Shown in pieces: positions 1 to 64,000 of a stretch of 64,000 nucleotides of DNA. Source of the DNA: Xenophilus aerolatus. Lineage in GTDB: Bacteria; Pseudomonadota; Gammaproteobacteria; Burkholderiales; Burkholderiaceae_C. The notes below the pieces were generated by a model. That model did no database searches. It saw nothing but the letters and a program-made list of their open reading frames with translations, and was not told the origin of the DNA. The stretch lies in assembly GCA_029968055.1 (NCBI GenBank), contig JASCNX010000002.1, positions 310,001-374,000 of the forward strand, in the 5' to 3' direction. The translations under genes were made by a program, and so were the position numbers. How positions within the stretch are numbered: the first letter of the stretch is position 1; every line of letters starts with the position of its first letter.

Positions 1-1
1 C

Positions 2-118
2 GCGCTGATGGGCGATTTCGCCAACGGCCCGGTGCTGCGCGCGGTGGCCTGGGCGCTGTTCGGCACCATCGGCGCCGCCAACGTGTGGCTGGTGGCCTCG
101 GTGCTGGGCGGCTTCTAG
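2..118 (+). CDS. C-terminal end of an Nramp-type divalent metal transporter (partial)
   Basis: Only the last 38 codons are inside the window; the gene starts upstream of base 1. The readable tail ends in NVWLVASVLGGF and carries the motif LMGDFANG followed by a hydrophobic segment. This matches the final transmembrane helix of Nramp/MntH-family proton-coupled Mn2+/Fe2+ transporters in Burkholderiales, where a DF(A/V)NG sequence precedes the last helix. The family call rests on a short tail only, so it is tentative. The stop lies 7 bp before the end of the convergent GAF-domain gene. Confidence 0.55.
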   Translation, partial: ALMGDFANGPVLRAVAWALFGTIGAANVWLVASVLGGF

Positions 119-124
119 GGCGGC

Positions 125-598
125 TCAGCGTGGCGCGTGGCGCGTCACCACCGCCGACATCAGGCGCGCGGCCTTCTGCAGGAAGGCGAACTCCTCGTCC
201 GACAGCGTGCGCTCGGCAGTGTCGAAGTGGCACAGCGTGCCGAAGAGGCCGCCGTGGTCGTCCACCAGCGGCACGCCGTGGTAGGCGCCCATCACGCCCT
301 GGTAGCGGTGGCCGTCCAGGCGCGCATCCTGCGCCGTGCACTCGGTGCGGAACTGCCCGTCGCGCAGCACGAACTGGCAGAAGCTGTCCTCGAAAGGCAC
401 CGAGGCGAGGAACTCGGGCCGCACCTCGCCGGCCTTGTCGAACAGGTCGAGGTTGACCAGCGTGTCCTGGTGCACCCGGTAGGCGGCGGTGTAGCGATGC
501 GGCACGCGCGCGTTGAGGAAGCGCAGGCCCCCGGCCAGGCCCTCGCGCTGGAGCGCCGTACGCAGCGGGTCGAGGGTGGCGAAGATGGAGGAGGACAT
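125..598 (-). CDS. GAF domain-containing protein
   Basis: A 157-residue soluble protein that is essentially one GAF domain. Visible hallmarks are the central DSFCQFVLRDGQ segment, the glycine-rich YQGVMGAYHGVPLVDDHG strand-turn-strand, and FGTLCHFD near residue 125, all typical of stand-alone GAF proteins that sense small molecules or redox state. No output domain, signal peptide or membrane segment is present, so it may act as a sensor partner or an fRMsr-like enzyme. The methionine sulfoxide reductase cysteine pattern is not convincing. The ligand cannot be told from sequence. Confidence 0.8.
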   Translation of the reverse strand: MSSSIFATLDPLRTALQREGLAGGLRFLNARVPHRYTAAYRVHQDTLVNLDLFDKAGEVRPEFLASVPFEDSFCQFVLRDGQFRTECTAQDARLDGHRYQGVMGAYHGVPLVDDHGGLFGTLCHFDTAERTLSDEEFAFLQKAARLMSAVVTRHAPR

Positions 599-672
599 CG
601 GCCGCGATTGTCGCGGTTCGCCGGCCGGCGCGCGTCAGTGCGCTTCGCCAGTTGCGGGCGCGGCCGGGCGCT

Positions 673-1200
673 TCAGGCCGCCGCGGCCTCGCCGCGCGCG
701 CTGCGCGACGCCGGCAGGCTGAAGGCGCCGGGTTGCACGTCGGCCGTGGCCAGCTTGATCTTGCGCGAGAGCTCGTCGAAGTGCTGGAGCTTGAAGTCGA
801 TCACGTCCAGGGCTTCGGCCGAGGCCTTGAGCTGCGCCTGCACGCGCGTGCGGTGCGCCTCGAGCAGGGCCCGGCGCGCCTCGGCCGTGGCGTCGCCCTG
901 CGCCGCCAGCGCCAGGTAGGTGCGGATCTCGGCCAGCGGCATGTCGGTGGCCCGCATGCGCGCGACGAAGCTCAGCGTCAGCAGGTCCTGCGGGCCGTAG
1001 TGGCGCCGCCGGCCCGCATCACGCGGCGGCGCCAGCAGGGCCATGCGCTCGTAGTAGCGCAGGGTGTCGGGGGACATCCCGGTCGCGCGCGACACCTGGC
1101 CGATGGTCATGTGCAGCAGCGGGGAGGGGTTGACGCCACCCGACGGCGAGGCGCCGACAGGCAGGGCGGAGGCGTTGCAGGGGGCGAGGGAAGAGGTCAT
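673..1200 (-). CDS. MerR family transcriptional regulator
   Basis: The N-terminal winged helix-turn-helix of the MerR family is clear: MTIGQVSRATGMSPDTLRYY begins at residue 31. A long dimerisation coiled coil follows (about residues 105-150). The annotated start gives 175 aa with 30 extra N-terminal residues; the domain itself begins at an internal ATG at 1110, giving 145 aa, the usual length. A MerR-type promoter ends 7 bp before the upstream ATG, so either that ATG is used on a nearly leaderless mRNA or the internal ATG is the real start. The inducer is unknown: no metal-binding cysteine set is evident in the C-terminal part, so an organic or redox signal is likelier than a metal. Confidence 0.85.
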   Translation of the reverse strand: MTSSLAPCNASALPVGASPSGGVNPSPLLHMTIGQVSRATGMSPDTLRYYERMALLAPPRDAGRRRHYGPQDLLTLSFVARMRATDMPLAEIRTYLALAAQGDATAEARRALLEAHRTRVQAQLKASAEALDVIDFKLQHFDELSRKIKLATADVQPGAFSLPASRSARGEAAAA

Positions 1201-1206
1201 GCCCCC

Positions 1207-1237
1207 ATGCTAGGAGTTGGAGTGCACTCCAGGTCAA
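1207..1237 (-). promoter_or_regulatory. MerR-type promoter with 19-bp spacer and palindromic operator
   Basis: Reading the minus strand there is a -35 hexamer TTGACC (1237-1232), a 19-bp spacer and a -10 hexamer TAGCAT (1212-1207). The spacer contains the perfect 12-bp palindrome GGAGTGCACTCC (1219-1230). An over-long 19-bp spacer with a dyad operator is the hallmark of promoters untwisted by MerR-family activators. It points into the merR-like gene and so implies autoregulation. Confidence 0.75.
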
Positions 1238-1269
1238 GCGAAAAATGCGGTTGGCGCCGCGCGTGGGCC

Positions 1270-2319
1270 TCAGGCCAGGGCGTCCTCGCGCCGCCCGTCC
1301 GGATGGCGGGCGAAGCGCGCCGGGTCGCGTCCGTGCACCGGCGCATGGTCGGGCCAGGGCCAGCCGCCGAACTGGGTGCGGCGGTAGTCGTTCATGGCCT
1401 GCATGATCTCGGCCTGCGTGTTCATCACGAACGGGCCGTACTGCGCCACCGGCTCGCCGATCGGGCGGCCCTGCAGCAGCAGGAACTCGCCCTCCGCCGC
1501 ATCGCCGTTCACCAGCTCGACCGGCACGTCGGCCCGCAGGGCGATGGCCGCCGGCCCCTGCACCGCCTGGCCGCCGACCGTCACCTGCTGGCCCTTGAAG
1601 AAGTACAGCGTGCGCCGGGTGCCCTCGCCCGCGGCGGCCGGCAGCGTCCAGCGCGCGCCGGGGTCCATGCGCAGCGTCCAGATGGCGACGTCCGAGTCCG
1701 CCTGCGCGGCCCACGAATCGGGCGGTGGCGCCAGCGGATCGATCGGCGCGGCGCCATCGGCCTCCGGCCGCAGCCGGCCGGCGACCACGCTCACGTCGGT
1801 GCGGCGGCCGTCGGCGTCGGTGGCCGCGAGACGCGGAATGCGGTCGGCCCAGAACATGGTGAAGTGCGGTTCCACCATCTTGTTGCGCGCCGGCAGGTTC
1901 AGCCAGATCTGGAACAGCTCCAGCGGGTTGCCGGCCTCCTGGTCGAGCAGCGGGAACATCTCCGAATGCTGGATGCCGCGGCCGGCGGTGAGCCACTGCA
2001 CGTCGCCGCGGCCGAAGCGGGCCGCCGCGCCGAGCGAGTCGGCATGGTCGATCAGGCCGCGGCGCACGATGGTCACGGTCTCGAAGCCGCGGTGCGGGTG
2101 GCCGGGAAAGCCGGGCACCGCCTCGCCGTGGTACATGCTCCAGCCGTCCTTGCGGCTGAAGTCGGCGCCGATCTCGCGGCCTTCGAGCGGCGCGTCCGGG
2201 CGCATCTGCGCGTCGGCGCGCGGGTAGGCGTCGTCGTGGTAGGCGCAGAAGAGGAAGGGGTCGACGGTCGCCCACGGAAAGCCGAGGGGCCGGACCTGGA
2301 GCACGGGGGAAGTGGACAT
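1270..2319 (-). CDS. Pirin family protein
   Basis: A 349-aa bicupin of the pirin family, iron-binding proteins variously reported as redox cofactors or quercetinase-like dioxygenases. The cupin metal-site motifs are visible: HPHRGFETVT in the N-terminal cupin and GRGIQHSEMF downstream, supplying the His/His/His/Glu ligand set. The C-terminal cupin ends with VMNTQAEI. I chose the ATG at 2319 because AGGAAC lies 8 bp upstream and translation then begins just before the conserved pirin fold; longer in-frame readings have no family support. It lies upstream of the MerR-type gene on the same strand, but that gene has its own promoter, so co-transcription is uncertain. Confidence 0.88.
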   Translation of the reverse strand: MSTSPVLQVRPLGFPWATVDPFLFCAYHDDAYPRADAQMRPDAPLEGREIGADFSRKDGWSMYHGEAVPGFPGHPHRGFETVTIVRRGLIDHADSLGAAARFGRGDVQWLTAGRGIQHSEMFPLLDQEAGNPLELFQIWLNLPARNKMVEPHFTMFWADRIPRLAATDADGRRTDVSVVAGRLRPEADGAAPIDPLAPPPDSWAAQADSDVAIWTLRMDPGARWTLPAAAGEGTRRTLYFFKGQQVTVGGQAVQGPAAIALRADVPVELVNGDAAEGEFLLLQGRPIGEPVAQYGPFVMNTQAEIMQAMNDYRRTQFGGWPWPDHAPVHGRDPARFARHPDGRREDALA

Positions 2320-2540
2320 GGCAATGTTCCTGGAAGACGGGACTGCGCAGCCGGACCGCCGCGCCATACCCCGAAGATGGGGCCGGGGCGTCGATTGTGG
2401 AAGCCCCGCCGGCAGGACGGGCCGGTCCACCCATGGAACGATCGCGCCGCCGCGCGCCTGCGTCTTTTGAGGTACCCGGCGCGCGGGCGCGGCGCTACCA
2501 TCGCCCCTTCGCACGGCGACGCGCCGCTGCAGGAGCATGC

Positions 2541-2834
2541 ATGAGCCCTGAGAAGAAGCAGGCTGCCGACGCGCAGGCCTCGCTGGAACAGACGATCGAC
2601 AAGGCCAAGGAAGTGGCCGCCGGGATCCGCCAGGCGGCGGACAACCTGGCCGTGGTGAACACCGTCCTCGAGGAAAAGCTGCCCGACCACGTGCAGGTCG
2701 GCGAAGTCGCCCAGGCGCTGGACCAGAGCGTCGAAGTCGAGAAGCAGCTCAGCGAATCGGTCGACCGGCTGCAGCAGGTGCACGACGAGCTGGGCAAGAG
2801 CGCCGGCGGGACCCCGCCTTCCAAGGACAGCTGA
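2541..2834 (+). CDS. Small alpha-helical hypothetical protein
   Basis: I do not recognise a named family. The 97-aa product is highly charged, lacks cysteine and membrane segments, and reads as amphipathic helix throughout (for example AKEVAAGIRQAADNLAVVN and VEVEKQLSESVDRLQQVHDE), so a coiled coil or helical bundle is likely. The start at 2541 is supported by AGGAG at 2531-2535, five bases upstream. The tail GTPPSKDS is probably disordered. It stands alone between the divergent pirin gene and the first receiver-domain gene. Confidence 0.7.
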   Translation: MSPEKKQAADAQASLEQTIDKAKEVAAGIRQAADNLAVVNTVLEEKLPDHVQVGEVAQALDQSVEVEKQLSESVDRLQQVHDELGKSAGGTPPSKDS

Positions 2835-2945
2835 AGGCGTGCCTCCCTGCCGTCCGTCGTAGGCGGCGTCCGACCCCAGCCAGCGCGCGCGGCGCCCACG
2901 CCACGCTGTTGATCGAGGTTAACGTCCACCGTCGTTCCCTCGTCC

Positions 2946-3332
2946 ATGGCCGCCCTCCGCATTTTTCTCGTCGAAGACAACGCCACCATCCGCGATAGCC
3001 TCATCCCCACCCTCGAAGAATTGGCTGCCGCGCAGGTGGTGGCCGATGCGGCGGGCGAGGACGATGCGGCGCGGTGGCTGGCGGGCCACGCCGACGGCTG
3101 GGATCTCGCGGTGGTCGACCTGTTCCTTGCCCAGGGCTCCGGCCTGGGCGTGTTGCGGCACCTGCGCGCGCGTCCGCCCTCGCAGCGGGCGGTGGTGCTG
3201 AGCAACTACGCCACCGCCGACATGCGGCGCCGCTGCCGCGAGGCCGGGGCGGATGCGGTCTTCGACAAGTCCAACGAGCTCGAAGCCTTCATCGACTACT
3301 GCAACCGGCTCGTGGCGCCGGGGGCTGGCTGA
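2946..3332 (+). CDS. Stand-alone receiver-domain response regulator (paralog 1)
   Basis: A single CheY-like receiver domain of 128 aa with no output domain. The phosphorylation site residues are all present: acidic pair E10/D11, phospho-acceptor D58 in VVDLFL, S86 in LSNYA and K108 in FDKS. It should therefore be phosphorylatable by a histidine kinase and act through protein contact, as CheY, Spo0F or DivK do. A close paralog lies at 8789-9166; both share LVEDNA, SLIPT, GSGLG, VVLSNYAT and VFDKS. No kinase gene lies beside it, so its partner is elsewhere. Confidence 0.85.
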   Translation: MAALRIFLVEDNATIRDSLIPTLEELAAAQVVADAAGEDDAARWLAGHADGWDLAVVDLFLAQGSGLGVLRHLRARPPSQRAVVLSNYATADMRRRCREAGADAVFDKSNELEAFIDYCNRLVAPGAG

Positions 3333-3448
3333 GGGCTTCGGCGCGGACGGGCGCGCGGCGACGCGCGAGACACCTTTCAGGGCGGTCGAACCGGGCGCCG
3401 GCTGCGCCGCAGCGGCCGGGTTCACGGGGCCTGAGACAATCCCGCCCC

Positions 3449-3877
3449 ATGGCCAACATCGCATCCATCCTGAAGGCGGAGATTGCGCGCGTCGCGCGCA
3501 AGGAAGTCCGGTCGGAAATCGAGAACCTCAAGAAGGCCAGCGTCCAGCAGCGCAGCGCCATCGCGGCCCTGCGGCGCGAGGTCGCTGCCTTGCAGAAGGA
3601 ACTGCGCCAGGCCGGCCGCGCCCGCTCGGCCGAGACCCGGGCGCAACCCGCCGAAGACCGCCAGTACCGCTTCAGCGCCACCCGGCTGGCGGCCCACCGC
3701 AAGAAGCTCGGCCTGTCCGCCGCCGACTACGGCCGGCTGGTCGGCATGAGCGGGGCCACCGTCTACCTGTGGGAACAGGGCCAGGCGCGGCCGAAGCCCG
3801 AGCAGGTGCGCCAGCTCGGCGCCCTCAAGCAGCTGAGCCGCCGGGCCGCGCTGGAGCGGCTGACCAGCGCCGAATAG
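3449..3877 (+). CDS. Coiled-coil protein with C-terminal XRE-type helix-turn-helix
   Basis: A 142-aa protein with two parts. Residues 1-60 are a charged coiled coil (KKASVQQRSAIAALRREVAALQ). Residues 72-125 form a helix-turn-helix resembling Cro/C1: FSATRLAAHRKKLGLSAADY, GRLVGMSGATVYLWEQGQ. The sequence YLWEQG is the usual recognition-helix signature of XRE regulators. Known proteins of this shape in proteobacteria are small DNA-binding regulators; the target here is unknown. The start ATG at 3449 begins the conserved MANIASILKAEI segment. Confidence 0.75.
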   Translation: MANIASILKAEIARVARKEVRSEIENLKKASVQQRSAIAALRREVAALQKELRQAGRARSAETRAQPAEDRQYRFSATRLAAHRKKLGLSAADYGRLVGMSGATVYLWEQGQARPKPEQVRQLGALKQLSRRAALERLTSAE

Positions 3878-3895
3878 CGACGGTCGTCCGGCTGC

Positions 3896-4675
3896 TCAGG
3901 CCGCACACGCCGCAGCGCTGACATCGCGTCGCGCCTGCGCCTGCGCCAACGCCACCGCATCCGCGCCGGCCGCGAAACGCAGGCGATCCGACGGGTCGTT
4001 CGCGGCCTGCCACACGGCCTGCGCCACGTCGATGGGCCGGGTTGCCTCGCGAACGTTGCCGAGCTGTTCGAAGACGCCTTGCGCATAGCCGCCGTAGGCG
4101 TTGGGAATCAACCCCTGCATGCGCCCGGCGCCGTTGGCGGCGAAGCGGGTGTCGGGGCAGTAGCCCGGCTCGACCAGCCGCGCGCGCACGCCGAACGCGG
4201 CCAGCTCAAGCGCCAGCGATTCGGTGAAGCCCTCGATGGACGCCTTGCTGGCGGTGTAGGCCGCCACGAGCGGAAAGGGCGCCAGCGTCGCGCTCGACGT
4301 CACGTTCACCACCGTCCCCGAACGGCGCTCGCGCCACTGCGGAATGAAGGCCTGGCACAAGGCCATCGTGCCAAAGGTGTTGGTCTCGAAGATCTCACGC
4401 ACGGTCGCCAGCGGCGTGGCCTCGAAGGCGCCGAAGAGGCCGAGCCCGGCGTTGTTGACCAGCACGTCGACCGGCCCGGCCGCCGCCACGGCGCGGGCGA
4501 TGCTGCCTTCGTCCGTCACGTCCAGGGGCAGGACCCGGAGGGAGTCGGAAACAGGCACGAGCTCGGGCCGCGGCTGGCGCATGGTGGCCACGACGCGCCA
4601 ACCCATGGCGTGGAAGTGGCGGGCGATCGCAAGGCCGTAGCCGGACGAGCAGCCGGTGACGAGGGCGGTTTTCAT
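3896..4675 (-). CDS. Short-chain dehydrogenase/reductase (classical SDR)
   Basis: A 259-aa NAD(P)-dependent oxidoreductase with the full classical SDR signature: dinucleotide motif TGCSSGYG at residues 8-15, NNAG, catalytic Ser in VTSSAT, and YxxxK as YTASK. An arginine following the second beta strand (ATMRQPRP) favours NADP(H). The substrate is not evident; the sequence resembles the group often annotated as oxidoreductases of unknown substrate next to AraC regulators. The gene is divergent from an AraC-type gene 84 bp away, which probably regulates it. Confidence 0.85.
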   Translation of the reverse strand: MKTALVTGCSSGYGLAIARHFHAMGWRVVATMRQPRPELVPVSDSLRVLPLDVTDEGSIARAVAAAGPVDVLVNNAGLGLFGAFEATPLATVREIFETNTFGTMALCQAFIPQWRERRSGTVVNVTSSATLAPFPLVAAYTASKASIEGFTESLALELAAFGVRARLVEPGYCPDTRFAANGAGRMQGLIPNAYGGYAQGVFEQLGNVREATRPIDVAQAVWQAANDPSDRLRFAAGADAVALAQAQARRDVSAAACAA

Positions 4676-4759
4676 GACGGGTTCCTTGAGGTGAAGGGAT
4701 TGACGAAGACCGCAGCGTAGGCCAGCATGACCGGATGATCGACACCTCGAAGTCCGTCA

Positions 4760-5689
4760 TTGTTTAGCGATCGTCCGGATACGGCCGATGCACTCTCGCA
4801 GGTGGTGGCGCTGCTGCACCCGCGCGCGGTGTTCGCCAATGCCATCAGCGGCAAGGGCGACTGGGCCGTGCGCTTCGCCGCCTACGGCCAGCCCTCGTTC
4901 TGCATCTTCCTGGAAGGCAACTGCCGGCTCGCCGTCGACGGGCATGCACCGATCGAGGTAGGTGCAGGCGATTTCGTGCTCCTGCCGCGCACGCCTGCCT
5001 TCACGCTCGCCGGCGGCGATGCGGCGGCACCCGTCGCCATGGACCCGCATGCGCTGCCCACCGACGGCCGCGCGCTGCGCTATGGGGAACCCTCCGGCCC
5101 GCCGGACATGCGGTCGCTGGGCGGTGCCTTCGTCTTCAGCCACGCCGACCCGGCCTTGCTCGTCGCGCTGCTGCCCGGCGTCGTGTGCGTGCGCGGCTCG
5201 TCGCGGCTTTCGGCGCTGGTGCGCATGGTGGCCGAGGAAAGCGCCGCGCCCCGACCGGGCGGCGACTTCGTGCGCGCGCGCCTGGTCGAGCTGCTGCTTG
5301 TGGAGGCCATGCGTGCCACGCCGCCGCAGCAGGCGCCGCCCGGCCTGCTGCGCGGCCTGGGCGATCCGCGCCTGGCCGTCGCGCTGGAGCAGATGCATGC
5401 CGGCATCGACCGGCCCTGGACCGTCGAGCGCATGGCGCGGGCGGCCGCGCTCTCGCGCTCGAGCTTCTACGAGCGCTTCACCCGTGCGGTCGGCGTTGCA
5501 CCGATGGAATACCTGCTCGCCTGGCGCATGCAGATCGCGCGGGAGCTGCTGCGCCAGGGCGGGCTGAAGGCGGCGGAGATCGCCGAGCGTGTGGGCTACG
5601 GCTCCGGCAGCGCCTTCAGCGTGGCCTTCGCGCGGCACGCCGGGCAGACGCCGACGGCCTACGCGCGGTCAGCACGGGCTGCTGCCTGA
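4760..5689 (+). CDS. AraC family transcriptional regulator (cupin sensor domain)
   Basis: A 309-aa regulator. Residues 10-180 form a cupin of the AraC N-terminal type (AVFANAISGKGDWAVRFAAY, then IEVGAGDFVLLPR). Residues 205-305 hold the two-helix-turn-helix AraC DNA-binding domain (WTVERMARAAALSRSSFYERF and AEIAERVGYGSGSAFSVAFAR). No ATG is available in frame: a stop lies at 4736-4738 and the first candidate is TTG at 4760, with a GTG about 14 codons later. I chose the TTG because it preserves the family N-terminus. It probably controls the divergent SDR gene, as this gene pair is common in proteobacteria. Confidence 0.85.
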   Translation: MFSDRPDTADALSQVVALLHPRAVFANAISGKGDWAVRFAAYGQPSFCIFLEGNCRLAVDGHAPIEVGAGDFVLLPRTPAFTLAGGDAAAPVAMDPHALPTDGRALRYGEPSGPPDMRSLGGAFVFSHADPALLVALLPGVVCVRGSSRLSALVRMVAEESAAPRPGGDFVRARLVELLLVEAMRATPPQQAPPGLLRGLGDPRLAVALEQMHAGIDRPWTVERMARAAALSRSSFYERFTRAVGVAPMEYLLAWRMQIARELLRQGGLKAAEIAERVGYGSGSAFSVAFARHAGQTPTAYARSARAAA

Positions 5690-5793
5690 ACGTCGATGGG
5701 GCGGCGCCGAGCTTCGCGCCCGCTTGCGGCGATGACCGGGCCGTGCGCCAATCCGGGCTGGACAGCGACGGGGCCAGCCGCTACACCCGGGCC

Positions 5794-7215
5794 ATGCCTT
5801 CCGACGAACTCTGGCGCCTGTCCGCCACCCGCCTCGCCGCGCTGATCGCCCAGCGCAAGCTCTCCGCCACCGAGGTCGCGCGCGACGCCCTCGCGCGGCT
5901 CGATGCCGTCAACCCGCGGCTCAATGCCGTCGTCGACCACCGGCCCGACGCGGTGCTGCAGCGCGCCGCCGAGGTCGATGCCGCGCTGGCGCGCGGCGAG
6001 GCGCCGGGTCCGCTCGCGGGCGTGCCCGTGACCGTGAAGGTCAACACCGACCAGGCCGGCTTCGCTACGACCAACGGCGTCGGCTTGCAGCAGGACCTGC
6101 TCGCGCAGGCGAACAGCCCGGTGGTCGACAACCTGCTGCGCGCCGGTGCCGTGCTGCTGGGCCGCACCAACACGCCGGCCTTCAGCTACCGCTGGTTCAC
6201 CGACAACCGGCTGCACGGGCGCACGCTCAACCCGCGCCATGCGGCGCTCACGCCGGGCGGCTCTTCCGGCGGCGCCGCATCGGCCGTGGCTGCGGGCATC
6301 GGCGCGCTGGCGCACGGCACCGACATCGCGGGGTCGATCCGCTACCCCGCCTATGCCTGCGGCGTGCACGGCCTGCGGCCCAGCCTCGGGCGCGTGCCGG
6401 CGTGGAACGCCTCGGGGCCCGAGCGGGCGATCGGGCCGCAGATCACCGCCGTGTCCGGCCCCCTCGCGCGCCAGGTGAGCGACCTGCGACTGGGCCTGGC
6501 CGCGATGGCGCAGCCCGATCCGCGCGATGCGTGGCACATGCCCGTGCCGCTGGTGGGCGCGCCGGTGCCGCGCCTGGCGGCCCTGTGCGTGCGGCCCGAT
6601 GGCATGGACACGGCGCCCGAGGTCGAGGCCGCGCTGCGCGATGCCGCCGCGCGCCTGCGCGATGCCGGCTGGACGGTCGACGAGGTCGATGCCCTGCCGC
6701 CGCTGAAGGCCGCCGTCGCCGACCAGGTCACGCTGTGGATGGGCGACGGCTATGCCACACAGCTGGCCACCGCCGAGCGGGAGGGCGACGCCGGCGCGCT
6801 GGCCGCCCTGCGCGGGCAGTTCGAGCTCGTCGGCGACGTGAAGGCCGAGCAGGTGCTGGCCGTGCTCTCGCGCCGCGCCACCGTGGCGCGCGCCTGGCAG
6901 CGCTTCCTCGCCGAGCGCTATCCGCTGGTGCTGCTGCCCGCCTCGGGCGAGCTGCCCTTCGAGGTCGATGCCGACCTGCACGGGCCGGACCGCTATGCGC
7001 GCGTCTGGGCCGCGCAAACCACCATGATCGCGCTGCCTTTCGTCGGCCTGCCGGGCCTCGTGGTGAGCACCGGCATGGCCGAGGGACCGCAGGGCGTCGC
7101 ACCGGTGGGCGTGCAGCTGACGGCCGCACGCTTTCGCGAAGACCTGCTGCTCGAAGCCGGCGAGGCCATCGAGGCGCGCGGCGCGCCGCCGATGCCGGTC
7201 GATCCCCAGCCCTGA
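5794..7215 (+). CDS. Amidase signature family protein
   Basis: A 473-aa amidase of the AS family. The Ser-cisSer-Lys triad is visible: Lys in PVTVKVN (about residue 83), cis-Ser in PGGSSGGA (about 157) and nucleophile Ser in GTDIAGSIR (about 180). Such enzymes hydrolyse amides to carboxylate and ammonia; homologs in Burkholderiales are usually annotated simply as amidase, and the substrate is not determinable. It lacks GatA context (no gatB or gatC nearby). The ATG at 5794 places the conserved LWRLSATRLAALI helix at the N-terminus; the frame is open far upstream but that part lies inside the AraC gene. Confidence 0.87.
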   Translation: MPSDELWRLSATRLAALIAQRKLSATEVARDALARLDAVNPRLNAVVDHRPDAVLQRAAEVDAALARGEAPGPLAGVPVTVKVNTDQAGFATTNGVGLQQDLLAQANSPVVDNLLRAGAVLLGRTNTPAFSYRWFTDNRLHGRTLNPRHAALTPGGSSGGAASAVAAGIGALAHGTDIAGSIRYPAYACGVHGLRPSLGRVPAWNASGPERAIGPQITAVSGPLARQVSDLRLGLAAMAQPDPRDAWHMPVPLVGAPVPRLAALCVRPDGMDTAPEVEAALRDAAARLRDAGWTVDEVDALPPLKAAVADQVTLWMGDGYATQLATAEREGDAGALAALRGQFELVGDVKAEQVLAVLSRRATVARAWQRFLAERYPLVLLPASGELPFEVDADLHGPDRYARVWAAQTTMIALPFVGLPGLVVSTGMAEGPQGVAPVGVQLTAARFREDLLLEAGEAIEARGAPPMPVDPQP

Positions 7216-7228
7216 CGCAGGGCGCGCC

Positions 7229-8500
7229 TCAGAGCCACCACAGTGCGGCGAGTGCGATGGCGGTGGGCAGCAGGGCGCCCAGCAGCAGCCCGCCCGCACC
7301 CACGGCCCCGTCGTCGAAGCCGACCTTGAGCAGCGCCACGCCGGCCGGATTGGGCGCGTTGGCGATCACCGTCAGTCCGCCGCCGGCCACCGCGCCGGCC
7401 ACCAGGCTGTAGCGCGCCGATTCGCTCATGCCCTCGATCAGCGAGCCCAGGTAGGTCAGCGCGGCGTTGTCCGTGATGGCCGTGAGCGCCGCCGCGCCGA
7501 CGAAGAGCGTGCCCGACGACAGGCCCGACACGATGGGCTGCAGCCACCACTGCTGCATGCCGCCCAGCACCACCAGGCCGGCAAGGAAGAAGGCCACCAG
7601 CAGCGCCTCCTTGACGATCAGCGGGCTCTGGTGCTTCGGGTAGGCGGCGGTGTAGCCGACGAACATCAGGAACAGGCCCAGGAAGGCCACCGGGTGGTGT
7701 GCCAGCAGCACCACGCCGGCCAGGAAGCCGAAGTGCGCCAGCACCACCGCGAGCGGCGGCATGCCGGGGCTGCCCAGGCCGGCCGGCGCGGGCTGCGCGA
7801 GCAGGTGACGCCGCAGCGCGACGGTGGCCAGCGTGGCGTTCAGCACGACCGCGATCGCCGCCTTCCAGCCGAAGGTCTGCAGCATGAAAAGCGAATCCCA
7901 TCCCCAGGCCGTTGCCACCATCAGCACCGGCGGCGCGGCGAAGGCGCTCAGGGTGCCGCCGATCGACACGTTGACGAACAGCACGCCCAGCGCGAAGTAC
8001 TTCAGCCGCTGCGGCACGCCGGCATGGAAGACCTGCGGCGCGAGCATCAGCGCCGCCAGCGTCATCGCCGCCGGTTCGGTGATGAGCGAGCCCAGCAGGG
8101 GCACGCCCGCCAGGCCGAGCCAGGCGCGGGCCAGCGGCGTGGCCACGGGCAGTGCACGGGCCAGCGCGTCGACACCGGCCTGCACCGCGACCAGGATCGG
8201 GCGCGAGGCCGCCACCACCATCACCGCGAACACGAAGAGCGGCTCGGTGTACTGGCGCGATTCGGCATACGCCAGCGCCTGCGCGCCGCCCTGCAGCAGC
8301 GCCATCGCGGCCAGCAGCACGATGGCCCAGGCGCCGAAGACCACCTCGACCTCGCCCAGCAGGTGGAACAGGCCGCCATGGCGCGGGTAGCGATGGGCCA
8401 GGCGCTCGAACTGGCGCGCGGCGAAGGTGTGGATCAGGGCCAGCGCGAAGAGCGCGGCGGCGACGACCTGAAGGGTCGTGGGAGACGACAGGGTGTTCAT
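7229..8500 (-). CDS. Putative Na+/H+ antiporter (membrane protein)
   Basis: A 423-aa integral membrane protein with about eleven hydrophobic segments. It resembles the Pfam Na_H_antiport_2 family: LGEVEVVFGAWAIVLL near the N-terminus, GSLITEPAAMT mid-protein, and the polar in-membrane motif TAITDNAALTYLGSL, where the Asp-Asn pair is a plausible ion site. It presumably exchanges Na+ or K+ for H+ at the inner membrane; transport has not been shown for most family members. The ATG at 8500 was chosen because the hydrophobic first helix follows directly. The next 288 bp upstream hold no gene I can support. Confidence 0.75.
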   Translation of the reverse strand: MNTLSSPTTLQVVAAALFALALIHTFAARQFERLAHRYPRHGGLFHLLGEVEVVFGAWAIVLLAAMALLQGGAQALAYAESRQYTEPLFVFAVMVVAASRPILVAVQAGVDALARALPVATPLARAWLGLAGVPLLGSLITEPAAMTLAALMLAPQVFHAGVPQRLKYFALGVLFVNVSIGGTLSAFAAPPVLMVATAWGWDSLFMLQTFGWKAAIAVVLNATLATVALRRHLLAQPAPAGLGSPGMPPLAVVLAHFGFLAGVVLLAHHPVAFLGLFLMFVGYTAAYPKHQSPLIVKEALLVAFFLAGLVVLGGMQQWWLQPIVSGLSSGTLFVGAAALTAITDNAALTYLGSLIEGMSESARYSLVAGAVAGGGLTVIANAPNPAGVALLKVGFDDGAVGAGGLLLGALLPTAIALAALWWL

Positions 8501-8788
8501 GCACGGTCCATTCCGCGCGGCGGCCCGACCTGCGCATGAACCTGCCCGGCGCGAGGCCGCCGGACACCCTGTGCGGATTTTACCGGCGCCGCGCAAAAAC
8601 CCCAGGTCGAAAGGCCCCGATCGTCCGCCCGCGCTGTACGAGACGCTATGAAATCAGGAGCGGACGAACGGATGCTGCACCGCGGCGTAGGTCTGGTCCT
8701 GCGCCGGCAGCCGGTGTCGCACCCACTGACATCGCAGCGCACGGCCTTAAGTTCCACGTACAAGCACAACACACCACAGGGTTTGCTC
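8501..8788. other. Divergent intergenic region without a supported gene
   Basis: Spacer between the putative antiporter (minus) and the second receiver gene (plus). The strand is locally less GC-rich just before the receiver start (8750-8785, with runs such as CAAGCACAACACACC), as expected for a promoter. I could not identify convincing -35/-10 pairs, riboswitch-like structure or a small ORF with a ribosome binding site. Confidence 0.4.
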
Positions 8789-9166
8789 ATGCCCGCTCCC
8801 GCTTTTCTCGTCGAAGACAACGCCCTCATCCGCCACAGCCTCATCCCCACCATGGAGGAGCTGGGCGACACGCAGGTCGTCGGCGTCGCCGAGGGGCAGG
8901 ACGATGCCATCGCCTGGCTCACCCGCGACCACGCGGCCGACTGGCGGCTGGCGGTGATCGACCTCTTCCTCAAGGACGGGTCGGGGCTGGGCATCGTCGA
9001 GGCCTGCCAGCGGCGCCGGCCCGACCAGCGCGTGGTGGTGCTCAGCAACTACGCCACGCCGGCCATGCGCGAGCGCTGCACCGAACTCGGCGCCAACGCC
9101 GTCTTCGACAAGTCCAGCGAACTCGAGGAATTCCTCGCCTACTGCGGCAGCCTCTCGCTGCACTGA
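8789..9166 (+). CDS. Stand-alone receiver-domain response regulator (paralog 2)
   Basis: A 125-aa single receiver domain, clearly paralogous to the product at 2946-3332. Functional residues are intact: E9/D10, phospho-acceptor D58 in VIDLFLK, Ser in VVLSNYAT and Lys in VFDKS. There is no output domain. ATG 8789 was chosen because it puts the first beta strand (APAFLVEDN) at the N-terminus, aligned with the paralog; the longer open frame upstream has no domain content. The two copies are separated by about 5.5 kb of unrelated genes, so they are not a simple tandem duplication. Confidence 0.85.
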   Translation: MPAPAFLVEDNALIRHSLIPTMEELGDTQVVGVAEGQDDAIAWLTRDHAADWRLAVIDLFLKDGSGLGIVEACQRRRPDQRVVVLSNYATPAMRERCTELGANAVFDKSSELEEFLAYCGSLSLH

Positions 9167-9284
9167 AGCCGCCGCGGGGGAGCCCCGTCGAACCAATGGC
9201 AGAGGGGTCCTATGCCCAACGACCGGGCAGGGACATGGCGGGTCGCGCTACGCTGGGGCCATTCGTCACCGTGGAGTCGCCGCG

Positions 9285-9809
9285 ATGCTGCTGTCCTCTT
9301 CCTCGTCGTTCCCGCCGTCGGCTCCGGGCCATTCGGTCGCATCGGAACCCGGTCCCGAGGGGCTGGCCGGCTGGCTGCTGCTGCCGGCCCTCGCGCTGCT
9401 GGCTGCGCCGCTGTACCTGCTGGCGGACGTGGCGCGCACCGTGCACCAGTTGCTGCAGCCCGGCGCCTGGGCGCAGCTGGCCTCGCCCGACGCTGCGGGC
9501 TACCACCCGCTGCTGCCCTCGCTGCTGCACTTCGAGATCCTGGCCGGCCTGGTCGGCTTCGTCGTCGGCGTGTGGGCGGCGGCAGCGTTCTTTCGCCGTC
9601 GCGCCAGCGCGCCGGGCCGTGTGATCGCCTTCTTCGGCCTGGCATTGGGCCTGCAGGCCATCGGCGCGCTGTGGGCCGGCCAGCTGCCGGTGGCCTGGGA
9701 CGCCGGCACGAACCCCTGGCGTGCCGCCGTGCCGCTGGCCGTGCTGTGCGCGGTGGGCGTGCCCTACCTGCTCGCGTCGCGGCGCGTGGCCAACACCTTC
9801 ACCCGCTGA
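9285..9809 (+). CDS. DUF2569-like inner membrane protein
   Basis: A 174-aa membrane protein with four hydrophobic segments (about residues 28-48, 83-105, 114-134 and 146-164). The opening GLAGWLLLPALALLAAPLY, the basic turn FFRRRASAP and the ending SRRVANTF match the DUF2569 layout. The N-terminal 25 residues are Ser/Pro-rich and probably cytosolic. Function is unknown. It is a single-gene unit between the receiver gene and the convergent SlyD gene. Confidence 0.65.
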   Translation: MLLSSSSSFPPSAPGHSVASEPGPEGLAGWLLLPALALLAAPLYLLADVARTVHQLLQPGAWAQLASPDAAGYHPLLPSLLHFEILAGLVGFVVGVWAAAAFFRRRASAPGRVIAFFGLALGLQAIGALWAGQLPVAWDAGTNPWRAAVPLAVLCAVGVPYLLASRRVANTFTR

Positions 9810-9876
9810 GCGGCGCACCCACGGGCATCGACGCCACGCTCGGCGGCCTCACCGCCATCGCGAGGGCGCGACGCCT

Positions 9877-10356
9877 TCAGTGGTGATGCCCGCCCGCCCC
9901 GTGCACGTGCCGGTGGGCGATCTCTTCCTCGGTGGCAGGCCGCACGTCGACGACGGTGAGGCCGAACTTCAGCGTGCGGCCGGCCCAGGGGTGGTTGCCG
10001 TCGAGCAGCACCTGCGGGCCCTTGATCTTGACGACGTTGAACACGTGCTGCGTGCCGTCGTCGAGCTGGCCCTGCAGCTGGCCGCCGACCTTCACGCCGG
10101 GCGGGAACTCGCTCTTGGGGATGGTGCGCAGCAGTGACTCGTCGCGCTCGCCGAAGGCATCGGCGGGCGCCAGCGTCAACGTGGTCTGGAAGCCGGTGTC
10201 CTTGCCTTCGAGCGCTTCCTCGATCTTGGGCAGGGTGTTCTCGTAGCCGCCGTGCAGGTAGGCCATGGGCTCCTTGGCGGCCTCGATGAGCTGGCCCGTC
10301 TTGGGGTCGGAGACCTTGTAGCGGAGGGTGACGACGGTGTCCTTGGTGATGGTCAT
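9877..10356 (-). CDS. FKBP-type peptidyl-prolyl cis-trans isomerase, SlyD type
   Basis: A 159-aa prolyl isomerase/chaperone. The N-terminal strand VVTLRYKVSDPKTGQLIE, the YLHGGYENTLPKIEEALEG stretch and the insert-in-flap region (about residues 66-120, including ADAFGERDESL and NHPWAGRTLKFGL) are SlyD hallmarks. The C-terminus HRHVHGAGGHHH is a short His-rich nickel-binding tail, much shorter than that of E. coli SlyD. It acts in the cytosol in protein folding and possibly nickel delivery to hydrogenase-like enzymes. Start ATG 10356 begins the domain exactly. Confidence 0.9.
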   Translation of the reverse strand: MTITKDTVVTLRYKVSDPKTGQLIEAAKEPMAYLHGGYENTLPKIEEALEGKDTGFQTTLTLAPADAFGERDESLLRTIPKSEFPPGVKVGGQLQGQLDDGTQHVFNVVKIKGPQVLLDGNHPWAGRTLKFGLTVVDVRPATEEEIAHRHVHGAGGHHH

Positions 10357-10541
10357 GGCAAGCGAATGCTGGAGGGGATCGGGGATCGGTCGCGCATTCT
10401 CGGCGCATCCGATGCGGTGTGTCCGCGCGGGGCGATGCCGCGGGCAGCCTCTTCGCCTACCCACGGCTTCGCGTCCGGCGCATCGTGCGGGGCGCCGCGC
10501 TGGCCCATGCTCGGCGATCAACGCTCACGCAACGTGCCGCC

Positions 10542-11708
10542 ATGCATCCCAAGCAGTTCCTCGACCTCGGCAAGAAGGCCGTCACCGCCTGGTCCGACGA
10601 CTTCGCGCCCAGCATGGGCGCGGCGATCAGCTACTACACCATCTTCTCGCTGGCGCCGCTCCTGGTCATCGTGATCGCGGTGGCCGGGGCCCTGTTCGGG
10701 CGCGAGGCGGTGCAGGGCGAGATCGTCACGCAGCTCTCGGGCTTCATCGGGCGCGACGGCGCGCTGGCCGTGCAGGGCCTGGTCAAGAGCGCGAGCGAGC
10801 CCTCGAAGGGCCTGCTGGCGGGCCTTCTGAGCGTCGGCGTGCTGCTGGTCGGAGCGACCACGGTGTTCGCCGAACTGCAGAGTGCGCTGGACCGCATCTG
10901 GCACGTGCCCGCCGCCGCCAAGCCCAGCGGCGTGTGGTCGCTGCTGCGGGCCCGGGTGCTGTCCTTCGGGCTCATCCTGGCGCTCGCCTTCCTGCTGATG
11001 GTGTCGCTGCTGGTGAGCACCGTCGTGGCCGCGTTCGGCACCTGGGCCGGCGGGTACCTGCCGGGCTGGGCGGTGCTGCTGCAGGTGCTCAACATCGCCG
11101 TGTCGATCGGCATCACGACCCTGCTCTTCGCGATGATCTTCAAGTTCATGCCCACGGCGCCGATCGCCTGGCACGACGTGTGGATCGGCGCCGCGGTGAC
11201 CGCCGTGCTGTTCGAGGTCGGCAAGTTCGCGATCGGCCTGTACCTGGGCAAGAGCGGCATGAACGAGTCCTACGCCGCGGCCGGCTCGCTGGTCGTGCTG
11301 CTGGCCTGGGTCTACTACGCGGCGCAGATCTTCCTGCTGGGCGCCGAGTTCACCAAGGTGTACGCCCATGCGCACGGCTCGGTGGCGGGTGCGCAGGCCG
11401 TAGCGGCAACCGAGACCGCCGCCGCGGTGGCCGAGGCCGGCACCGACGCGGCGGCGGGTACGGCGGCCGCGGCCACAGGCGCGGCGGCGGCCACCGACGT
11501 GCCGGACCATGCCGCCATCGCACGCACCGCGGCCGCGCAGGCCGAGATCGATGCGCGCATGCAGCGGGCGACCGAGGGGCTCATGAAACAGCTGCTCTGG
11601 CTGGGCGCCGCCACGGTCGCGAGCGCGGTGGTGTCGGGCTGGCAGAAGCGCCAGCGCAAGGCCGTGCGCGCATCGCGCCGCATGCACCGCAAGGCCGTGC
11701 GTCCCTGA
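10542..11708 (+). CDS. YihY/virulence factor BrkB family inner membrane protein
   Basis: A 388-aa membrane protein of the YihY (UPF0761) family. The signature near the N-terminus is present: GAAISYYTIFSLAPLLVIV, followed by about six membrane helices, with NESYAAAGSLVVLLAWVYYAAQIFLLGAEF in the last pair (two adjoining stretches). Residues 315-345 are an Ala/Thr-rich low-complexity segment absent from many homologs, and the tail is strongly basic (RKAVRASRRMHRKAVRP). The family was once mislabelled ribonuclease BN; its real role is unknown. Start ATG 10542 places the first helix at residue 15-45. Confidence 0.87.
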   Translation: MHPKQFLDLGKKAVTAWSDDFAPSMGAAISYYTIFSLAPLLVIVIAVAGALFGREAVQGEIVTQLSGFIGRDGALAVQGLVKSASEPSKGLLAGLLSVGVLLVGATTVFAELQSALDRIWHVPAAAKPSGVWSLLRARVLSFGLILALAFLLMVSLLVSTVVAAFGTWAGGYLPGWAVLLQVLNIAVSIGITTLLFAMIFKFMPTAPIAWHDVWIGAAVTAVLFEVGKFAIGLYLGKSGMNESYAAAGSLVVLLAWVYYAAQIFLLGAEFTKVYAHAHGSVAGAQAVAATETAAAVAEAGTDAAAGTAAAATGAAAATDVPDHAAIARTAAAQAEIDARMQRATEGLMKQLLWLGAATVASAVVSGWQKRQRKAVRASRRMHRKAVRP

Positions 11709-11899
11709 CGCCTGACCGCGACATGACCACGACCTGCGCATCGGACACATCGGGCCGCGGTCCGACAACAACCCGATACCAACGTTGACACGCACCCTGT
11801 CATCGGCCGCGTGCGGTGGACGTTGAACGACAGCGGATCGGTGGACAGTGCGTCGCCTCGACCTGGCCCGGCCGGTCCGCGTTTCAACTTCATCGAGCC

Positions 11900-12205
11900 A
11901 TGAGACCGACAACAACACACGGAACCCGTTTCGCACTGGCCGCCTCCGGCCTGATCGCCCTGGTCCTCGGCGGCTGCGTGGTGGCACCGCCGCCGCCCCC
12001 GCCGGTCCATCACCGCCCGCCACCGCCCGTGGTGGTCGAACCCGCGCCGCCGGTGGTCATCGAGCGCTATGCACCGCCGCCGGGTGTGGTGTATGTCGAG
12101 CCGAGCTACGCTCTGCCCGCGCCCGGCTACGCATGGCGCTACCACCCGCGCTATGGCTGGGGCTGGTACCACCCGCGCTACGGCTGGCACCGCGGCTGGA
12201 ACTGA
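11900..12205 (+). CDS. Proline/tyrosine-rich small lipoprotein
   Basis: A 101-aa predicted outer-membrane-bound lipoprotein. Residues 1-25 form a signal peptide and the lipobox is L23-G24-G25-C26. After the cysteine comes a proline-rich stretch (PPPPPPVHHRPPPPV), then aromatic repeats with two copies of YHPRYGW near the end. Similar YXGY/RYGW-tailed lipoproteins are common in Burkholderiales and unassigned. The start at 11900 gives a normal n-region with an arginine before the hydrophobic core. Confidence 0.75.
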   Translation: MRPTTTHGTRFALAASGLIALVLGGCVVAPPPPPPVHHRPPPPVVVEPAPPVVIERYAPPPGVVYVEPSYALPAPGYAWRYHPRYGWGWYHPRYGWHRGWN

Positions 12206-12250
12206 GCGTTCCAGCGCTTTGCGGCGCCGGGCATGCGGCGCCGCCAGGCC

Positions 12251-13042
12251 TCAGGTCTGGCCGTCGACGCGGGTCACCTGCACCTGCATCTCTTCGATCT
12301 CCAGCGGGCCGTAGTTGGAGATGAAAGCCACGTCGGCCGCGTCGCGGCCGTAGCCCACCACGATGCGGCCGCCACGCGGCTCGCTCTGCGTGGCATCGAA
12401 GGTGTACCAGCGGCCGTCGATGAAGGCCTCGAACCAGGCGTGCATGTCCATCGGATCGAGCTCGTGCAGGTAGCCGACCACCTGGCGCGCCGGGATGTGC
12501 AGCGCGCGGGTGAGCGCGATGCCCACGTGCGAGAAGTCGCGGCACACGCCCGCCCCGTTCTCCAGCGTGCCCAGCGCGTCGGTGCTGGCGTCGCTCACGC
12601 CGTATTCGTACTTCAGGTTCTGGTGGATCCAGCGGCGGATGCCCTCCACCTGCGCATAGCCCGGCTGCAGGCCCTTCACGATCTCGCGCGCACGGTCTTC
12701 CATCTTGTCCGACGGGCAGTAGCGGCTCTGCAGCAGGTACATGAGGGCGTGGTCGGGCAGCTGCTCCGTCGGCGTGGGCGGCGCGTCGGGCGCGACGGCC
12801 AACTCGTCCTCGGTCTCCATCACCACTTCGACCTCGATGCACATGCCGCCGGCCGGCACCGTGAAGCGCTGGCACAGGTTGCCCGAGGGATCGGTGTACT
12901 CGACCGTCGGCACCCAGGGCTTGAGTTCGTAGCGCTCGCTCACCATCCATTGCGCCAGGCCGCTGCGCGGACGGAGCATGGCGACGACGGGACAGGGCTG
13001 TTCGTTGCTGACGCGCAGCAGGTTGGTGGCTTTGAGGCGCAT
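12251..13042 (-). CDS. Transglutaminase-like domain protein
   Basis: A 263-aa protein of the bacterial transglutaminase-like superfamily. The papain-like triad is visible: Cys in GAGVCRDFSHV, His in DMHAWFEAFI and Asp in WYTFDAT, all in the expected order. The N-terminal 110 residues form the usual beta-rich bacterial N-domain (LLRVSNEQPCPVVAMLRPRS). Family members are often proteases or amidases and frequently sit with circularly permuted ATP-grasp genes; no such partner is here. Three in-frame ATG codons are close together (13120, 13066, 13042); I chose 13042 because MRLKATNLLRV matches the family start. Confidence in that start is moderate. Confidence 0.83.
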   Translation of the reverse strand: MRLKATNLLRVSNEQPCPVVAMLRPRSGLAQWMVSERYELKPWVPTVEYTDPSGNLCQRFTVPAGGMCIEVEVVMETEDELAVAPDAPPTPTEQLPDHALMYLLQSRYCPSDKMEDRAREIVKGLQPGYAQVEGIRRWIHQNLKYEYGVSDASTDALGTLENGAGVCRDFSHVGIALTRALHIPARQVVGYLHELDPMDMHAWFEAFIDGRWYTFDATQSEPRGGRIVVGYGRDAADVAFISNYGPLEIEEMQVQVTRVDGQT

Positions 13043-13133
13043 GGCGAAGGGCAGAAAGTGCGCCATCAGTGTCGGCGCGACGACCGAGCTCTTGCGTCGG
13101 CCAAGGCCTCGTGGGGCCATGAGCGGTGCGCTC

Positions 13134-13165
13134 GAAAAGAAAAAGAGCCGGCGGAGCCGGCTCTT
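13134..13165 (-). terminator. Rho-independent terminator of the lipoprotein operon
   Basis: A perfect 10-bp stem AAGAGCCGGC (13143-13152) pairs with GCCGGCTCTT (13156-13165) across a 3-nt loop. On the minus strand it is followed by a T-rich stretch (TTTTTCTTTT, complement of 13134-13144). It lies 16 bp past the stop of the gene ending at 13182. Confidence 0.88.
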
Positions 13166-13181
13166 CAGTGCTGGAACAGCA

Positions 13182-13781
13182 TCAACGCAACTTGTCGTTG
13201 CTTCGGATGGCGTCCCTGAGTTGTGTGGCGACGTCGGTGCCTGCGCGCTGGGACGCCAAGCTGAAATTGCTCTTGAACTCGTCGAACTCGGCTGCCCCGT
13301 TGCCTGTCGCGCTCACGCGTGTGACCTCCTGCCCGCCAGCATCGGTGACGATGCAGATGATCTCGCTGCTGAAACGTGTTGGCGGCCAGGTGAATGGCGA
13401 CGGTGAGCTGGAGGTGGTCTTGATCTCTGGCGTGAAGACCAGAACTGCGCCGGACTCGCGCACGGCGGTCGCATCCTTGGCCGATCGCACCACGACGACG
13501 TCCTGATAAGCCGCTCGCAGCGCGTCTCGAATGGCCTTCTCCAGATCTCGATACGGGTAGTAGCTCACCTTATCGCCGCCGCCACCGGGCGTGACCACTT
13601 CCTTGCCTCGCTCCGCATCGGTCATGGCATACGCGACTTTCTTGGGGATGAGCTGGGCCTCGATGCGCTCAGGCGTCTTCGCCGGCGTCACCGAGATCGG
13701 GTGCGCACAAGCGCTCAGCAGCGCAACCAAGACGGCGCCTGCGGCGACGCGGGCGCAGCGAACGAATGACGTGTATTTCAT
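13182..13781 (-). CDS. Putative lipoprotein, unknown function
   Basis: A 199-aa exported lipoprotein: signal peptide residues 1-24 with a basic n-region (MKYTSFVRCARVAAG) and lipobox LLSAC. The mature part has a Gly-rich turn (VVTPGGGGDKVSYYPYRDLE) followed by an alpha/beta domain, KAIRDALRAAYQDVVVVRS, and strands ending in SATGNGAAEFDEF. It looks like a periplasmic-facing domain of the kind in LPP20/penicillin-binding activator-like lipoproteins, but I cannot assign a family. It lies 14 bp downstream of another lipoprotein gene and precedes a strong terminator, so the two form a transcription unit. The locus is visibly less GC-rich than its neighbours. Confidence 0.78.
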   Translation of the reverse strand: MKYTSFVRCARVAAGAVLVALLSACAHPISVTPAKTPERIEAQLIPKKVAYAMTDAERGKEVVTPGGGGDKVSYYPYRDLEKAIRDALRAAYQDVVVVRSAKDATAVRESGAVLVFTPEIKTTSSSPSPFTWPPTRFSSEIICIVTDAGGQEVTRVSATGNGAAEFDEFKSNFSLASQRAGTDVATQLRDAIRSNDKLR

Positions 13782-13795
13782 ATGAATCCTCCTCC

Positions 13796-14362
13796 TTACC
13801 TGCCAACAGCGGCGATGAATGCGGGGTCGGTGTACACCTGCCGAAGCAGGGTGCGGACCAGGTTCGCGTACTCGAGCTGGCCCTTGGGGATGGCCACCGC
13901 GCCCGCGAAGCTTGACTCGAACGAAGTGCGAGCCGCATAGGTTTTTCTGAGACGCTGGGTGCCATCGCGCGTCACAGTCAGCTCGATCTCGATGAAACCC
14001 GTGCCGGTGGCTATCTGCCCGATTGCGATGTCGTTGCCGAGCAGCGTGGCATCGATGCGAGTGCGCGCGGCGCTGTCGTAGACGCCGATCTCCTTGAGGT
14101 CGCTGATGAGCGCGTTTTCAAGATATTTGGCAAAGCTGCCGCTCCCGCTGAGCAACGTGGCTCCTCGAAGGGAAATTTTGTTGACGCCGGCCTTGGGATC
14201 GGTCGGTTGGAACGCTGCCACGGCGGCCTTGTCGGGGCCGGTGCGTTTCAGGGCGTCCATGCCTTCGTAGTCAGGCGTGTAGGGCGGTGCCAGCAGCTGG
14301 GCGCAACCCGTCGCCATGACGGACAGCGCACAGGCCGCTGCCAATCGGACAATCGATGCCAT
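13796..14362 (-). CDS. Putative lipoprotein, first gene of a two-gene unit
   Basis: A 188-aa exported lipoprotein with lipobox ATGC at residues 17-20 after a short hydrophobic core (LAAACALSVMATGC). The mature domain alternates strands and helices; FIEIELTVTRDG and LRKTYAARTSFESSFAGAVA suggest a beta-rich fold that could fold against its neighbour's product. No named family recognised. A perfect 11-bp inverted repeat lies 31 bp upstream of the start. Both lipoproteins are probably made together. Confidence 0.78.
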   Translation of the reverse strand: MASIVRLAAACALSVMATGCAQLLAPPYTPDYEGMDALKRTGPDKAAVAAFQPTDPKAGVNKISLRGATLLSGSGSFAKYLENALISDLKEIGVYDSAARTRIDATLLGNDIAIGQIATGTGFIEIELTVTRDGTQRLRKTYAARTSFESSFAGAVAIPKGQLEYANLVRTLLRQVYTDPAFIAAVGR

Positions 14363-14392
14363 CGTCTTCTCCTCGTGTTGTTGGTGACAGTC

Positions 14393-14421
14393 GGCGAATG
14401 TAAATGCTGGTTACATTCGCC
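14393..14421. promoter_or_regulatory. Perfect inverted repeat, candidate operator
   Basis: The arms GGCGAATGTAA (14393-14403) and TTACATTCGCC (14411-14421) are exactly complementary, with a 7-nt spacer ATGCTGG. It lies in the divergent spacer between the lipoprotein unit (minus, start 14362) and the CYTH-CHAD gene (plus, start 14553). With no T tract it reads as a protein-binding site rather than a terminator. The regulator is unknown. Confidence 0.55.
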
Positions 14422-14552
14422 CGTCGCTACTTTTTCCCATCCGGACGACATTCTTTTCGCTTGCGTCGAGACGGCGCCTGAGAAAGACGCGTGGAAGATT
14501 GCGCCGACTCCCGTGCCACCATGCTCGGGTTAGGTTCGTCGCATCGAAGGCC

Positions 14553-16088
14553 ATGGAAATCGAGTTCAAGTTCTGCATCCCGCCCGAGCAGCTCCAGGCC
14601 GTCGAGGCGGCGCTGCGCCGCGGCGCCGTGCGGCGCACGCGGCTGCAGGCGCGCTACGTCGACACGCCGGGCGGTGCGCTGGCCGCGGCGGGCATGGTGC
14701 TGCGACTGCGCCAGGAAGGGCCGCGCCGGGTGCAGACGGTGAAGGCGGCCGGCGACGGGCCGCTGCAGCGCTGGGAGCACAACGTCGACCTCGGCCCGCA
14801 GACAGGCGGCGACGCGCCGGTGGCCGATCCGCAACTGCATGCCGGCACGCCGGTCGGCGATCGGCTGCTCGCCGTGCTTCGCGATGCGGACGGGCCGCTG
14901 CGCGACAGCTACGCGACCGACATCGAGCGCTTGACGCGCGAGGTGCGCAGCGGCGGCGCGGCCTTCGAGATCGCGCTCGACACCGGCCGCATCCGTGCGC
15001 GTGGTGCGGACGGCGCGCTGCGCGTGGCACCGGTGTGCGAGCTGGAACTGGAGCTGCTGCGTGGCGACGTGCGCGGCCTGGTCGCGCTGGCGCAGGCCTG
15101 GTCGCAGCGGCACGGGCTGTGGTTCAGCACGGTCTCCAAGGCCGAGCGGGGCGAACGCCTGATGCACGACGTTGCCGCGGTGGCGGCCGTGAAGGCGGCG
15201 CCGGTGCCGTCCTCGTTCGCGGGCCTGGACGGCCGCGCCCTGCAACAGGCCGTGATCGCGCATGCGCTCGCCCAGATCCTGCCCAACGCCAGCGAACTCG
15301 CGGCCGGCAGCCGCGACGACGAACAGGTGCACCAGCTGCGCATCGGCCTGCGCCGCCTGCGCACGGCGCTGCGCGAACTCGATGCCCTCGCGCCGGGGCT
15401 CGATCCGGCCTGGGAGGCGCCGCTGGTCGGGGCGTTCCGTGCGCTCGGTGCACAGCGCGACCGGGCCCTGGTGCTGGCCGGGGCACGGGCCGCCCTGGAC
15501 GCAGCGGATGCGCCGCCCATCGATATGGGCGGGGACGACGCGGCCGTGGACGATCCCGGTGCCGCGGTGCGTGCACCGGCGTTCCAGGCGGTGCTGGTGG
15601 CGCTGATCGGCCATGGCGCGGCGCCGCCCGACCCCGCCGCGGCGCCCGGCCTCGACGCCGCGGGGGCGCGCCGGCACCTGCGCGATCGGCTGCGCAGCCT
15701 GCACCGCCAGGTGCTGCGCGACGGCGAGCGCTTCGACACCCTCGACGCCGAAGGCCAGCACCGCGTGCGCAAGCGCCTCAAGCGCCTGCGCTACCTCGCG
15801 GAGTTCGCCGCGCCCCTGTTCCGCCCCAAGGCGGCGGCGCGCTACCTCGCGCGGCTGCGGCCGGCGCAGGACGCGCTCGGCCGCTTCAACGACGAGGCCG
15901 TGGCGCTGGCCCTCTACCGCTCGCGCGTCGCGCAGGACCCACGGGCCTGGTTCGCGGTCGGCTGGCTGCAGGCCCGGCACGAGGCCGCGGGCGCAGCGGC
16001 ACGGCGCGTGCTGCGCCGGTGGCGGAAGAAGGCTGCGCCCTTCTGGACGAGGAAGAAGAAAGCCGGCGACCGCAAGGCCGGCGACTGA
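14553..16088 (+). CDS. CYTH and CHAD domain protein
   Basis: A 511-aa two-domain protein. Residues 1-200 are a CYTH (triphosphate tunnel) domain, with the ExExK-type opening MEIEFKF, LRLRQEG and VCELELELL. Residues 225-505 are a CHAD domain of conserved histidine helices (EQVHQLRIGLRRLRTALREL, GQHRVRKRLKRLRYLAEF). CYTH enzymes bind triphosphates or polyphosphate with divalent metals, and CHAD domains bind polyphosphate granules, so an inorganic triphosphatase/polyphosphate-associated role is likely. The start ATG 14553 opens the CYTH motif directly. Confidence 0.88.
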   Translation: MEIEFKFCIPPEQLQAVEAALRRGAVRRTRLQARYVDTPGGALAAAGMVLRLRQEGPRRVQTVKAAGDGPLQRWEHNVDLGPQTGGDAPVADPQLHAGTPVGDRLLAVLRDADGPLRDSYATDIERLTREVRSGGAAFEIALDTGRIRARGADGALRVAPVCELELELLRGDVRGLVALAQAWSQRHGLWFSTVSKAERGERLMHDVAAVAAVKAAPVPSSFAGLDGRALQQAVIAHALAQILPNASELAAGSRDDEQVHQLRIGLRRLRTALRELDALAPGLDPAWEAPLVGAFRALGAQRDRALVLAGARAALDAADAPPIDMGGDDAAVDDPGAAVRAPAFQAVLVALIGHGAAPPDPAAAPGLDAAGARRHLRDRLRSLHRQVLRDGERFDTLDAEGQHRVRKRLKRLRYLAEFAAPLFRPKAAARYLARLRPAQDALGRFNDEAVALALYRSRVAQDPRAWFAVGWLQARHEAAGAAARRVLRRWRKKAAPFWTRKKKAGDRKAGD

Positions 16089-16097
16089 CGCCGCCGC

Positions 16098-17393
16098 TCA
16101 GCGCTGCGCCGGCACCCGCGGCGGCCCGCCGGCGACGGGCGGCTGCGGCAGCCACACATAGGCCAGCACGCCGGCGACCAGCATCGCCGCGATGCTGGCG
16201 TACACGGCGAGGAAGGGCTCGATGCCATGCGCCTGCGCGGCCGACGCGATGGTGCCGGTGATCCACTGCATCAGCGCCACGCCCAGGAACATGGCCATGG
16301 TGAAGAGGGCCATCGCCCGCCCCGTGACGGCCGGCGCATAGGCGCCCTTCACGTCCGGGTACTGCAGCACCATGTAGCCCGTCAGCAGGCCGATGACGAG
16401 CACCAGGCCGACGTCCACGGCCGCGTGCGTGTCCACCGCCAGCACGCCGAACAGCGCCGCTGCCGCGAAGGTGAAGCCGACGATCCAGCGCCGCCGCCGC
16501 GCCGGGCCGGGGTCGAGCCGGCCAAAGAGGGGCGGGCCCACCAGCGCGATCACCGTCATCAGCACGGCGACGTTGCCGCTGTCCACCAGCGAGTAGCCGT
16601 GGCGCTGCATCAGCATCGGCCCCAGCCACAGGCCGCGCAGCGCGACGAAGGAGGCGTAGGTGACCAGCGCCAGCGCCACGATGCCGGCCGTGTGCGGCAA
16701 CGCGAACAGCGTGCCGAAGGTGCGCACCGCCTCGCCCAGCGACTCGCGCGGGCCCGTGGCCGGCAGCTCCGGCTCGCGCACCACCGCCGCGATGGCGAGC
16801 CAGGCCAGGGCCGAGCACCCGGCCAGCACCCAGAAGCCCATGCGCCACGAACTGGCCTCGATCAGCCACGCCAGCGGCGTGCCGGTCAGCAGCATGCCCG
16901 TGCTGCCCAGGCCGATGATGGCGCCCGACACGGCCGCGAAGCGCTCGGGCGCGAAGTGCCGCGCGATGAACACCGTGCAGACCAGGAAGGCCGGCGCACA
17001 GCCCACGCCGACCAGCACCTGCCCCACGACCAGCACCGTGAAGCTCGGCGCCAGTGCCGACACCACGGCGCCGGCGATCGCCAGCGGAAAGGCGACCAGC
17101 ACCGTGCGCCGCAGCCCCTTCATGTCGATGCCGATGCCCATGAACAGCTGCAGCGCGCCGAATGCGAAATGGAAGGCGCCGGCGAACACCCCCAACGCCT
17201 GCGCCGACAGGCCGAATTCGGCCGACAGCGGCGCGGCCATGATGGCGGCGAGCGTGCGGAAGGCCTGGCTCAGGGTGAAGGCCGTGCTCAGCACCAGCAG
17301 CATGCCCCACGGGCTGCGCAGGCCGGCGGCGGCGGTGGATGGCGTGGAAGGGCGCGCCAGGGCGGCGCTGTCCGAAGGGGCGCGAAGGCTCAT
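16098..17393 (-). CDS. MFS transporter
   Basis: A 431-aa carrier with about twelve hydrophobic helices and the major facilitator layout: an N-terminal half from residue 30, the loop GIGIDMKGLRRTVLV in the position of motif A, and a polar central loop (VVREPELPATGPRESLGE, residues 212-230). The substrate is unknown. It is monocistronic, convergent with the CYTH-CHAD gene at a 9-bp gap. The N-terminal 25 residues are Ser/Ala-rich and cytosolic. Confidence 0.82.
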   Translation of the reverse strand: MSLRAPSDSAALARPSTPSTAAAGLRSPWGMLLVLSTAFTLSQAFRTLAAIMAAPLSAEFGLSAQALGVFAGAFHFAFGALQLFMGIGIDMKGLRRTVLVAFPLAIAGAVVSALAPSFTVLVVGQVLVGVGCAPAFLVCTVFIARHFAPERFAAVSGAIIGLGSTGMLLTGTPLAWLIEASSWRMGFWVLAGCSALAWLAIAAVVREPELPATGPRESLGEAVRTFGTLFALPHTAGIVALALVTYASFVALRGLWLGPMLMQRHGYSLVDSGNVAVLMTVIALVGPPLFGRLDPGPARRRRWIVGFTFAAAALFGVLAVDTHAAVDVGLVLVIGLLTGYMVLQYPDVKGAYAPAVTGRAMALFTMAMFLGVALMQWITGTIASAAQAHGIEPFLAVYASIAAMLVAGVLAYVWLPQPPVAGGPPRVPAQR

Positions 17394-17514
17394 GGTCGGG
17401 GCAGGGCGTCTTGCTTGTCTCTGCCGCCGAGCCTACCGCGCCACGGCCTGGCGTGCTGAGCCGCAGCCGACAGGCGGGCGGCTTCGATGCCCGAATCGGG
17501 CGGCAGGCGCGCCC

Positions 17515-17853
17515 TCAGTCGGCCGGCCGGAAAGCCGCGGGCTGTGCCCAATCCAGCAATTCGGCCAGGCGCCGCACCACCCACTCGGCCTCGGAGGGCG
17601 ACAGGCCCGACTCGGGCGTGGCCAAGCCGGCGTGGCAGCGCTGCAGCACCTCGTCGTCCGATACGCTGCCGCCCTGCGAGAGCGTGCGGGCGTGCTCCGT
17701 CAGCGCCTGGGCGAGGTCTTCGCACAGCTCGTAGCGGGCCCGCACCTGGGCCAGCGGAAGGCTCAGGCGCTGGCGCCGAGGATCGGTGTAGAGGGCGAGG
17801 AAGGAAGGCGGCGGCTGGATCTGCGATTCGTCGCCGGCGTAGGCATCGGTCAT
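17515..17853 (-). CDS. Conserved hypothetical protein, helical
   Basis: A 112-aa acidic protein of unknown function. It is mainly helical, with the central segment RARYELCEDLAQALTEHART and the C-terminal SPSEAEWVVRRLAELLDWAQ. No signal peptide or membrane segment. It looks like small Comamonadaceae proteins found near regulators, but I cannot name a family. It lies 66 bp downstream of the NarL-type regulator on the same strand and could be co-transcribed with it. Confidence 0.6.
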   Translation of the reverse strand: MTDAYAGDESQIQPPPSFLALYTDPRRQRLSLPLAQVRARYELCEDLAQALTEHARTLSQGGSVSDDEVLQRCHAGLATPESGLSPSEAEWVVRRLAELLDWAQPAAFRPAD

Positions 17854-17919
17854 GCCGCGAGTGTCGCGGCTCGGGGCGCGGCGCGCGAAGCCCCGCCGCG
17901 AAGCCGCGCGGGGTGCGGA

Positions 17920-18552
17920 TCAGTCGATCAGCTGCGACTTCATCGCGTAGTACGTGAGGTCGCTGTTGGTCTGCAGGTTGAGCTTTTCCATCAGGCGCGT
18001 GCGGTAGGTGCTGATGGTCTTGACCGACAGCGACAGGTCGTCGCCGATCTTGCCCACCGTCTCGCCCTTGGCCAGCTTGAGGAAGACCTGGAACTCGCGC
18101 TCCGACAGCTGCTCGTGCGGCGCGGTGTTCTCCTTCTTGCCCAGCTGGTTGGCCAGCAGGTCGGCCACGGCCGGCGTGATGTAGCGGCGGCCCAGCGCGA
18201 TGGTGCGCACGGCCTTGACGATCTCGTCGGGCTCGCAGTCCTTGTTCAGGTAGCCCGAGGCGCCCTGGCGGATGAGGTTCATCGCGTAGTGCTCTTCGGG
18301 GTAGCCGCTGAGGATCAGGATGCCGACGTCCGGCGCCTTGGCGCGGATCATCGCCAGGGCGTCGATGCCGCTCTGGCCGGGCATCGACAGGTCCATCACC
18401 AGCACGTCGATCTCGGTGTTGCGCACCAGGTCGATGGCCTCGCGGCCCGAGGCCGCCTCGCCGGCGACCCGCAGGTCCACATGGGTGGCGAAGAAGTCGC
18501 GCAGGCCTGCGCGAACCACGGCGTGGTCGTCAACGATTCCGATCTTGATCAT
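17920..18552 (-). CDS. NarL/FixJ family response regulator
   Basis: A 210-aa two-domain regulator. Receiver residues 1-120: acidic D8/D9, phospho-acceptor D54 in VLVMDLSMPG, and LNKD carrying the conserved lysine. LuxR-type helix-turn-helix residues 145-205: LSEREFQVFLKLAKGETVG and LSVKTISTYRTRLMEKLNL. It resembles the GacA/UvrY group. No histidine kinase is adjacent, so it is an orphan regulator here. The start ATG 18552 is the domain start. Confidence 0.9.
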   Translation of the reverse strand: MIKIGIVDDHAVVRAGLRDFFATHVDLRVAGEAASGREAIDLVRNTEIDVLVMDLSMPGQSGIDALAMIRAKAPDVGILILSGYPEEHYAMNLIRQGASGYLNKDCEPDEIVKAVRTIALGRRYITPAVADLLANQLGKKENTAPHEQLSEREFQVFLKLAKGETVGKIGDDLSLSVKTISTYRTRLMEKLNLQTNSDLTYYAMKSQLID

Positions 18553-18771
18553 GTGCGTGTACCTCTGGAACAGCTCTTGGTGGTTGCTTGGAAAACGCCG
18601 GCATGCAGGTGCCTGCCGACCGATGCGTGAGGATGCCACCGCACAAGCCGGTTGCGCGGGGTCGCACGCGGGTCGGGATGTTGTCCTGCACGGCTTCGGG
18701 TCGGGCGCTTTCGCGGCGGCGGGCACTTGTCCACAAACGCGGACCGGCACGGCGCGAAGAGACTCGCCGCC

Positions 18772-19137
18772 ATGGACCTGATGCCTGCTTCCGCCGCTCC
18801 CGCAAGAACGACGATGGACGCGCACGTCGACCGATGGCCCTGGCGCCGCGCGGCGCAGGCGCTGGCGGCCGCCGGTGCCGCCAGCCGCGTGCCTGCGCCG
18901 GCCGGGCAGGCCTTCGAATACCGCGGCTGCACCTTCGTGTGCATGGCCGACGACCTGGGATGCGACCTGTTCGCGCCCCGCGTGCTGTACCAGGCCGACG
19001 CCGACCCCGCCAACGGCATCGCCATCGCGCTCGACGTGGTTCCCTGCACCTCGGCCGCACAGGCCCTGCAGGTGGCCGAGCGCGAGGCCGCGCGCTGGGT
19101 GGACCGCCACCAGATCCTCCCGCCGATGCGGCACTGA
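18772..19137 (+). CDS. Hypothetical protein
   Basis: A 121-aa protein without recognised domains. The middle is beta-like (QAFEYRGCTFVCMADDLGCD, IAIALDVVPC) and the C-terminus is helical (AQALQVAEREAARWVDRHQI). It has four cysteines but no metal-binding pattern I trust. The GC-rich spacer upstream (18553-18771) separates it from the divergent NarL-type regulator. The start was chosen as the ATG at 18772. Confidence 0.6.
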   Translation: MDLMPASAAPARTTMDAHVDRWPWRRAAQALAAAGAASRVPAPAGQAFEYRGCTFVCMADDLGCDLFAPRVLYQADADPANGIAIALDVVPCTSAAQALQVAEREAARWVDRHQILPPMRH

Positions 19138-19227
19138 GTCGCTGGCGTCTTCACGGCACCGCGTCGCCCGTGCACCGGGCGTAGGCCGCCATCGGGCCGG
19201 TGCCGCTGCCGCGGCGCGGCCAACCGC

Positions 19228-20625
19228 TCAGCCCAGCGTCGCGTGCGGGTGCTGCGGGTGCGTCAGCGTGTCGGCGATGAGCCGCAGCGCCTCGTCGCAA
19301 TCCTCCCGCCCCATGGGCCCGCCCAGGCAGATGCGCACCGCGTCGGGCGGATCCCCGTCGGTGGAGAAGGCGGCGCTGGCCACCACGCCCACGTTCTGCG
19401 TGCGCAGGTACGAGGCGAACTCGACCGGGCTCCATCCGGGCGTGAGCGGCAGCCAGGCGTGGAAGCCCTCGGGGTGCGCCTGCAGTCCGTGCTCGCCCAG
19501 GTGCCGTGCCGCCAGCGCTTGGCGCGCCACCGATTCGGCGCGCACCGCCTGCAGCATGGCCTCGGCCGTACCGTCCTCCACCCACATCGTCGTCAGCGCG
19601 TTGGTCACCGGCGAAGCCATCACCGTCGTCGCCCGCATCGCGCCGGCCAGCCGCTGCGCCAGCCGCGCGGTGGGCGCGCACACGTACGCGGTGCGCAAGC
19701 CGGCGCCGAAGCACTTGGCGAAGCCGGTGAGGTAGTAGGTCAGCGCCGGCGCCAGGGTGGCCAGGGCGGGCGGCATCTGGCGCGGCAGCATGCCGTAGGC
19801 ATCGTCCTCGATGATCGGCACCGCGTAGCGCAGCGCCACGTCGGCCAGCGCCTCGCGCCGCGCGCGCGAGACGGTCATGGTGGTCGGGTTCAGCAGCGTC
19901 GGGTTGCAGTACAGCGCCTTGGGCTTGAGCGTCCTGCAGGCATGCTCGAAGGCATCGGCGATGGGGCCGTCGTCGTCCAGCTGCAGCGCATGCAGTTGCA
20001 CGCCCAGCTGCGCCGCGATGGCCTTCACGCCGGGGTAGGTGAGCGACTCGACGCAGATCAGCTCGCCCGGCCGCGCCAGCAGCGAGAACAGGGCCGTGAG
20101 CACGCTGTGGATGCCGGGGCACACCAGCAGGCGGTCGATGCCCGCATCCGGCACGTGCGGCCGCAGCCAGTGCATGGCGGCCTCGCGGTCCTGGGGCGCG
20201 CCGCCGAAGTCCTGGTAGCGCATCAGCCGATAGAAGTCGGCCTGGGTGCAGGCGCGTGCCATGCCCTCGTGCAGGCGCGCGAGCAGGTGCTCGTCGGCAG
20301 GCTCGGGCGGCATGTTCATCGTCATCTCGGCCCCGCTGCCGCCGCGCAGGCGCAGGCTGGGCGTGCCCGAGCGGATGAAGGTGCCGGTGCCGGCGCGCGA
20401 GTCGATGAGGCCGCGCTTGCGTGCCTCGGCGTAGCCGCGCGCGACGGTGGTGTAGTTCAGTGCCAGTTCGGCGGCCAGTTCGCGCAGCGTGGGCAGCCGG
20501 TCGCGCACGCCCAGGCGCCCGCTGCGGATGTCGTCCGCGATGAGGTCGGCCAGCAGCAGGTAGGCCGGCTTGGCGCTGGCACGCAGCTGCTTGCGCCAGT
20601 GGCTGATGATCGGTGTCAGGGGCAC
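19228..20625 (-). CDS. MocR-type regulator (GntR helix-turn-helix plus aminotransferase fold)
   Basis: A 465-aa MocR/PdxR-like protein. Residues 15-85 are a GntR winged helix (LLLADLIADDIRSGRL, LPTLRELAAELALNYTTVAR). Residues 115-460 are a fold-type I aminotransferase domain: PGIHSVLTALFSLL, NPTLLNPT, IIEDDAYG and the PLP lysine in TGFAKCFGAGLR. Such regulators bind PLP and sense an amine or amino acid. GTG 20625 gives a MocR-like N-terminus; an ATG at 20703 would add 26 residues. It is divergent from nitB across a spacer with six copies of one motif, the first abutting its start, so it is the likely regulator of the Nit1C genes and of itself. Confidence 0.85.
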   Translation of the reverse strand: MPLTPIISHWRKQLRASAKPAYLLLADLIADDIRSGRLGVRDRLPTLRELAAELALNYTTVARGYAEARKRGLIDSRAGTGTFIRSGTPSLRLRGGSGAEMTMNMPPEPADEHLLARLHEGMARACTQADFYRLMRYQDFGGAPQDREAAMHWLRPHVPDAGIDRLLVCPGIHSVLTALFSLLARPGELICVESLTYPGVKAIAAQLGVQLHALQLDDDGPIADAFEHACRTLKPKALYCNPTLLNPTTMTVSRARREALADVALRYAVPIIEDDAYGMLPRQMPPALATLAPALTYYLTGFAKCFGAGLRTAYVCAPTARLAQRLAGAMRATTVMASPVTNALTTMWVEDGTAEAMLQAVRAESVARQALAARHLGEHGLQAHPEGFHAWLPLTPGWSPVEFASYLRTQNVGVVASAAFSTDGDPPDAVRICLGGPMGREDCDEALRLIADTLTHPQHPHATLG

Positions 20626-20877
20626 TTGATTGCATCCATTGATTGCATGCGCATGCCGATCAACGTGCAGAAAGCATGCCTGCGCCAGAGGAAGAAGACG
20701 CATCGATCGGGTGCGATCAACCCCCTTGATCGGGTGCATTGATTGCACGCGCGGCGCGTCGGATCGGTGCACCGGCAAGCGCGAGCGAGGCCGCAGGCCG
20801 GCCCGTCGAGGGGTCGCGAGATTTTTTTTCTGCGCCCCATGCCGCACGGCTGCGCGTTGATTGCAGCTTGATCGCAC
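20626..20877. promoter_or_regulatory. Array of TTGAT(T/C)GCA sites between MocR gene and nitB
   Basis: Full matches on the plus strand start at 20626, 20639, 20739, 20857 and 20868; one on the minus strand occupies 20712-20720. Partial copies begin at 20658 (inverted GATCAA) and 20726 (TTGATCGGG). Copies 20626/20639 are 13 bp apart and 20857/20868 are 11 bp apart, close to one helical turn, as MocR proteins often require. The spacer also has a run of eight T at 20822-20829. Likely operators for the MocR regulator. Confidence 0.7.
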
Positions 20878-20982
20878 GGCGGCCCTGCGCGGCTGGCACA
20901 TCGGATGCGAAGAGAACAGCGCGGCGACGTGGCTTCGGCCCGGCACGCAACCCCTCTTTGTCCAATCCCAACGGAGTACCCC

Positions 20983-21465
<483 letters not shown>

Positions 21466-21473
21466 TGTCCACC

Positions 21474-21598
21474 CCCGTTTCTTGCTCACTTCGTGTAGCC
21501 GAATCCCCCCTCAAGGGGGCGCCCCCGGTGGCCCGGCGGAGCCGGTTCCACGGGGGCACCCGAGCGGGCTTCGCTTCGCTTGCCGCGATGTTCAGGGG
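21474..21598. repeat. Dispersed intergenic hairpin repeat between nitB and nitC
   Basis: This 125-bp sequence opens with the phrase TTGCTCACTTCGTGTAGCCG, then CCCCCCTCAAGGGGGC (a perfect short hairpin), then GGCCCGGCGGAGCCGGTTCC. I recognise these phrases as a repeat scattered through Variovorax/Acidovorax-type genomes. Only one copy is in the window, so repeat status is from memory, not shown here. It interrupts the otherwise tight operon and may lower expression of the genes after nitB. Confidence 0.5.
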
Positions 21599-21604
21599 CC
21601 TTGC

Positions 21605-22651
21605 ATGACCACGCGAGTCATTCGGGCCGCCGCGATCCAGATCGCGCCGGACTTCGACCGGCCCGAGGGCACGCTCGAGCGCGTGTGCGAGGCCGTCGAG
21701 GGCGCGGCGAAGCAGGGCGCGCAGCTCGTGGTCTTCCCCGAGACCTTCGTGCCCTACTACCCGTACTTCAGCTTCGTGCTGCCGCCGGTGCAGCAGGGCG
21801 CGCCGCACCTGAAGCTCATGGAGCGCGCGGTGGTGGTGCCCGGCCCCGTCACGCAGGCGGTGGCGCAGAGCGCGCGTGCCCATGGCGTGGTGGTGGTGCT
21901 CGGCGTGAACGAGCGCGACCACGGCAGCCTCTACAACACGCAGCTGGTGTTCGACGCCGACGGCGCGCTGGTCCTCAAGCGCCGCAAGATCACGCCCACC
22001 TACCACGAGCGCATGGTGTGGGGGCAGGGTGACGGCGCGGGCCTGAAGGTGGTCGACACCGCCGTCGGCCGCGTGGGCGCGCTGGCCTGCTGGGAGCACT
22101 ACAACCCGCTCGCGCGCTACAGCCTGATGGCGCAGCACGAGGAGATCCACTGCGCGCAGTTCCCGGGCTCGCTGGTGGGCCCGATCTTCGCCGAGCAGAT
22201 GGAGGTGACCATCCGCCACCATGCGCTGGAGTCGGGCTGCTTCGTGGTCAACGCGACCGGCTGGCTGACCGATGAGCAAGTGCGCTCGGTCACGCCCGAC
22301 ACGGGCCTGCAGAAGGCGCTGCGCGGCGGCTGCCACACAGCCATCGTCTCGCCCGAGGGCAAGCACCTCGCGCCGCCGCTCACCGAGGGCGAGGGCATGG
22401 TGATCGCCGACCTCGACATGGCGCTCATCGCCAAGCGCAAGCGAATGATGGATTCGGTCGGCCACTACGCGCGGCCCGAACTGCTGTCGCTCGCCCTCAA
22501 CGACCGGCCGGCCACGCCCGTGGTGCCGATGTCCTCCACCCCTTCCGTTGCCTGGAGCCCCGACCATGAACACGCCCCCCGAAACGAGCGACCCGCTGTC
22601 CAGCCGCCAGTTGATGACCCAGCTCCAGTCCTTCGGGTTGCGGCTGGCTGA
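21605..22651 (+). CDS. nitC: Nit1C nitrilase (NitC)
   Basis: A 348-aa nitrilase-superfamily enzyme. The Glu-Lys-Cys triad is intact: Glu in [11 protein letters not shown], Lys in [13 protein letters not shown] and Cys in [11 protein letters not shown]. It belongs to the Nit6803-type aliphatic nitrilases that convert nitriles (in Pseudomonas NitC, also cyanide) to carboxylate plus ammonia. ATG 21605 opens the beta strand [11 protein letters not shown]. The last 40 residues are a Pro-rich tail beyond the enzyme fold, and its coding sequence overlaps the start of nitD by 86 bp. Confidence 0.9.
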
Positions 22652-23684
22652 CCCGGCGGCGGGCGCCGCCAGCCGCCGCGGCGGCGCGGGCCCCTCGGAC
22701 CACAAGGCCGTCACGGTCGACGGCCACACGATCATGGTGCCGGTGCACACGTCGACGGCATGGCACTCGCCCTTCACCGCCGAGGCGCCCGATGCGCGCG
22801 GCGTGAGCCGGGTGATGCGCGGCAGCATCCCGATCGCCAGCATCAGCTTCCCGAAGCAGCCGCGCTTCTACGCGATGCAGACCTTCGACGGCGTGCCGTA
22901 CTCGCACATCGCCACGCTGCACGGCAGCGACGTGCTGGCCACCACCGTGCTGCAGACCTGCATCCGCTACGAGAGCCGCAGGAAGACCTGCAAGTTCTGC
23001 GCGATCGGCCAGTCGCTGGCGGCCGGGCGCACCGTCGCGCGCAAGACGCCCGAGCAGCTCGCCGAGGTGGCGCGCGCCGCGGTGCTGCTCGACGGCGTGA
23101 AGCACATGGTGCTGACCACCGGCACCCCCAACGCCACCGACCGCGGCGCCGCGATCCTGTGCGAGAGCGCCTTCGCGATCAAGGCGGCCGTCGACATTCC
23201 CATCCAGGGCCAGTGCGAGCCGCCCGACGACGACCGCTGGTTCGCGCGCATGCACGCCGCGGGCATCGACACGCTGGGCATGCACCTGGAAGTGGTGACG
23301 CCCGAGGTGCGCGAGAAGATCATGCCGGGCAAGGCCAGCGTGCCCGTCGAGCGCTACCTGAGCGCCTTCGAGGCCGCGGTGCGCGTCTTCGGCCGCGGCC
23401 AGGTCAGCACCTACATCCTGGCCGGCCTGGGCGATTCGCGCGAGGCCATCCTGGAGATCGGCGACAAGCTGCTGGCGCTGGGCGTGTACCCCTTCGTCGT
23501 GCCCTTCGTGCCGATCAGCGGCACGCCGCTGGAAGACCATCCCGCCCCCTCGCCCGAGTTCATGCGCAGCATCCTCGAGCCGCTGGGCGCGCGCGTGGCC
23601 GCGGCCGGGCTGCGCTCGGGCGACATCAAAGCGGGCTGCGGCAAGTGCGGCGCCTGCTCGTCGCTGTCGGTCTACGAACGCTGA
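22566..23684 (+). CDS. nitD: MSMEG_0568 family radical SAM protein (NitD)
   Basis: A 372-aa radical SAM enzyme of the Nit1C cluster. The iron-sulfur ligands are in an unusual spacing: CX9CX2C at [14 protein letters not shown] rather than CX3CX2C. A C-terminal CGKCGAC motif could hold a second cluster. SAM-binding glycines follow in TTGTPN. The reaction is unknown. ATG 22566 has GGAG 7 bp upstream and lies inside the end of nitC in a different frame; the two genes overlap by 86 bp. Confidence 0.87.
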
Positions 23685-23694
23685 GGCGCATCCC

Positions 23695-24255
23695 ATGCTG
23701 CACACCGACGACCTGAGCGAACTGGCGCTCGTCTACACCCCGGTCGAGTACCTCGTGCGGGAGGCCCAGCAGCCCTGGGAGCGCGACGAGGCCATGGCCC
23801 TGCGCCGCGCGGTGTTCTGCATCGAGCAGGGCATCTTCGCGCGCGACGACCGCGATGCGATCGACGGCGACGCGCAGTTGCTGGTGGCCATGTCCTGCAC
23901 GGCCGGGATGCCCGAGCAGGTGGTCGGCACCGTGCGCATCCACCGCGGCGAGGCCGCGGGCGAATGGTGGGGCTCGCGCCTGGCGGTGCACCCGGCCTTC
24001 CGCAGCCAGGGGCACCTGGGCGCGACGCTGATCCGCCTGGCCGTCTCGCGCGCCCACGCGCTGGGCTGTACCACCTTCCTGGCCCAGGTGCAGCGGCAGA
24101 ACGTGCCGCTCTTCGGCAAGCTCGGCTGGCGCCTGCTCGAAGAGACGGCCGTCCACGGCCGCCCGCATGCGCGGATGCAGGCCGACCTGGGCGTCTACCC
24201 GCCTTGCCACGACCCGGTGAGCGGCTACGTCACGCGCGCGAGGGTGGCGCCATGA
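23695..24255 (+). CDS. nitE: MSMEG_0567/Sll0786 family N-acetyltransferase (NitE)
   Basis: A 186-aa GNAT-fold protein. The acetyl-CoA pyrophosphate-binding motif is present as RSQGHLG within LAVHPAFRSQGHLGATLI. It has an N-terminal family extension (DDLSELALVYTPVEYLVREA). The acceptor substrate is unknown. It starts 10 bp after nitD and its stop overlaps the start of the next gene (ATGA), so the genes are translationally coupled. Confidence 0.86.
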   Translation: MLHTDDLSELALVYTPVEYLVREAQQPWERDEAMALRRAVFCIEQGIFARDDRDAIDGDAQLLVAMSCTAGMPEQVVGTVRIHRGEAAGEWWGSRLAVHPAFRSQGHLGATLIRLAVSRAHALGCTTFLAQVQRQNVPLFGKLGWRLLEETAVHGRPHARMQADLGVYPPCHDPVSGYVTRARVAP

Positions 24256-25259
24256 CCGCTCAAGAGATCGCGCAGGCCCTGCGCGCCACGCGCGGCTTCG
24301 CGCACAAGCAGGACATCAGCGAGGTGGTCGCGACGCTGGGCCGCGCGCTGCCCGGAGGCCCGGCAGCACTGGCGCAGGCCGTGCCGGTGGGCGACGACTG
24401 CGCAGCGATCCCCGACGGCCACGGCGGCTACCTGCTCTTCGCCATCGAGGGGCTGGTCGAGGACTTCATCGTCCGCATGCCCTGGTTCGCCGGCTACTGC
24501 GGCGTGATGGTCAACGTGAGCGACATCTACGCCATGGGCGGCCGGCCCACGGCCGTGGTCGATGCGCTGTGGAGCACCGGCAGCAGCCCCGGCGACGAGG
24601 TGCTGCGCGGCCTGGCCGAGGCGGCGGCGCGCTACGGCGTGCCCGTGGTCGGCGGCCACAGCAACAACCGCAGCGAACGGCCGCAGCTGGCCGTGGCCAT
24701 CCTCGGCCATGCGCGGCGCCTGCTGACCAGCTTCGACGCCCGGCCGGGCGACCTGCTGCTGATGGCGGCGGACCTGCGCGGCGGCTACGAGGAGCCCTTT
24801 CCGTACTGGAACGCGTCGACGAAGGCGCCGGCCGCGCGCCTGCGCGCCGACCTGGAGCTGCTGCCCGCGCTGGCCGAGGACGGCCTGTGCGCGGCCGCCA
24901 AGGACATCAGCATGGCCGGTGCCGTGGGCACGGCGCTGATGCTGCTGGAATGCTCGGGCGTGGGCGCGCGCATCCACATCGACGCGCTGCCGCGGCCGCC
25001 CGGGGTGCCGCTGATGCGCTGGCTCGCGTCCTTCCCGAGCTACGGCTTCGTGCTCAGTGTGCCGCCGGTGCATGCGGCCACGGTGCTGGCGCGCTTCGCG
25101 GCACGCGACATCGCCTGCGCGGTGGTCGGCGAGGTCGACGCGTCGCGCCGCGTGCAGGTGCGCGCCGGCGGCGAGGACGCGCTGCTGTGGGACCTCGACG
25201 CGGCGCCCTTCATCCAGCCGCCGTCGTCGCAGCCCGCCCGGGAGCCGGCCCATGCCTGA
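24252..25259 (+). CDS. nitF: Sll0787 family AIR synthase-like protein (NitF)
   Basis: A 335-aa PurM/AIR-synthase-like ATP-binding protein. The N-terminal nucleotide-binding elements are GDDCAAIPDG and NVSDIYAMGGRPTAVV; the C-terminal half carries the glycine-rich KDISMAGAVGTALMLLE. Relatives include AIR synthase, thiamine-monophosphate kinase and SelD, which phosphorylate or activate a substrate with ATP. The substrate here is unknown. The start overlaps the nitE stop by 4 bp, and its own stop overlaps the glycosyltransferase start by 8 bp. Confidence 0.86.
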   Translation: MTAQEIAQALRATRGFAHKQDISEVVATLGRALPGGPAALAQAVPVGDDCAAIPDGHGGYLLFAIEGLVEDFIVRMPWFAGYCGVMVNVSDIYAMGGRPTAVVDALWSTGSSPGDEVLRGLAEAAARYGVPVVGGHSNNRSERPQLAVAILGHARRLLTSFDARPGDLLLMAADLRGGYEEPFPYWNASTKAPAARLRADLELLPALAEDGLCAAAKDISMAGAVGTALMLLECSGVGARIHIDALPRPPGVPLMRWLASFPSYGFVLSVPPVHAATVLARFAARDIACAVVGEVDASRRVQVRAGGEDALLWDLDAAPFIQPPSSQPAREPAHA

Positions 25260-26451
25260 CAGCGCATCGCTGCGCATCGCGCTGCTCACGCATTCGGTCA
25301 ACCCGCGCGGCGGCGTGGTGCACACGCTGGAACTGGCGAACGCGCTGCACGCCGCCGGCCACGCGGTCACCGTGTTCGCGCCGGCGGCGCCGGGCCAGCG
25401 CCTGTTCCGTGAACCGGCCTGCCGGGTGTCGCTGGTGCCCGTGGCCGGTACGCCGCGCGACATGGTCGCCATGGTGCGCAGCCGCATCGACGCCTTCACG
25501 ACGCACCTGGGCGGCCTGCTCGCGCGCGGCGAGCGCTTCGACGTCTGGCACACGCACGATTCGATCGGCGGCAATGCGTTGGCAGACCTGCAGGCCAGCG
25601 GGCGCATCGATGCGTTCGTGCGCACGGTGCATCACCTCGACCACTTCGACGAGCCGCAACTCACGCATTGGCAGCAACGCGCCTTCGAAGGCGCGACGCA
25701 GGTCTTCACCGTGAGCCGGCTCTGGCGCGAGCACCTGGCCGAGGCGCACGGCATCGAGGCGGTGCAGGTCGACAACGGCGTCGACATGACGCGCTTCTCG
25801 CCCCGCGCGCAGCCCGAGGACGCCGGGTTGGCGCAGCGGCTCGGCATCGACGGCGGCGGCCCCGTCGTGCTGGCGATGGGCGGCGTCGAGGAGCGCAAGA
25901 ACACGGTGCGCCTGCTGCAGGCCTTCGCGCGGCTGCATGCGGCGCAGCCCGGCGCACGGCTGCTGATCGCCGGCGGCGTGAGCCTGCTGGACCATGCCGC
26001 GTACGCGCGCCGCTTCGACGAGGCGCTCGCCGCGCTGGGCTGGCGCGCGGGGCCGGGGCAGCCGGTGCAGCTGCTCGGCGCCATCGCCGATGCCGACATG
26101 CCGCGGCTGTACCGCCTGGCCGACGTGGTGGCGATGCCGTCGACGCGCGAGGGCTTCGGCCTCGTGGTGCTGGAGGCGCTGGCCAGCGGCGTGCCGGTGG
26201 TCGCATCGTGCATCGCGCCCTTCACCGACCACCTCACCGACGCGGACGTGTCGTGGGCCGACCCGCTGTCGGCGGCCTCGATCGCCGATGCGCTCGCGCA
26301 CGCGCTCGGCACGCGCGATGCGCAGCGCACGGCGGCCAGCGCCGCGCGTCTCGCGCGCCGCTTCAGCTGGCCTGCCAGCGCCGCGCGCCATGTGCAGCTC
26401 TACCGCGCCGGCCTGGCGCAGCGCGCGCCCGCGCTGGCGCAGGCCGCCTGA
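25252..26451 (+). CDS. MSMEG_0565 family glycosyltransferase (GT4)
   Basis: A 399-aa GT-B fold glycosyltransferase. The N-terminal NPRGGVVHTLELANALHAAG and the family-4 motif EGFGLVVLEALASG, with the acidic E-x7-E pattern, are present; HTHDSIGG is a cofactor-loop signature. It belongs to a family found inside Nit1C-type clusters in Actinobacteria and cyanobacteria but not in every Pseudomonas cluster. It implies that a sugar-nucleotide-dependent step or glycosylated product is part of the pathway here. Overlap with nitF is 8 bp. Confidence 0.86.
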   Translation: MPDSASLRIALLTHSVNPRGGVVHTLELANALHAAGHAVTVFAPAAPGQRLFREPACRVSLVPVAGTPRDMVAMVRSRIDAFTTHLGGLLARGERFDVWHTHDSIGGNALADLQASGRIDAFVRTVHHLDHFDEPQLTHWQQRAFEGATQVFTVSRLWREHLAEAHGIEAVQVDNGVDMTRFSPRAQPEDAGLAQRLGIDGGGPVVLAMGGVEERKNTVRLLQAFARLHAAQPGARLLIAGGVSLLDHAAYARRFDEALAALGWRAGPGQPVQLLGAIADADMPRLYRLADVVAMPSTREGFGLVVLEALASGVPVVASCIAPFTDHLTDADVSWADPLSAASIADALAHALGTRDAQRTAASAARLARRFSWPASAARHVQLYRAGLAQRAPALAQAA

Positions 26452-26464
26452 AAGGACCTCCTCG

Positions 26465-26749
26465 ATGCCCGTCATGCATTTCCACGTCCGCTGGCCCGAT
26501 GCCAGCGAGACGCGCTGCTACTCGCCCTCGCTGGTGGTGCAGGACTTCCTGCAGCCCGGCGCGCGCTACCCGCTGCCCGACTTCCTGGCCCGCACGCGCG
26601 AGGCGCTGGGCATCGCGTCGGAACGGGTGCGCGCCAAGTACGGCTTCGCCTGCTCGCAGGCCATGGACCAGCTCGTGCAGATCGAGGAGATCGCCGGGCG
26701 CTTCGCCCACCAGCCGGACGCCGAGGTCGCGGTGCTGGCCTTCGACTGA
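26465..26749 (+). CDS. nitG: MSMEG_0570 family nitrogen starvation response protein (NitG)
   Basis: A 94-aa small protein of the Nit1C cluster. Conserved elements include [41 protein letters not shown] and EVAVLAFD. No catalytic motif is evident; it could be a carrier or chaperone for another cluster protein. It lies 13 bp after the glycosyltransferase and 29 bp before the oxidoreductase. Confidence 0.85.
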
Positions 26750-26778
26750 CAACGACCGAACTTCTCCAAGGAACTCCC

Positions 26779-28074
26779 ATGTCCCATCCCTACGGCGGAC
26801 GCAGCCACTACAGCGTCGTCATCGTCGGCGGCGGCCAGGCCGGCCTGTCGCTCAGCCACGAACTGCAGCAGCGCGGCATCGACCACCTGGTCATCGAGAA
26901 GCGCAGCCTCGTGCACAGCTGGCGCACGCAGCGCTGGGACACCTTCTGCCTGGTCACGCCCAACTGGCAGTGCCAGCTGCCGGGCTGGCCGTACCGGGGC
27001 GACGATCCGCACGGCTTCATGGTCAAGGACCAGATCAACGACTGGCTCGCAGGCTTCGTCGCGCACGTCAAGCCGCCTGCGATCGAGGGCGTGTCGGTGG
27101 AGAAGGTGTCGCGCACCGGCGAGCACGAGCGCTGGCAGGTGCAGACCAGCGAGGGCCTCTACACCGCCGACCAGGTGGTGGTGGCCTCGGGCGGCTACCA
27201 CCGGCCCGTGGTGCCGCGCATGGCCGAGAAGCTGCCGGCCTCGGTGGTGCAGTACCACTCGGCGCAGTACCGCAACCCGGCCCAGCTGCCCGAGGGCGCG
27301 GTGCTGGTGGTGGGCTGCGGCCAGTCGGGGGCGCAGATCGCCGAAGACCTGCACCTGGCGGGCCGGCAGGTGGTGCTGGCCACCGGCAACGCGCCGCGCT
27401 GCGCGCGCTTCTACCGCGGCAAGGAGGTGGTCGACTGGCTGGCCGACATGGGCTACTACGACATGCCGGTCACGCAGCACCCGCTGCGCGAGGGCGTGCG
27501 CGACAACACCAACCACTACGTCACCGGGCGCGACGGCGGGCGCGACATCGACCTGCGCCGCTTCGCGCGTGAGGGCATGCAGCTGTACGGCCAGCTCGAG
27601 GGCTTCGAGGACGGGGCGCTGCAGTTCCTGCCCAACCTGCGCGAGAACCTGGACCATGCCGACCGCATCTACAACGGCATCAACGACTCGATCGACCGGC
27701 ACATCGCCGCCCAGGGCATCGAGGCGCCGCCGCCCTCGGTGTACGAGCCCGTGTGGACGCCGGCCGAGGAGCGCACGCGGCTCGACCTCGCGGCCGCGGG
27801 CATCACCAGCGTGGTGTGGTGCATCGGTTTCGCGCCGGATTTCGCCTGGGTGGACGCGCCGGTCTTCAACGGGCGCGGCCACCCGGTGCACCTGCGCGGC
27901 GTGACGCGCGAGCCGGGCCTGTACTTCCTCGGCCTGCCCTGGCTGCACACCTGGGGCTCGGGGCGCTTCTCGGGCATCGCGCGCGATGCGGCCTTCCTGG
28001 GCGATGCCATCGCCGCGCATGCGGCCGGGCGCTCGGCGCAGCGGGCCACGCCGCAGCAGTTGCAGGCGGCCTGA
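26779..28074 (+). CDS. nitH: MSMEG_0569 family flavin-dependent oxidoreductase (NitH)
   Basis: A 431-aa class B-type flavoprotein monooxygenase relative. The FAD Rossmann motif is [11 protein letters not shown] (residues 14-24) and the NADPH motif is [11 protein letters not shown] (about 175-185). Between them FDTF-type residues appear as [18 protein letters not shown]. It probably oxygenates or dehydrogenates the nitrile-derived intermediate; the chemistry is unknown. Last gene of the Nit1C unit; a hairpin lies 26 bp beyond its stop. Confidence 0.88.
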
Positions 28075-28093
28075 GCAGCGCGCCGCGCAGCCA

Positions 28094-28121
28094 AAGAAAA
28101 AGGGCCTCCGAGGAGGCCCTT
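28094..28121 (-). terminator. Terminator between nitH and infA
   Basis: Perfect stem AAGGGCCTCC (28100-28109) with GGAGGCCCTT (28112-28121). The flanking A run at 28094-28100 becomes a T tract on the minus strand, so it terminates infA. On the plus strand the T tract is only two bases, so it would stop nitH transcripts weakly. Confidence 0.85.
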
Positions 28122-28154
28122 CGTGCGGGGTGCGCAAAGTAGTGTGGCGCGTGC

Positions 28155-28406
28155 TCAGCGCGAGCCGGTCGGCGGCGGGCCGCGGCGCTCGAGGTGGCGG
28201 AAGGTGATGCGGCCCTTGGTCAGGTCGTAGGGCGACATCTCGAGCGAGACCTTGTCGCCCAGGATGATGCGGATGTGGTTCTTGCGCACCTTGCCGCCGC
28301 TGTAGGCGATGACTTCGTGGCCGTTCTCCAGCGTCACGCGGTAGCGGGAGTCGGGCAGCACTTCGGTGACGGCGCCCTGCATCTCGATGAGTTCTTCCTT
28401 GGCCAT
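28155..28406 (-). CDS. infA: Translation initiation factor IF-1
   Basis: An 83-aa S1/OB-fold protein that binds the 30S A site during initiation. [35 protein letters not shown] and [19 protein letters not shown] are diagnostic of IF-1. The usual length is 72 aa; this one has a longer tail ([14 protein letters not shown]) as in the second, non-ribosomal-operon infA copy of Betaproteobacteria. It stands apart from ribosomal protein genes here, in keeping with that second copy. Confidence 0.93.
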
Positions 28407-28811
28407 GTCTGTCCTTCAAAAACGGGCGGCGTGCCGGCCTCACGGTGGCCGGCCGCCGGGGTGGCCCGCATCCTGCGGCGCACCCGGGTGAGTGGGTCGG
28501 TGCCCGGCGGCGCGGCTCGAACCGCAATGGCGGCGCCCGGGGCAGCCTTCGCCGCACGCAGACTGGGGAGGGGCGGTGTACGCACCGGCGCATTCGGCGG
28601 TGCGTGCGCCGGGCCGACGTGGCGCGGGCGGCGTGCGAGCGAAGGACCCGCGAGTGTAACCGCGTGGCCCGCTCCTCGCCGAAACGGGCCCGGCGCCTCC
28701 CGGCCGCCGGATCGGCTGTGGCGCATTCCACACGTCGGGGGCTTGGCCGACAGGCCATTGCGACCCTCCAGCGCAGAATGAACTTTGCCTTCCGCGCCAG
28801 ACCTCACCCCC
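28407..28811. other. Intergenic spacer upstream of infA and a hydrolase gene
   Basis: About 400 bp of GC-rich sequence between the divergent starts of infA (28406) and the class I amidotransferase-like gene (28812). I see no credible ORF with a ribosome binding site, no tRNA-like cloverleaf and no clear -35/-10 pair. AAAACGGGCGG just upstream of infA (28418-28428) may belong to its promoter or leader. Confidence 0.4.
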
Positions 28812-29702
28812 ATGTCGCAGCCCGTCGCAGCACGCCTCAAGATCGGCCTCTCGGCCTGCTTTTCGCACGCCGACCCGGCGCGCTCGCTCTTCACCAACAA
28901 GACGCTGCAGTACGTCGAGCAGTCGATCGCGCACTGGCTCATGTCGGCCGGCGCGATGGTGGTGATGGTGCCCTGCCCGACCGGCGACACGGCGCGCGGC
29001 GACACCACGCTGAGCCACTACGCCGAATGGCTCGACGGCGTGGTCATGCACGGGGGCGCCGACGTCTGGCCCGGCAGCTACGGCGAGGAACCGCTCAAGG
29101 ACGCCTGGATCGGCGACCGCATCCGCGACCTGTACGACCTGGCGCTGGTCGAGGCCTTCGAGCAGGCCGGCAAGCCCATCTTCGGCGTGTGCCGCGGCCT
29201 GCAGCTGATCAACGTGGCCTTCGGCGGCACGCTCTACCAGGACATCGAGGAGCAGCACGGCCACCCCGAGACGCTGCGCCACCGCGACCCGGTGACCTAC
29301 GACCAGAACTTCCACGCCATCGAGATCGTGCCCGGCACGCGCCTGGCCCGGATGTACCCCGAGGTGCAGACCGCGCGCGTGAACAGCATCCACCACCAGG
29401 GGATCAAGGGGCTGGCCCCGGGCTTCGAGGTCGAGGCCTGGAGCCTGCCCGACCGCGTGCCCGAGGCGATCCGCCGCCAGGCCGACCGCGGCGGGCGCGG
29501 CTACATCGCCGCCACGCAGTGGCACCCGGAATTCCACAAGTACGGCAGCACCGAGACCATCAACGACACGCCGATCCTGCACGACTTCCTGTGGGCCTGC
29601 GCCACCGCCAGGGTGCAGCCGCGGCGCGCGCATCGCAACATGCCGGGCCGCATCCGCGACCGTGCCGCGCGCATGCTGCGCCAGGCGCTGCTGCGGCGCT
29701 GA
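28812..29702 (+). CDS. Gamma-glutamyl-gamma-aminobutyrate hydrolase-like (class I glutamine amidotransferase fold)
   Basis: A 296-aa peptidase C26-type protein. The catalytic Cys is in FGVCRGLQLINV and the His/Glu pair in TQWHPEF, spaced as in PuuD and other class I glutaminase domains. The oxyanion segment VVMHGGADV replaces the usual PGG. PuuD-like enzymes split gamma-glutamyl-GABA in putrescine breakdown, but no other put genes are near, so substrate is uncertain. ATG 28812 was chosen over a TTG at 28785 because it starts just before the first strand. The C-terminus is arginine-rich. Confidence 0.83.
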   Translation: MSQPVAARLKIGLSACFSHADPARSLFTNKTLQYVEQSIAHWLMSAGAMVVMVPCPTGDTARGDTTLSHYAEWLDGVVMHGGADVWPGSYGEEPLKDAWIGDRIRDLYDLALVEAFEQAGKPIFGVCRGLQLINVAFGGTLYQDIEEQHGHPETLRHRDPVTYDQNFHAIEIVPGTRLARMYPEVQTARVNSIHHQGIKGLAPGFEVEAWSLPDRVPEAIRRQADRGGRGYIAATQWHPEFHKYGSTETINDTPILHDFLWACATARVQPRRAHRNMPGRIRDRAARMLRQALLRR

Positions 29703-29714
29703 GGACGCGGCACC

Positions 29715-29930
29715 TCAGTGCCGGTCTGACTTGCTGGTGCTGTGGCTCACGCCGGCGTCGATGACGCCGAACACTTCGACGCTGCCGCCTCGGGCGGTGC
29801 CCGACGCCGACGATGCGCCGTCCGGCGCCGTGGCGCCGCCGCCGGCACAGGCGCTGACGAGGAGCACTGCCGCGGCAGCGGCCATCGCGGCGCTCAGGCG
29901 CCGCAAGGCGCACAGGGGGTTGGAGCTCAT
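29715..29930 (-). CDS. Small lipoprotein with porin-strand-like tail
   Basis: A 71-aa predicted lipoprotein: signal peptide with arginines then a long Ala-rich core and lipobox VSAC (residues 25-28). A Ser/Gly-rich linker leads to VEVFGVIDAGVSHS. That last segment resembles the first beta strand of Burkholderiales outer-membrane porins (Y/F-G-x-I/V-D-A-G-V), but the protein ends there. Similarity is my reading of the motif. It lies downstream of the MalT-type regulator on the same strand (97-bp gap). Confidence 0.65.
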   Translation of the reverse strand: MSSNPLCALRRLSAAMAAAAAVLLVSACAGGGATAPDGASSASGTARGGSVEVFGVIDAGVSHSTSKSDRH

Positions 29931-30027
29931 CGGGCCACTATAGGCCGGTTGCCGGGCTTCGCCGTGTAACAGCCCGTCGGGCCCAGGGCCTCCTCGATGC
30001 CTGCGCCATCGTGTGCCGGCCATCGGC

Positions 30028-32736
30028 TCAACGCATGAGCCCCAGGCGCCGCGCCAGCGCCACCGCCTGCGTGCGGCTGTGGGCGCCCAGCTTGAGGTTG
30101 ATGTTGCGCAGGTGGGTGCGTACCGTGCTGTCGGAGACGAACAGCTTCTCGGCCATCGCCGAGTTGGCGTAGCCCTCGGCGAGCAGTTGCAGCACGCGCA
30201 GCTCCTTGCGGGTAAGCGGCTCGGTCGGCAGGCCGGCCAGCGGCGACGTGGCGCCGGCCGACGGCGCATCGTCGGGGTCGGCGTCCGCGGCGCCCTCGCC
30301 GATCTGGGCCAGCAGTTGTGCCAGGTGGTCCGCGAACAGCGGGCCGGCATCGTCGACGCGCCGGCGGTCGCCTTGCAGCAGGCGCAGCAGCGGGGCCAGC
30401 AGCGGCCCCTCGTCCAGCAGCAGGCGCATGAAACCCTCCTGCGCCGTCGTGCGCAGCACCGCGGCCAGGGTGTCGGCCGCCGGCGCCGGCCGGCCTGCAC
30501 GCCACTGCGCGAGGGCCATCAGGGTGCGCAGCTTCAGTGCCCGGTGCCGGCGCGCCGCGGCTTCCGCCGCATGGGCCGCGGCGTCCAGGCCGTCGATGGC
30601 GGCGGCCGCGTCGCCGAAGTGCAGCGCCCAGCGCCAGCGCCCGATCGCGAGGTCGTCCACCTCGTGGGCCGGCAGGCGCAGGCGCTGCACCCGCGCCCAC
30701 ACGGCGCTGTCGTCGGCGCGCGCCAGCGTCTCCCGGGCGGCGCGGCCGTGGCCCTGCAGCACCAGCAGGCGCGCCATTTCCAGCCGTGCGCTGCACACCA
30801 CGCGCTGCAGCTGGCGGTCGTGGCCGAGGTATTCGAGCTCGGTCAGCAGCAGCGACGCGGCATCGACGTCGCCGCGCAGCCAGGCGATGCGGCTGCGCAT
30901 GCAGTGGCTGGCGATCACATGGTCGGGCAGGCCGACGTCGCGCGCCAGCGGCAGGTAGACGTTGAGCAGCTGGTCCGCCGCATCGAGGTCGTTCTGCTCG
31001 TAGACCACGCCCGCGTGCAGCACGCCGGCCCAGGCGTTGCCGTGCGTGGGCAGATAGCTGGCGGCGCGCGGCGTGGCGCTCACGGCCATGCGAAAGCGCG
31101 CCGCAGCGTGGCGCAGCCGCCCTTCGGACAGGTCCAGCATGCCTTCGAGCGATTCGGTGTACATGCGGTTGAAGATGCTGCCGGCCTGGGTGCGGCGCGC
31201 CGCGTCGAGCAGGCGGTGCGCCTCGTGCGGCTCGCCCATCACCGAGACGATGTGCGCCATCGCGTTGGCCAGCGCGCTGTCGGCAAAGGCGCGCTCGCTG
31301 GGCAGCCGCGCCAGGCTCTCGCGGCCCATGGCGCAGGCGCTCTCGGCGCGGTCCATCATGGCCTCGAGCAGCGGCTGCAGCGCGTTGACGTGCGCCTGCA
31401 CCACCGGGTCGGCGCTGCCGATGCAGCCGCTGGCTTCGAGCCGCTGCAGCGCACGCCACGGGCCATGGGTGAAGCACTCGGCCCACACCGCCACCACCTG
31501 CAGCAGCGGCTGCGTCGCGAGCCGGTCCGCGGGCAGGCTGCCGAACCAGCGGGTGAGCAGCCGCATGCGGCCGTCCTCCAGGAAGGACTCGGCATGCCGT
31601 GCCAGCAGCTGCAGCGCGTGCGGGTGGTCGCCGCCTTCGATGGCGTGGTCGATGGCCGGCACGGGCCGGCCCGCGGCTTCGTACCAGCCCGAGGCGGCCA
31701 GGTGCAGCCGCGCCAGCGCGTCGGGCTGCTCGCGCGCCAGCTGGCCGCGCAGGAAGTCGGCAAACAGGCTGTGGTACCGGTAGCCTTGGCCTTCGGTGTC
31801 CAGCGGCGTGAGGAAGAGGTGCTCCGCCTCGAGCCGCCGCAGCATCCGGGCGCAGTCCACCCGCGGCACCAGCGCCTGGCACACGGGCGCATCGAGCGTG
31901 CGCAGGATGCTGGTGCGCAGCAGGAAGTCGCGCACCTCGGGCGGCTGGTGGTCCAGCACGTCCTCGGCCAGGTACTCGGCCACCGCGCGGTCGGAGCCCG
32001 AGAAGCGGCGCACGAAGTCGCTCTCGGGCCCGTGCCGCTCGAGGGCCAGCGCGACCAGCCAGAGCGCGCCGATCCAGCCCTCGGTCTTGCGCATCAGCTG
32101 CGCCAGCGATCCGCGCGACAGGGCGATGCCGCGCCCGCGGAAGAAGCGCTCGGCCTCGGCGTCGGAGAAGCGCAGCTGGCCCGCATCGATCTCGACCAGC
32201 TGGCCGCGCGCACGCAGGCGGCCCAGCCCGAGCTCGGGCAGGCTGCGCGAGCCGACCACGAGCTGCGCGCCGGCGGGCAGCTGTTCGACCAGCTGGCGCA
32301 CCAGGCCCAGCACGGCGGGGCTTTGCAGCATCTCGAAGTCGTCGAGGAAGAGGGTGAAGGGCCGGTCCTCGCGCGCGAGCGCCTCGATGGCATCGACGCC
32401 CGTGCCCGTGGGGGTCGTGCCTGCGCCGTCGAGGGCGTGCGCCGCGGCGGCCAGGCAGTGCAGGAAGCGCGGCACGTCGTTGTCGGCGGCATCGAGCGTG
32501 AGCCAGGCGGTGGCGCGGCCGGCCTGTGCGCAGCGCGCGTGCATCTGCCGCATGGCCGTGGTCTTGCCGAAGCCGGCCGGCGCCCGCACCAGCAGCAGGC
32601 GTGCATGGGCGGCGGCGTCGAGCTGGCGGGCGATGGCGTCGCGCGGCACCTGCGCGGGCTCGACGCCCGGCGGCGCGAGCTTGGCGGGCAGCACCGGGGT
32701 GCGGCGCGGGGGGAGATCGGCGATGGCGGAAGGCAT
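30028..32736 (-). CDS. MalT-type LuxR family ATP-dependent regulator
   Basis: A 902-aa STAND-class regulator. Walker A is APAGFGKTT (about residues 51-59), with Walker B-like FTLFLDDFE. A winged-helix and helical repeat region (about residues 260-780, TPR-like) follows. The LuxR helix-turn-helix is near the C-terminus: LTRKELRVLQLLAEGYANS and VSDSTVRTHLRNINLKLG. Such LAL/MalT/AlkS regulators are ATP-dependent activators of catabolic operons. ATG 32736 gives the normal N-terminus, though no ribosome binding site is seen. It is divergent from the SDR that opens a CoA-thioester gene run, its likely target. Confidence 0.87.
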   Translation of the reverse strand: MPSAIADLPPRRTPVLPAKLAPPGVEPAQVPRDAIARQLDAAAHARLLLVRAPAGFGKTTAMRQMHARCAQAGRATAWLTLDAADNDVPRFLHCLAAAAHALDGAGTTPTGTGVDAIEALAREDRPFTLFLDDFEMLQSPAVLGLVRQLVEQLPAGAQLVVGSRSLPELGLGRLRARGQLVEIDAGQLRFSDAEAERFFRGRGIALSRGSLAQLMRKTEGWIGALWLVALALERHGPESDFVRRFSGSDRAVAEYLAEDVLDHQPPEVRDFLLRTSILRTLDAPVCQALVPRVDCARMLRRLEAEHLFLTPLDTEGQGYRYHSLFADFLRGQLAREQPDALARLHLAASGWYEAAGRPVPAIDHAIEGGDHPHALQLLARHAESFLEDGRMRLLTRWFGSLPADRLATQPLLQVVAVWAECFTHGPWRALQRLEASGCIGSADPVVQAHVNALQPLLEAMMDRAESACAMGRESLARLPSERAFADSALANAMAHIVSVMGEPHEAHRLLDAARRTQAGSIFNRMYTESLEGMLDLSEGRLRHAAARFRMAVSATPRAASYLPTHGNAWAGVLHAGVVYEQNDLDAADQLLNVYLPLARDVGLPDHVIASHCMRSRIAWLRGDVDAASLLLTELEYLGHDRQLQRVVCSARLEMARLLVLQGHGRAARETLARADDSAVWARVQRLRLPAHEVDDLAIGRWRWALHFGDAAAAIDGLDAAAHAAEAAARRHRALKLRTLMALAQWRAGRPAPAADTLAAVLRTTAQEGFMRLLLDEGPLLAPLLRLLQGDRRRVDDAGPLFADHLAQLLAQIGEGAADADPDDAPSAGATSPLAGLPTEPLTRKELRVLQLLAEGYANSAMAEKLFVSDSTVRTHLRNINLKLGAHSRTQAVALARRLGLMR

Positions 32737-32898
32737 GCGGGAGAGGAGCACTGTGCAGGCGCCGGCGCGGCGGCGCAGTCGCGCGCCGGACGCCGGTGCG
32801 GCCAGCCGGCACTTTCGTCGCTTTGGACGATGGCGGCAAGCCGGGGCGATGCCTAGAGTCGTCGCCACCTTGTCCCTTGGCTCCACAGGATCTTTCGC

Positions 32899-33693
32899 AT
32901 GCAGCTCGATGCTTCGATTGCCGCCGTCGTGACCGGCGGCGCTTCCGGCCTGGGCGCGGCCACGGCGCGCCGGCTCGCGCGGCACGGCGTGCGGGTGGCG
33001 CTGTTCGACCTCAACGAAGCGGCCGGCGAGGCGCTGGCGCGCGAGATCGGCGGCGTGTTCTGTCCGGTGGACGTGACCTCCGATGCGCAGGTGGAGGCGG
33101 GCTTTGCCCGCGCCCGCGCGGCGCACGGGCAGGAGCGCGTGCTGGTGAATTGCGCGGGCACGGGCAACGCGGTGAAGACGGCGAGCCGCGACAAGGCGAC
33201 GGGCGAGATCCGGCACTTTCCGCTCGCCAACTTCGACCGCATCATCCAGATCAACCTGGTGGGGACGTTCCGCTGCATCGCGCGCTCGGCAGCCGGCATG
33301 CTGACGCTCGATCCACTGGACGCTCCCTTCCATTCCAACGAGCGCGGCGCGATCGTGTGCACCGCCTCGGTGGCGGCGCAGGACGGGCAGATGGGGCAGG
33401 CCGCGTACTCGGCGTCCAAGGCGGGGGTGGTGGGCATGACGCTGCCGATCGCGCGCGACCTGATGGCCGAGGGCATCCGCATCAACACCATCCTGCCGGG
33501 GATCTTCGACACGCCGCTGCTGCAGGGCGCGCCCGAGAACGTGAAGGCGGCGCTGGCGGCGTCGGTGCCCTTTCCCAAGCGGCTGGGGCAGCCGGACGAG
33601 TATGCCGAACTGGCGGAGACGATGATCCGGCTGGGCTACTTCAACGGCGAGAGCGTGCGGCTGGATGGGGCGATACGGATGGCGCCGCGCTGA
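32899..33693 (+). CDS. Short-chain dehydrogenase, 3-hydroxyacyl-CoA dehydrogenase type-2-like
   Basis: A 264-aa SDR resembling HSD17B10/3-hydroxy-2-methylbutyryl-CoA dehydrogenase. Motifs: TGGASGLG (residues 13-20), Asp in ALFDLNE for NAD specificity, NCAG, catalytic YSASK and the C-terminal NGESVRLDGAIRMAPR. The reaction would be oxidation of a 3-hydroxyacyl-CoA to 3-oxoacyl-CoA. It heads a row of CoA-ester genes after a 600-bp spacer. Confidence 0.85.
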   Translation: MQLDASIAAVVTGGASGLGAATARRLARHGVRVALFDLNEAAGEALAREIGGVFCPVDVTSDAQVEAGFARARAAHGQERVLVNCAGTGNAVKTASRDKATGEIRHFPLANFDRIIQINLVGTFRCIARSAAGMLTLDPLDAPFHSNERGAIVCTASVAAQDGQMGQAAYSASKAGVVGMTLPIARDLMAEGIRINTILPGIFDTPLLQGAPENVKAALAASVPFPKRLGQPDEYAELAETMIRLGYFNGESVRLDGAIRMAPR

Positions 33694-34301
33694 GGGCCTC
33701 TTGTTGGGGTCTTGCCTGCGTGGCACTTGGGGCTGTAGCGCTTTGCTGGGTTTGCTTAGGGCGCTTCAAGGGGGGCTTGTTTGGTTGCGGGTGTTGAGCG
33801 GCCGGCACGACGGGTGGGGGCGCTGGCGGCGGCCGCGGGCCTGCGTTCTCCGGCGCAGGCTCGCGCTGACCGGCTTGTTGTGCTTGCTGTGTGATCGCTG
33901 TCCATCGACGTGCTTGAGGGACTGCACGGCGCCGCGAATGGCGCCTGCGCCCGCAGGCCCACGACCACCGCCCTGAACCGCTGCGCTTCACGTCCCTGGC
34001 TCTTTGATGTCCCATCCCCGTTCGCGTTGAGCCTGTCGAAGCGCTGCGCAGGGCTTTGACAGGCTCAGCCCGAACGGGCAGGGGAGGACCAGCGCGAGCG
34101 GTGGAGAGGAGCGAGACCCAACCGAAACGCACCCGCCCCATGCCAGCCGATCACCCCCACCGTCCAGGCCGCCGGCCGGGTTCAGCCCCGCAGCGCCCGT
34201 GCCGCGCCAGCTCACCACCAAAATCGTCTGTTCCGACGACCGTCCTGCTGGAAGCCCCGAACCACAATCCGCCAACGCCCCGCGCACAGGAGACACCCAC
34301 C
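33694..34301. other. 608-bp gene-free spacer between SDR and thiolase
   Basis: The first 100 bp (33694-33800) are visibly less GC-rich than neighbours, with G/T-rich strings (TTTGGTTGCGGG). The middle is GC-rich. A REP-like palindrome sits at 34017-34078. Open frames cross the area on both strands but none has a ribosome binding site or credible composition, so no gene is called. A promoter for the thiolase operon is expected near its end. Confidence 0.4.
34017..34078. repeat. REP-like palindrome, copy 1
   Basis: Imperfect inverted repeat with arms CCCGTTCGCGTTGAGCCTGT (34017-34036) and ACAGGCTCAGCCCGAACGGG (34059-34078). Its core, GAGCCTGTCGAAG/ TGACAGGCTCAGCCCGAACGG, recurs almost unchanged at 43272-43331. 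Phrases of this kind are scattered widely through proteobacterial genomes, from memory. Two in-window copies show it is a repeat. Confidence 0.75.
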
Positions 34302-35486
34302 ATGGCTGAAGCATTCATCGTCGCCGCCACCCGCACCGCGGCCGGCAAACGCAAGGGCAGGCTCTCGGGCTGGCACCCGGTGGACCTGGCGGCGCAGGTC
34401 ATCGACGAACTCGTGCGGCGTGCCGACGCCGACCCGGCGCTGGTCGAGGACGTGATCATGGGCTGCGTCAGCCAGACCGCCGAGCAGGGCATCAACGTCG
34501 CACGCAATGCGGTGCTGGCCTCGTCGCTGCCCGAGTCGGTGCCGGGCACCTCGGTCGACCGGCAGTGCGGCTCCTCGCAGCAGGCGCTGCACTTCGCGGC
34601 CCAGGCGGTGATGAGCGGTGCCATGGACGTCGTCATCGCGGCCGGCGTGGAAAGCATGACGCGCGTGCCCATGTTCAGCACCAGCGAGATGCCGCGCCAG
34701 GCCGGGATGGGCCACTACATGAGCCCGGCGATGCACAAGCGCTATCCCGGCATCGAGTTCAGCCAGTTCATGGGCGCGGAGATGATGGCGAAGAAGTACG
34801 GCCTCTCGAAAGACCAGCTCGATGCCTACGCGCTGCAGAGCCACCTGCGCGCCGCGGCGGCCACGAAGGAAGGGCGCTTCGCGAAGGAGATCGTGCCGGT
34901 GGCCGTGCGCAGCGCCGACGGTGCTGCCGAAGGCGAGGGCCAGCCGCACACCGTCGACGAGGGCATCCGCTTCAACGCGACGCTGGAGGCCATCGCCGGC
35001 GTCAAGCTCATCCAGGAAGGCGGCCGCTGCAGTGCCGCCACGGCCAGCCAGATCGCCGATGGTGCCACCGGCGTGCTGGTGGTCAACGAGCGCGGGCTGA
35101 AGGCGCTGGGCGTGAAGCCGCTCGCGCGCATCCACCACATGACCATGATCGGCCACGACCCGGTCATCATGCTCGAGGCGCCCATCCCCGCCACGCAGCG
35201 GGCGCTGAAGAAGGCCGGCCTCACGGTGGACGACATCGACCTCTTCGAAGTCAACGAGGCCTTCGCGCCCGTCCCGCTGGCCTGGCTGCAGGCGACCGGC
35301 GCCGATCCGGCACGGCTCAACGTCAACGGCGGCGCCATCGCGCTGGGCCACCCGCTCGGCGCCTCGGGCACCAAGCTGATGACCACGCTGGTCCATGCGC
35401 TGCACGACCGCGGCGGGCGCTACGGCCTGCAGACCATGTGCGAGGGCGGCGGCATGGCCAACGTCACCATCATCGAAAGGCTCTGA
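34302..35486 (+). CDS. Acetyl-CoA acetyltransferase (thiolase)
   Basis: A 394-aa thiolase. The acyl-enzyme cysteine is in SVDRQCGSSQQAL (about residue 89), the catalytic His in ALGHPLGASG and the second Cys in MCEGGGMA. The loop NEAFAPVPLAWL is also typical. It cleaves 3-oxoacyl-CoA (or condenses acetyl-CoA). AGGAG at 34288-34292 supports ATG 34302. It is part of a run with an acyl-CoA ligase, racemase and dehydrogenase. Confidence 0.9.
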   Translation: MAEAFIVAATRTAAGKRKGRLSGWHPVDLAAQVIDELVRRADADPALVEDVIMGCVSQTAEQGINVARNAVLASSLPESVPGTSVDRQCGSSQQALHFAAQAVMSGAMDVVIAAGVESMTRVPMFSTSEMPRQAGMGHYMSPAMHKRYPGIEFSQFMGAEMMAKKYGLSKDQLDAYALQSHLRAAAATKEGRFAKEIVPVAVRSADGAAEGEGQPHTVDEGIRFNATLEAIAGVKLIQEGGRCSAATASQIADGATGVLVVNERGLKALGVKPLARIHHMTMIGHDPVIMLEAPIPATQRALKKAGLTVDDIDLFEVNEAFAPVPLAWLQATGADPARLNVNGGAIALGHPLGASGTKLMTTLVHALHDRGGRYGLQTMCEGGGMANVTIIERL

Positions 35487-35545
35487 CGCGCGGGCACCTC
35501 GCCGCCGCACTGGGCGAGGACGGGAAGAAGAAGGAGACAAGGACC

Positions 35546-37189
35546 ATGCCCCTGTACGGCCTCATGCAGGACCGCCCGCTGCTCATCTCGTCGCTGATCG
35601 AGCACGCGGCGCGCTTCCATCCCGACGTCGAGATCGTCTCGCGCCTGCCCGAGGGCGGCACGCACCGCACGAACTGGGCCGGCATCCGGCGCGACGCCTG
35701 CCGCGTCGCCCATGCGCTCAGGCAGCTCGGCGTCGGCGAGGGGGATCGCGTCGGCACGCTGGCCTGGAACAGCCACCGCCACCTGTCGATGTACTTCGGC
35801 GTCTCGGGTGCGGGCTCGGTGCTGCACACCGTGAACCCGCGCCTTTTTCCCGAGCAGATCGAATACATCGTCAACCACGCCGAAGACCAGGTGCTGTTCT
35901 TCGACCTGAACTTCGCGCCCCTCGTCGAGGCGCTGGCGCCGAGGCTCAAGACCGTGCGGGCCTACGTGGCGATGACCTCGCGCGATCACATGCCGCGCAT
36001 CGACGTGCCACAGCTGCTGTGCTGGGACGAACTGCTCGGTGCGCAGCCCGAGGACTTCAGCTGGCCCGAACTCGACGAGCGGCTCGCGTCCTCGCTGTGC
36101 TACACCTCCGGCACCACCGGCCACCCCAAGGGCGTGCTGTATTCGCACCGCTCCACGGTGCTGCACAGCCTCATGGAACTGGCGCCCGACACCTTCGGCC
36201 TGAACTCGGCCGAGACGGTGATGCTCATCGTGCCGATGTTCCATGCCAACGCCTGGGGCACGCCCTATGCGGCCGCGATGGTCGGCACGCGCCTCGTGCT
36301 GCCCGGCCCGCATCTCGACGGCAAGAGCGTCTACGAGCTGATGGCGCAGGAGCGGGTCACCTTCTCCCAGGGCGTGCCCACGGTGTGGCTGATGCTCTTC
36401 CAATACCTCGACGCGCATCCCGAACTCGACCCGAAGGCGCTCGGCCTCAAGCGCGTGGGCATCGGTGGCGCCGCCGTGTCGCGCGCGATGCTGGAGCGCT
36501 TCGAGCAGCAGTTCGGCGCCGAGGTGGTGCAGGGATGGGGCATGACCGAGACCAGCCCCATCGGCGTCGTCAGCAAGCTGCTGCCACGCCACGAGGGCCT
36601 GGACGAGGAGGCGCTCACAGCCGTCAAGCTCAAGCAGGGCCGCGGCGTGTGGGGCGTGGACCTGAAGCTGGTCGACGATGCGGGCGAGGTGCAGCCCTGG
36701 GACGGCACATCGCGCGGCCACCTGCGCGTGCGCGGCCCGTGGATCGCGTCGGGATATTTCAAGAGCGAGGGCGGTTCCCCGATCGACGAGGACGGCTTCT
36801 TCAGCACCGGCGACGTGGCGACGATCGACCCCGACGGCTACCTGCAGCTGGTCGATCGCGCCAAGGACGTCATCAAGTCGGGCGGCGAGTGGATCTCGTC
36901 CATCGACGTCGAGAACGCCGCCATGGGCCATCCCGGCGTGGCCGAGGCCGCCATCATCGGCGTGCCGCACCCCAAGTGGCAGGAGCGGCCGCTGCTCATC
37001 GTCGTCCCGCGCGAGGGGCAGGTGGTGGACAAGGCTGCGGTGCTGGACTTCCTCGCCACCCGCATCGCGAAGTGGTGGCTGCCCGACGACGTGGTGTTCG
37101 TGAAGGAACTGCCGCACACCGCCACCGGCAAGCTGCTGAAGACCAAGCTGCGCGAGCAGTTCCGCGGCCACGTGCTGCCCACGGCCTGA
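35546..37189 (+). CDS. Long-chain fatty-acid--CoA ligase (AMP-forming)
   Basis: A 547-aa adenylate-forming ligase. The P-loop is [12 protein letters not shown], adenine motif [21 protein letters not shown], and the catalytic lysine is in ATGKLLKT near the C-terminus. It activates a carboxylic acid with ATP and CoA; the sequence is closest to medium/long-chain types with the [11 protein letters not shown] helix. AAGGAGA upstream of ATG 35546 supports the start. Lies between thiolase and racemase genes. Confidence 0.9.
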
Positions 37190-37204
37190 TTGCCGGGATC
37201 GGAC

Positions 37205-38287
37205 ATGGCAGGCCCGCTCGAAGGCGTCCGCGTGGTGGAGTTCGCCGGCATCGGCCCCGGCCCCTTCTGCGCGATGGTGCTGGCCGACCTGGGCGCCGAG
37301 GTGCTGCGCATCGCGCGGCCGGGCGCACCGGTCGAGCCGCGCGACATCACCACGCGCAGCCGGGCGCAGGTCGGCATCGACCTGCGCTCGGACGCGGGCC
37401 GCGACGCGGCGCTGGCGCTGGTGGCGCGCGCCGATCTGCTCATCGAGGGCTTCCGCCCCGGCGTCATGGAGCGCCTGGGCCTCGGCCCCGGGGACTGCCT
37501 GGCCCGCAACCCGCGCCTGGTCTACGGCCGCATGACGGGCTGGGGGCAGCACGGCCCGCTGGCGCAGGCCGCCGGCCACGACATCAACTACATCGCCATC
37601 AGCGGCGCGCTGCACGCCATCGGCCGCGCCGGCGAGGCGCCGGTTCCGCCGCTCAACTACGTGGGCGACTTCGGCGGCGGCGGCATGCTGCTGGCGGTGG
37701 GGCTGCTGGCCGCCCTGCATGCGGCGCAGCGCGGCGGCGAGGGACAGGTCGTCGACGCGGCGATGAGCGACGGCTCGGCGCTGCTCTCGGCGTTCATGTA
37801 CGGCTTCAGGGCGCAGGGGCAGTGGAGCAACCAGCGCGGCGAGAACCTGCTGGACGGCGGGGCGCACTTCTACGACACCTATGCCTGCGCCGACGGCAAG
37901 TACGTCGCCGTGGGCGCCATCGAGCCCCAGTTCTATGCCGAGTTGCGCCAGCGCTGCGGCATCGAGGACCCGCTCTTCGACGGGCAGATGGACCCGGCCC
38001 GATGGCCGCTGCTCAAGCTGCGGCTGGCCGACATCTTCCGCACCCGCACGCGCGACGAGTGGTGTGCACTGCTGGAAGGCAGCGACGCCTGCTTCGCCCC
38101 GGTGCTCGACTGGGACGAGGCGCCCACGCATGCCCACAACCGCGCGCGGCGCACCTTCGTCGACGCCCATGGCGTGATGCAGCCCGCGCCGGCGCCGCGC
38201 TTCTCGCAGACCGTGCCGGCCGAGCCGGTGCCGCCGCACGCGCTGGCGTTGGACCAGGCGCTGGCCGCCTGGGGCGCGCAGCCCTGA
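37205..38287 (+). CDS. CaiB/BaiF family: alpha-methylacyl-CoA racemase-like
   Basis: A 360-aa family III CoA-transferase fold protein. Its closest shape is alpha-methylacyl-CoA racemase: [15 protein letters not shown] with the catalytic His and YVGDFGGGG containing the catalytic Asp. Start: ATG 37205 rather than the TTG at 37190, because [20 protein letters not shown] is the family N-terminus. A racemase would allow breakdown of 2-methyl-branched acids, consistent with the neighbouring HSD10-type SDR. A transferase function is the alternative. Confidence 0.86.
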
Positions 38288-38303
38288 CATCACGAGGACC
38301 CTC

Positions 38304-39452
38304 ATGCCATTGCAGTTCAAGCGCTCCTGGACCGACGAGGAGCTCGACCGCCTGCGCGACACCGCGGCGCGCTTCATCGACACCGAGATGGCGCCGCAGG
38401 ACGAGGAGGCACGGCGCCGCGGGCACGTGGGCCATGCGATCTGGCGTCGTGCCGGCGAACTGGGCCTGCTGTGCACCGACATCCCGGAAGCCTACGGGGG
38501 TGCCGGTGGCGACTTCCGCCACGAGGCCGTCATCCACGAGGAGATGGCGCGCCGCGGGCTCACGGGCATGAGCAACTCGGTGCACTCGATCGTGGCGCAC
38601 TACTTCCTCAACCACGGCACCGAAGCACAGAAGCAGAAGTACCTGCCCGCCATGGCGCGCGGCGAGCTGGTCGGCGCCATCGCGATGACCGAGCCCGGCG
38701 CGGGGTCCGACCTGCAGGGCATCCGCACGCGCGCCGTGCGCGATGGCGATGCCTATGTCATCGACGGCAGCAAGACCTTCATCACCAACGGCTACCTCGC
38801 GGGCGTGATCCTGGTGGTGTGCAAGACCGACCCGGCGCAGGGCGCGCGCGGAACATCCATCCTGATCGTGGAGACGCAGGGATGCAGCGGCTTCAAGGTC
38901 GGCCGCGTTCTCGACAAGATGGGCATGAAGGCGCAGGACACCTCGGAGCTGTTCTTCGACGGCGTGCGCGTCCCGCAGGACCACCTGCTCGGCGGCCGGG
39001 AGGGCCAGGGCTTCTTCCAGCTCATGAGCGACCTGCCCTACGAGCGGCTCATCATCGGCCTCAGCGCGTTGGCCTGCATGGAGGGCGCCTACGAGGCCAC
39101 GCTGGCCTACGTGCGCGAGCGCAACGCCTTCGGCAAGCCGATCGCCGAGATGCAGAACACCCGCTTCAAGCTGGCCGAGGTGGCCACGCAGATCATGGTG
39201 GGGCGGGCCTTCATCGACTGCTGCGTGGAGCAACTCGTGGCCGGCACGCTGGACACGGCGACGGCGTCGATGGCCAAGCTGTGGGGCTCGGAGGCCCAGG
39301 GCCGCGTGCTCGACGAGCTGGTGCAGCTGCACGGCGGCTATGGCTTCATGAACGAGTACATGGTCACGCGCATGTATGCCGATGCGCGGGTGCAGCGCAT
39401 CTACGGCGGCACCAGCGAGATCATGAAGGAAGTGATCGCGCGGGCGCTGTAG
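38304..39452 (+). CDS. Acyl-CoA dehydrogenase
   Basis: A 382-aa FAD-dependent acyl-CoA dehydrogenase. The N-terminal helix DEELDRLRDTAARFI, FAD/substrate loop AMTEPGAGSDLQGIRT and C-terminal YGGTSEIMKEVIARAL are standard. It introduces the 2,3-double bond during beta-oxidation. Start ATG 38304 is 16 bp after the racemase stop. The convergent small gene begins 18 bp further on. Confidence 0.9.
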   Translation: MPLQFKRSWTDEELDRLRDTAARFIDTEMAPQDEEARRRGHVGHAIWRRAGELGLLCTDIPEAYGGAGGDFRHEAVIHEEMARRGLTGMSNSVHSIVAHYFLNHGTEAQKQKYLPAMARGELVGAIAMTEPGAGSDLQGIRTRAVRDGDAYVIDGSKTFITNGYLAGVILVVCKTDPAQGARGTSILIVETQGCSGFKVGRVLDKMGMKAQDTSELFFDGVRVPQDHLLGGREGQGFFQLMSDLPYERLIIGLSALACMEGAYEATLAYVRERNAFGKPIAEMQNTRFKLAEVATQIMVGRAFIDCCVEQLVAGTLDTATASMAKLWGSEAQGRVLDELVQLHGGYGFMNEYMVTRMYADARVQRIYGGTSEIMKEVIARAL

Positions 39453-39470
39453 GGCCGCCGATGGCGGTGT

Positions 39471-39692
39471 TCAGTGCCAGAACTGCCACCAGGCGCGCGC
39501 CGGCGCCCGTGCGGCGCGCAGCAGGCCGAAGCCGCTGGCATAGATCGCGTCGCGGCGACGCAGTTCCTTGTCGAGTTCGCGCGCGGCGCGCAGGGCGTCG
39601 CGATCGCCATGCAGCGCCTCGCGCCGCCTGTCCCAAGCCATCCGAGCCAGCGCGCTGTCGCTCAGCGCGTCGACGTCCACGCCCATTGCCAT
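39471..39692 (-). CDS. Small basic hypothetical protein
   Basis: A 73-aa protein with no family assignment. It is a single charged helix (ALARMAWDRRREALHGDRDALRAAR-type pattern over residues 13-45) with an aromatic end, WWQFWH. AAGGA 8 bp upstream of the ATG at 39692 makes it a real gene candidate. It is monocistronic and convergent with the acyl-CoA dehydrogenase. Confidence 0.6.
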   Translation of the reverse strand: MAMGVDVDALSDSALARMAWDRRREALHGDRDALRAARELDKELRRRDAIYASGFGLLRAARAPARAWWQFWH

Positions 39693-39924
39693 GTCCAGTC
39701 CTTTTCGAGGGACGGAGTGTGCAACGAAATGCCACTTTCTGTTGCATCCACGCGGCACGGCGGGGCCGTGGCTTCCCCAGGGCTGTGGAGAACAACGCGC
39801 ATCGGAGAACAAGACCGTACCGCCCGATGCCCGGGGGCTTGGCAACGGCGCGCACGCAGGCATGATGACGGCAACGCGGCCTTCCTGGCCGCATGAGCGC
39901 TGCCGCGGCCGCCTTCCGCCCCCG

Positions 39925-40275
39925 ATGGACCCCATCCTCCGCACCTGGACCTTCTGGATCCGCGCCGACCTGCGCGAGGAATGCCGCGCCCATCTCGAGG
40001 CGACGAAGCTGCCGCAACTGGCCGCCCAGCCGGGCAATCTGCGGGCCAGCGCGCTGTTCCGCGACATCGGCGACGGCACCACCGAAGTGGTGGTGATGTC
40101 CATCTGGGAGTCGATGGCCAGCATCGAGGCCTTCACCGGCAGCCAATCGGCGGTGCCGACGATCGACCCGGTGGACCGCCCCAAGCTGTTCGACCAGGAG
40201 CCGCAGGTGCGGCACTACTTCCTGCGCCAGCTGGACGACGCGCCGCCCTGGCTGTCGCGCGAACTGGACCTCTGA
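39925..40275 (+). CDS. Antibiotic biosynthesis monooxygenase (ABM)-like domain protein
   Basis: A 116-aa protein with the dimeric alpha-beta barrel look of ABM-domain proteins: ILRTWTFWIRADLREECRAH at the start and TEVVVMSIWESMASIEAF in the second strand-helix. It lacks haem-binding residues I can recognise. Function unknown; such proteins are often oxidative or stress related. The start ATG 39925 precedes the first strand. Confidence 0.65.
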   Translation: MDPILRTWTFWIRADLREECRAHLEATKLPQLAAQPGNLRASALFRDIGDGTTEVVVMSIWESMASIEAFTGSQSAVPTIDPVDRPKLFDQEPQVRHYFLRQLDDAPPWLSRELDL

Positions 40276-40281
40276 GCCGGT

Positions 40282-41055
40282 TCAGAGCGCGCCGCAGAGC
40301 GCCACCGCATAGGCCGCGTCCCCCGAGGTGTCGAACCCGGCCTGCGCGGGCAGCCGCAGTTCCGCGGCCCCCAGGCCCGGCGCGCGTTCCGGCGTGGCCG
40401 AGAAGCGGCGGTAGACGCCCGAGCCGCCGGCGTCGGCGGGCTCGTGCATTCCGCGCCGGCGCACCACGATGCCCTCGATGCGCGTGCGGTCGTGGCGCAC
40501 CAGCGCCTGCCGGTCGCCCTCGACGATGCACAGCGTGCCCTGCTCGGTCTCGAGCACTTCCCGGAAGCGCTCCCACACGGCGGCCACCGACGGCTGCAGG
40601 CCGCCGAGCTCGCAGCCGCAGGCCTGCGCGAAGCCTTCGAGCTCGGCATGCAGCGCGGCCGAGATGCAGGACACCAGCTGCTCGCCGTCCGGCGACGGAT
40701 CGGCGAAGCAGAAGGACGCGGCCTCGGCCTGGCGGCCGTACAGCTGCTCGTAACGGGCGCGCGCGTAGGCGTCGCGGGTGCGGGGGTCGACCCATTCCGG
40801 CGACCAGGGCAGCACGAAGTATTGGGCTTCGGTCGGGCCGACGATCCAGACCAGGCTGCGGCGCTCCGGCCCCTCCTCGATCCAGCGGCGCAAGGCCTGC
40901 ATGGCCGCCGGCCGCTCCCCGGGAAGGCACTGGAAACTGGCCTTGCGCGTCACGCGCGTGCGCCCCCAGCTGCGGCGCAGCTCGCAGGCGAGCAGGGCTC
41001 CGGGCGCCAGGTGGACGCGAATTTCGGCGCTGTTCAGGAGCATGGACATTCCCAT
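40282..41055 (-). CDS. PilM/GspL-like protein of unknown function, behind a lux-box-like site
   Basis: A 257-aa protein with no confident family. The middle, AQYFVLPWSPEWVDPRTRDA through EGFAQACGCELGGLQPSVAAV, resembles the PilM/MshI/GspL actin-like fold (a hydrophobic strand, a residue-helix pair that normally faces the pilus base, then helix-strand), but the Walker-like phosphate loops are degenerate. Three ATG codons stand close together (41055, 41049, 41043); I used the first. A 20-bp site matching the luxI-upstream element lies 34-53 bp upstream, so it is probably a quorum-sensing target. It lies 107 bp downstream of luxR on the same strand. Confidence 0.65.
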   Translation of the reverse strand: MGMSMLLNSAEIRVHLAPGALLACELRRSWGRTRVTRKASFQCLPGERPAAMQALRRWIEEGPERRSLVWIVGPTEAQYFVLPWSPEWVDPRTRDAYARARYEQLYGRQAEAASFCFADPSPDGEQLVSCISAALHAELEGFAQACGCELGGLQPSVAAVWERFREVLETEQGTLCIVEGDRQALVRHDRTRIEGIVVRRRGMHEPADAGGSGVYRRFSATPERAPGLGAAELRLPAQAGFDTSGDAAYAVALCGAL

Positions 41056-41088
41056 GCCTGGATTGAATCGGAAATCCGCGCGGGCGAA

Positions 41089-41108
41089 AGCTCCCAGAAC
41101 TGATAGGT
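41089..41108 (-). promoter_or_regulatory. lux-box-like site upstream of the PilM-like gene
   Basis: AGCTCCCAGAACTGATAGGT matches the luxI-upstream site at 42567-42586 in the core CAGAACTGATAG/AAGAACTGATAG and fits the NNCT-N12-AGNN layout of lux boxes. If it acts at -42.5 as lux boxes usually do, transcription begins near 41056. Confidence 0.65.
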
Positions 41109-41162
41109 TCCCGCCGCCGGCGCGCGAGGCAAGCTCGGGGCTGCAGGCCGCGCCGTCGGCGC

Positions 41163-41876
41163 TCAGTTGAGCAGGCCCGACATCAGGGCCTGCACGACGG
41201 CAGCGGTCTTGTTGGCCGCCTTCATCTTGTGCACCACGTTCTTGATGTGAAAGTTCACCGTAGGCACCGATATGCCCAGGATGTCGCCGATGTCGGGTGC
41301 CGTCTTGCCGTCGGCCGTCCACTTCAGGACCTCCAGTTCCCGGGGCGTGAGCGGCGTCTCGGGCAGGGCCGCGTAGCGCGGCTTCATCAGCCGCGACAGC
41401 GACAGGTGGGCCGCCTGCACCAGCCAGCGCATGGCGCTCTCCTTTTCGATCAGCTCGCGCGCGCTCAGGGCTTCGTGCGATCGCGACAGCGTGAGCATGC
41501 CGCCGACGCCGAAGCCGTCGAGGCTGGACTGGGCCCATCCCACGCGCAGCCCGTGGTCCCGGGCCTCGTCCCACATCTGCCGTGCGGACGCGAACATGGT
41601 GTCGCTCCACACCAGCGGGCTCTGGCTCTGCCGGCCGTGCCGCACGCTCGGATCGATGTGCAGGTAGCCCGCCTCCATGTAACGCGCCTGCCACGAGCTC
41701 GGGTAGTCGTTGAGGGTGATCACCTTCGGGTTGGACACCGGCACCGCCAGCCGAAGGCCGTAGGCGCAATGCTCGAAGCCCAGCCGCTGCGCCTCCGCGC
41801 GCAGGGCATCGAACACCGCCTGCTCGCTGGTGGCGCGGTCCAGCATGGTGAGCAGGTGCTCAGTGAAGGGCGACAC
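41163..41876 (-). CDS. luxR: LuxR family acyl-homoserine-lactone receptor/regulator
   Basis: A 237-aa LuxR with both domains. AHL-binding domain (residues 1-165): the invariant residues fall in SSWQARYMEAGYLHIDP and SPLVWSD (Trp, Tyr, Asp, Pro, Trp). Helix-turn-helix (residues 175-235): LTPRELEVLKWTADGKTAP and ISVPTVNFHIKNVVHKM. GTG 41876 has AGTGGA six bases upstream and gives the normal LuxR length; a TTG at 41960 would add 28 residues of no family character. It is divergent from the DUF4902-like gene and luxI. Confidence 0.85.
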   Translation of the reverse strand: MSPFTEHLLTMLDRATSEQAVFDALRAEAQRLGFEHCAYGLRLAVPVSNPKVITLNDYPSSWQARYMEAGYLHIDPSVRHGRQSQSPLVWSDTMFASARQMWDEARDHGLRVGWAQSSLDGFGVGGMLTLSRSHEALSARELIEKESAMRWLVQAAHLSLSRLMKPRYAALPETPLTPRELEVLKWTADGKTAPDIGDILGISVPTVNFHIKNVVHKMKAANKTAAVVQALMSGLLN

Positions 41877-42174
41877 GTCGAATCCACTCGCAAGAAAACA
41901 TGGCCGGGGCCTGGAGGCTGGGCATGAATCGATCCGGATGGTGGGCCGCCGATGCGGCAATTGTTGCCCCCTGAAACGTCAATTTACATGAAACGGGTCG
42001 GATGTCTGTCGGAGAGGGGAGCACGTGGCCGACCCTTGCGCTTCGACATGGGCCTGTGCTTTTTGCCGCGCTTGCGCCCAATGATTGGCGTGGCCGGTTG
42101 ATTCGCACCGCCGCACCCCGCAAGCTGGCGCACCGCCCAGCGTCTGTCGAACCTTTCTTCCAAGGAGTCTCCCG
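41877..42174. promoter_or_regulatory. Divergent promoter region between luxR and the RsaM-like gene
   Basis: 298-bp spacer containing the promoters for both directions. The part 41960-42080 is less GC-rich than the flanks (CAATTTACATGAAACGGG). I found no further copy of the lux-box-like motif here, so these genes are not obviously controlled by the same site. Confidence 0.45.
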
Positions 42175-42567
42175 ATGCCTGTTTTCTCCGCCGACGGCTA
42201 CCTGCACCTGCCCCGCCGCGGGCTCGAGCGCATTCCCCTGCAGCACCTGATGTCGGGGATGGACGACGAGCCTGCCGTGGCCGCCCCGCGCTGCGGCGGC
42301 GTCGCGGTTCTCTCCGGCTACACCGAGTGGATCAGCCCGCTCGAGCCGGCGCTGAGCATCGGCTGGGACTGGGCCTGGCAGAACACGCCGGCGGGCGGCG
42401 GCCTCGTGCGGCAGGGCCTGCCGCGCACCAACCTGCTCCTCGTGTCGGACACCCAGGAGCCGCTTCCCCTCGAGGAGAGCCTGGAGACGCTGGCCCGCTT
42501 CATCGACGCCATCGACTGGCAGCGGCCGGCGTGGCAGGCCGCCTGCCAGGCGCCCATGGCGGCGTGA
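42175..42567 (+). CDS. DUF4902/RsaM-like quorum-sensing-associated protein
   Basis: A 130-aa protein in the position, between luxR and luxI, occupied by RsaM-type regulators in Burkholderia and Pseudomonas fuscovaginae. It has a beta-rich core (GVAVLSGYTEWISP, IGWDWAWQ, TNLLLVSD) and a C-terminal helix LEESLETLARFIDAID. AAGGAG at 42162-42167 supports ATG 42175. Assignment to DUF4902 is from general likeness and position; I cannot align it. RsaM proteins limit AHL production, a possible role here. Its stop codon overlaps the lux-box-like site that precedes luxI. Confidence 0.6.
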   Translation: MPVFSADGYLHLPRRGLERIPLQHLMSGMDDEPAVAAPRCGGVAVLSGYTEWISPLEPALSIGWDWAWQNTPAGGGLVRQGLPRTNLLLVSDTQEPLPLEESLETLARFIDAIDWQRPAWQAACQAPMAA

Positions 42568-42586
42568 CCTACAAGAACTGATAGTT
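42567..42586 (+). promoter_or_regulatory. lux-box-like site upstream of luxI
   Basis: ACCTACAAGAACTGATAGTT has lux-box spacing (CT-N12-AG) and matches the Burkholderia cep box in 12 of 20 positions by my count. It contains GAACTGATAGTTC, a perfect 5-3-5 palindrome. If centred at -42.5, transcription begins near 42619, upstream of ATG 42642 and downstream of ATG 42612. Confidence 0.7.
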
Positions 42587-42641
42587 CCGCTGCGCTCGGC
42601 CGGGCGCTGAAATGGCCCGATACAACCTCGGGATTAATCAC

Positions 42642-43235
42642 ATGGACGTACTTTCCGGCCGCCCCCATGAACTCAGTGCCCAGCTGCTCCAGCGCGTCGA
42701 GCAGTACCGTTACAGGGTCTTCGTCGAGATGCTGGGCTGGGAGCTCGACACCCCGCCGGGGCGCGAGCGCGACCAGTTCGACCATGCCGGCACGCTCTAC
42801 CTCGCCGCACGGGATGCGAACCAGGACATCGTCGGCACCGCGCGCCTGCTGCCCACCACCAGCCCCTACCTGCTGAGCGAAGTCTTCCCTCAGCTGCTGG
42901 GGGGCGCCACGCCGCCCTGTGATCCGTTGGTGTGGGAGCTGTCGCGCTTTGCCGCCGTCGACTTCACGGCCACGGGCCAGGGCGCGATGGGGCAGTTCTC
43001 CTCACCGGTGGCGGTGGGGCTGCTCGAAGAAGCCATCGCGGTGGCGCGCGCCCACGGGGTGCAGCGCATGATCACCGTGTCGCCGCTGGGCATCGAGCGG
43101 CTGCTTCGGCGCGAGGGCTTCCGGGCCCACCGCGCCGCGCCGCCGGTGATCGTCGACGGCCACCCGCTCTTCGCCTGCTGGATCGAGGTGGCCGACCGCA
43201 CCCCGCCGCCGCCGCGCCGGCCCGCCGTCCACTGA
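42642..43235 (+). CDS. luxI: Acyl-homoserine-lactone synthase (LuxI family)
   Basis: A 197-aa AHL synthase that joins an acyl group from acyl-ACP to SAM-derived homoserine lactone. All hallmark residues are visible: Arg and Phe in YRYRVFVEMLGWEL, Trp of LGW, Asp pair in RDQFDH, Arg in GTARLLPTT, and Glu/Arg in VWELSRFA. I chose ATG 42642 over an ATG at 42612 because the predicted transcription start lies between them and MDVLSGRPHELS matches the family opening. Acyl-chain length cannot be told. Downstream is a perfect palindromic repeat. Confidence 0.85.
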   Translation: MDVLSGRPHELSAQLLQRVEQYRYRVFVEMLGWELDTPPGRERDQFDHAGTLYLAARDANQDIVGTARLLPTTSPYLLSEVFPQLLGGATPPCDPLVWELSRFAAVDFTATGQGAMGQFSSPVAVGLLEEAIAVARAHGVQRMITVSPLGIERLLRREGFRAHRAAPPVIVDGHPLFACWIEVADRTPPPPRRPAVH

Positions 43236-43271
43236 CGGAACGGGGCCCTGGCCAGTGCGCTGCCTCCTCCA

Positions 43272-43331
43272 CCGTTCGGGCTGAGCCTGTCGAAGCCTCG
43301 CGCAAGGCTTCGACAGGCTCAGCCCGAACGG
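43272..43331. repeat. REP-like palindrome, copy 2
   Basis: Perfect 27-bp arms CCGTTCGGGCTGAGCCTGTC... (43272-43298) and the exact reverse complement (43305-43331), 6-bp loop CGCGCA. It lies between the convergent luxI and topB stop codons, and can serve as a bidirectional terminator there. Homologous to the copy at 34017-34078. Confidence 0.85.
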
Positions 43332-43376
43332 GTGGGAATGGCGACCCACCCGCATCACCGCGCATCGCGGCCGCGT

Positions 43377-46334
43377 TCATTTGGCCAGGTGCTTGCCCAG
43401 CAGGCCGGCGAGTTCGAACATGGTCGCGCTGGGCTTGCCGAAGACGGCCTGCAGCTTCGCGTCGGCACGGATGCTGCGCTTGTCCGCCGGGTCCTGCAGG
43501 CCCTGGGCCTTGATGTAGTCCCACAGCTTCTTGGTCGCCTCGGTGCGCAGCACCGGCTCGTTGCCGATCACGGCCGCGAGCTCGGCGCTGGGCGTGAGGC
43601 CCGTGCCGGCCGTGGCCTTGCGCGGCGCCTTCGGAGCCGCCGACTTCTTGGCGGCAGGTGCGCTCCTGGCCGCCGGCGCCTTCTTGGCCGCTGCGGTCTT
43701 CTTCGCCGGCGCTGCCTTGGCTGCGAAGGTCTTGCGCGGGGGGAACTTGCTGGTGCGGGGCTCGAACTCGAAGGTCACCTTGCCCTCCTCGGCGTTCCAC
43801 ACCAGGAAGGCCTTGAAGGTGCGGCGCGTGCGCATGCTGACGAACTTGTCGAGCAGGTCGGTCTTGCCCTCGGCCAGCAGCTTGCGCACCTGCTCGGGCT
43901 CCACCGGCTGCTGCAGGATCACCTTGCCGGTCTTGAAGTCGCAGCTCGGCACCGCCTGCTGCGGCGTCGGCACCGAGTGCTCGCAGATGTAGTTCGCACC
44001 GAACTCGAACACGCGGCCCTTGCACTTGGGGCAGGGCCCCAGGCTCTCCTGGCCGCTGAGGTCGACGATCTCGCCCGTCTCGGCCGGGTCCTTGCCATCG
44101 TCGCCGAAGTCGAATTCCAGCTTCCAGTTCTTGTCCTCGTCGCTGTAGGCCAGGCGGATCTCGGCCACGAAGGGCCAGCCGGCCTTGGAGCGGAAGCCTT
44201 CCAGCGGGCCGATGTGCTTGTCGCGCACCAGCTGCTCGGCTTCGGCGACCTCGAAGGTGCGGCCCGCGGGCGACTTCGTGAAGGAAAAGCCGCAGGCGTC
44301 GGTGCCGTTGCCCGACTTGCCGGTGCAGGCGTAGCGCCGGTAGTTCTCGCGCACGATGCCGCCGCAGTTGGGGCAGGGCGCCTGGAGCGTCGCGTAGTCG
44401 CCCGGCACCGTGTCGCGGTCGTACTCCTTGGCCTTCTTGACGATGTGCTCGGTCATGGCCGCGATCTCGCGCATGAAGGCGTCGCGGCTGAGCTGGCCCT
44501 TTTCCATCTGTGCGAGCTTGTATTCCCACTCGCCCGTCAGTTCGGCCTTGGACAGTTCCTCCACGCCCAGGCCGCGCAGCAGCGTCATGAGCTGGAAGGC
44601 CTTGGCGGTGGGGATGAGCTCGCGGCCTTCGCGCAGCATGTACTTCTCGTTGAGCAGGCCTTCGATGATGGCGGCGCGCGTGGCCGGCGTGCCCAGGCCC
44701 TTCTCCTGCATGGCCTCGCGCAGCTCGTCGTCGTCGATGGTCTTGCCGGCGCCTTCCATGGCGCCCAGCAGCGTCGCTTCGGAATAGCGGGCCGGCGGGC
44801 GCGTCTTCAGGCCCTTGGGTTCCACCGATTCGACCTTCACCCGCTCGCCCGGCTTCACCGGCACCAGGTTCTTGCCGTCCTTCTCGTCGTCCTCGCTCAC
44901 GGCTTCCTTGCCGTAGATGGCCATCCAGCCCGGCCTCACCAGCACCTTGCCGTCGGAGCGGAAGGCGTACTTCTTCGCATCGCGCTCGACCGTCGAGATG
45001 CGCGTCGTGACCTGGAACTCGGCGCTGGGGAAGAACACCGACAGGAAGCGCCGCACCACGAAGTCGTACAGGCGCTGTTCCGCGTCCGACAGGCCGCTGG
45101 GCGCCTGCAGCGTGGGGATGATCGCGAAGTGGTCCGACACCTTGGCGTTGTCGAAGATGCGCTTGCTCGGCTTGACATAGTTGCCGTCGATCGCCTGCTG
45201 CGCGAAGGGCGCCAGGTGCTTCATGCCGCTCGCGGCCAGCATGCCCATCGTCTGCTTGACCACGGGCAGGTAGTCCTCGGGCAGCGCGCGCGAGTCGGTC
45301 CGCGGGTAGGTCAGCGCCTTGTGGCGTTCGTACAGCGACTGGGCCAGCGCCAGCGTGGTCTTGGCCGAGAAGCCGAAGCGGCTGTTGGCCTCGCGCTGCA
45401 GCGAGGTCAGGTCGAACAGCAGCGGCGAAGCCTGGGTCGTCGGCTTGCTTTCTTCCGTGACCGTCGCGGGCTGGCCGCGGGCCGCGTCGGCAATGGCACG
45501 CGCCTCGGCCTCGCTCCACACGCGGTCGGCGCGCTGCTCGGGGTCGGGTTCGCCGTTGGGAAGCAGCGGCGCGCCGGCCTTCTTCCAGGCCGGATCGAAA
45601 TACCGGCCAGGGTACTGGCCGGCCTCGGCACCGAAGATGCCGTGGATTTCCCAGTAGTCGCGGCTCACGAACTTGCGGATCTGCTCCTCGCGCTCCACCA
45701 CCACCGACAGCGTGGGCGTCTGCACCCGGCCCACCGTGGTGAGGAAGAAGCCGCCGTCGCGCGAGTTGAAGGCCGTCATGGCCCGCGTGCCGTTGATGCC
45801 CACCAGCCAGTCGGCCTCGGAGCGCGAACGCGCGGCGTCGGCCAGGCCCTGCATCTGCTGCTCGGTGCGCAGCGAGTCGAAGCCGTCGCGGATGGCCTGC
45901 GGCGTCATCGACTGCAGCCACAGCCGCCGCACCGGCTTGCCCAGCGGCTTGGCGCCGCCGGCGTACTGCTCGATCAGGCGGAAGATCAGTTCGCCCTCGC
46001 GGCCCGCGTCGCAGGCGTTGATGAGTTGCGTCACGTCCTTGCGCTTGGCCTGCTTGACCACCGCGTTCAGGCGCGTCTTGGTCTTGTCCACCGGCTTGAG
46101 GTCGAAATGCGGCGGGATCACGGGCAGGTGGGCGAAGCTCCACTTGCCGCGCTTGACGTCGTACTGCTCGGGGGCCTGGATCTCCACCAGGTGGCCCACG
46201 GCGCTGGTCACCACGTACTGCTCGTTCTCGAAATGCTCGTCGTGCTTGTCGAACTTGCCGGCCACCGGCGTGAGCGCGCGCACGATGTCCTGCGCCACCG
46301 AGGGCTTCTCCGCTATCACCAAAGTCTTCGTCAT
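43377..46334 (-). CDS. topB: DNA topoisomerase III with lysine/alanine linker and SWIB tail
   Basis: A 985-aa type IA topoisomerase. Toprim motif is ACDAGREGELIF; catalytic Tyr is in ALTYPRTDSR. Four-Cys pairs in CPNCGG and CPKCKG suggest zinc-binding segments at the C-terminal half. Residues about 845-890 are a Lys/Ala/Pro-rich linker like histone H1 tails. The last 80 residues are a SWIB domain (LTPSAELAAVIG, TKKLWDYIKAQGLQDP). It relaxes and decatenates DNA at forks; SWIB is a chromatin-type module also known from chlamydial topoisomerase I. ATG 46334 was chosen because MTKTLVIAEKPSVAQ is the family start. Confidence 0.9.
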   Translation of the reverse strand: MTKTLVIAEKPSVAQDIVRALTPVAGKFDKHDEHFENEQYVVTSAVGHLVEIQAPEQYDVKRGKWSFAHLPVIPPHFDLKPVDKTKTRLNAVVKQAKRKDVTQLINACDAGREGELIFRLIEQYAGGAKPLGKPVRRLWLQSMTPQAIRDGFDSLRTEQQMQGLADAARSRSEADWLVGINGTRAMTAFNSRDGGFFLTTVGRVQTPTLSVVVEREEQIRKFVSRDYWEIHGIFGAEAGQYPGRYFDPAWKKAGAPLLPNGEPDPEQRADRVWSEAEARAIADAARGQPATVTEESKPTTQASPLLFDLTSLQREANSRFGFSAKTTLALAQSLYERHKALTYPRTDSRALPEDYLPVVKQTMGMLAASGMKHLAPFAQQAIDGNYVKPSKRIFDNAKVSDHFAIIPTLQAPSGLSDAEQRLYDFVVRRFLSVFFPSAEFQVTTRISTVERDAKKYAFRSDGKVLVRPGWMAIYGKEAVSEDDEKDGKNLVPVKPGERVKVESVEPKGLKTRPPARYSEATLLGAMEGAGKTIDDDELREAMQEKGLGTPATRAAIIEGLLNEKYMLREGRELIPTAKAFQLMTLLRGLGVEELSKAELTGEWEYKLAQMEKGQLSRDAFMREIAAMTEHIVKKAKEYDRDTVPGDYATLQAPCPNCGGIVRENYRRYACTGKSGNGTDACGFSFTKSPAGRTFEVAEAEQLVRDKHIGPLEGFRSKAGWPFVAEIRLAYSDEDKNWKLEFDFGDDGKDPAETGEIVDLSGQESLGPCPKCKGRVFEFGANYICEHSVPTPQQAVPSCDFKTGKVILQQPVEPEQVRKLLAEGKTDLLDKFVSMRTRRTFKAFLVWNAEEGKVTFEFEPRTSKFPPRKTFAAKAAPAKKTAAAKKAPAARSAPAAKKSAAPKAPRKATAGTGLTPSAELAAVIGNEPVLRTEATKKLWDYIKAQGLQDPADKRSIRADAKLQAVFGKPSATMFELAGLLGKHLAK

Positions 46335-46436
46335 CAGGGGTCTCTCAACGGTTCGCCCCGGCCTGCGCGGGCCGGCCCCTCGTGGGGGCGGGCGTCGCCG
46401 GCAGGGCACCGGGGGCTCTCTATACTCTGCGCCTCT

Positions 46437-46489
46437 CGCGCGTGCACACGCACGTACGTACGTGTGTACACGCGCGCATGTGTGCATAT
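46437..46489. other. 53-bp alternating purine-pyrimidine tract (Z-DNA candidate)
   Basis: From C46437 to T46489 the strand alternates pyrimidine-purine without a break. It contains CGCGCG, GTGCACACGCACG, ACGTACGTACGT and GTGTACAC; CACGTACGTACGTG is a perfect palindrome. Such tracts form left-handed Z-DNA under negative supercoiling and can extrude cruciforms. It lies between the divergent topB (start 46334) and SET gene (start 46511). Confidence 0.85.
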
Positions 46490-46510
46490 TCAAACTATCA
46501 GAACTCGGCG

Positions 46511-47128
46511 ATGCCTTCCAAATCCCCTTCCTCGCCATCGACTTCGCCGCCCGCGGGCGGCCGCCGCATCCAGACGAGGCGCTCGGGGGTCCACGGCAAC
46601 GGGGTGTTCGCCGTGCAGGACATCGCCGAGGGCGAGCGGCTGATCGAATACAAGGGCGAGGTCATCGACTGGGAAGAGGCGCTGCGCCGCCACCCGCACG
46701 ACCCGGCCCAGCCCAACCACACCTTCTACTTCCACATCGATGACGAGCGTGTGATCGATGGCGGCGTGAAGGGCAACGCCGCACGCTGGATCAACCATTC
46801 CTGCGAGCCGAACTGCGAGGCCGACGAAGAGGGCGGCCGCATCTTCATCAAGGCGCTGCGCGACATCGCGGCCGGCGAGGAACTGAACTACGACTACGGC
46901 CTCGTGATCGACGAGCCCTACACGCCGCAGCTGCTGGCCGACTTCCCCTGCTGGTGCGGCTCGGCGAATTGCCGCGGCACGCTGCTCTCGCCCAAGGACG
47001 ACGACGTGCCGGGCAAGAAGAAGAACAAAAAGAAGAAGAGCAAGGACAAGGGCAAGGGCAAGGACGCGAAGGCCGGCAAGAAGGACAAGAAGAAGAAAAA
47101 CAAGGGCGGGAAAGGCAAGGGCGGCTGA
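46511..47128 (+). CDS. SET-domain protein lysine methyltransferase
   Basis: A 205-aa bacterial SET protein. SAM/lysine-site motifs: RWINHSCEPNCEA, EELNYDYG and post-SET CWCGSANCRG (three zinc-binding cysteines). It would transfer methyl from SAM to protein lysine. Residues about 158-205 are a polylysine/glycine tail (KKKNKKKKSKDKGKGK), which could bind DNA or RNA or be its own substrate. Divergent from topB, whose product has a histone-like lysine-rich segment. ATG 46511 is not strongly supported by a ribosome binding site, but the SET fold starts soon after. Confidence 0.87.
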   Translation: MPSKSPSSPSTSPPAGGRRIQTRRSGVHGNGVFAVQDIAEGERLIEYKGEVIDWEEALRRHPHDPAQPNHTFYFHIDDERVIDGGVKGNAARWINHSCEPNCEADEEGGRIFIKALRDIAAGEELNYDYGLVIDEPYTPQLLADFPCWCGSANCRGTLLSPKDDDVPGKKKNKKKKSKDKGKGKDAKAGKKDKKKKNKGGKGKGG

Positions 47129-47941
47129 TTGAGCGCCTGGACGCCCGCCGCCGTCGATGCGCTGCGCCACGCGCTGGCCGTGCACGAACCCGCCATGGCC
47201 GTCGAGGCCGTGGACGCCATCGATTCGACCAACACCGAGCTCATGCGCCGCGCGCGGGCGGGCGACGCCCGGCCCGTGCTCCTCGTGGCCGAGCGCCAGA
47301 CCGCCGGGCGCGGCCGCCTCGGCCGCAACTGGCAGAGCGCCCAGGCCGCGGTCGACCCGGCCGCGTCGCTGACCTTTTCGCTGGCGCTGCCGCTGGCGCC
47401 GCAGGACTGGTCGGGCCTGTCGCTGGCCGTGGGCGTGAGCGTGGCCGAGTCGCTCGACCCCGACGGGGCGGCCGGCGTGAAGCTCAAGTGGCCCAACGAC
47501 CTGTGGGTGGCCGATCGCAAGCTGGCCGGCATCCTGATCGAGACCGCATCGCTGCCGGGCGCCGCCGCCACCGAGCGCCAGGTGGTCATCGGCATCGGGC
47601 TGAACGTCGGCGCGCGCGACGGCGACGCCATGCGCACGCCGCCGGCCTGGCTGCGGCAATGGCAGCCCGGGGCCACGCCGCAGCAGGCGCTGGCGGCACT
47701 GGCGCCCCCGCTGCTGGCCGAGTTGCTGCGCTTCGCGTCGCAGGGCTTCGCGCCGGTGCTGCCGCGCTTTGCGGCGCGCGATGCGTTGCGCGGGCGCGAG
47801 GTGGTGCTCAGCGACGGGCAGGCCGGCCTGTGCGAAGGCGTCGGCCCCGGCGGCGAGCTGCGCGTGCGCACGCCGGCCGGCGTGCAGGCCATCCACAGCT
47901 CGGAGGTCAGCGTCCGGCCCCGTGGCATGGCGCTGCCCTGA
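47129..47941 (+). CDS. birA: Biotin--[acetyl-CoA-carboxylase] ligase
   Basis: A 270-aa biotin protein ligase that attaches biotin to the carboxyl carrier of acetyl-CoA carboxylase. Motifs: GRGRLGRNW (biotinyl-AMP loop), KWPNDLWV, and the C-terminal RGREVVLSDG domain. No N-terminal helix-turn-helix, so it is not a repressor. It begins at TTG directly after the SET stop (TGATTG), suggesting coupled translation; I see no better start. Confidence 0.85.
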   Translation: MSAWTPAAVDALRHALAVHEPAMAVEAVDAIDSTNTELMRRARAGDARPVLLVAERQTAGRGRLGRNWQSAQAAVDPAASLTFSLALPLAPQDWSGLSLAVGVSVAESLDPDGAAGVKLKWPNDLWVADRKLAGILIETASLPGAAATERQVVIGIGLNVGARDGDAMRTPPAWLRQWQPGATPQQALAALAPPLLAELLRFASQGFAPVLPRFAARDALRGREVVLSDGQAGLCEGVGPGGELRVRTPAGVQAIHSSEVSVRPRGMALP

Positions 47942-47964
47942 AGCGCCGGCTGCACAATCCCGCC

Positions 47965-48198
47965 ATGGCCCTGCGTCTGCTGATCGCCGTCCTTGTCGTT
48001 GCCAACATCGGCTACTGGCTGTGGTCGCTCGGCGCGTCGACCGAAGCGGCCGACCGCGAGCCGCAGCGCCTGGGCCAGCAGATCCGGCCGGAACTGGTGG
48101 AACTGCGGCCCTTGCCCGCCGCCGCACCCACCCCGCCCGCCTCCGCCGCTGCCGCCGACGCGCCCACCTCGGGCACGCCGCCCGCCACGACGCCCTGA
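47965..48198 (+). CDS. Small membrane protein, truncated SPOR-like N-terminus
   Basis: A 77-aa protein with one N-terminal membrane helix (LLIAVLVVANIGYWLW) and a Pro/Ala-rich periplasmic tail. The helix plus REPQRLGQQIRPE resembles the start of SPOR-domain proteins that follow birA in many Burkholderiales, but the SPOR domain is missing. It could be a natural short relative or a deletion product. Starts 24 bp after birA. Confidence 0.65.
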   Translation: MALRLLIAVLVVANIGYWLWSLGASTEAADREPQRLGQQIRPELVELRPLPAAAPTPPASAAAADAPTSGTPPATTP

Positions 48199-48201
48199 GC
48201 C

Positions 48202-49761
48202 TCAGTCCGGCGCGGTGTCGAAGCGCACCGTGACGCGCGTGCCCGGTGGGTGCTGCCCCGGGTGCGCATCCTCCAGCTCGACCCGCGCACGGTGCTGGCC
48301 CGCGATCTCGCGCACGATCGGCAGTCCCAGTCCGGAGCCGTCGGCCTCGTTGCCCAGCACACGGTAGAAGGGCTCGAAGACCAGTTCCCGGTCGGCCTCG
48401 GCGATGCCCGGGCCGGTGTCCTCCACTTGCAGCAGCAGCACGTGGCCGAAAGGATCGGCGAGCACGTGGGCGGTGATCACGCCCGGCCGCTCGGGCGACG
48501 AGGGCGTGTAGTTGATCGCGTTGTCCAGCAGGTTGCGGATCAGCTCGCGCAGCAGCGTGGCGTTGCCCTGCAGCTCCACGCCGCGGGCGCCGGGCTGCGC
48601 GCCGTCGTAGCCCAGGTCCAGCGAGCGTTCCATCGCGCGCGGCAGCATCTCGCGCACCACCTCGATCGTCAGCCGCGCCAGGTCGCAGGGCTGGCGCGTC
48701 AGCGTGCCCACGCCGCCCTCGGCCCGCGCCAGCGCCAGCAGCTGGTTCACCGTGTGGGTGGCGCGGATGCTCGCGCGCCCGATCTGCTGGAGCGACTTCT
48801 TCAGCTCCTCGGCGTCGGCGTTGTCGCGCTGCGCGAGGTCGGCCTGCATGCGCAGCCCGGCGAGCGGGGTCTTCAGCTGGTGCGCCGCGTCGGCCAGGAA
48901 GCGCTTCTGCGTGGCCATCGAATCGTTCAACTTGCCCAGCAGCTCGTTGACCGACGAGACCAGCGGCACCACCTCCAGCGGCACGGCCGACTCTTCCAGC
49001 GGGCTCAGGTCGTCGGGGCGGCGTTCGCGGATGCGCGCCTCCACCGCGGACAGCGGCTTGATGCCGCGCACCAGCGCCAGCCAGATCAGCAGCACCGCCA
49101 GCGGCAGGATGGCGAACTGTGGCAGCAGCACGCCCTTGATGATCTCGGTGGCCAGCACGGACTGCTTCTCGCGCGTCTCGGCCACCTGCACCAGCACCAG
49201 CCCGCGCGGCCGCGGTGCGGCCCCCGCCAGGTCGGCCAGCGCGCCGGTGGCGTCGCCATCGACCTGCTGCAGGGCGAAGGCGGCCCCGGCACCCGGCCCG
49301 GCGGCGGGCGGGCGTGCCGCATCGGAGGCCTGGTCGCCGAGCTCGAGCCACAGGTAGGCCACCCGCACCGGCTGGCCGCGCATGTGGGCATCGCGCAGGT
49401 AGGCCACGCCGGGGACCGGACGTTCCTCGGTGCTGGGCCCGGGCAGGTCGCTGTCGCCCGCGATGGCATCGCCGGCGCTGTCGAGGATCTGGAAATAGAC
49501 GTGGTCGGCGTCGTCGCCGCGCAGCAGTTCGCGCAGCGCCACCGGGGGCACGAAGGGCGTGCCGGGCGGCTCGCGCTGCAGCAGGCGCGCCAGCGTGCGC
49601 ACGTTGTGCTCCAGCGCGCGGTCGTACGGCGAATTGGCAATGCCCTGGGCCACCAGCCAGGTCACGCCGATGCTCACCGGCACCAGCAGCAGCAGCGGCG
49701 TGAGCATCCAGTCCAGGATTTCCCCGAACAGCGATCGCTGGGCGCGCTGGAAGATTTTCAT
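48202..49761 (-). CDS. Sensor histidine kinase (TctE-like)
   Basis: A 519-aa membrane kinase. Two helices (residues 20-42 and 226-246) bracket a periplasmic sensor of about 180 aa. HisKA has LADAAHQLKTPLAG with the phospho-His; ATPase motifs are LIRNLLDNAINYTP, VEDTGPGI and GSGLGLPIV. It should phosphorylate the response regulator encoded just upstream (start of that gene at 50662, stop at 49988). A 134-bp inverted-repeat element lies between the two genes. Confidence 0.9.
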   Translation of the reverse strand: MKIFQRAQRSLFGEILDWMLTPLLLLVPVSIGVTWLVAQGIANSPYDRALEHNVRTLARLLQREPPGTPFVPPVALRELLRGDDADHVYFQILDSAGDAIAGDSDLPGPSTEERPVPGVAYLRDAHMRGQPVRVAYLWLELGDQASDAARPPAAGPGAGAAFALQQVDGDATGALADLAGAAPRPRGLVLVQVAETREKQSVLATEIIKGVLLPQFAILPLAVLLIWLALVRGIKPLSAVEARIRERRPDDLSPLEESAVPLEVVPLVSSVNELLGKLNDSMATQKRFLADAAHQLKTPLAGLRMQADLAQRDNADAEELKKSLQQIGRASIRATHTVNQLLALARAEGGVGTLTRQPCDLARLTIEVVREMLPRAMERSLDLGYDGAQPGARGVELQGNATLLRELIRNLLDNAINYTPSSPERPGVITAHVLADPFGHVLLLQVEDTGPGIAEADRELVFEPFYRVLGNEADGSGLGLPIVREIAGQHRARVELEDAHPGQHPPGTRVTVRFDTAPD

Positions 49762-49840
49762 GGGTCAGATCGGGCTGTAGCGCCGCTGGAAGGTGCGGTG
49801 GCGGCGACGCAAGTTGTAGCAAGTCGGCTGTTCTTGAATA

Positions 49841-49974
49841 CGGACTTCCGGACGCAGAGGACGCAGAAGTCGCGCAGAGAACGCAAAAGATTCAGAAGAA
49901 AAGTTTTCTTGAATTCCTTTTGCGCCTTCTGCGAAACCTTTGCGTCCTCTGCGTCCTCTGCGTCCGGAAGTCCG
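49841..49974. repeat. MITE-like inverted-repeat element, copy 1
   Basis: Terminal arms of 27 bp are perfectly complementary: 49841-49867 (beginning CGGACTTCCGGACGCAGAGG) and 49948-49974. Internally GCAGAG/CTCTGCG runs continue the hairpin. It lies between the response regulator stop and the kinase start; a relative lies at 50697-50808 and a decayed one at 52511-52640. No transposase is present. Confidence 0.8.
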
Positions 49975-49987
49975 CTTTCCTGTTTCG

Positions 49988-50662
49988 TCAGCCCGGAATC
50001 TTTTCCAGGCAGTACCCCAGTCCCCGCACGGTGGCGATGCGGATCGGGCCCTTCTCGATCTTCTTGCGCAGGCGGTGGATGTAGACCTCGATGGCGTTGA
50101 GGCTGACTTCCTCGCCCCACTCGCACAGGCGCTCGACCAGCTGGTCCTTGCTCACCAGCCGGCCCGCGCGCTGCAGCAGCACCTCCAGCAGGCCCAGCTC
50201 GCGCGCCGACAGCTCCACCATCTTGCCGTCGATGGTGGCCACGCGGCCGGCCTGGTCGTACAACAGCGGGCCGTGCTTGATCGCATTGCTGGTGGCGCCC
50301 ATGCCGCGCCGCGTGAGGGCGCGCACGCGCGCCTCCAGCTCCTGCAGCGAAAAGGGCTTGGCCATGTAGTCGTCGGCGCCATGGTCCAGGCCCTTGACGC
50401 GCTCTTCCACCGAATCGGCGGCCGTCAGCACCAGCACCGGCATCTGCGAGCCCCGTGCGCGCAGGCGCTTGAGGATCTCCAGCCCGTGCAACTGGGGCAG
50501 GCCGAGGTCGAGGATCAGCAGGTCGAACTCGGAGTTCGTCAGCAGCGCCGCGTCGGCCTGCGAACCGTTGGCCACGTGGTCCACCGCGGCGCCCGAGGTG
50601 CGCAGGCTGCGCAGCAACGCGTCGGCCAGGACCTGGTCGTCTTCGGCAATGAGGATGCGCAT
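49988..50662 (-). CDS. OmpR/PhoB family response regulator
   Basis: A 224-aa response regulator paired with the kinase ending at 48202. Receiver: acidic E7/D8/D9, phospho-Asp D52 in LILDLGLP and Lys in MAKPFS. C-terminal winged helix: LSARELGLLEVLLQRAGRL and VYIHRLRKKIEKG. ATG 50662 gives the normal N-terminus. Binding targets unknown. It is flanked by inverted-repeat elements on both sides. Confidence 0.9.
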   Translation of the reverse strand: MRILIAEDDQVLADALLRSLRTSGAAVDHVANGSQADAALLTNSEFDLLILDLGLPQLHGLEILKRLRARGSQMPVLVLTAADSVEERVKGLDHGADDYMAKPFSLQELEARVRALTRRGMGATSNAIKHGPLLYDQAGRVATIDGKMVELSARELGLLEVLLQRAGRLVSKDQLVERLCEWGEEVSLNAIEVYIHRLRKKIEKGPIRIATVRGLGYCLEKIPG

Positions 50663-50696
50663 GGGGTGTCTCCGAGGGGTGCGGGATTCTGGAATG

Positions 50697-50808
50697 CGGA
50701 CTGCCGGACGCAGAGGGCGCAAAGGTTACGCAGAGAACGCAGAAAAGTCAGAAGAAATCTTTTGAATTTCTCTTTTGCGACTTTGCGTCCTCTGCGTCCG
50801 GCAGTCCG
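50697..50808. repeat. MITE-like inverted-repeat element, copy 2
   Basis: Arms of 20 bp are perfectly complementary: CGGACTGCCGGACGCAGAGG (50697-50716) and its complement (50789-50808). It is a relative of copy 1, differing in two of the first 20 bases. It lies between the MarR stop and the response regulator start. Confidence 0.8.
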
Positions 50809-50814
50809 TGTTCT

Positions 50815-51288
50815 TCAAGACCCCGCATAGGCCTCCAGCCCCAGCGCCACCACCGTCGCCACCTCCTCGCCCACGCTGGCGCGGAACTCGGCCTCGGCCT
50901 GCGCGACCGAGCGGCGGAAGGCGTCGAGCCAGGCCAGCCCGTCGGGGGTGAAGACGACGCGGCGGACGCGTGCGTCGTGCGGATCGGGCTCGCGCGTGAC
51001 CAGGCCCCAGGCGGCGCACTGGTCGACCAGCGCGGCCATGGCCTGCTTGCTCATGCCGGCGCTCTCGGCCAGGTCGGTGAGGCGCGAGCCGCCGCGTGCC
51101 AGGTGCCGGGTGATGTGGATGTGCGCCGCCGTCACCTGCTGGCGTGCCGCCAGGTTCGACAGCGCCAGCGGCACCTCGACGTCGTGCGCCATGAGTTCGA
51201 ACACGCGGGCATCGAAGCGGCGCATCGCATGGCCCAGCAGGCGGCCCAGGTGGGTCTGGCGCCAGGCGTCGTCGGAGGATGCGGCCAT
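50815..51288 (-). CDS. MarR family transcriptional regulator
   Basis: A 157-aa MarR-type winged helix protein. Helix-turn-helix: TAAHIHITRHLARGGSRLTD with LAESAGMSKQAMAALVD; wing RVRRVVFTPDG. The recognition helix and wing basic residues are intact. Ligand unknown. Start ATG 51288 is followed upstream by a palindrome that fits its own operator. Confidence 0.87.
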   Translation of the reverse strand: MAASSDDAWRQTHLGRLLGHAMRRFDARVFELMAHDVEVPLALSNLAARQQVTAAHIHITRHLARGGSRLTDLAESAGMSKQAMAALVDQCAAWGLVTREPDPHDARVRRVVFTPDGLAWLDAFRRSVAQAEAEFRASVGEEVATVVALGLEAYAGS

Positions 51289-51295
51289 GTGCCAT

Positions 51296-51318
51296 TTTAG
51301 TCAGGCAAACTGACAAAA
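51296..51318. promoter_or_regulatory. Candidate MarR operator
   Basis: GTCAG (51300-51304) and CTGAC (51310-51314) form a perfect 5-bp inverted repeat with a 5-bp spacer, extending to TTTAGTCAG/CTGACAAAA with one mismatch. It sits 8-30 bp upstream of the MarR gene start and about 120 bp from recA. Probably autoregulatory. Confidence 0.65.
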
Positions 51319-51352
51319 AATAGGCTTCCAAGAAAAGTATGAGCCGCTACAT

Positions 51353-51372
51353 TACTGGTCATGCATCCAGCT
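51353..51372 (+). promoter_or_regulatory. Possible LexA/SOS box upstream of recA
   Basis: TACTGGTCATGCATCCAGCT reads as TACTG-N10-CAG, the gamma-proteobacterial SOS box layout. The inner bases do not match the usual TA run, so it is tentative. It lies 62 bp upstream of the recA start, a plausible operator location. Confidence 0.4.
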
Positions 51373-51434
51373 TGTCGTTAATCACAGCTGGATTCGATTC
51401 AAGCCCAACCTGTTGTTTTTCAAGGAGTTTCGAA

Positions 51435-52505
51435 ATGGACGCAGTCGTCAAGGGAGCAAAGGTCGCCGGTGGCAACACGGGCGCCGACAGCGAAAAGGCC
51501 AAGGCGCTGCAAGCCGCGCTGGCCCAGATCGAGAAGCAGTTCGGCAAGGGCACGATCATGCGCCTGGGCGAGGGCGAAGCCATCGCGGACATCCAGGTCG
51601 TCTCCACCGGCTCGCTGGGCCTGGACGTGGCGCTGGGCGTCGGCGGCCTGCCACGCGGCCGCGTGGTCGAGATCTATGGCCCGGAATCGTCGGGCAAGAC
51701 CACGCTCACGCTGCAAGTGATCGCCAACATGCAGAGGCAGGGCGGCACCTGCGCCTTTGTCGACGCCGAGCACGCGCTGGACACCCAGTACGCCCAGAAA
51801 CTCGGCGTGAACCTGCAGGAACTGCTCATCAGCCAGCCCGACACCGGTGAGCAGGCGCTGGAGATCGTGGACAGCCTGGTGCGCTCCGGCGCCGTCGACC
51901 TGATCGTGGTCGACTCGGTCGCCGCGCTCACGCCCAAGGCCGAAATCGAGGGCGAGATGGGCGATTCGCTGCCCGGCCTGCAGGCCCGCCTCATGAGCCA
52001 GGCGCTGCGCAAGCTCACCGCCACGATCAAGAAGACCAACTGCATGGTCATCTTCATCAACCAGATCCGCATGAAGATCGGCGTCATGTTCGGCTCGCCC
52101 GAAACCACCACCGGCGGCAACGCCCTGAAGTTCTACGCCTCGGTGCGCCTGGACATCCGCCGCATCGGCACCATCAAGAAGGGCGACGAGGCGATCGGCA
52201 ACGAGACCAAGGTCAAGGTGGTGAAGAACAAGGTCTCGCCGCCGTTCAAGACGGCCGAGTTCGACATCCTGTTCGGCGAGGGCATCAGCCGCGAGGGCGA
52301 GATCATCGACATGGGCGTCAACGCACGCATCGTCGAGAAGTCCGGCGCCTGGTACGCCTACGGCGGCGAGAAGATCGGCCAGGGCCGCGACAACGCCCGC
52401 GAGTTCCTGCGCGAGAACCCGGACCTGGCCATCGAGATCGAGAACAAGGTGCGCGAGTCGCTCGGCATCTCGCTGCTGCCCACGGGGGCGGGCGAGGCGG
52501 ACTGA
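51435..52505 (+). CDS. recA: Recombinase RecA
   Basis: A 356-aa RecA: strand-exchange ATPase for homologous repair and coprotease for LexA. Walker A is GPESSGKTT (residues 82-90) and the DNA-binding loops are visible as [20 protein letters not shown] and [26 protein letters not shown] at 51422-51427 supports ATG 51435. It precedes recX. Confidence 0.98.
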
Positions 52506-52510
52506 AACGC

Positions 52511-52640
52511 GGGATCGGGCAGCCGAACGCAGAGGGCGCGGAGGGTTCGCAGAGGGCGCAGAAGAAGAGAAACCAAGGCAAGCGGTTTTCTTTTGCATCC
52601 TTCGCGCCCCTTTTCGCGCCCTTCGCGTCGGCGACTCCAT
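52511..52640. repeat. Degenerate third copy of the inverted-repeat element
   Basis: Left part AACGCAGAGGGCGCGGAGGG and right part CCCTTCGCGTCGGCGACTCC are imperfectly complementary and share the GCAGAGGGCGC phrase with copies 1 and 2. Lies between recA and recX. Confidence 0.55.
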
Positions 52641-52707
52641 GATTCCACGCCGAATCGCGTTTCAGCGCCCATCCTGCGGGCGCATATCGCTATCGAACTC
52701 ATAGCAA

Positions 52708-53160
52708 ATGGCTTTCTCCGCTCCTTCGCTCAAGGGCCGCGCGCTGCGTCTGCTGAGCCAGCGCGAGCATTCGCGGGCCGAGCTGGAGCGCAAGCTCGCC
52801 CGGCACGAGGAAGAGCCCGGCACGCTGGCGCGGGCGCTGGACGAACTCGCCGCCAAGGACTTCATCAGCGAGGCGCGGGTCGTGCAGTCGGTGCTGCACC
52901 AGCGCGCCCCGCGGCTGGGGGCCGCCCGGGTGCGGCAGGAACTGCAGGCCAAGGGCATCGCTGCCGACGCCGTGGCCGAGGCGGTGTCCAGCCTGCAGGC
53001 CACCGAGGTCGAGCGCGCACGGGCGCTGTGGCTGCGCCGCTTCGACGGGCCGCCGTCGGACGCGAAGGAGCGCGCGCGGCAGACCCGCTTCCTGCTCGCG
53101 CGTGGCTTCGCCGGCGCCACGGTGGCGAAGGTCTTGCGAACCGGAGGTGACGATGACTGA
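52708..53160 (+). CDS. recX: Recombination regulatory protein RecX
   Basis: A 150-aa RecX, a helical-repeat inhibitor that modulates RecA filaments. The family start ALRLLSQREHSRAELERKL and the internal LKAKGI/RRFDGPP region are standard. It lies 202 bp after recA, separated by a degenerate repeat. Its stop overlaps the next gene by 8 bp. Confidence 0.93.
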   Translation: MAFSAPSLKGRALRLLSQREHSRAELERKLARHEEEPGTLARALDELAAKDFISEARVVQSVLHQRAPRLGAARVRQELQAKGIAADAVAEAVSSLQATEVERARALWLRRFDGPPSDAKERARQTRFLLARGFAGATVAKVLRTGGDDD

Positions 53161-53590
53161 CGCTCTTCCCACCCTGACGCGCGTGATCACCGAGCGCGTG
53201 GCCTGCGACTGGCGGCGTGCCTGGGCGCTGGCCGCCGATCCGCTGCGCATGCCCGAATGGGCCAGCGGCCTGTCCAGCGGCCACTTCACGCGCGAGGGCG
53301 CGCACTGGCGCTTCGAAACCGCCGAGGGCAGCCGCGCCCGCGTGCGCTTCGCGCCGGCCAACGACTTCGGTGTGCTCGACCACTGGGTGATGCCCGAGGC
53401 GCCCGCAGGCGCCGCCGAGATCTACCTGCCCTTTCGCGTCATCGGCCTGGGCGAGGGGGCATGCGAGTTCCAGTTCACGCTGCTGCGCCAACCGTCGATG
53501 GACGATGCGGCCTTCGAGCGCGACGCGCGCTGGATCGCCCGCGACCTGCGCACGCTGCGCGACCTGCTCGAGGCGCCGCCGGGCGCCTGA
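53153..53590 (+). CDS. SRPBCC-like protein
   Basis: A 145-aa protein with the START/SRPBCC look: ITERVACDWRRAWALAADPL then WASGLSSGHFTREG and a closing C-terminal helix ARWIARDLRTLRDLLE. It probably binds a hydrophobic ligand, but no function is known. Start ATG 53153 overlaps the recX stop, so translation is coupled. Confidence 0.65.
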   Translation: MTDALPTLTRVITERVACDWRRAWALAADPLRMPEWASGLSSGHFTREGAHWRFETAEGSRARVRFAPANDFGVLDHWVMPEAPAGAAEIYLPFRVIGLGEGACEFQFTLLRQPSMDDAAFERDARWIARDLRTLRDLLEAPPGA

Positions 53591-53610
53591 GCGCCCGGTG
53601 CCGGCGGCGG

Positions 53611-54075
53611 TCAGGCCTCGCGCGCGTCCTCGCCCTGCAAATCGCCACCCAGTGCGCCGTCGGTCTTGGAAGCGCCGACGTCGCGCACGTTCTTCTGCAC
53701 CGCCACGGCGCCGAACAGGCTCAGCAGGAAAGCCATCGCGTAGAAGCCCTTCTCGCTGCTCGCCAGGGAAGCGTTGAACAGGCCCACGGCCAGCAGCGCG
53801 ATCGACAGCAGCAGCGACACCCAGCACAGGCCGAAGTAGATGCCGGTGACGGCGATGCCTTCCAGCCGGTCGCGCACCGACTTCTGCAGCGACACGGCCG
53901 AGAACAGCCCGTACATGAGGATGGTGAAGTAGTAGCCCTTCTCGTTGAGCTGCATCTGGGCATTCCACAGCCCGATCAGGTACACGATGGCACCCAGTGC
54001 GAGGGCGGCCCAGGAGGCTGCGATGAAGGCGCCCGTGGGTTTTTGAAAGTGTGCGGGCGTCGGCGTGGTGGCCAT
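53611..54075 (-). CDS. yiaA: YiaA/YiaB family inner membrane protein
   Basis: A 154-aa four-helix membrane protein made of two repeats of a two-helix YiaA/B unit: [36 protein letters not shown] and the second [37 protein letters not shown]. The LNEKGYY/SSEKGFY positions align between repeats. Function unknown. AGGAGGA just upstream of ATG 54075 supports it. Confidence 0.85.
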
Positions 54076-54235
54076 CTGAAATCCTCCTCTGTTATGGGCG
54101 AGGATCATAGGGGCGCCGAAACCGAAAATGGCCTCAGGGCACGCCCCGTGGCCGGCGGATGCTATGAAATGCGTAGCTATTCCGTGACGGAAGGCGCACC
54201 TGTCACGGCGCGCGTGCTCGATCGGCCGGCCGCGC

Positions 54236-54667
54236 CTAGCCCCGCCGGGGCGCAGGCTGCTCGCTCAGCAGAAGCCCGATCAGCGCCTCGATCACCCGCA
54301 GTTGCTCGGGGCTGAGCCGGGTCAGGTCGGCGGCCAGCCGGGCGGCGAGTTCCGGCATGTAGGGTGCGGGGGAAGACTCCGAGACGCCGTGGGGCTGCCG
54401 TGCTGCAGCGAGCGAGGCCTCGTCGCCGAAGCGCAGCCATTGCGGGGGCACGCCGAGCCAGCGCGCCAGTTCCTGCAGCCGGCCCTGGGCGGGGATGGCC
54501 TCGCCCTGCAACCACTTGCGGGTGGCATGGGCGGTGACGGGGTGGCCGCTGCTGCGCCGGTTGAACTCGCGGGCCAGACCGGTCGCGCCGATCGCCTTCC
54601 AGCCCGCGCGGTCGAGCGAAAGGCGCAGCCTCTGGCGAAATGCGTCGCGATCCTCCGTGGAACTCAT
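54236..54667 (-). CDS. XRE family transcriptional regulator
   Basis: A 143-aa regulator with an N-terminal Cro/C1-like helix-turn-helix ([20 protein letters not shown] to [17 protein letters not shown]) and a C-terminal helix pair [17 protein letters not shown], like phage-type or PRTRC-type regulators. Two starts are near each other; I used ATG 54667. Two nested inverted repeats lie just upstream and fit an operator. Confidence 0.8.
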
Positions 54668-54690
54668 GGGGCGCATGGTTCCGATCCGGC

Positions 54691-54721
54691 GACTGAAAGT
54701 CAGTCGGCGAAAATTGACTTT
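54691..54721. promoter_or_regulatory. Nested inverted repeats, candidate XRE operator
   Basis: GACTG-AAAGT-CAGTC (54691-54705) is a perfect palindrome. AAAGTCA (54696-54702) and TGACTTT (54715-54721) form a second inverted repeat around it. They lie 24-54 bp upstream of the XRE start and would bind its product. Confidence 0.65.
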
Positions 54722-54924
54722 AAGTCGTGGACGACCCACAATTTCGGCGCTTCGCACCGTGATTCGCAGAAGAACAGGCAGGGAGAAATGAAGTCAATGG
54801 AGGGCCGCCAGGGCCCGTGCACGCGACTGCGCCCTCGGCGCGCGGCCGCCATCAGGCCCGTGTGGCCGCATGTCGATCACCCCCGTGGTCCCGGGCTGCA
54901 CGACCGGTGCAGCGGCGCTCAGCC

Positions 54925-55245
54925 ATGGCTTTCTGGGAATTCCTGATGAGCGGGTGGGTGCTCGGCCTCTATGGCGCATTGCGCAGCCAGGGCGTCGGCG
55001 GCTGCCTGCTGGCGTCGGCGGCCGGCTGGCAAGCGGCCTGCTGGGGCTTGCGCCTGACGGGGCACGAGGTGTGGGGCTGGATGCACCGGCCCGATGCCGG
55101 GCCAACGGACTGGCCAGGTCGCGTCGTCGGGCAGCGGTGGGGCGCACGCTCATGCCGCTGGCTGGGACTGCTGCTGCAGGCGACCGGCGCGCTGCTGATG
55201 GCGATCGCGCTGGTCGCGCTGGCGCGCACGGTGGTCAATGGCTGA
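54925..55245 (+). CDS. Hypothetical protein with hydrophobic ends
   Basis: A 106-aa protein with N-terminal (FLMSGWVLGLYGALRSQGVG) and C-terminal (LGLLLQATGALLMAIALVAL) hydrophobic segments around a basic tryptophan-rich middle. Probably membrane associated. No family. Start ATG 54925 has no clear ribosome binding site. Confidence 0.55.
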   Translation: MAFWEFLMSGWVLGLYGALRSQGVGGCLLASAAGWQAACWGLRLTGHEVWGWMHRPDAGPTDWPGRVVGQRWGARSCRWLGLLLQATGALLMAIALVALARTVVNG

Positions 55246-55324
55246 TCGGGGGCGCGGCCGGCCTTGTGCGATCAGCGCGCGGTCTGCCTGCCGCCGCCAG
55301 GCATCTGACGATCGAGACGATGCG

Positions 55325-56248
55325 TCAGAGGCCCAGCATCAGCGACAGGTTCTGCACCGCGGCGCCGCTGGCGCCCTTGCCGAGGTTGTCCAGCCGCGCG
55401 ATGGCGACGGCGTGGCGATGGTCCTCGTTCGGGAACACGCGGATCTCCAGCACGTTCGTGTCGTTGAGCGCCAGCGCGTCGAGCTTGCCGTCTTCGGTGG
55501 GCGGCAGCACCTTCACGAATTGCTCAGGGGTGTTGCTCTTGGCGTAGTGCGCGGCGTAGGCGGCCTGCAGGTCGCCTGCCCGGGGCTTGCCGGGCAGCTG
55601 GTCCAGATGCAGCGGCAGCTGCACCAGCATGCCCTGCTTGAAGTTGCCGACCGAGGGAATGAAGACGGGCCGGGCCGTGAGGCCGGTGTACGTCATGATC
55701 TCGGGGATGTGCTTGTGCTTCAGGCCCAGGGCGTAGGTCTCGAACAGCGGCGCAGCGCCGGCCTCGTAGGCCTCGATCATGGTGCGGCCACCGCCGGAAT
55801 AGCCGCTCACCGAGGGCAGCGCGATCGGGAAGTCGGCGGGCAGCAGCCCCGCGTCGACCAGGGGACGCACCAGCGCGATGGCGCCGGTGGCGTAGCAGCC
55901 CGGGTTGGCGACCCGTTCCGCCCGGGCCACGGCATCGGCCTGGCCCGGCGCCAGTTCGGGAAAGCCGTAGACCCAGCCGGGCGCGACGCGATGCGCGGTC
56001 GACGCGTCGACGACGCGCGGCTTGCGGGTGCCCAGGCCATCGATCAGCGCAACCGACTCACGCGCGGCGTCGTCGTGCAGGCAGAGGATGACCAGGTCGA
56101 CGCCGGCCATGAGGTCGCGCTTGGCGGCAGTGTCCTTGCGCAGCTCGGGCGCGATGCTGACCAGCTCGACCTGGGGCATGCGGGCGAGGCGCTCGCGGAT
56201 CTGCAGGCCGGTGGTGCCGGCCTCGCCGTCGATGAAGATCCTGGGCAT
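55325..56248 (-). CDS. argC: N-acetyl-gamma-glutamyl-phosphate reductase (type 2 ArgC)
   Basis: A 307-aa ArgC of the short type 2 class. NADP-binding start [18 protein letters not shown], acyl-enzyme cysteine in ANPGCYATG and substrate loop SGYSGGG are all present. It reduces N-acetylglutamyl phosphate in arginine synthesis. GAGGAGG precedes ATG 56248. Other arg genes are not in the window. Confidence 0.93.
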
Positions 56249-56451
56249 GCGGTGCCTCCTCGGACTGGGGCTGCAGGGAGCGTTTCCGTTGACGCGGAAA
56301 CTACGTATTGACCACATGAGCGGCCGGGGCCTGTGGTGCAACGCACCATGATACAGTCGATGGCTGCTCCGCCGCCCCCGCCTGCCCAGCCAGCCGGTGC
56401 GCGTGGCCCGCGGACAACAGCACCATCCAACTCCGTTCCGAGAGACTCCTC

Positions 56452-57618
<1,167 letters not shown>

Positions 57619-57631
57619 GGAAATCAGCGTC

Positions 57632-58525
57632 ATGTCGATCTACATCAACAAAGACACCAAGGTCATCACCCAGGGCATCACGGGCAAGACCGGGCAGTTC
57701 CATACCGAGAAGTGCCAGGAATACGCGAACGGCAAGAACTGCTTCGTGGCCGGCGTGAACCCGAAGAAGGCCGGCGAGTCGATCTTCAACATCCCGATCT
57801 ACGCCTCGGTGAAGGAAGCCGCCACGCAGACCGGCGCCACCGTGTCGGTGATCTACGTGCCGCCCGCCGGCGCCGCCGCCGCGATCTGGGAGGCCGTCGA
57901 GGCCGACCTGGACCTGGCCATCTGCATCACCGAAGGCATTCCGGTCAAGGACATGCTCGAAGTGCGCAACAGGATGAAGGCCAAGGAAGCCAAGGGCGGC
58001 AAGAAGACGCTGCTGCTGGGCCCCAACTGCCCCGGCCTGATCACGCCCGACGAGATCAAGATTGGCATCATGCCCGGCCACATCCACAAGAAGGGCCGCG
58101 TCGGCGTGGTCAGCCGCTCCGGCACGCTGACCTATGAAGCGGTGGCGCAGCTCACCGAGCTGGGCATCGGCCAGTCGAGCGCCGTGGGCATCGGCGGCGA
58201 CCCGATCAACGGCCTGAAGCACATCGACGTGATGAAGGCCTTCAACGACGATCCCGACACCGACGCCGTGATCATGATCGGCGAGATCGGCGGCCCCGAC
58301 GAGGCCGAAGCCGCCCGCTGGTGCAAGGACCACATGAAGAAGCCGATCGTCGGCTTCATCGCCGGTGTCACCGCCCCTCCCGGCAAGCGCATGGGCCACG
58401 CCGGCGCGCTGATTTCGGGCGGTGCCGACACGGCCGATGCCAAGCTCGCCATCATGGAAGAGTGCGGCTTCACCATCACCCGCAACCCCTCCGAGATGGG
58501 CAAGCTGCTCAAGGGCCTGCTCTGA
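57632..58525 (+). CDS. sucD: Succinate--CoA ligase alpha subunit
   Basis: A 297-aa CoA-binding subunit of succinyl-CoA synthetase. The phospho-His is in [12 protein letters not shown], CoA loop GITGKTG and GPNCPG are present. AAGGAAA at the sucC stop serves as ribosome binding site for ATG 57632. A terminator-like hairpin follows. Confidence 0.97.
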
Positions 58526-58567
58526 TCCTGCCGGCCGGGCAGATCGCTTTCGCACCACACAAACGAG

Positions 58568-58601
58568 AGGGCGCTCGCAATTCAGGTTGCGAGCGCCCTT
58601 T
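58568..58601 (+). terminator. Terminator after sucCD
   Basis: Stem AGGGCGCTCGCAA (58568-58580) pairs exactly with TTGCGAGCGCCCT (58587-58599); loop TTCAGG; then TT. The T tract is short, so termination may be partial. Confidence 0.75.
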
Positions 58602-58630
58602 CCACACATAACATCGTGGAGACGTCATCA

Positions 58631-59314
58631 ATGGAAATCCTGCAAAGCGCTGACTTCTGGATCGGTCTGGTCAAGATCATCTGGATCAACATCATCCTCT
58701 CGGGCGACAACGCGGTCGTGATCGCGCTGGCGGCCCGTTCGCTGCCGCCTGCGCAGCAGAAGAAGGCCATCCTCTTCGGCTCGGGCGCGGCCGTGGTGCT
58801 GCGCATCGTGCTGACGGTGGTCGCGGCCAAGCTGCTGGCGCTGCCCTACCTGCAGATCATCGGCGGCCTGCTGCTGCTGTGGATCGGCGTGCAGCTGCTG
58901 GGCGACGAGGACGAGGGCGAGGGCGAGGGCAAGGAGTACGGCACCATGATGGCGGCCGTGCGCACCATCCTCATCGCCGACCTGGTCATGAGCCTGGACA
59001 ACGTGATCGCCGTGGCGGCTGCGGCGCAGGGCAGCATGGTGCTGCTGGTGCTGGGCCTGGCCATCAGCATCCCCCTGGTGATCTTCGGCAGCACGCTGAT
59101 GATCAAGCTCATGGAGCGCTTCCCGATCATCGTCATGCTGGGCGCGGCCCTGATCGGCTGGGTGGGCGGAGAAACCATCGCCAGCGACGTGTCGCTGCGC
59201 GCCGTGATGGCCGCCAACCCATGGCTGCTGCATGCCGCTGCCGCCGCCGGTGCCGTGCTGGTGATCGCCATCGGCAAGTGGCTGAGCCGGCGCAGCGCCG
59301 CACACGCAACCTGA
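58631..59314 (+). CDS. TerC/YjbE family membrane protein
   Basis: A 227-aa seven-helix membrane protein of the TerC/YjbE family, with the twin Asp-Asn metal-site motifs SGDNAVVIALAA and SLDNVIAVAAAA. An acidic loop DEDEGEGEGKEYG separates the halves. Family members are linked to Mn2+ efflux or to metal loading of exported enzymes. ATG 58631 has GGAG at 58617-58620; a GTG at 58616 is the alternative. Confidence 0.87.
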   Translation: MEILQSADFWIGLVKIIWINIILSGDNAVVIALAARSLPPAQQKKAILFGSGAAVVLRIVLTVVAAKLLALPYLQIIGGLLLLWIGVQLLGDEDEGEGEGKEYGTMMAAVRTILIADLVMSLDNVIAVAAAAQGSMVLLVLGLAISIPLVIFGSTLMIKLMERFPIIVMLGAALIGWVGGETIASDVSLRAVMAANPWLLHAAAAAGAVLVIAIGKWLSRRSAAHAT

Positions 59315-59330
59315 AACCCAAGCCACGTTC

Positions 59331-60149
59331 ATGCCCAACGCCGCTCCTGCTCCTGCTTCTGCTCCTGCCGTCGCGTCGCTGGTGCCGCTGCCCTGGGAGT
59401 TCGCCGCGCTCACCGATGCCGGCCGGGTGCGGGGCAACAACGAAGACGCGATCGCGTTCGATCCCAGCCTCGGCGTCGCCGTGCTCGCCGACGGCATGGG
59501 GGGCTACAACGGGGGCGAAGTGGCCAGCGGCATGGCCATCGCTCTCGTGCAGGCCAGCTTCGGCCGCTGGCTGGCGCATGCCGGGCCCGCGGCGCCGTCC
59601 CGCGCCATGCGGCGGGCCATGCAGAACAGCACGGACGAAGCCAACCGCGCCATCTACGAGGCCAGTGCGGCCAACGTGCAACTGCGCGGCATGGGCACCA
59701 CCCTGGTCCTCGCGGCCTTCGGCGGCCCGCGCGTGCTGGTCGGGCACATCGGCGACTCGCGCTGCTACCGGCTGCGCCGCGGCACCGAATTCGAACTGCT
59801 GACGCGCGACCATTCGCTGCTGCAGGAGCAACTCGACGCCGGTGCGATCACGCTGGAAGAGGCGGCCGTGTCGCCGCATCGCAACCTCGTCACCCGGGCG
59901 CTCGGCATCGAGCGGCAGGTGGAGCTGGAGGTCAACGAGCACGTGGCGGAAGCCGGCGACCTGTTTCTGATGTGTTCCGACGGGCTCAGCGAGATGGTGA
60001 GCGACGCGCAGATTCTCACGGTTTTGTTACAAGATAACACTCTTCCGGAAAAAGCAACACTTTTGGTTGCAGCTGCGAACGAAAATGGTGGCCGGGACAA
60101 TATCTCGGTGGTGCTGGCGCTGGCAGGTCCGGCCTCTGCGTCCTGGTAA
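59331..60149 (+). CDS. PP2C-type serine/threonine phosphatase
   Basis: A 272-aa PPM-family phosphatase with metal Asp residues in RGNNEDAIAFD, LADGMGGYNGG, IGDSRCYR, CSDGLSEM and GGRDNISVV. It removes phosphate from Ser/Thr. The segment coding ILTVLLQDN to AANENGG (about 60015-60100) uses unusually AT-rich codons including TTA. It is 71 bp before an FHA gene, and so forms a phospho-signalling pair. No Ser/Thr kinase is in the window. Confidence 0.9.
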   Translation: MPNAAPAPASAPAVASLVPLPWEFAALTDAGRVRGNNEDAIAFDPSLGVAVLADGMGGYNGGEVASGMAIALVQASFGRWLAHAGPAAPSRAMRRAMQNSTDEANRAIYEASAANVQLRGMGTTLVLAAFGGPRVLVGHIGDSRCYRLRRGTEFELLTRDHSLLQEQLDAGAITLEEAAVSPHRNLVTRALGIERQVELEVNEHVAEAGDLFLMCSDGLSEMVSDAQILTVLLQDNTLPEKATLLVAAANENGGRDNISVVLALAGPASASW

Positions 60150-60220
60150 CAGGCCCGGAGACGGCTCCTTCGGGGGCCTGCCGACCGAGATCTATCTAGC
60201 GTTCTTCAGGAGAGTCGGCC

Positions 60221-60877
60221 ATGCCGAAGTTGGTGGTTGCTATCGATGGGGTGGTCCTCAAGGAAGTGTCGCTCGCCAAGGAGCGCACCACGCTCGGCCG
60301 CCGCCCCTACAACGACATCGTGATCGACAATCTTGCCGTCAGCGGCGAGCATGCCGTGCTGCACATGATCGGCTCCGATGTCTACCTTGAAGACCTCAAC
60401 AGCACCAACGGGACCTACGTCAACGCGCGTGCCATCCGCAAGCAGGCGCTGGAGCACAACGACGTCATCGAGGTCGGCAAGTACAAGATCCGCTACCTGG
60501 CAGTCAACGGCCCGGCCGTCGACCTGCCCCCGCTGCGTCCGGCCGCCGCAGGGCTCGCGCCCGCGTCGGCCCCCGTGCCGCTGTCGGCCGGGGTCACGGC
60601 GCCCGTTCCACTGGGCGGGGGCGCCTCGGCCGTCATCCGCGTGCTCAGCGGCAGCGGTGCGGGCCGCGAGGTGTCGTTGCAGAAGGTCGTCACCACCATC
60701 GGCAAGCCCGGCGTGGCCGTGGCGGCCGTCACCCGCCGCCTGCAGGGCTACGTGGTGGCGCCGATCGACGGGGGCACCACGCTCAACGGCGAACCCCTCG
60801 GCGCCGACGCGGTCGCGCTGCAGGACGGCGACGTGCTCGAGCTCGGCGGCACGCGCATGCAGTTCGTCAACGGCTGA
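60221..60877 (+). CDS. FHA domain protein
   Basis: A 218-aa protein with an N-terminal FHA domain that binds phosphothreonine: TTLGRRPYNDIVIDNLAVSG, then GEHAVL and NSTNGTYVN. After a Pro/Ala linker comes a second, degenerate FHA-like repeat (VVTTIGKPGVAVAAVTRR to TTLNGEPLG) without the usual Ser/His pair. Likely a reader of the neighbouring phosphatase/kinase system. Confidence 0.85.
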   Translation: MPKLVVAIDGVVLKEVSLAKERTTLGRRPYNDIVIDNLAVSGEHAVLHMIGSDVYLEDLNSTNGTYVNARAIRKQALEHNDVIEVGKYKIRYLAVNGPAVDLPPLRPAAAGLAPASAPVPLSAGVTAPVPLGGGASAVIRVLSGSGAGREVSLQKVVTTIGKPGVAVAAVTRRLQGYVVAPIDGGTTLNGEPLGADAVALQDGDVLELGGTRMQFVNG

Positions 60878-60892
60878 CCGGTCGCCGCCGCC

Positions 60893-63178
60893 GTGCAGCG
60901 GCTGACTCGGCCGCTGCGGCGGCACGGGCTGCGCATTGCCGTCACGCTGCTGCCCGTGCTGCTGGCCCTGGCGCATGCAGCCGGCGTCGTGCGCCTGCCT
61001 TTTCTCGACCGCTTCGATGCCCTGATCTACGACGCCCGGTTGCGCGCAACCATGCCGGGCACGCTCGATCCCCGCATCGTGATCGTCGACATCGACGATG
61101 CCAGCCTGCAGGAAGTCGGCCAATGGCCGTGGAGCCGGGATCGGCTGGCACGGCTGACCGGCGAACTGGTGGACCGGCAGCGGGCCTCCGTCCTGGGCTT
61201 CGACGTGATGTTCGCGGAGCCCGACCGTCACTCGGGAGCAGCGTCGCCGCGGGTGCCGTCGGCCGAGCGCTCCGCGGCCGGTCCCGGCGACGGCGCGGCG
61301 ACCGGGCGGCTGGCCACCGCGCCGGACCATGACGCGGCCTTCGCCCGCTCGCTCGCGGGCCGCAACGTGGTGCTGGGCTTCTATTTCACGCAGAGCGCCC
61401 AGCCACGTGCCAGGGGCAGCCTGCCGCCCCCCGTCCTGCCGCCCGCGGCCTTCCCGAGCGCGCGGCGCTACGCCACGGCGTGGAACAGCTACGGCGCCAG
61501 CATTCCTGCCCTGGCCGCCGTGGCGCCGGCGGGCTTTCTCAATGTGCTCATCGATCCCGACGCCGACGGCGTGGTCCGCTCGGTGCCGCTCATTGCGCGC
61601 TACGAGCCCGCCGAAGGCGCCGACCCCGCCTCGGCCGGGTATTACGAATCCCTGAGCCTGGCCGTCTTCCGGCGGGCCACGGGCGCTTCCGCGCCCTACC
61701 CGCGGCTGGCCGAGGCACCCGGCGCCGCGGGCCCGGTGCTGGAGGCCCTGGTGATGGGCCGTGCCGACGGCCCGCTGGCCGTGCCCGTCGATCAACAGGC
61801 CGCCGCGCTCGTGGCCTTTCGCGGCCCGGGTGGCGTGCGGGGCGGGTCCTTCCGCTACATCCCGGCCATCGACGTGCTGGACGGCCGGCTGGCGCCGGGC
61901 GAACTGGCCGGCAAGATCGTGCTCGTCGGCGCCAGCGCGCCCGGCCTGCAGGACCTGCGCGCCACCCCGGTGAGCGCCACCTACCCGGGCGTGGAGGTGC
62001 ACGCCAACGTGATCTCGGGCCTGCTCGACCGTCGCTTCCTGGCCGTGCCGGACTACGCGGCGGGCTACGACTTCACCGTGATCCTGCTGCTCGGCGGCAT
62101 CCTCGCGATCGGCCTGTCGCTGCTCGGGCCGGTGCGCGCGGCGCTTCTGGCCCTGGCCTGCATGCTGGTGCCCGTGGGCACCAATCACCTGCTCTTCCAG
62201 CACCACGGCCTGGTGATGCCGCAGGCGGCCTGCGTGCTGATGGTGGCGGCCGCCTTCGTGCTCAACATGGGCTGGGGCTATTTCGTCGAGGCGCGCACCC
62301 GGCGCGGCCTGGCCAGGCTCTTCGGCACCTACGTGCCGCCGCAACTGGTCAGCGAGATGGTCCTGGACCCCCACCGCTACACCATGCGGGCGGAGAGCAA
62401 GGAACTGACCGTGATGTTCTGCGACATGCGAGGCTTCACCCGCCTGTCGGAGCAGATGGCACCCGCGGCCCTGCAGGCCTTCCTCAACGAGGTGTTCAGC
62501 CGCCTGACCGACATCATCAACCAGCATCGCGGGACGGTCGACAAGTACATGGGCGATTGCGTCATGGCCTTCTGGGGCGCGCCGGTGGACACGCCCGAGC
62601 ATGCAAGCCTGGCCGTGCGGGCCGCGATGGAGATGAGCGCGGCGGTCGACGACATCAACGCGACCCACCGGCTGCGCGGCCTGCCGGCCCTCTCCGTCGG
62701 CATCGGCCTGAACACCGGCACCATGAGCGTGGGCGACATGGGTTCCACGCACCGGCGCAGCTACACCGTCATCGGCGACGCCGTCAACCTGGCCGCGCGG
62801 CTCGAAGGCCTGGGCGAGCACTACGGCATCGACATCGTGGCCAGCGAGGCCACCCGCCATCAGTGCGACGCCTTCCTGTGGCAGGAGGTGGATCGGGTGC
62901 GGGTCAAGGGCAAGCAGCAGGAGGTGACCATCTTCACCCCCTGCGGCCTGCGTGCGAGTGCCCCTCGGCAGCGGCTCGAAGAACTTGCACAATGGCAAGC
63001 GGTGTTGGACGCCTACCGCGCCCGCCGCTGGCATGCCACGGAAGCGCTGCTCGATGCCTTGCGCGGCGGGCATGAGGAAAAAGTCCTTTACCGGGTTTAC
63101 GCCCAGCGCTTAGCCTCCATCCGGCTGCAGCCCCCCGACACCGATTGGGACGGCGCCGTTCAATTCGAGCGCAAGTGA
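60893..63178 (+). CDS. CHASE2 sensor with class III adenylate/guanylate cyclase domain
   Basis: A 761-aa protein. GTG start 60893. The N-terminus (one helix, then CHASE2 sensor: RIVIVDIDDASLQEVG to ATYPGVEVHANVISG) is extracytoplasmic. Three membrane helices follow (about residues 394-460). The class III cyclase domain has metal Asp residues in VMFCDMRGF and YMGDCVMAFWGAP, and VGDMGSTHRRSYTVIGDAVN; Lys of ESKELT suits purine recognition. It makes cAMP (or cGMP) in response to a periplasmic signal. Next gene may hydrolyse the product. Confidence 0.9.
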   Translation: MQRLTRPLRRHGLRIAVTLLPVLLALAHAAGVVRLPFLDRFDALIYDARLRATMPGTLDPRIVIVDIDDASLQEVGQWPWSRDRLARLTGELVDRQRASVLGFDVMFAEPDRHSGAASPRVPSAERSAAGPGDGAATGRLATAPDHDAAFARSLAGRNVVLGFYFTQSAQPRARGSLPPPVLPPAAFPSARRYATAWNSYGASIPALAAVAPAGFLNVLIDPDADGVVRSVPLIARYEPAEGADPASAGYYESLSLAVFRRATGASAPYPRLAEAPGAAGPVLEALVMGRADGPLAVPVDQQAAALVAFRGPGGVRGGSFRYIPAIDVLDGRLAPGELAGKIVLVGASAPGLQDLRATPVSATYPGVEVHANVISGLLDRRFLAVPDYAAGYDFTVILLLGGILAIGLSLLGPVRAALLALACMLVPVGTNHLLFQHHGLVMPQAACVLMVAAAFVLNMGWGYFVEARTRRGLARLFGTYVPPQLVSEMVLDPHRYTMRAESKELTVMFCDMRGFTRLSEQMAPAALQAFLNEVFSRLTDIINQHRGTVDKYMGDCVMAFWGAPVDTPEHASLAVRAAMEMSAAVDDINATHRLRGLPALSVGIGLNTGTMSVGDMGSTHRRSYTVIGDAVNLAARLEGLGEHYGIDIVASEATRHQCDAFLWQEVDRVRVKGKQQEVTIFTPCGLRASAPRQRLEELAQWQAVLDAYRARRWHATEALLDALRGGHEEKVLYRVYAQRLASIRLQPPDTDWDGAVQFERK

Positions 63179-63208
63179 TTGCTTTGTCTTTCTGGAAGGA
63201 CTGATCCG

Positions 63209-64000
63209 ATGCAGGTGCGTGTGCTGGGCTGTTCGGGCGCGATCGCCAGGGACTGCCGCACCACGTCTTTCCTGGTCGACGACGACCTGCTGGTCGATGC
63301 CGGAACGGGCGTCGGCGACCTGACGCTGGAAGAGATGGCGGCGATCGACGACGTCGTGCTCACCCATTCGCACCTCGACCACGTCGCCGCGCTGCCCCTG
63401 ATGATCGATGCCGTGGCCAGCCGGCGCAGCGCGCCGCTGCGGGTGCACGCGCTTCGGGCCACCATCGAGGCGCTGCGGGCCCATGTTTTCAACAACGTCA
63501 TCTGGCCCGACTTCGCGAGCATCCCCAGCCAGGACGAACCCTTCGTCAGCTTCCACGACTTTGCGGTGGGCGAAACGCTGCGCATCGGCACGCGCGCGCC
63601 CAAGGTCGTCGAGGTGCTGCCGGCCGTCCACACGGTGCCGGCCTGCGGCTTCGCCGTGCGGCCGGCCGGCGGAGGCCCGCACTGGGTCTTCAGCGGCGAC
63701 ACCGAACGCAACAAACCCTTCTGGGATCGCATCAACGCGCTGGAGGTCGCGGCGCTGGTCATCGAGACCGCCTTCAGCAACCGCGAGCTGGCCCTGGCCG
63801 CGCGCAGCCTGCACCTCGCGCCGGACTCGCTCGCGGCCGAGCTGAGCCAGATCGCCGCCGGGCGCCGCTACCCGATCTACATCACCCACACCAAGCCGGC
63901 GGAGACCGAGGAGATCATGGCCGAGATCGGTGTGCTGGCGGCGGACCCGGCCAGTGCGCTGGCGCGGCTGGTGCGCAGCCAGGAGATCCGGTGGTTGCGC
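63209..64000 (+). CDS. Metallo-beta-lactamase-fold 3',5'-cyclic-nucleotide phosphodiesterase-like (partial)
   Basis: 264 codons reach the window end without stop, so it is 3'-truncated. The metal motif THSHLDHVAALPL is present, with a second metal Asp in FSGDTERN and His in YITHTKPAE. The opening MQVRVLGCSG and overall layout resemble class II cAMP phosphodiesterases. Next to a cyclase this suggests cAMP turnover. AAGGA 8 bp upstream supports ATG 63209. Confidence 0.8.
   Translation, partial: MQVRVLGCSGAIARDCRTTSFLVDDDLLVDAGTGVGDLTLEEMAAIDDVVLTHSHLDHVAALPLMIDAVASRRSAPLRVHALRATIEALRAHVFNNVIWPDFASIPSQDEPFVSFHDFAVGETLRIGTRAPKVVEVLPAVHTVPACGFAVRPAGGGPHWVFSGDTERNKPFWDRINALEVAALVIETAFSNRELALAARSLHLAPDSLAAELSQIAAGRRYPIYITHTKPAETEEIMAEIGVLAADPASALARLVRSQEIRWLR

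What the first reader, a model, noticed from the sequence alone, without database searches (positions are those of the whole stretch)
46437..46489. 53-bp perfect alternating purine-pyrimidine tract between topB and a SET methyltransferase
Every base from 46437 to 46489 alternates pyrimidine/purine, including CG, CA/TG and TA steps, with an internal palindrome (CACGTACGTACGTG). This is long for a bacterial chromosome and lies in the divergent region of a topoisomerase gene. Inference: it may flip to Z-DNA or extrude under negative supercoiling and so couple topB (a supercoil-changing enzyme) to local superhelicity.
Basis: partly seen in the sequence, partly recalled or inferred. Interest (0 to 1): 0.72.

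Follow-up and report, generated by a model that had tools for sequence, protein, structure and literature searches.

The report
Family-wide Z-DNA-type tract at topoisomerase gene
Beside what appears to be this bacterium's only topoisomerase of its class lies a stretch of strictly alternating base types that its bacterial family keeps although the letters themselves keep changing, as expected if evolution preserves the ability of the DNA to flip into left-handed Z-DNA.

Summary
In detail: 46437-46489 is 53 nt of perfect pyrimidine/purine alternation, and the pattern (RY)12 occurs nowhere else in the 5.12-Mb genome. It is a family feature. Of 164 fetched family loci (110 genera), 138 have a perfect run of at least 16 nt at this place, against 0 of 365 control windows. 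Letters turn over while alternation and phase persist: breaks mostly keep phase, substitutions are mostly transitions, and interruptions are mainly GG/CC, the cheapest for Z-DNA. Conserved -10-like boxes flank the tract and face each other. The module goes with topB, the genome's only type IA topoisomerase. Best reading: a selected B-Z switch sensing torsion at the gene whose product relieves it. Not shown: Z-DNA in vivo, the promoters (a consensus scan found none), any effect on topB, its sign. Against a strand-symmetric Z account: C is strongly enriched on the SET strand, and a few members carry an ordinary hairpin instead. RNA folding beyond what alternation gives is weak.

The parts
46437..46489 (.). 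53-nt perfect pyrimidine/purine alternating tract
46451..46464 (.). palindrome CACGTACGTACGTG inside the tract
46421..46426 (+). left conserved box TATACT (TACAAT in most genera): putative -10 element of the SET side
   Evidence: position read; conservation; promoter role inferred, consensus scan found none
46490..46500 (-). right conserved box (plus TCAAACTATCA; minus TGATAGTTTGA): putative extended -10 of the topB side, hexamer at 46492-46497
   Evidence: position read; conservation (part of the consensus is imposed by the search pattern); promoter role inferred
43377..46334 (-). topB, DNA topoisomerase III with C-terminal repeats and a SWIB domain; only PF01131 protein of the genome
46511..47128 (+). 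SET-domain protein gene with a lysine-rich tail

Best explanation
The tract is a selected, DNA-level torsion sensor. SHOWN by comparison: Comamonadaceae keep in-phase pyrimidine-purine alternation, not a sequence, at a fixed place between two conserved -10-like boxes in the control region of topB; in most genomes examined topB is the only type IA topoisomerase. INFERRED: the property selected is the ability to flip from B-DNA to left-handed Z-DNA at a set negative superhelical density (model estimate about -0.033 in a large domain to about -0.048 in a 2-kb domain). INFERRED: the boxes are promoters facing each other, so the tract is the first transcribed stretch of both topB and SET, and the B-Z junctions fall within about ten bases of the boxes. 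When negative supercoiling rises (gyrase, or behind polymerases leaving this region) the tract flips, absorbs turns, and alters promoter opening or the entry of polymerases, so that the supply of the relaxing enzyme follows superhelicity. I favour more topB at more negative supercoiling (homeostasis), but nothing here shows the sign; a polymerase block would give the opposite.
For: Genome-unique tract. Perfect runs of 16 nt or more in 138 of 164 family loci, 92 of 110 genera, vs 0 of 365 control windows. Alternation between the boxes 0.866 vs 0.524 elsewhere in the loci; 82 of 100 breaks keep phase vs 30% in the background. Transitions/transversions 117/47 in tracts vs 794/1133 in flanks, and 40/14 vs 285/274 in a second set. 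Phase-keeping interruptions are GG or CC in 80 of 99, 46.8 expected, matching the published cost order (PMC3024258). Predicted threshold lower at the module than at the best other site of the locus in 92 of 93 genera. Longer perfect runs use weaker steps, which narrows the threshold. The module stays with topB when SET has moved or was not found. Single type IA topoisomerase in the own genome and in 29 of 36 family genomes.
Against: No experiment. Strand bias: C is 82% of pyrimidines on the SET strand whatever the GC content, G is 66% of purines; a strand-symmetric Z element does not need this. Some members lack alternation, and two of them (L081, L106) carry an ordinary hairpin at the place. 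The lead of the tract over other sites vanishes in a 2-kb domain, where only its first 18 nt would flip, and at -0.06 the simple model prefers another GC-rich stretch (47579-47890). The length/step trade has 42 contrasts for and 33 against by sign. Other families with one topB-type enzyme lack the tract. No consensus promoter found and no conserved -35. Aligners favour in-phase alignment, so the counts are not independent of alternation.
Confidence: 0.5

Rival explanations
1. The selected object is an RNA stem-loop in the 5' leader. The topB-strand RNA reads (G-pyrimidine)n, which pairs with itself by G-C and G-U and so tolerates C/U changes; the loop protects or regulates the leader.
For: Both strands of the window region fold better than dinucleotide shuffles (z -3.2 and -3.3). 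Mean z -1.46 over 93 genera, more negative where alternation is lower (rho 0.456), and L081 and L106 carry hairpins without alternation. Excess over alternation-keeping shuffles is small but significant (mean z -0.49 on the SET strand, -0.37 on the topB strand, 90 genera). topB-strand RNA is more stable in 78 of 93 genera. Explains the strand bias.
Against: The window's own tract folds no better than alternation-keeping shuffles (L004). Interruptions do not pair with each other more than in shuffles (25.0 vs 29.9, 46 genera). Pairing of topB-strand RNA is not above shuffles, and its U are paired less. A hairpin does not require alternation in stem and loop.
Confidence: 0.2
2. The tract is an array of RNA polymerase pause sites. 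Read on the topB strand it offers pyrimidine at -1, G at +1 and G at -10 in every second register (consensus recalled), slowing polymerase just after the start.
For: G enriched at the topB-strand purine positions. A consensus elemental pause sequence acting on diverse RNA polymerases exists (PMC6336406, passages; the letters of the consensus are recalled).
Against: A few pause sites would do; unbroken phase over 20-53 nt and the GG/CC preference at breaks are not predicted. No pausing was measured and no pause score was computed here.
Confidence: 0.12
3. A DNA-binding protein (nucleoid-associated or structure-specific) recognises the flexible alternating tract in B or Z form.
For: Fixed place between conserved boxes; conservation of a shape-like property.
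Against: No base-specific core is conserved inside the tract; no candidate protein was sought or found.
Confidence: 0.1
4. No function: slippage and biased mutation produce and keep the tract.
For: Two-base gaps are the commonest in the alignments, as slippage would give.
Against: Flanks have more transversions than transitions (about equal), which would destroy alternation. One place in 92 of 110 genera and no control window with 16 nt. Alternating patterns are reported as under-represented in beta-proteobacteria (PMC4060949, passages). Units are irregular mixtures, not one repeat.
Confidence: 0.04

Closest known systems
Supercoiling-responsive topoisomerase promoters (E. coli topA, gyrA/gyrB; recalled)
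   Same: Control region of a topoisomerase gene, proposed to read superhelicity
   Different: There the promoter itself responds; here a separate alternating tract between facing boxes, at a topB-type enzyme, is the proposed sensor. Response not measured.
Engineered Z-DNA inserts in E. coli plasmids (Peck and Wang 1985, Rahmouni and Wells 1989, Sheridan, Benham and Hatfield 1999; recalled, the second also seen in the reference list passage)
   Same: Alternating tracts that flip under negative supercoiling and affect transcription
   Different: Those are inserted simple repeats; this is a natural, single-copy, irregular tract kept by a whole family.
Flipons / Z-DNA near transcription starts in eukaryotes (search listings only)
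   Same: Proposed DNA-structure switches near starts of transcription
   Different: Bacterial chromosome; no Z-binding reader protein known here; one conserved locus.

Membership tests
Z-DNA-forming sequence element | Pyrimidine-purine alternation long enough to flip at attainable superhelicity | tested here: met
   53 nt; model threshold -0.0328 (large domain) to -0.0476 (2 kb); energies PMC3024258
Z-DNA-forming sequence element | Changes over evolution follow B-Z energetics (phase kept, GG/CC breaks) | tested here: met
   weaker support for the length/step trade
Z-DNA-forming sequence element | Strand symmetry | tested here: not met
   C 0.82 of pyrimidines vs G 0.66 of purines on the SET strand; not a requirement of Z-DNA but unexplained by it
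Z-DNA-forming sequence element | Left-handed form detected in vitro or in vivo | not testable with these tools
   needs chemical probing or topoisomer gels
Supercoiling-responsive topoisomerase promoter | Transcription start(s) at the locus | tested here: inconclusive
   conserved -10-like boxes; consensus scan found none; no start mapping
Supercoiling-responsive topoisomerase promoter | Output changes with superhelicity | not testable with these tools
   needs reporter or RNA measurement
Structured RNA leader | Known RNA family match | tested here: not met
   Rfam search of 46200-46700: six matches, all far below gathering scores
Structured RNA leader | Pairing beyond what alternation gives; compensatory change | tested here: inconclusive
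   small excess, slight on the SET strand, none on the topB strand, breaks not compensated
Microsatellite / tandem repeat | One repeated unit | tested here: not met
   irregular mixture of CG, CA, TG, TA; only one two-copy family of 21 nt at 76%
RNA polymerase elemental pause array | Measured pausing at YG steps of the tract | not testable with these tools
   form of the sequence only; consensus letters recalled

The most novel reading that the evidence does not exclude
A natural, single-copy bacterial regulatory element whose conserved information is helical handedness: selection keeps not the bases but the ability of a tract of about 20-53 bp to flip to Z-DNA at a set torsion, trading length against step quality, between two facing promoters, so as to set the dose of the only type IA enzyme that relieves that torsion.
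Probability: 0.4. Interest if true: 0.93.

Novelty: new variant of a known kind. Interest (0 to 1): 0.82.

Why it matters
Whether Z-DNA has a selected function in bacteria is an old open question, argued mostly from engineered plasmids (recalled). Here is a natural element with a family-wide evolutionary record that separates alternation from sequence, beside a gene whose product acts on the very stress that makes Z-DNA. It offers one defined locus, many natural variants with different predicted thresholds, and named genera with cultured strains (Variovorax, Acidovorax, Polaromonas, Comamonas), so the question becomes directly testable.

Tried and rejected
Sequence conservation as the explanation: rejected at family level, since tracts of different genera differ while alternation stays. 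At close range the sequence itself is kept: the window and five relatives share the identical 53 nt.

SET as sole owner of the element: rejected. In G116 the SET gene lies elsewhere without a tract, and both boxes with a broken tract are at topB. The four SET loci outside the family have no topB in the 1-kb stretch upstream and no tract; in one of them (G040) topB adjoins SET tail to tail instead.

Compensatory hairpin changes: GGG...CCC breaks first looked like compensation; the shuffle test did not support it. The relation may also partly reflect what dinucleotide shuffles keep.

Start-codon avoidance as cause of the strand bias: T is rarer before A (112 of 795) than before G (324 of 1399; counts), the reverse of avoiding NTG.

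Deamination by topB transcription as cause of the bias: it would lower G on the SET strand, but G is near the flank value (0.66 vs 0.69) while C is raised (0.82 vs 0.61).

A first version of the length/step test that allowed breaks was set aside as biased, since only long cores can hold breaks; one search uses perfect runs.

Other long tracts: G020 C25 lies among short repeats in what looks by eye like a phage or mobile region; G009 C47 is a CGTACG-type repeat. A third, G019 C3, was not looked at.

Papers. Searches for the element itself or for topB with Z-DNA showed no description of it (listings and starts of abstracts of a held library). A search for start-site maps in these genera showed none among the 12 listed of 107. 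Passages only were seen of PMC4060949, PMC6336406, PMC9369019 and PMC3024258.

Full report
OBSERVATION. The run at 46437-46489 is as described: 53 nt of CG, CA/TG and TA steps without a break. The next longest run of the window is 17 nt, and the longest in 60 simulated sequences is 27. In the window's genome (5,117,920 bases, 11 contigs) the pattern (RY)12 occurs only inside this tract. The topB start (46334) and the SET start (46511) leave 176 bp. Pfam and NCBIfam name topB as DNA topoisomerase III, with a SWIB domain. The other protein is named by Pfam as SET domain; NCBIfam gives it only a match far below cut-off.

FAMILY-WIDE. SET relatives were found in 186 of 200 family genomes at E<=1e-40 (whose list of places was cut). 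I read 164 family loci of 110 genera (30, 134 through) and 4 loci outside the family. In the 380 nt at and upstream of SET, 144 of 164 have a perfect alternating run of 14 nt or more, 138 of 16, 112 of 20 and 89 of 24. Of 365 windows of that length elsewhere in the same loci 5 reach 14 and none 16. By genus 92 of 110 reach 16 and 77 reach 20. Among 80 named loci, the best 80 of a capped scan by similarity to the window's SET protein, 78 reach 16: Variovorax, Acidovorax, Xenophilus, Pseudacidovorax, Ramlibacter, Polaromonas, Rhodoferax, Limnohabitans, Diaphorobacter, Simplicispira, Comamonas and others. This set overlaps the unnamed one and is not independent. The nearest named relatives place the window in the Xenophilus/Pseudacidovorax group of Comamonadaceae.

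UNIQUENESS. (RY)14 matches in 15 of 15 genomes of the genus, in 19 of 36 genomes in all, and in 0 of 14 of other families. By my arithmetic from the tract lengths, the module accounts for every match in 13 of the 15. Of the 160 family genomes I could pair 121 with a module locus: 60 module tracts satisfy (RY)12, and in 44 of these it is the only such tract of the genome. 28 genomes have some other such tract, 12 of them without one at the module, and 49 have none anywhere. A published survey reports alternating patterns as under-represented in beta-proteobacteria (PMC4060949, passages).

ANATOMY. Between topB and SET lies a fixed module: TACAAT (TATACT in the window), about ten nt, the tract, a short spacer, TCANNNTANC, then the SET start. 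Strict patterns found both boxes in 136 of 164 loci, 93 genera; these 136 are the set of the statistics below. Many of the other 28 show a near variant by eye. On the minus strand the right box reads TGNTANNKTGA, an extended -10 type; the left box is a -10 type on the plus strand. Neither has a conserved -35, part of the right consensus is imposed by the search pattern, and a consensus promoter scan of the window found nothing. If both are promoters they face each other and the tract is the first transcribed stretch of both genes; this is inference.

WHAT IS CONSERVED. Alternation between the boxes is 0.866 against 0.524 in the rest of the loci (93 genera, p 6e-17), and 82 of 100 breaks inside cores have even length, so phase is kept, against 30% in the background. 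In 50 independent pairs tracts show 117 transitions and 47 transversions, left flanks 794 and 1133, right flanks 112 and 206; 86 of 123 gaps, edge gaps included, are even. In 20 pairs of named loci the figures are 40/14 against 285/274, and of 23 internal gaps 17 are even (15 of length 2, 2 of length 4) and 6 odd. Aligners favour in-phase alignment, so these counts are not independent of alternation; near-identical pairs are the safest part.

WHY Z-DNA. Published B-Z energies (PMC3024258, Table 1 passage) make CG cheapest, then CA/TG, then TA; among breaks GG/CC is cheapest, AG/CT and AA/TT dearer, and a phase shift costs about 4 kcal more. Of 99 phase-keeping interruption units 80 are GG or CC (40 each), 46.8 expected with a 65% GC target (p about 1e-11; 12 units of other kinds not counted). 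The window tract has the lowest predicted threshold of the window: -0.0328 in the large-domain limit, -0.0378 at 10 kb, -0.0413 at 5 kb, -0.0476 at 2 kb. At 5 and 2 kb only its first 18 nt would flip, and at 2 kb its lead over other sites is 0.0001. At -0.06 the simple model prefers a GC-rich stretch at 47579-47890. The module's threshold averages -0.0345 (sd 0.0033) against -0.0451 for the best other site of the locus, lower in 92 of 93 genera (energies recalled from Z-Hunt, close to those). Longer perfect runs use weaker steps, so thresholds vary less than when lengths and energies are re-paired (p 0.0020 for runs of 12 or more, 0.021 for 17, none of 5000 permutations for 21). Phylogenetic contrasts on a FastTree tree give r 0.375, p 0.0008, but by sign only 42 to 33: suggestive only.

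WHOSE ELEMENT. In G116 SET lies elsewhere without a tract, and both boxes with a broken tract (longest run 11 nt) are at topB. Of 13 family genomes given to because SET was missing at the cut-off or apart, 11 had a topB match and 9 gave a readable start. Besides G116, L189 and L192-L196 keep the module with longest runs of 11-21 nt (L189 still seems to have SET beside it, by eye), and L190 and L191, one genus, keep box-like sequences but no tract (6 nt). In 7 loci a minus-strand gene, TlpA-like by eye, sits between topB and the module (gap 533-562 nt), so the module then heads a unit with topB. Of 18 genomes of other families given to, 10 had a topB match; these have at most 10 nt of alternation upstream of topB.

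WHY HERE. The genome has one protein of PF01131, the window's topB. Of 36 family genomes 29 have exactly one and 7 have two to four; within the genus it is 10 of 15. So topB probably stands in for topoisomerase I and its dose should matter. A review passage says topoisomerase I is usually the enzyme present alone and topoisomerase III relaxes weakly (PMC9369019). Families with one topB-type enzyme and no tract exist too, so the tract is one solution, not a necessity.

AGAINST. C makes 82% of pyrimidines on the SET strand independent of GC (slope 0.01), G 66% of purines, near the flank value (90 genera); CA exceeds TG in 79 genera and falls below in 7. A pure Z element does not need this. An RNA hairpin in the topB leader using G-U pairs, or an array of pause sites, would explain it. 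For the hairpin: the window region folds well on both strands against dinucleotide shuffles, z averages -1.46 over 93 genera and is stronger where alternation is lower, two non-alternating members carry hairpins, and topB-strand RNA is the more stable in 78 of 93 genera. Against it: the excess over alternation-keeping shuffles is small, breaks are not paired with each other, topB-strand pairing is not above shuffles (0.699 vs 0.705), while the SET strand is slightly above (0.604 vs 0.587). Mixed function is possible.

VERDICT. Solid: a family-wide element whose conserved feature is in-phase alternation, tied to the topB control region. Likely: Z-forming ability is what is kept. Open: promoters, Z-DNA in the cell, the effect on topB and its sign. 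The searches of the held paper library showed no description of such an element.

Noticed in passing
43377-46334 (minus): topB is the only PF01131 (type IA topoisomerase) protein of the genome, and 29 of 36 family genomes have exactly one; it carries a SWIB domain.
   Followed up: partly
46511-47128 (plus): The SET protein has a lysine/glycine-rich tail, and the genome holds a second SET homologue at G000:C1:399370-399843 (45% identity).
   Followed up: no
L031, L051, L054, L055, L058, L078, L087, between topB and the module: A minus-strand gene that looks TlpA-like by eye is inserted between topB and the module, in five genus codes other than the window's or more.
   Followed up: partly
L081 and L106, between the two boxes: Non-alternating inverted repeats stand where other genera have the alternating tract.
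   Followed up: partly
L190 and L191, upstream of topB: One genus keeps box-like sequences but has lost the alternating tract (longest run 6 nt): a natural deletion to compare.
   Followed up: no
L187:962-1060: Another long alternating tract, among short repeats in what looks by eye like a phage or mobile region.
   Followed up: partly
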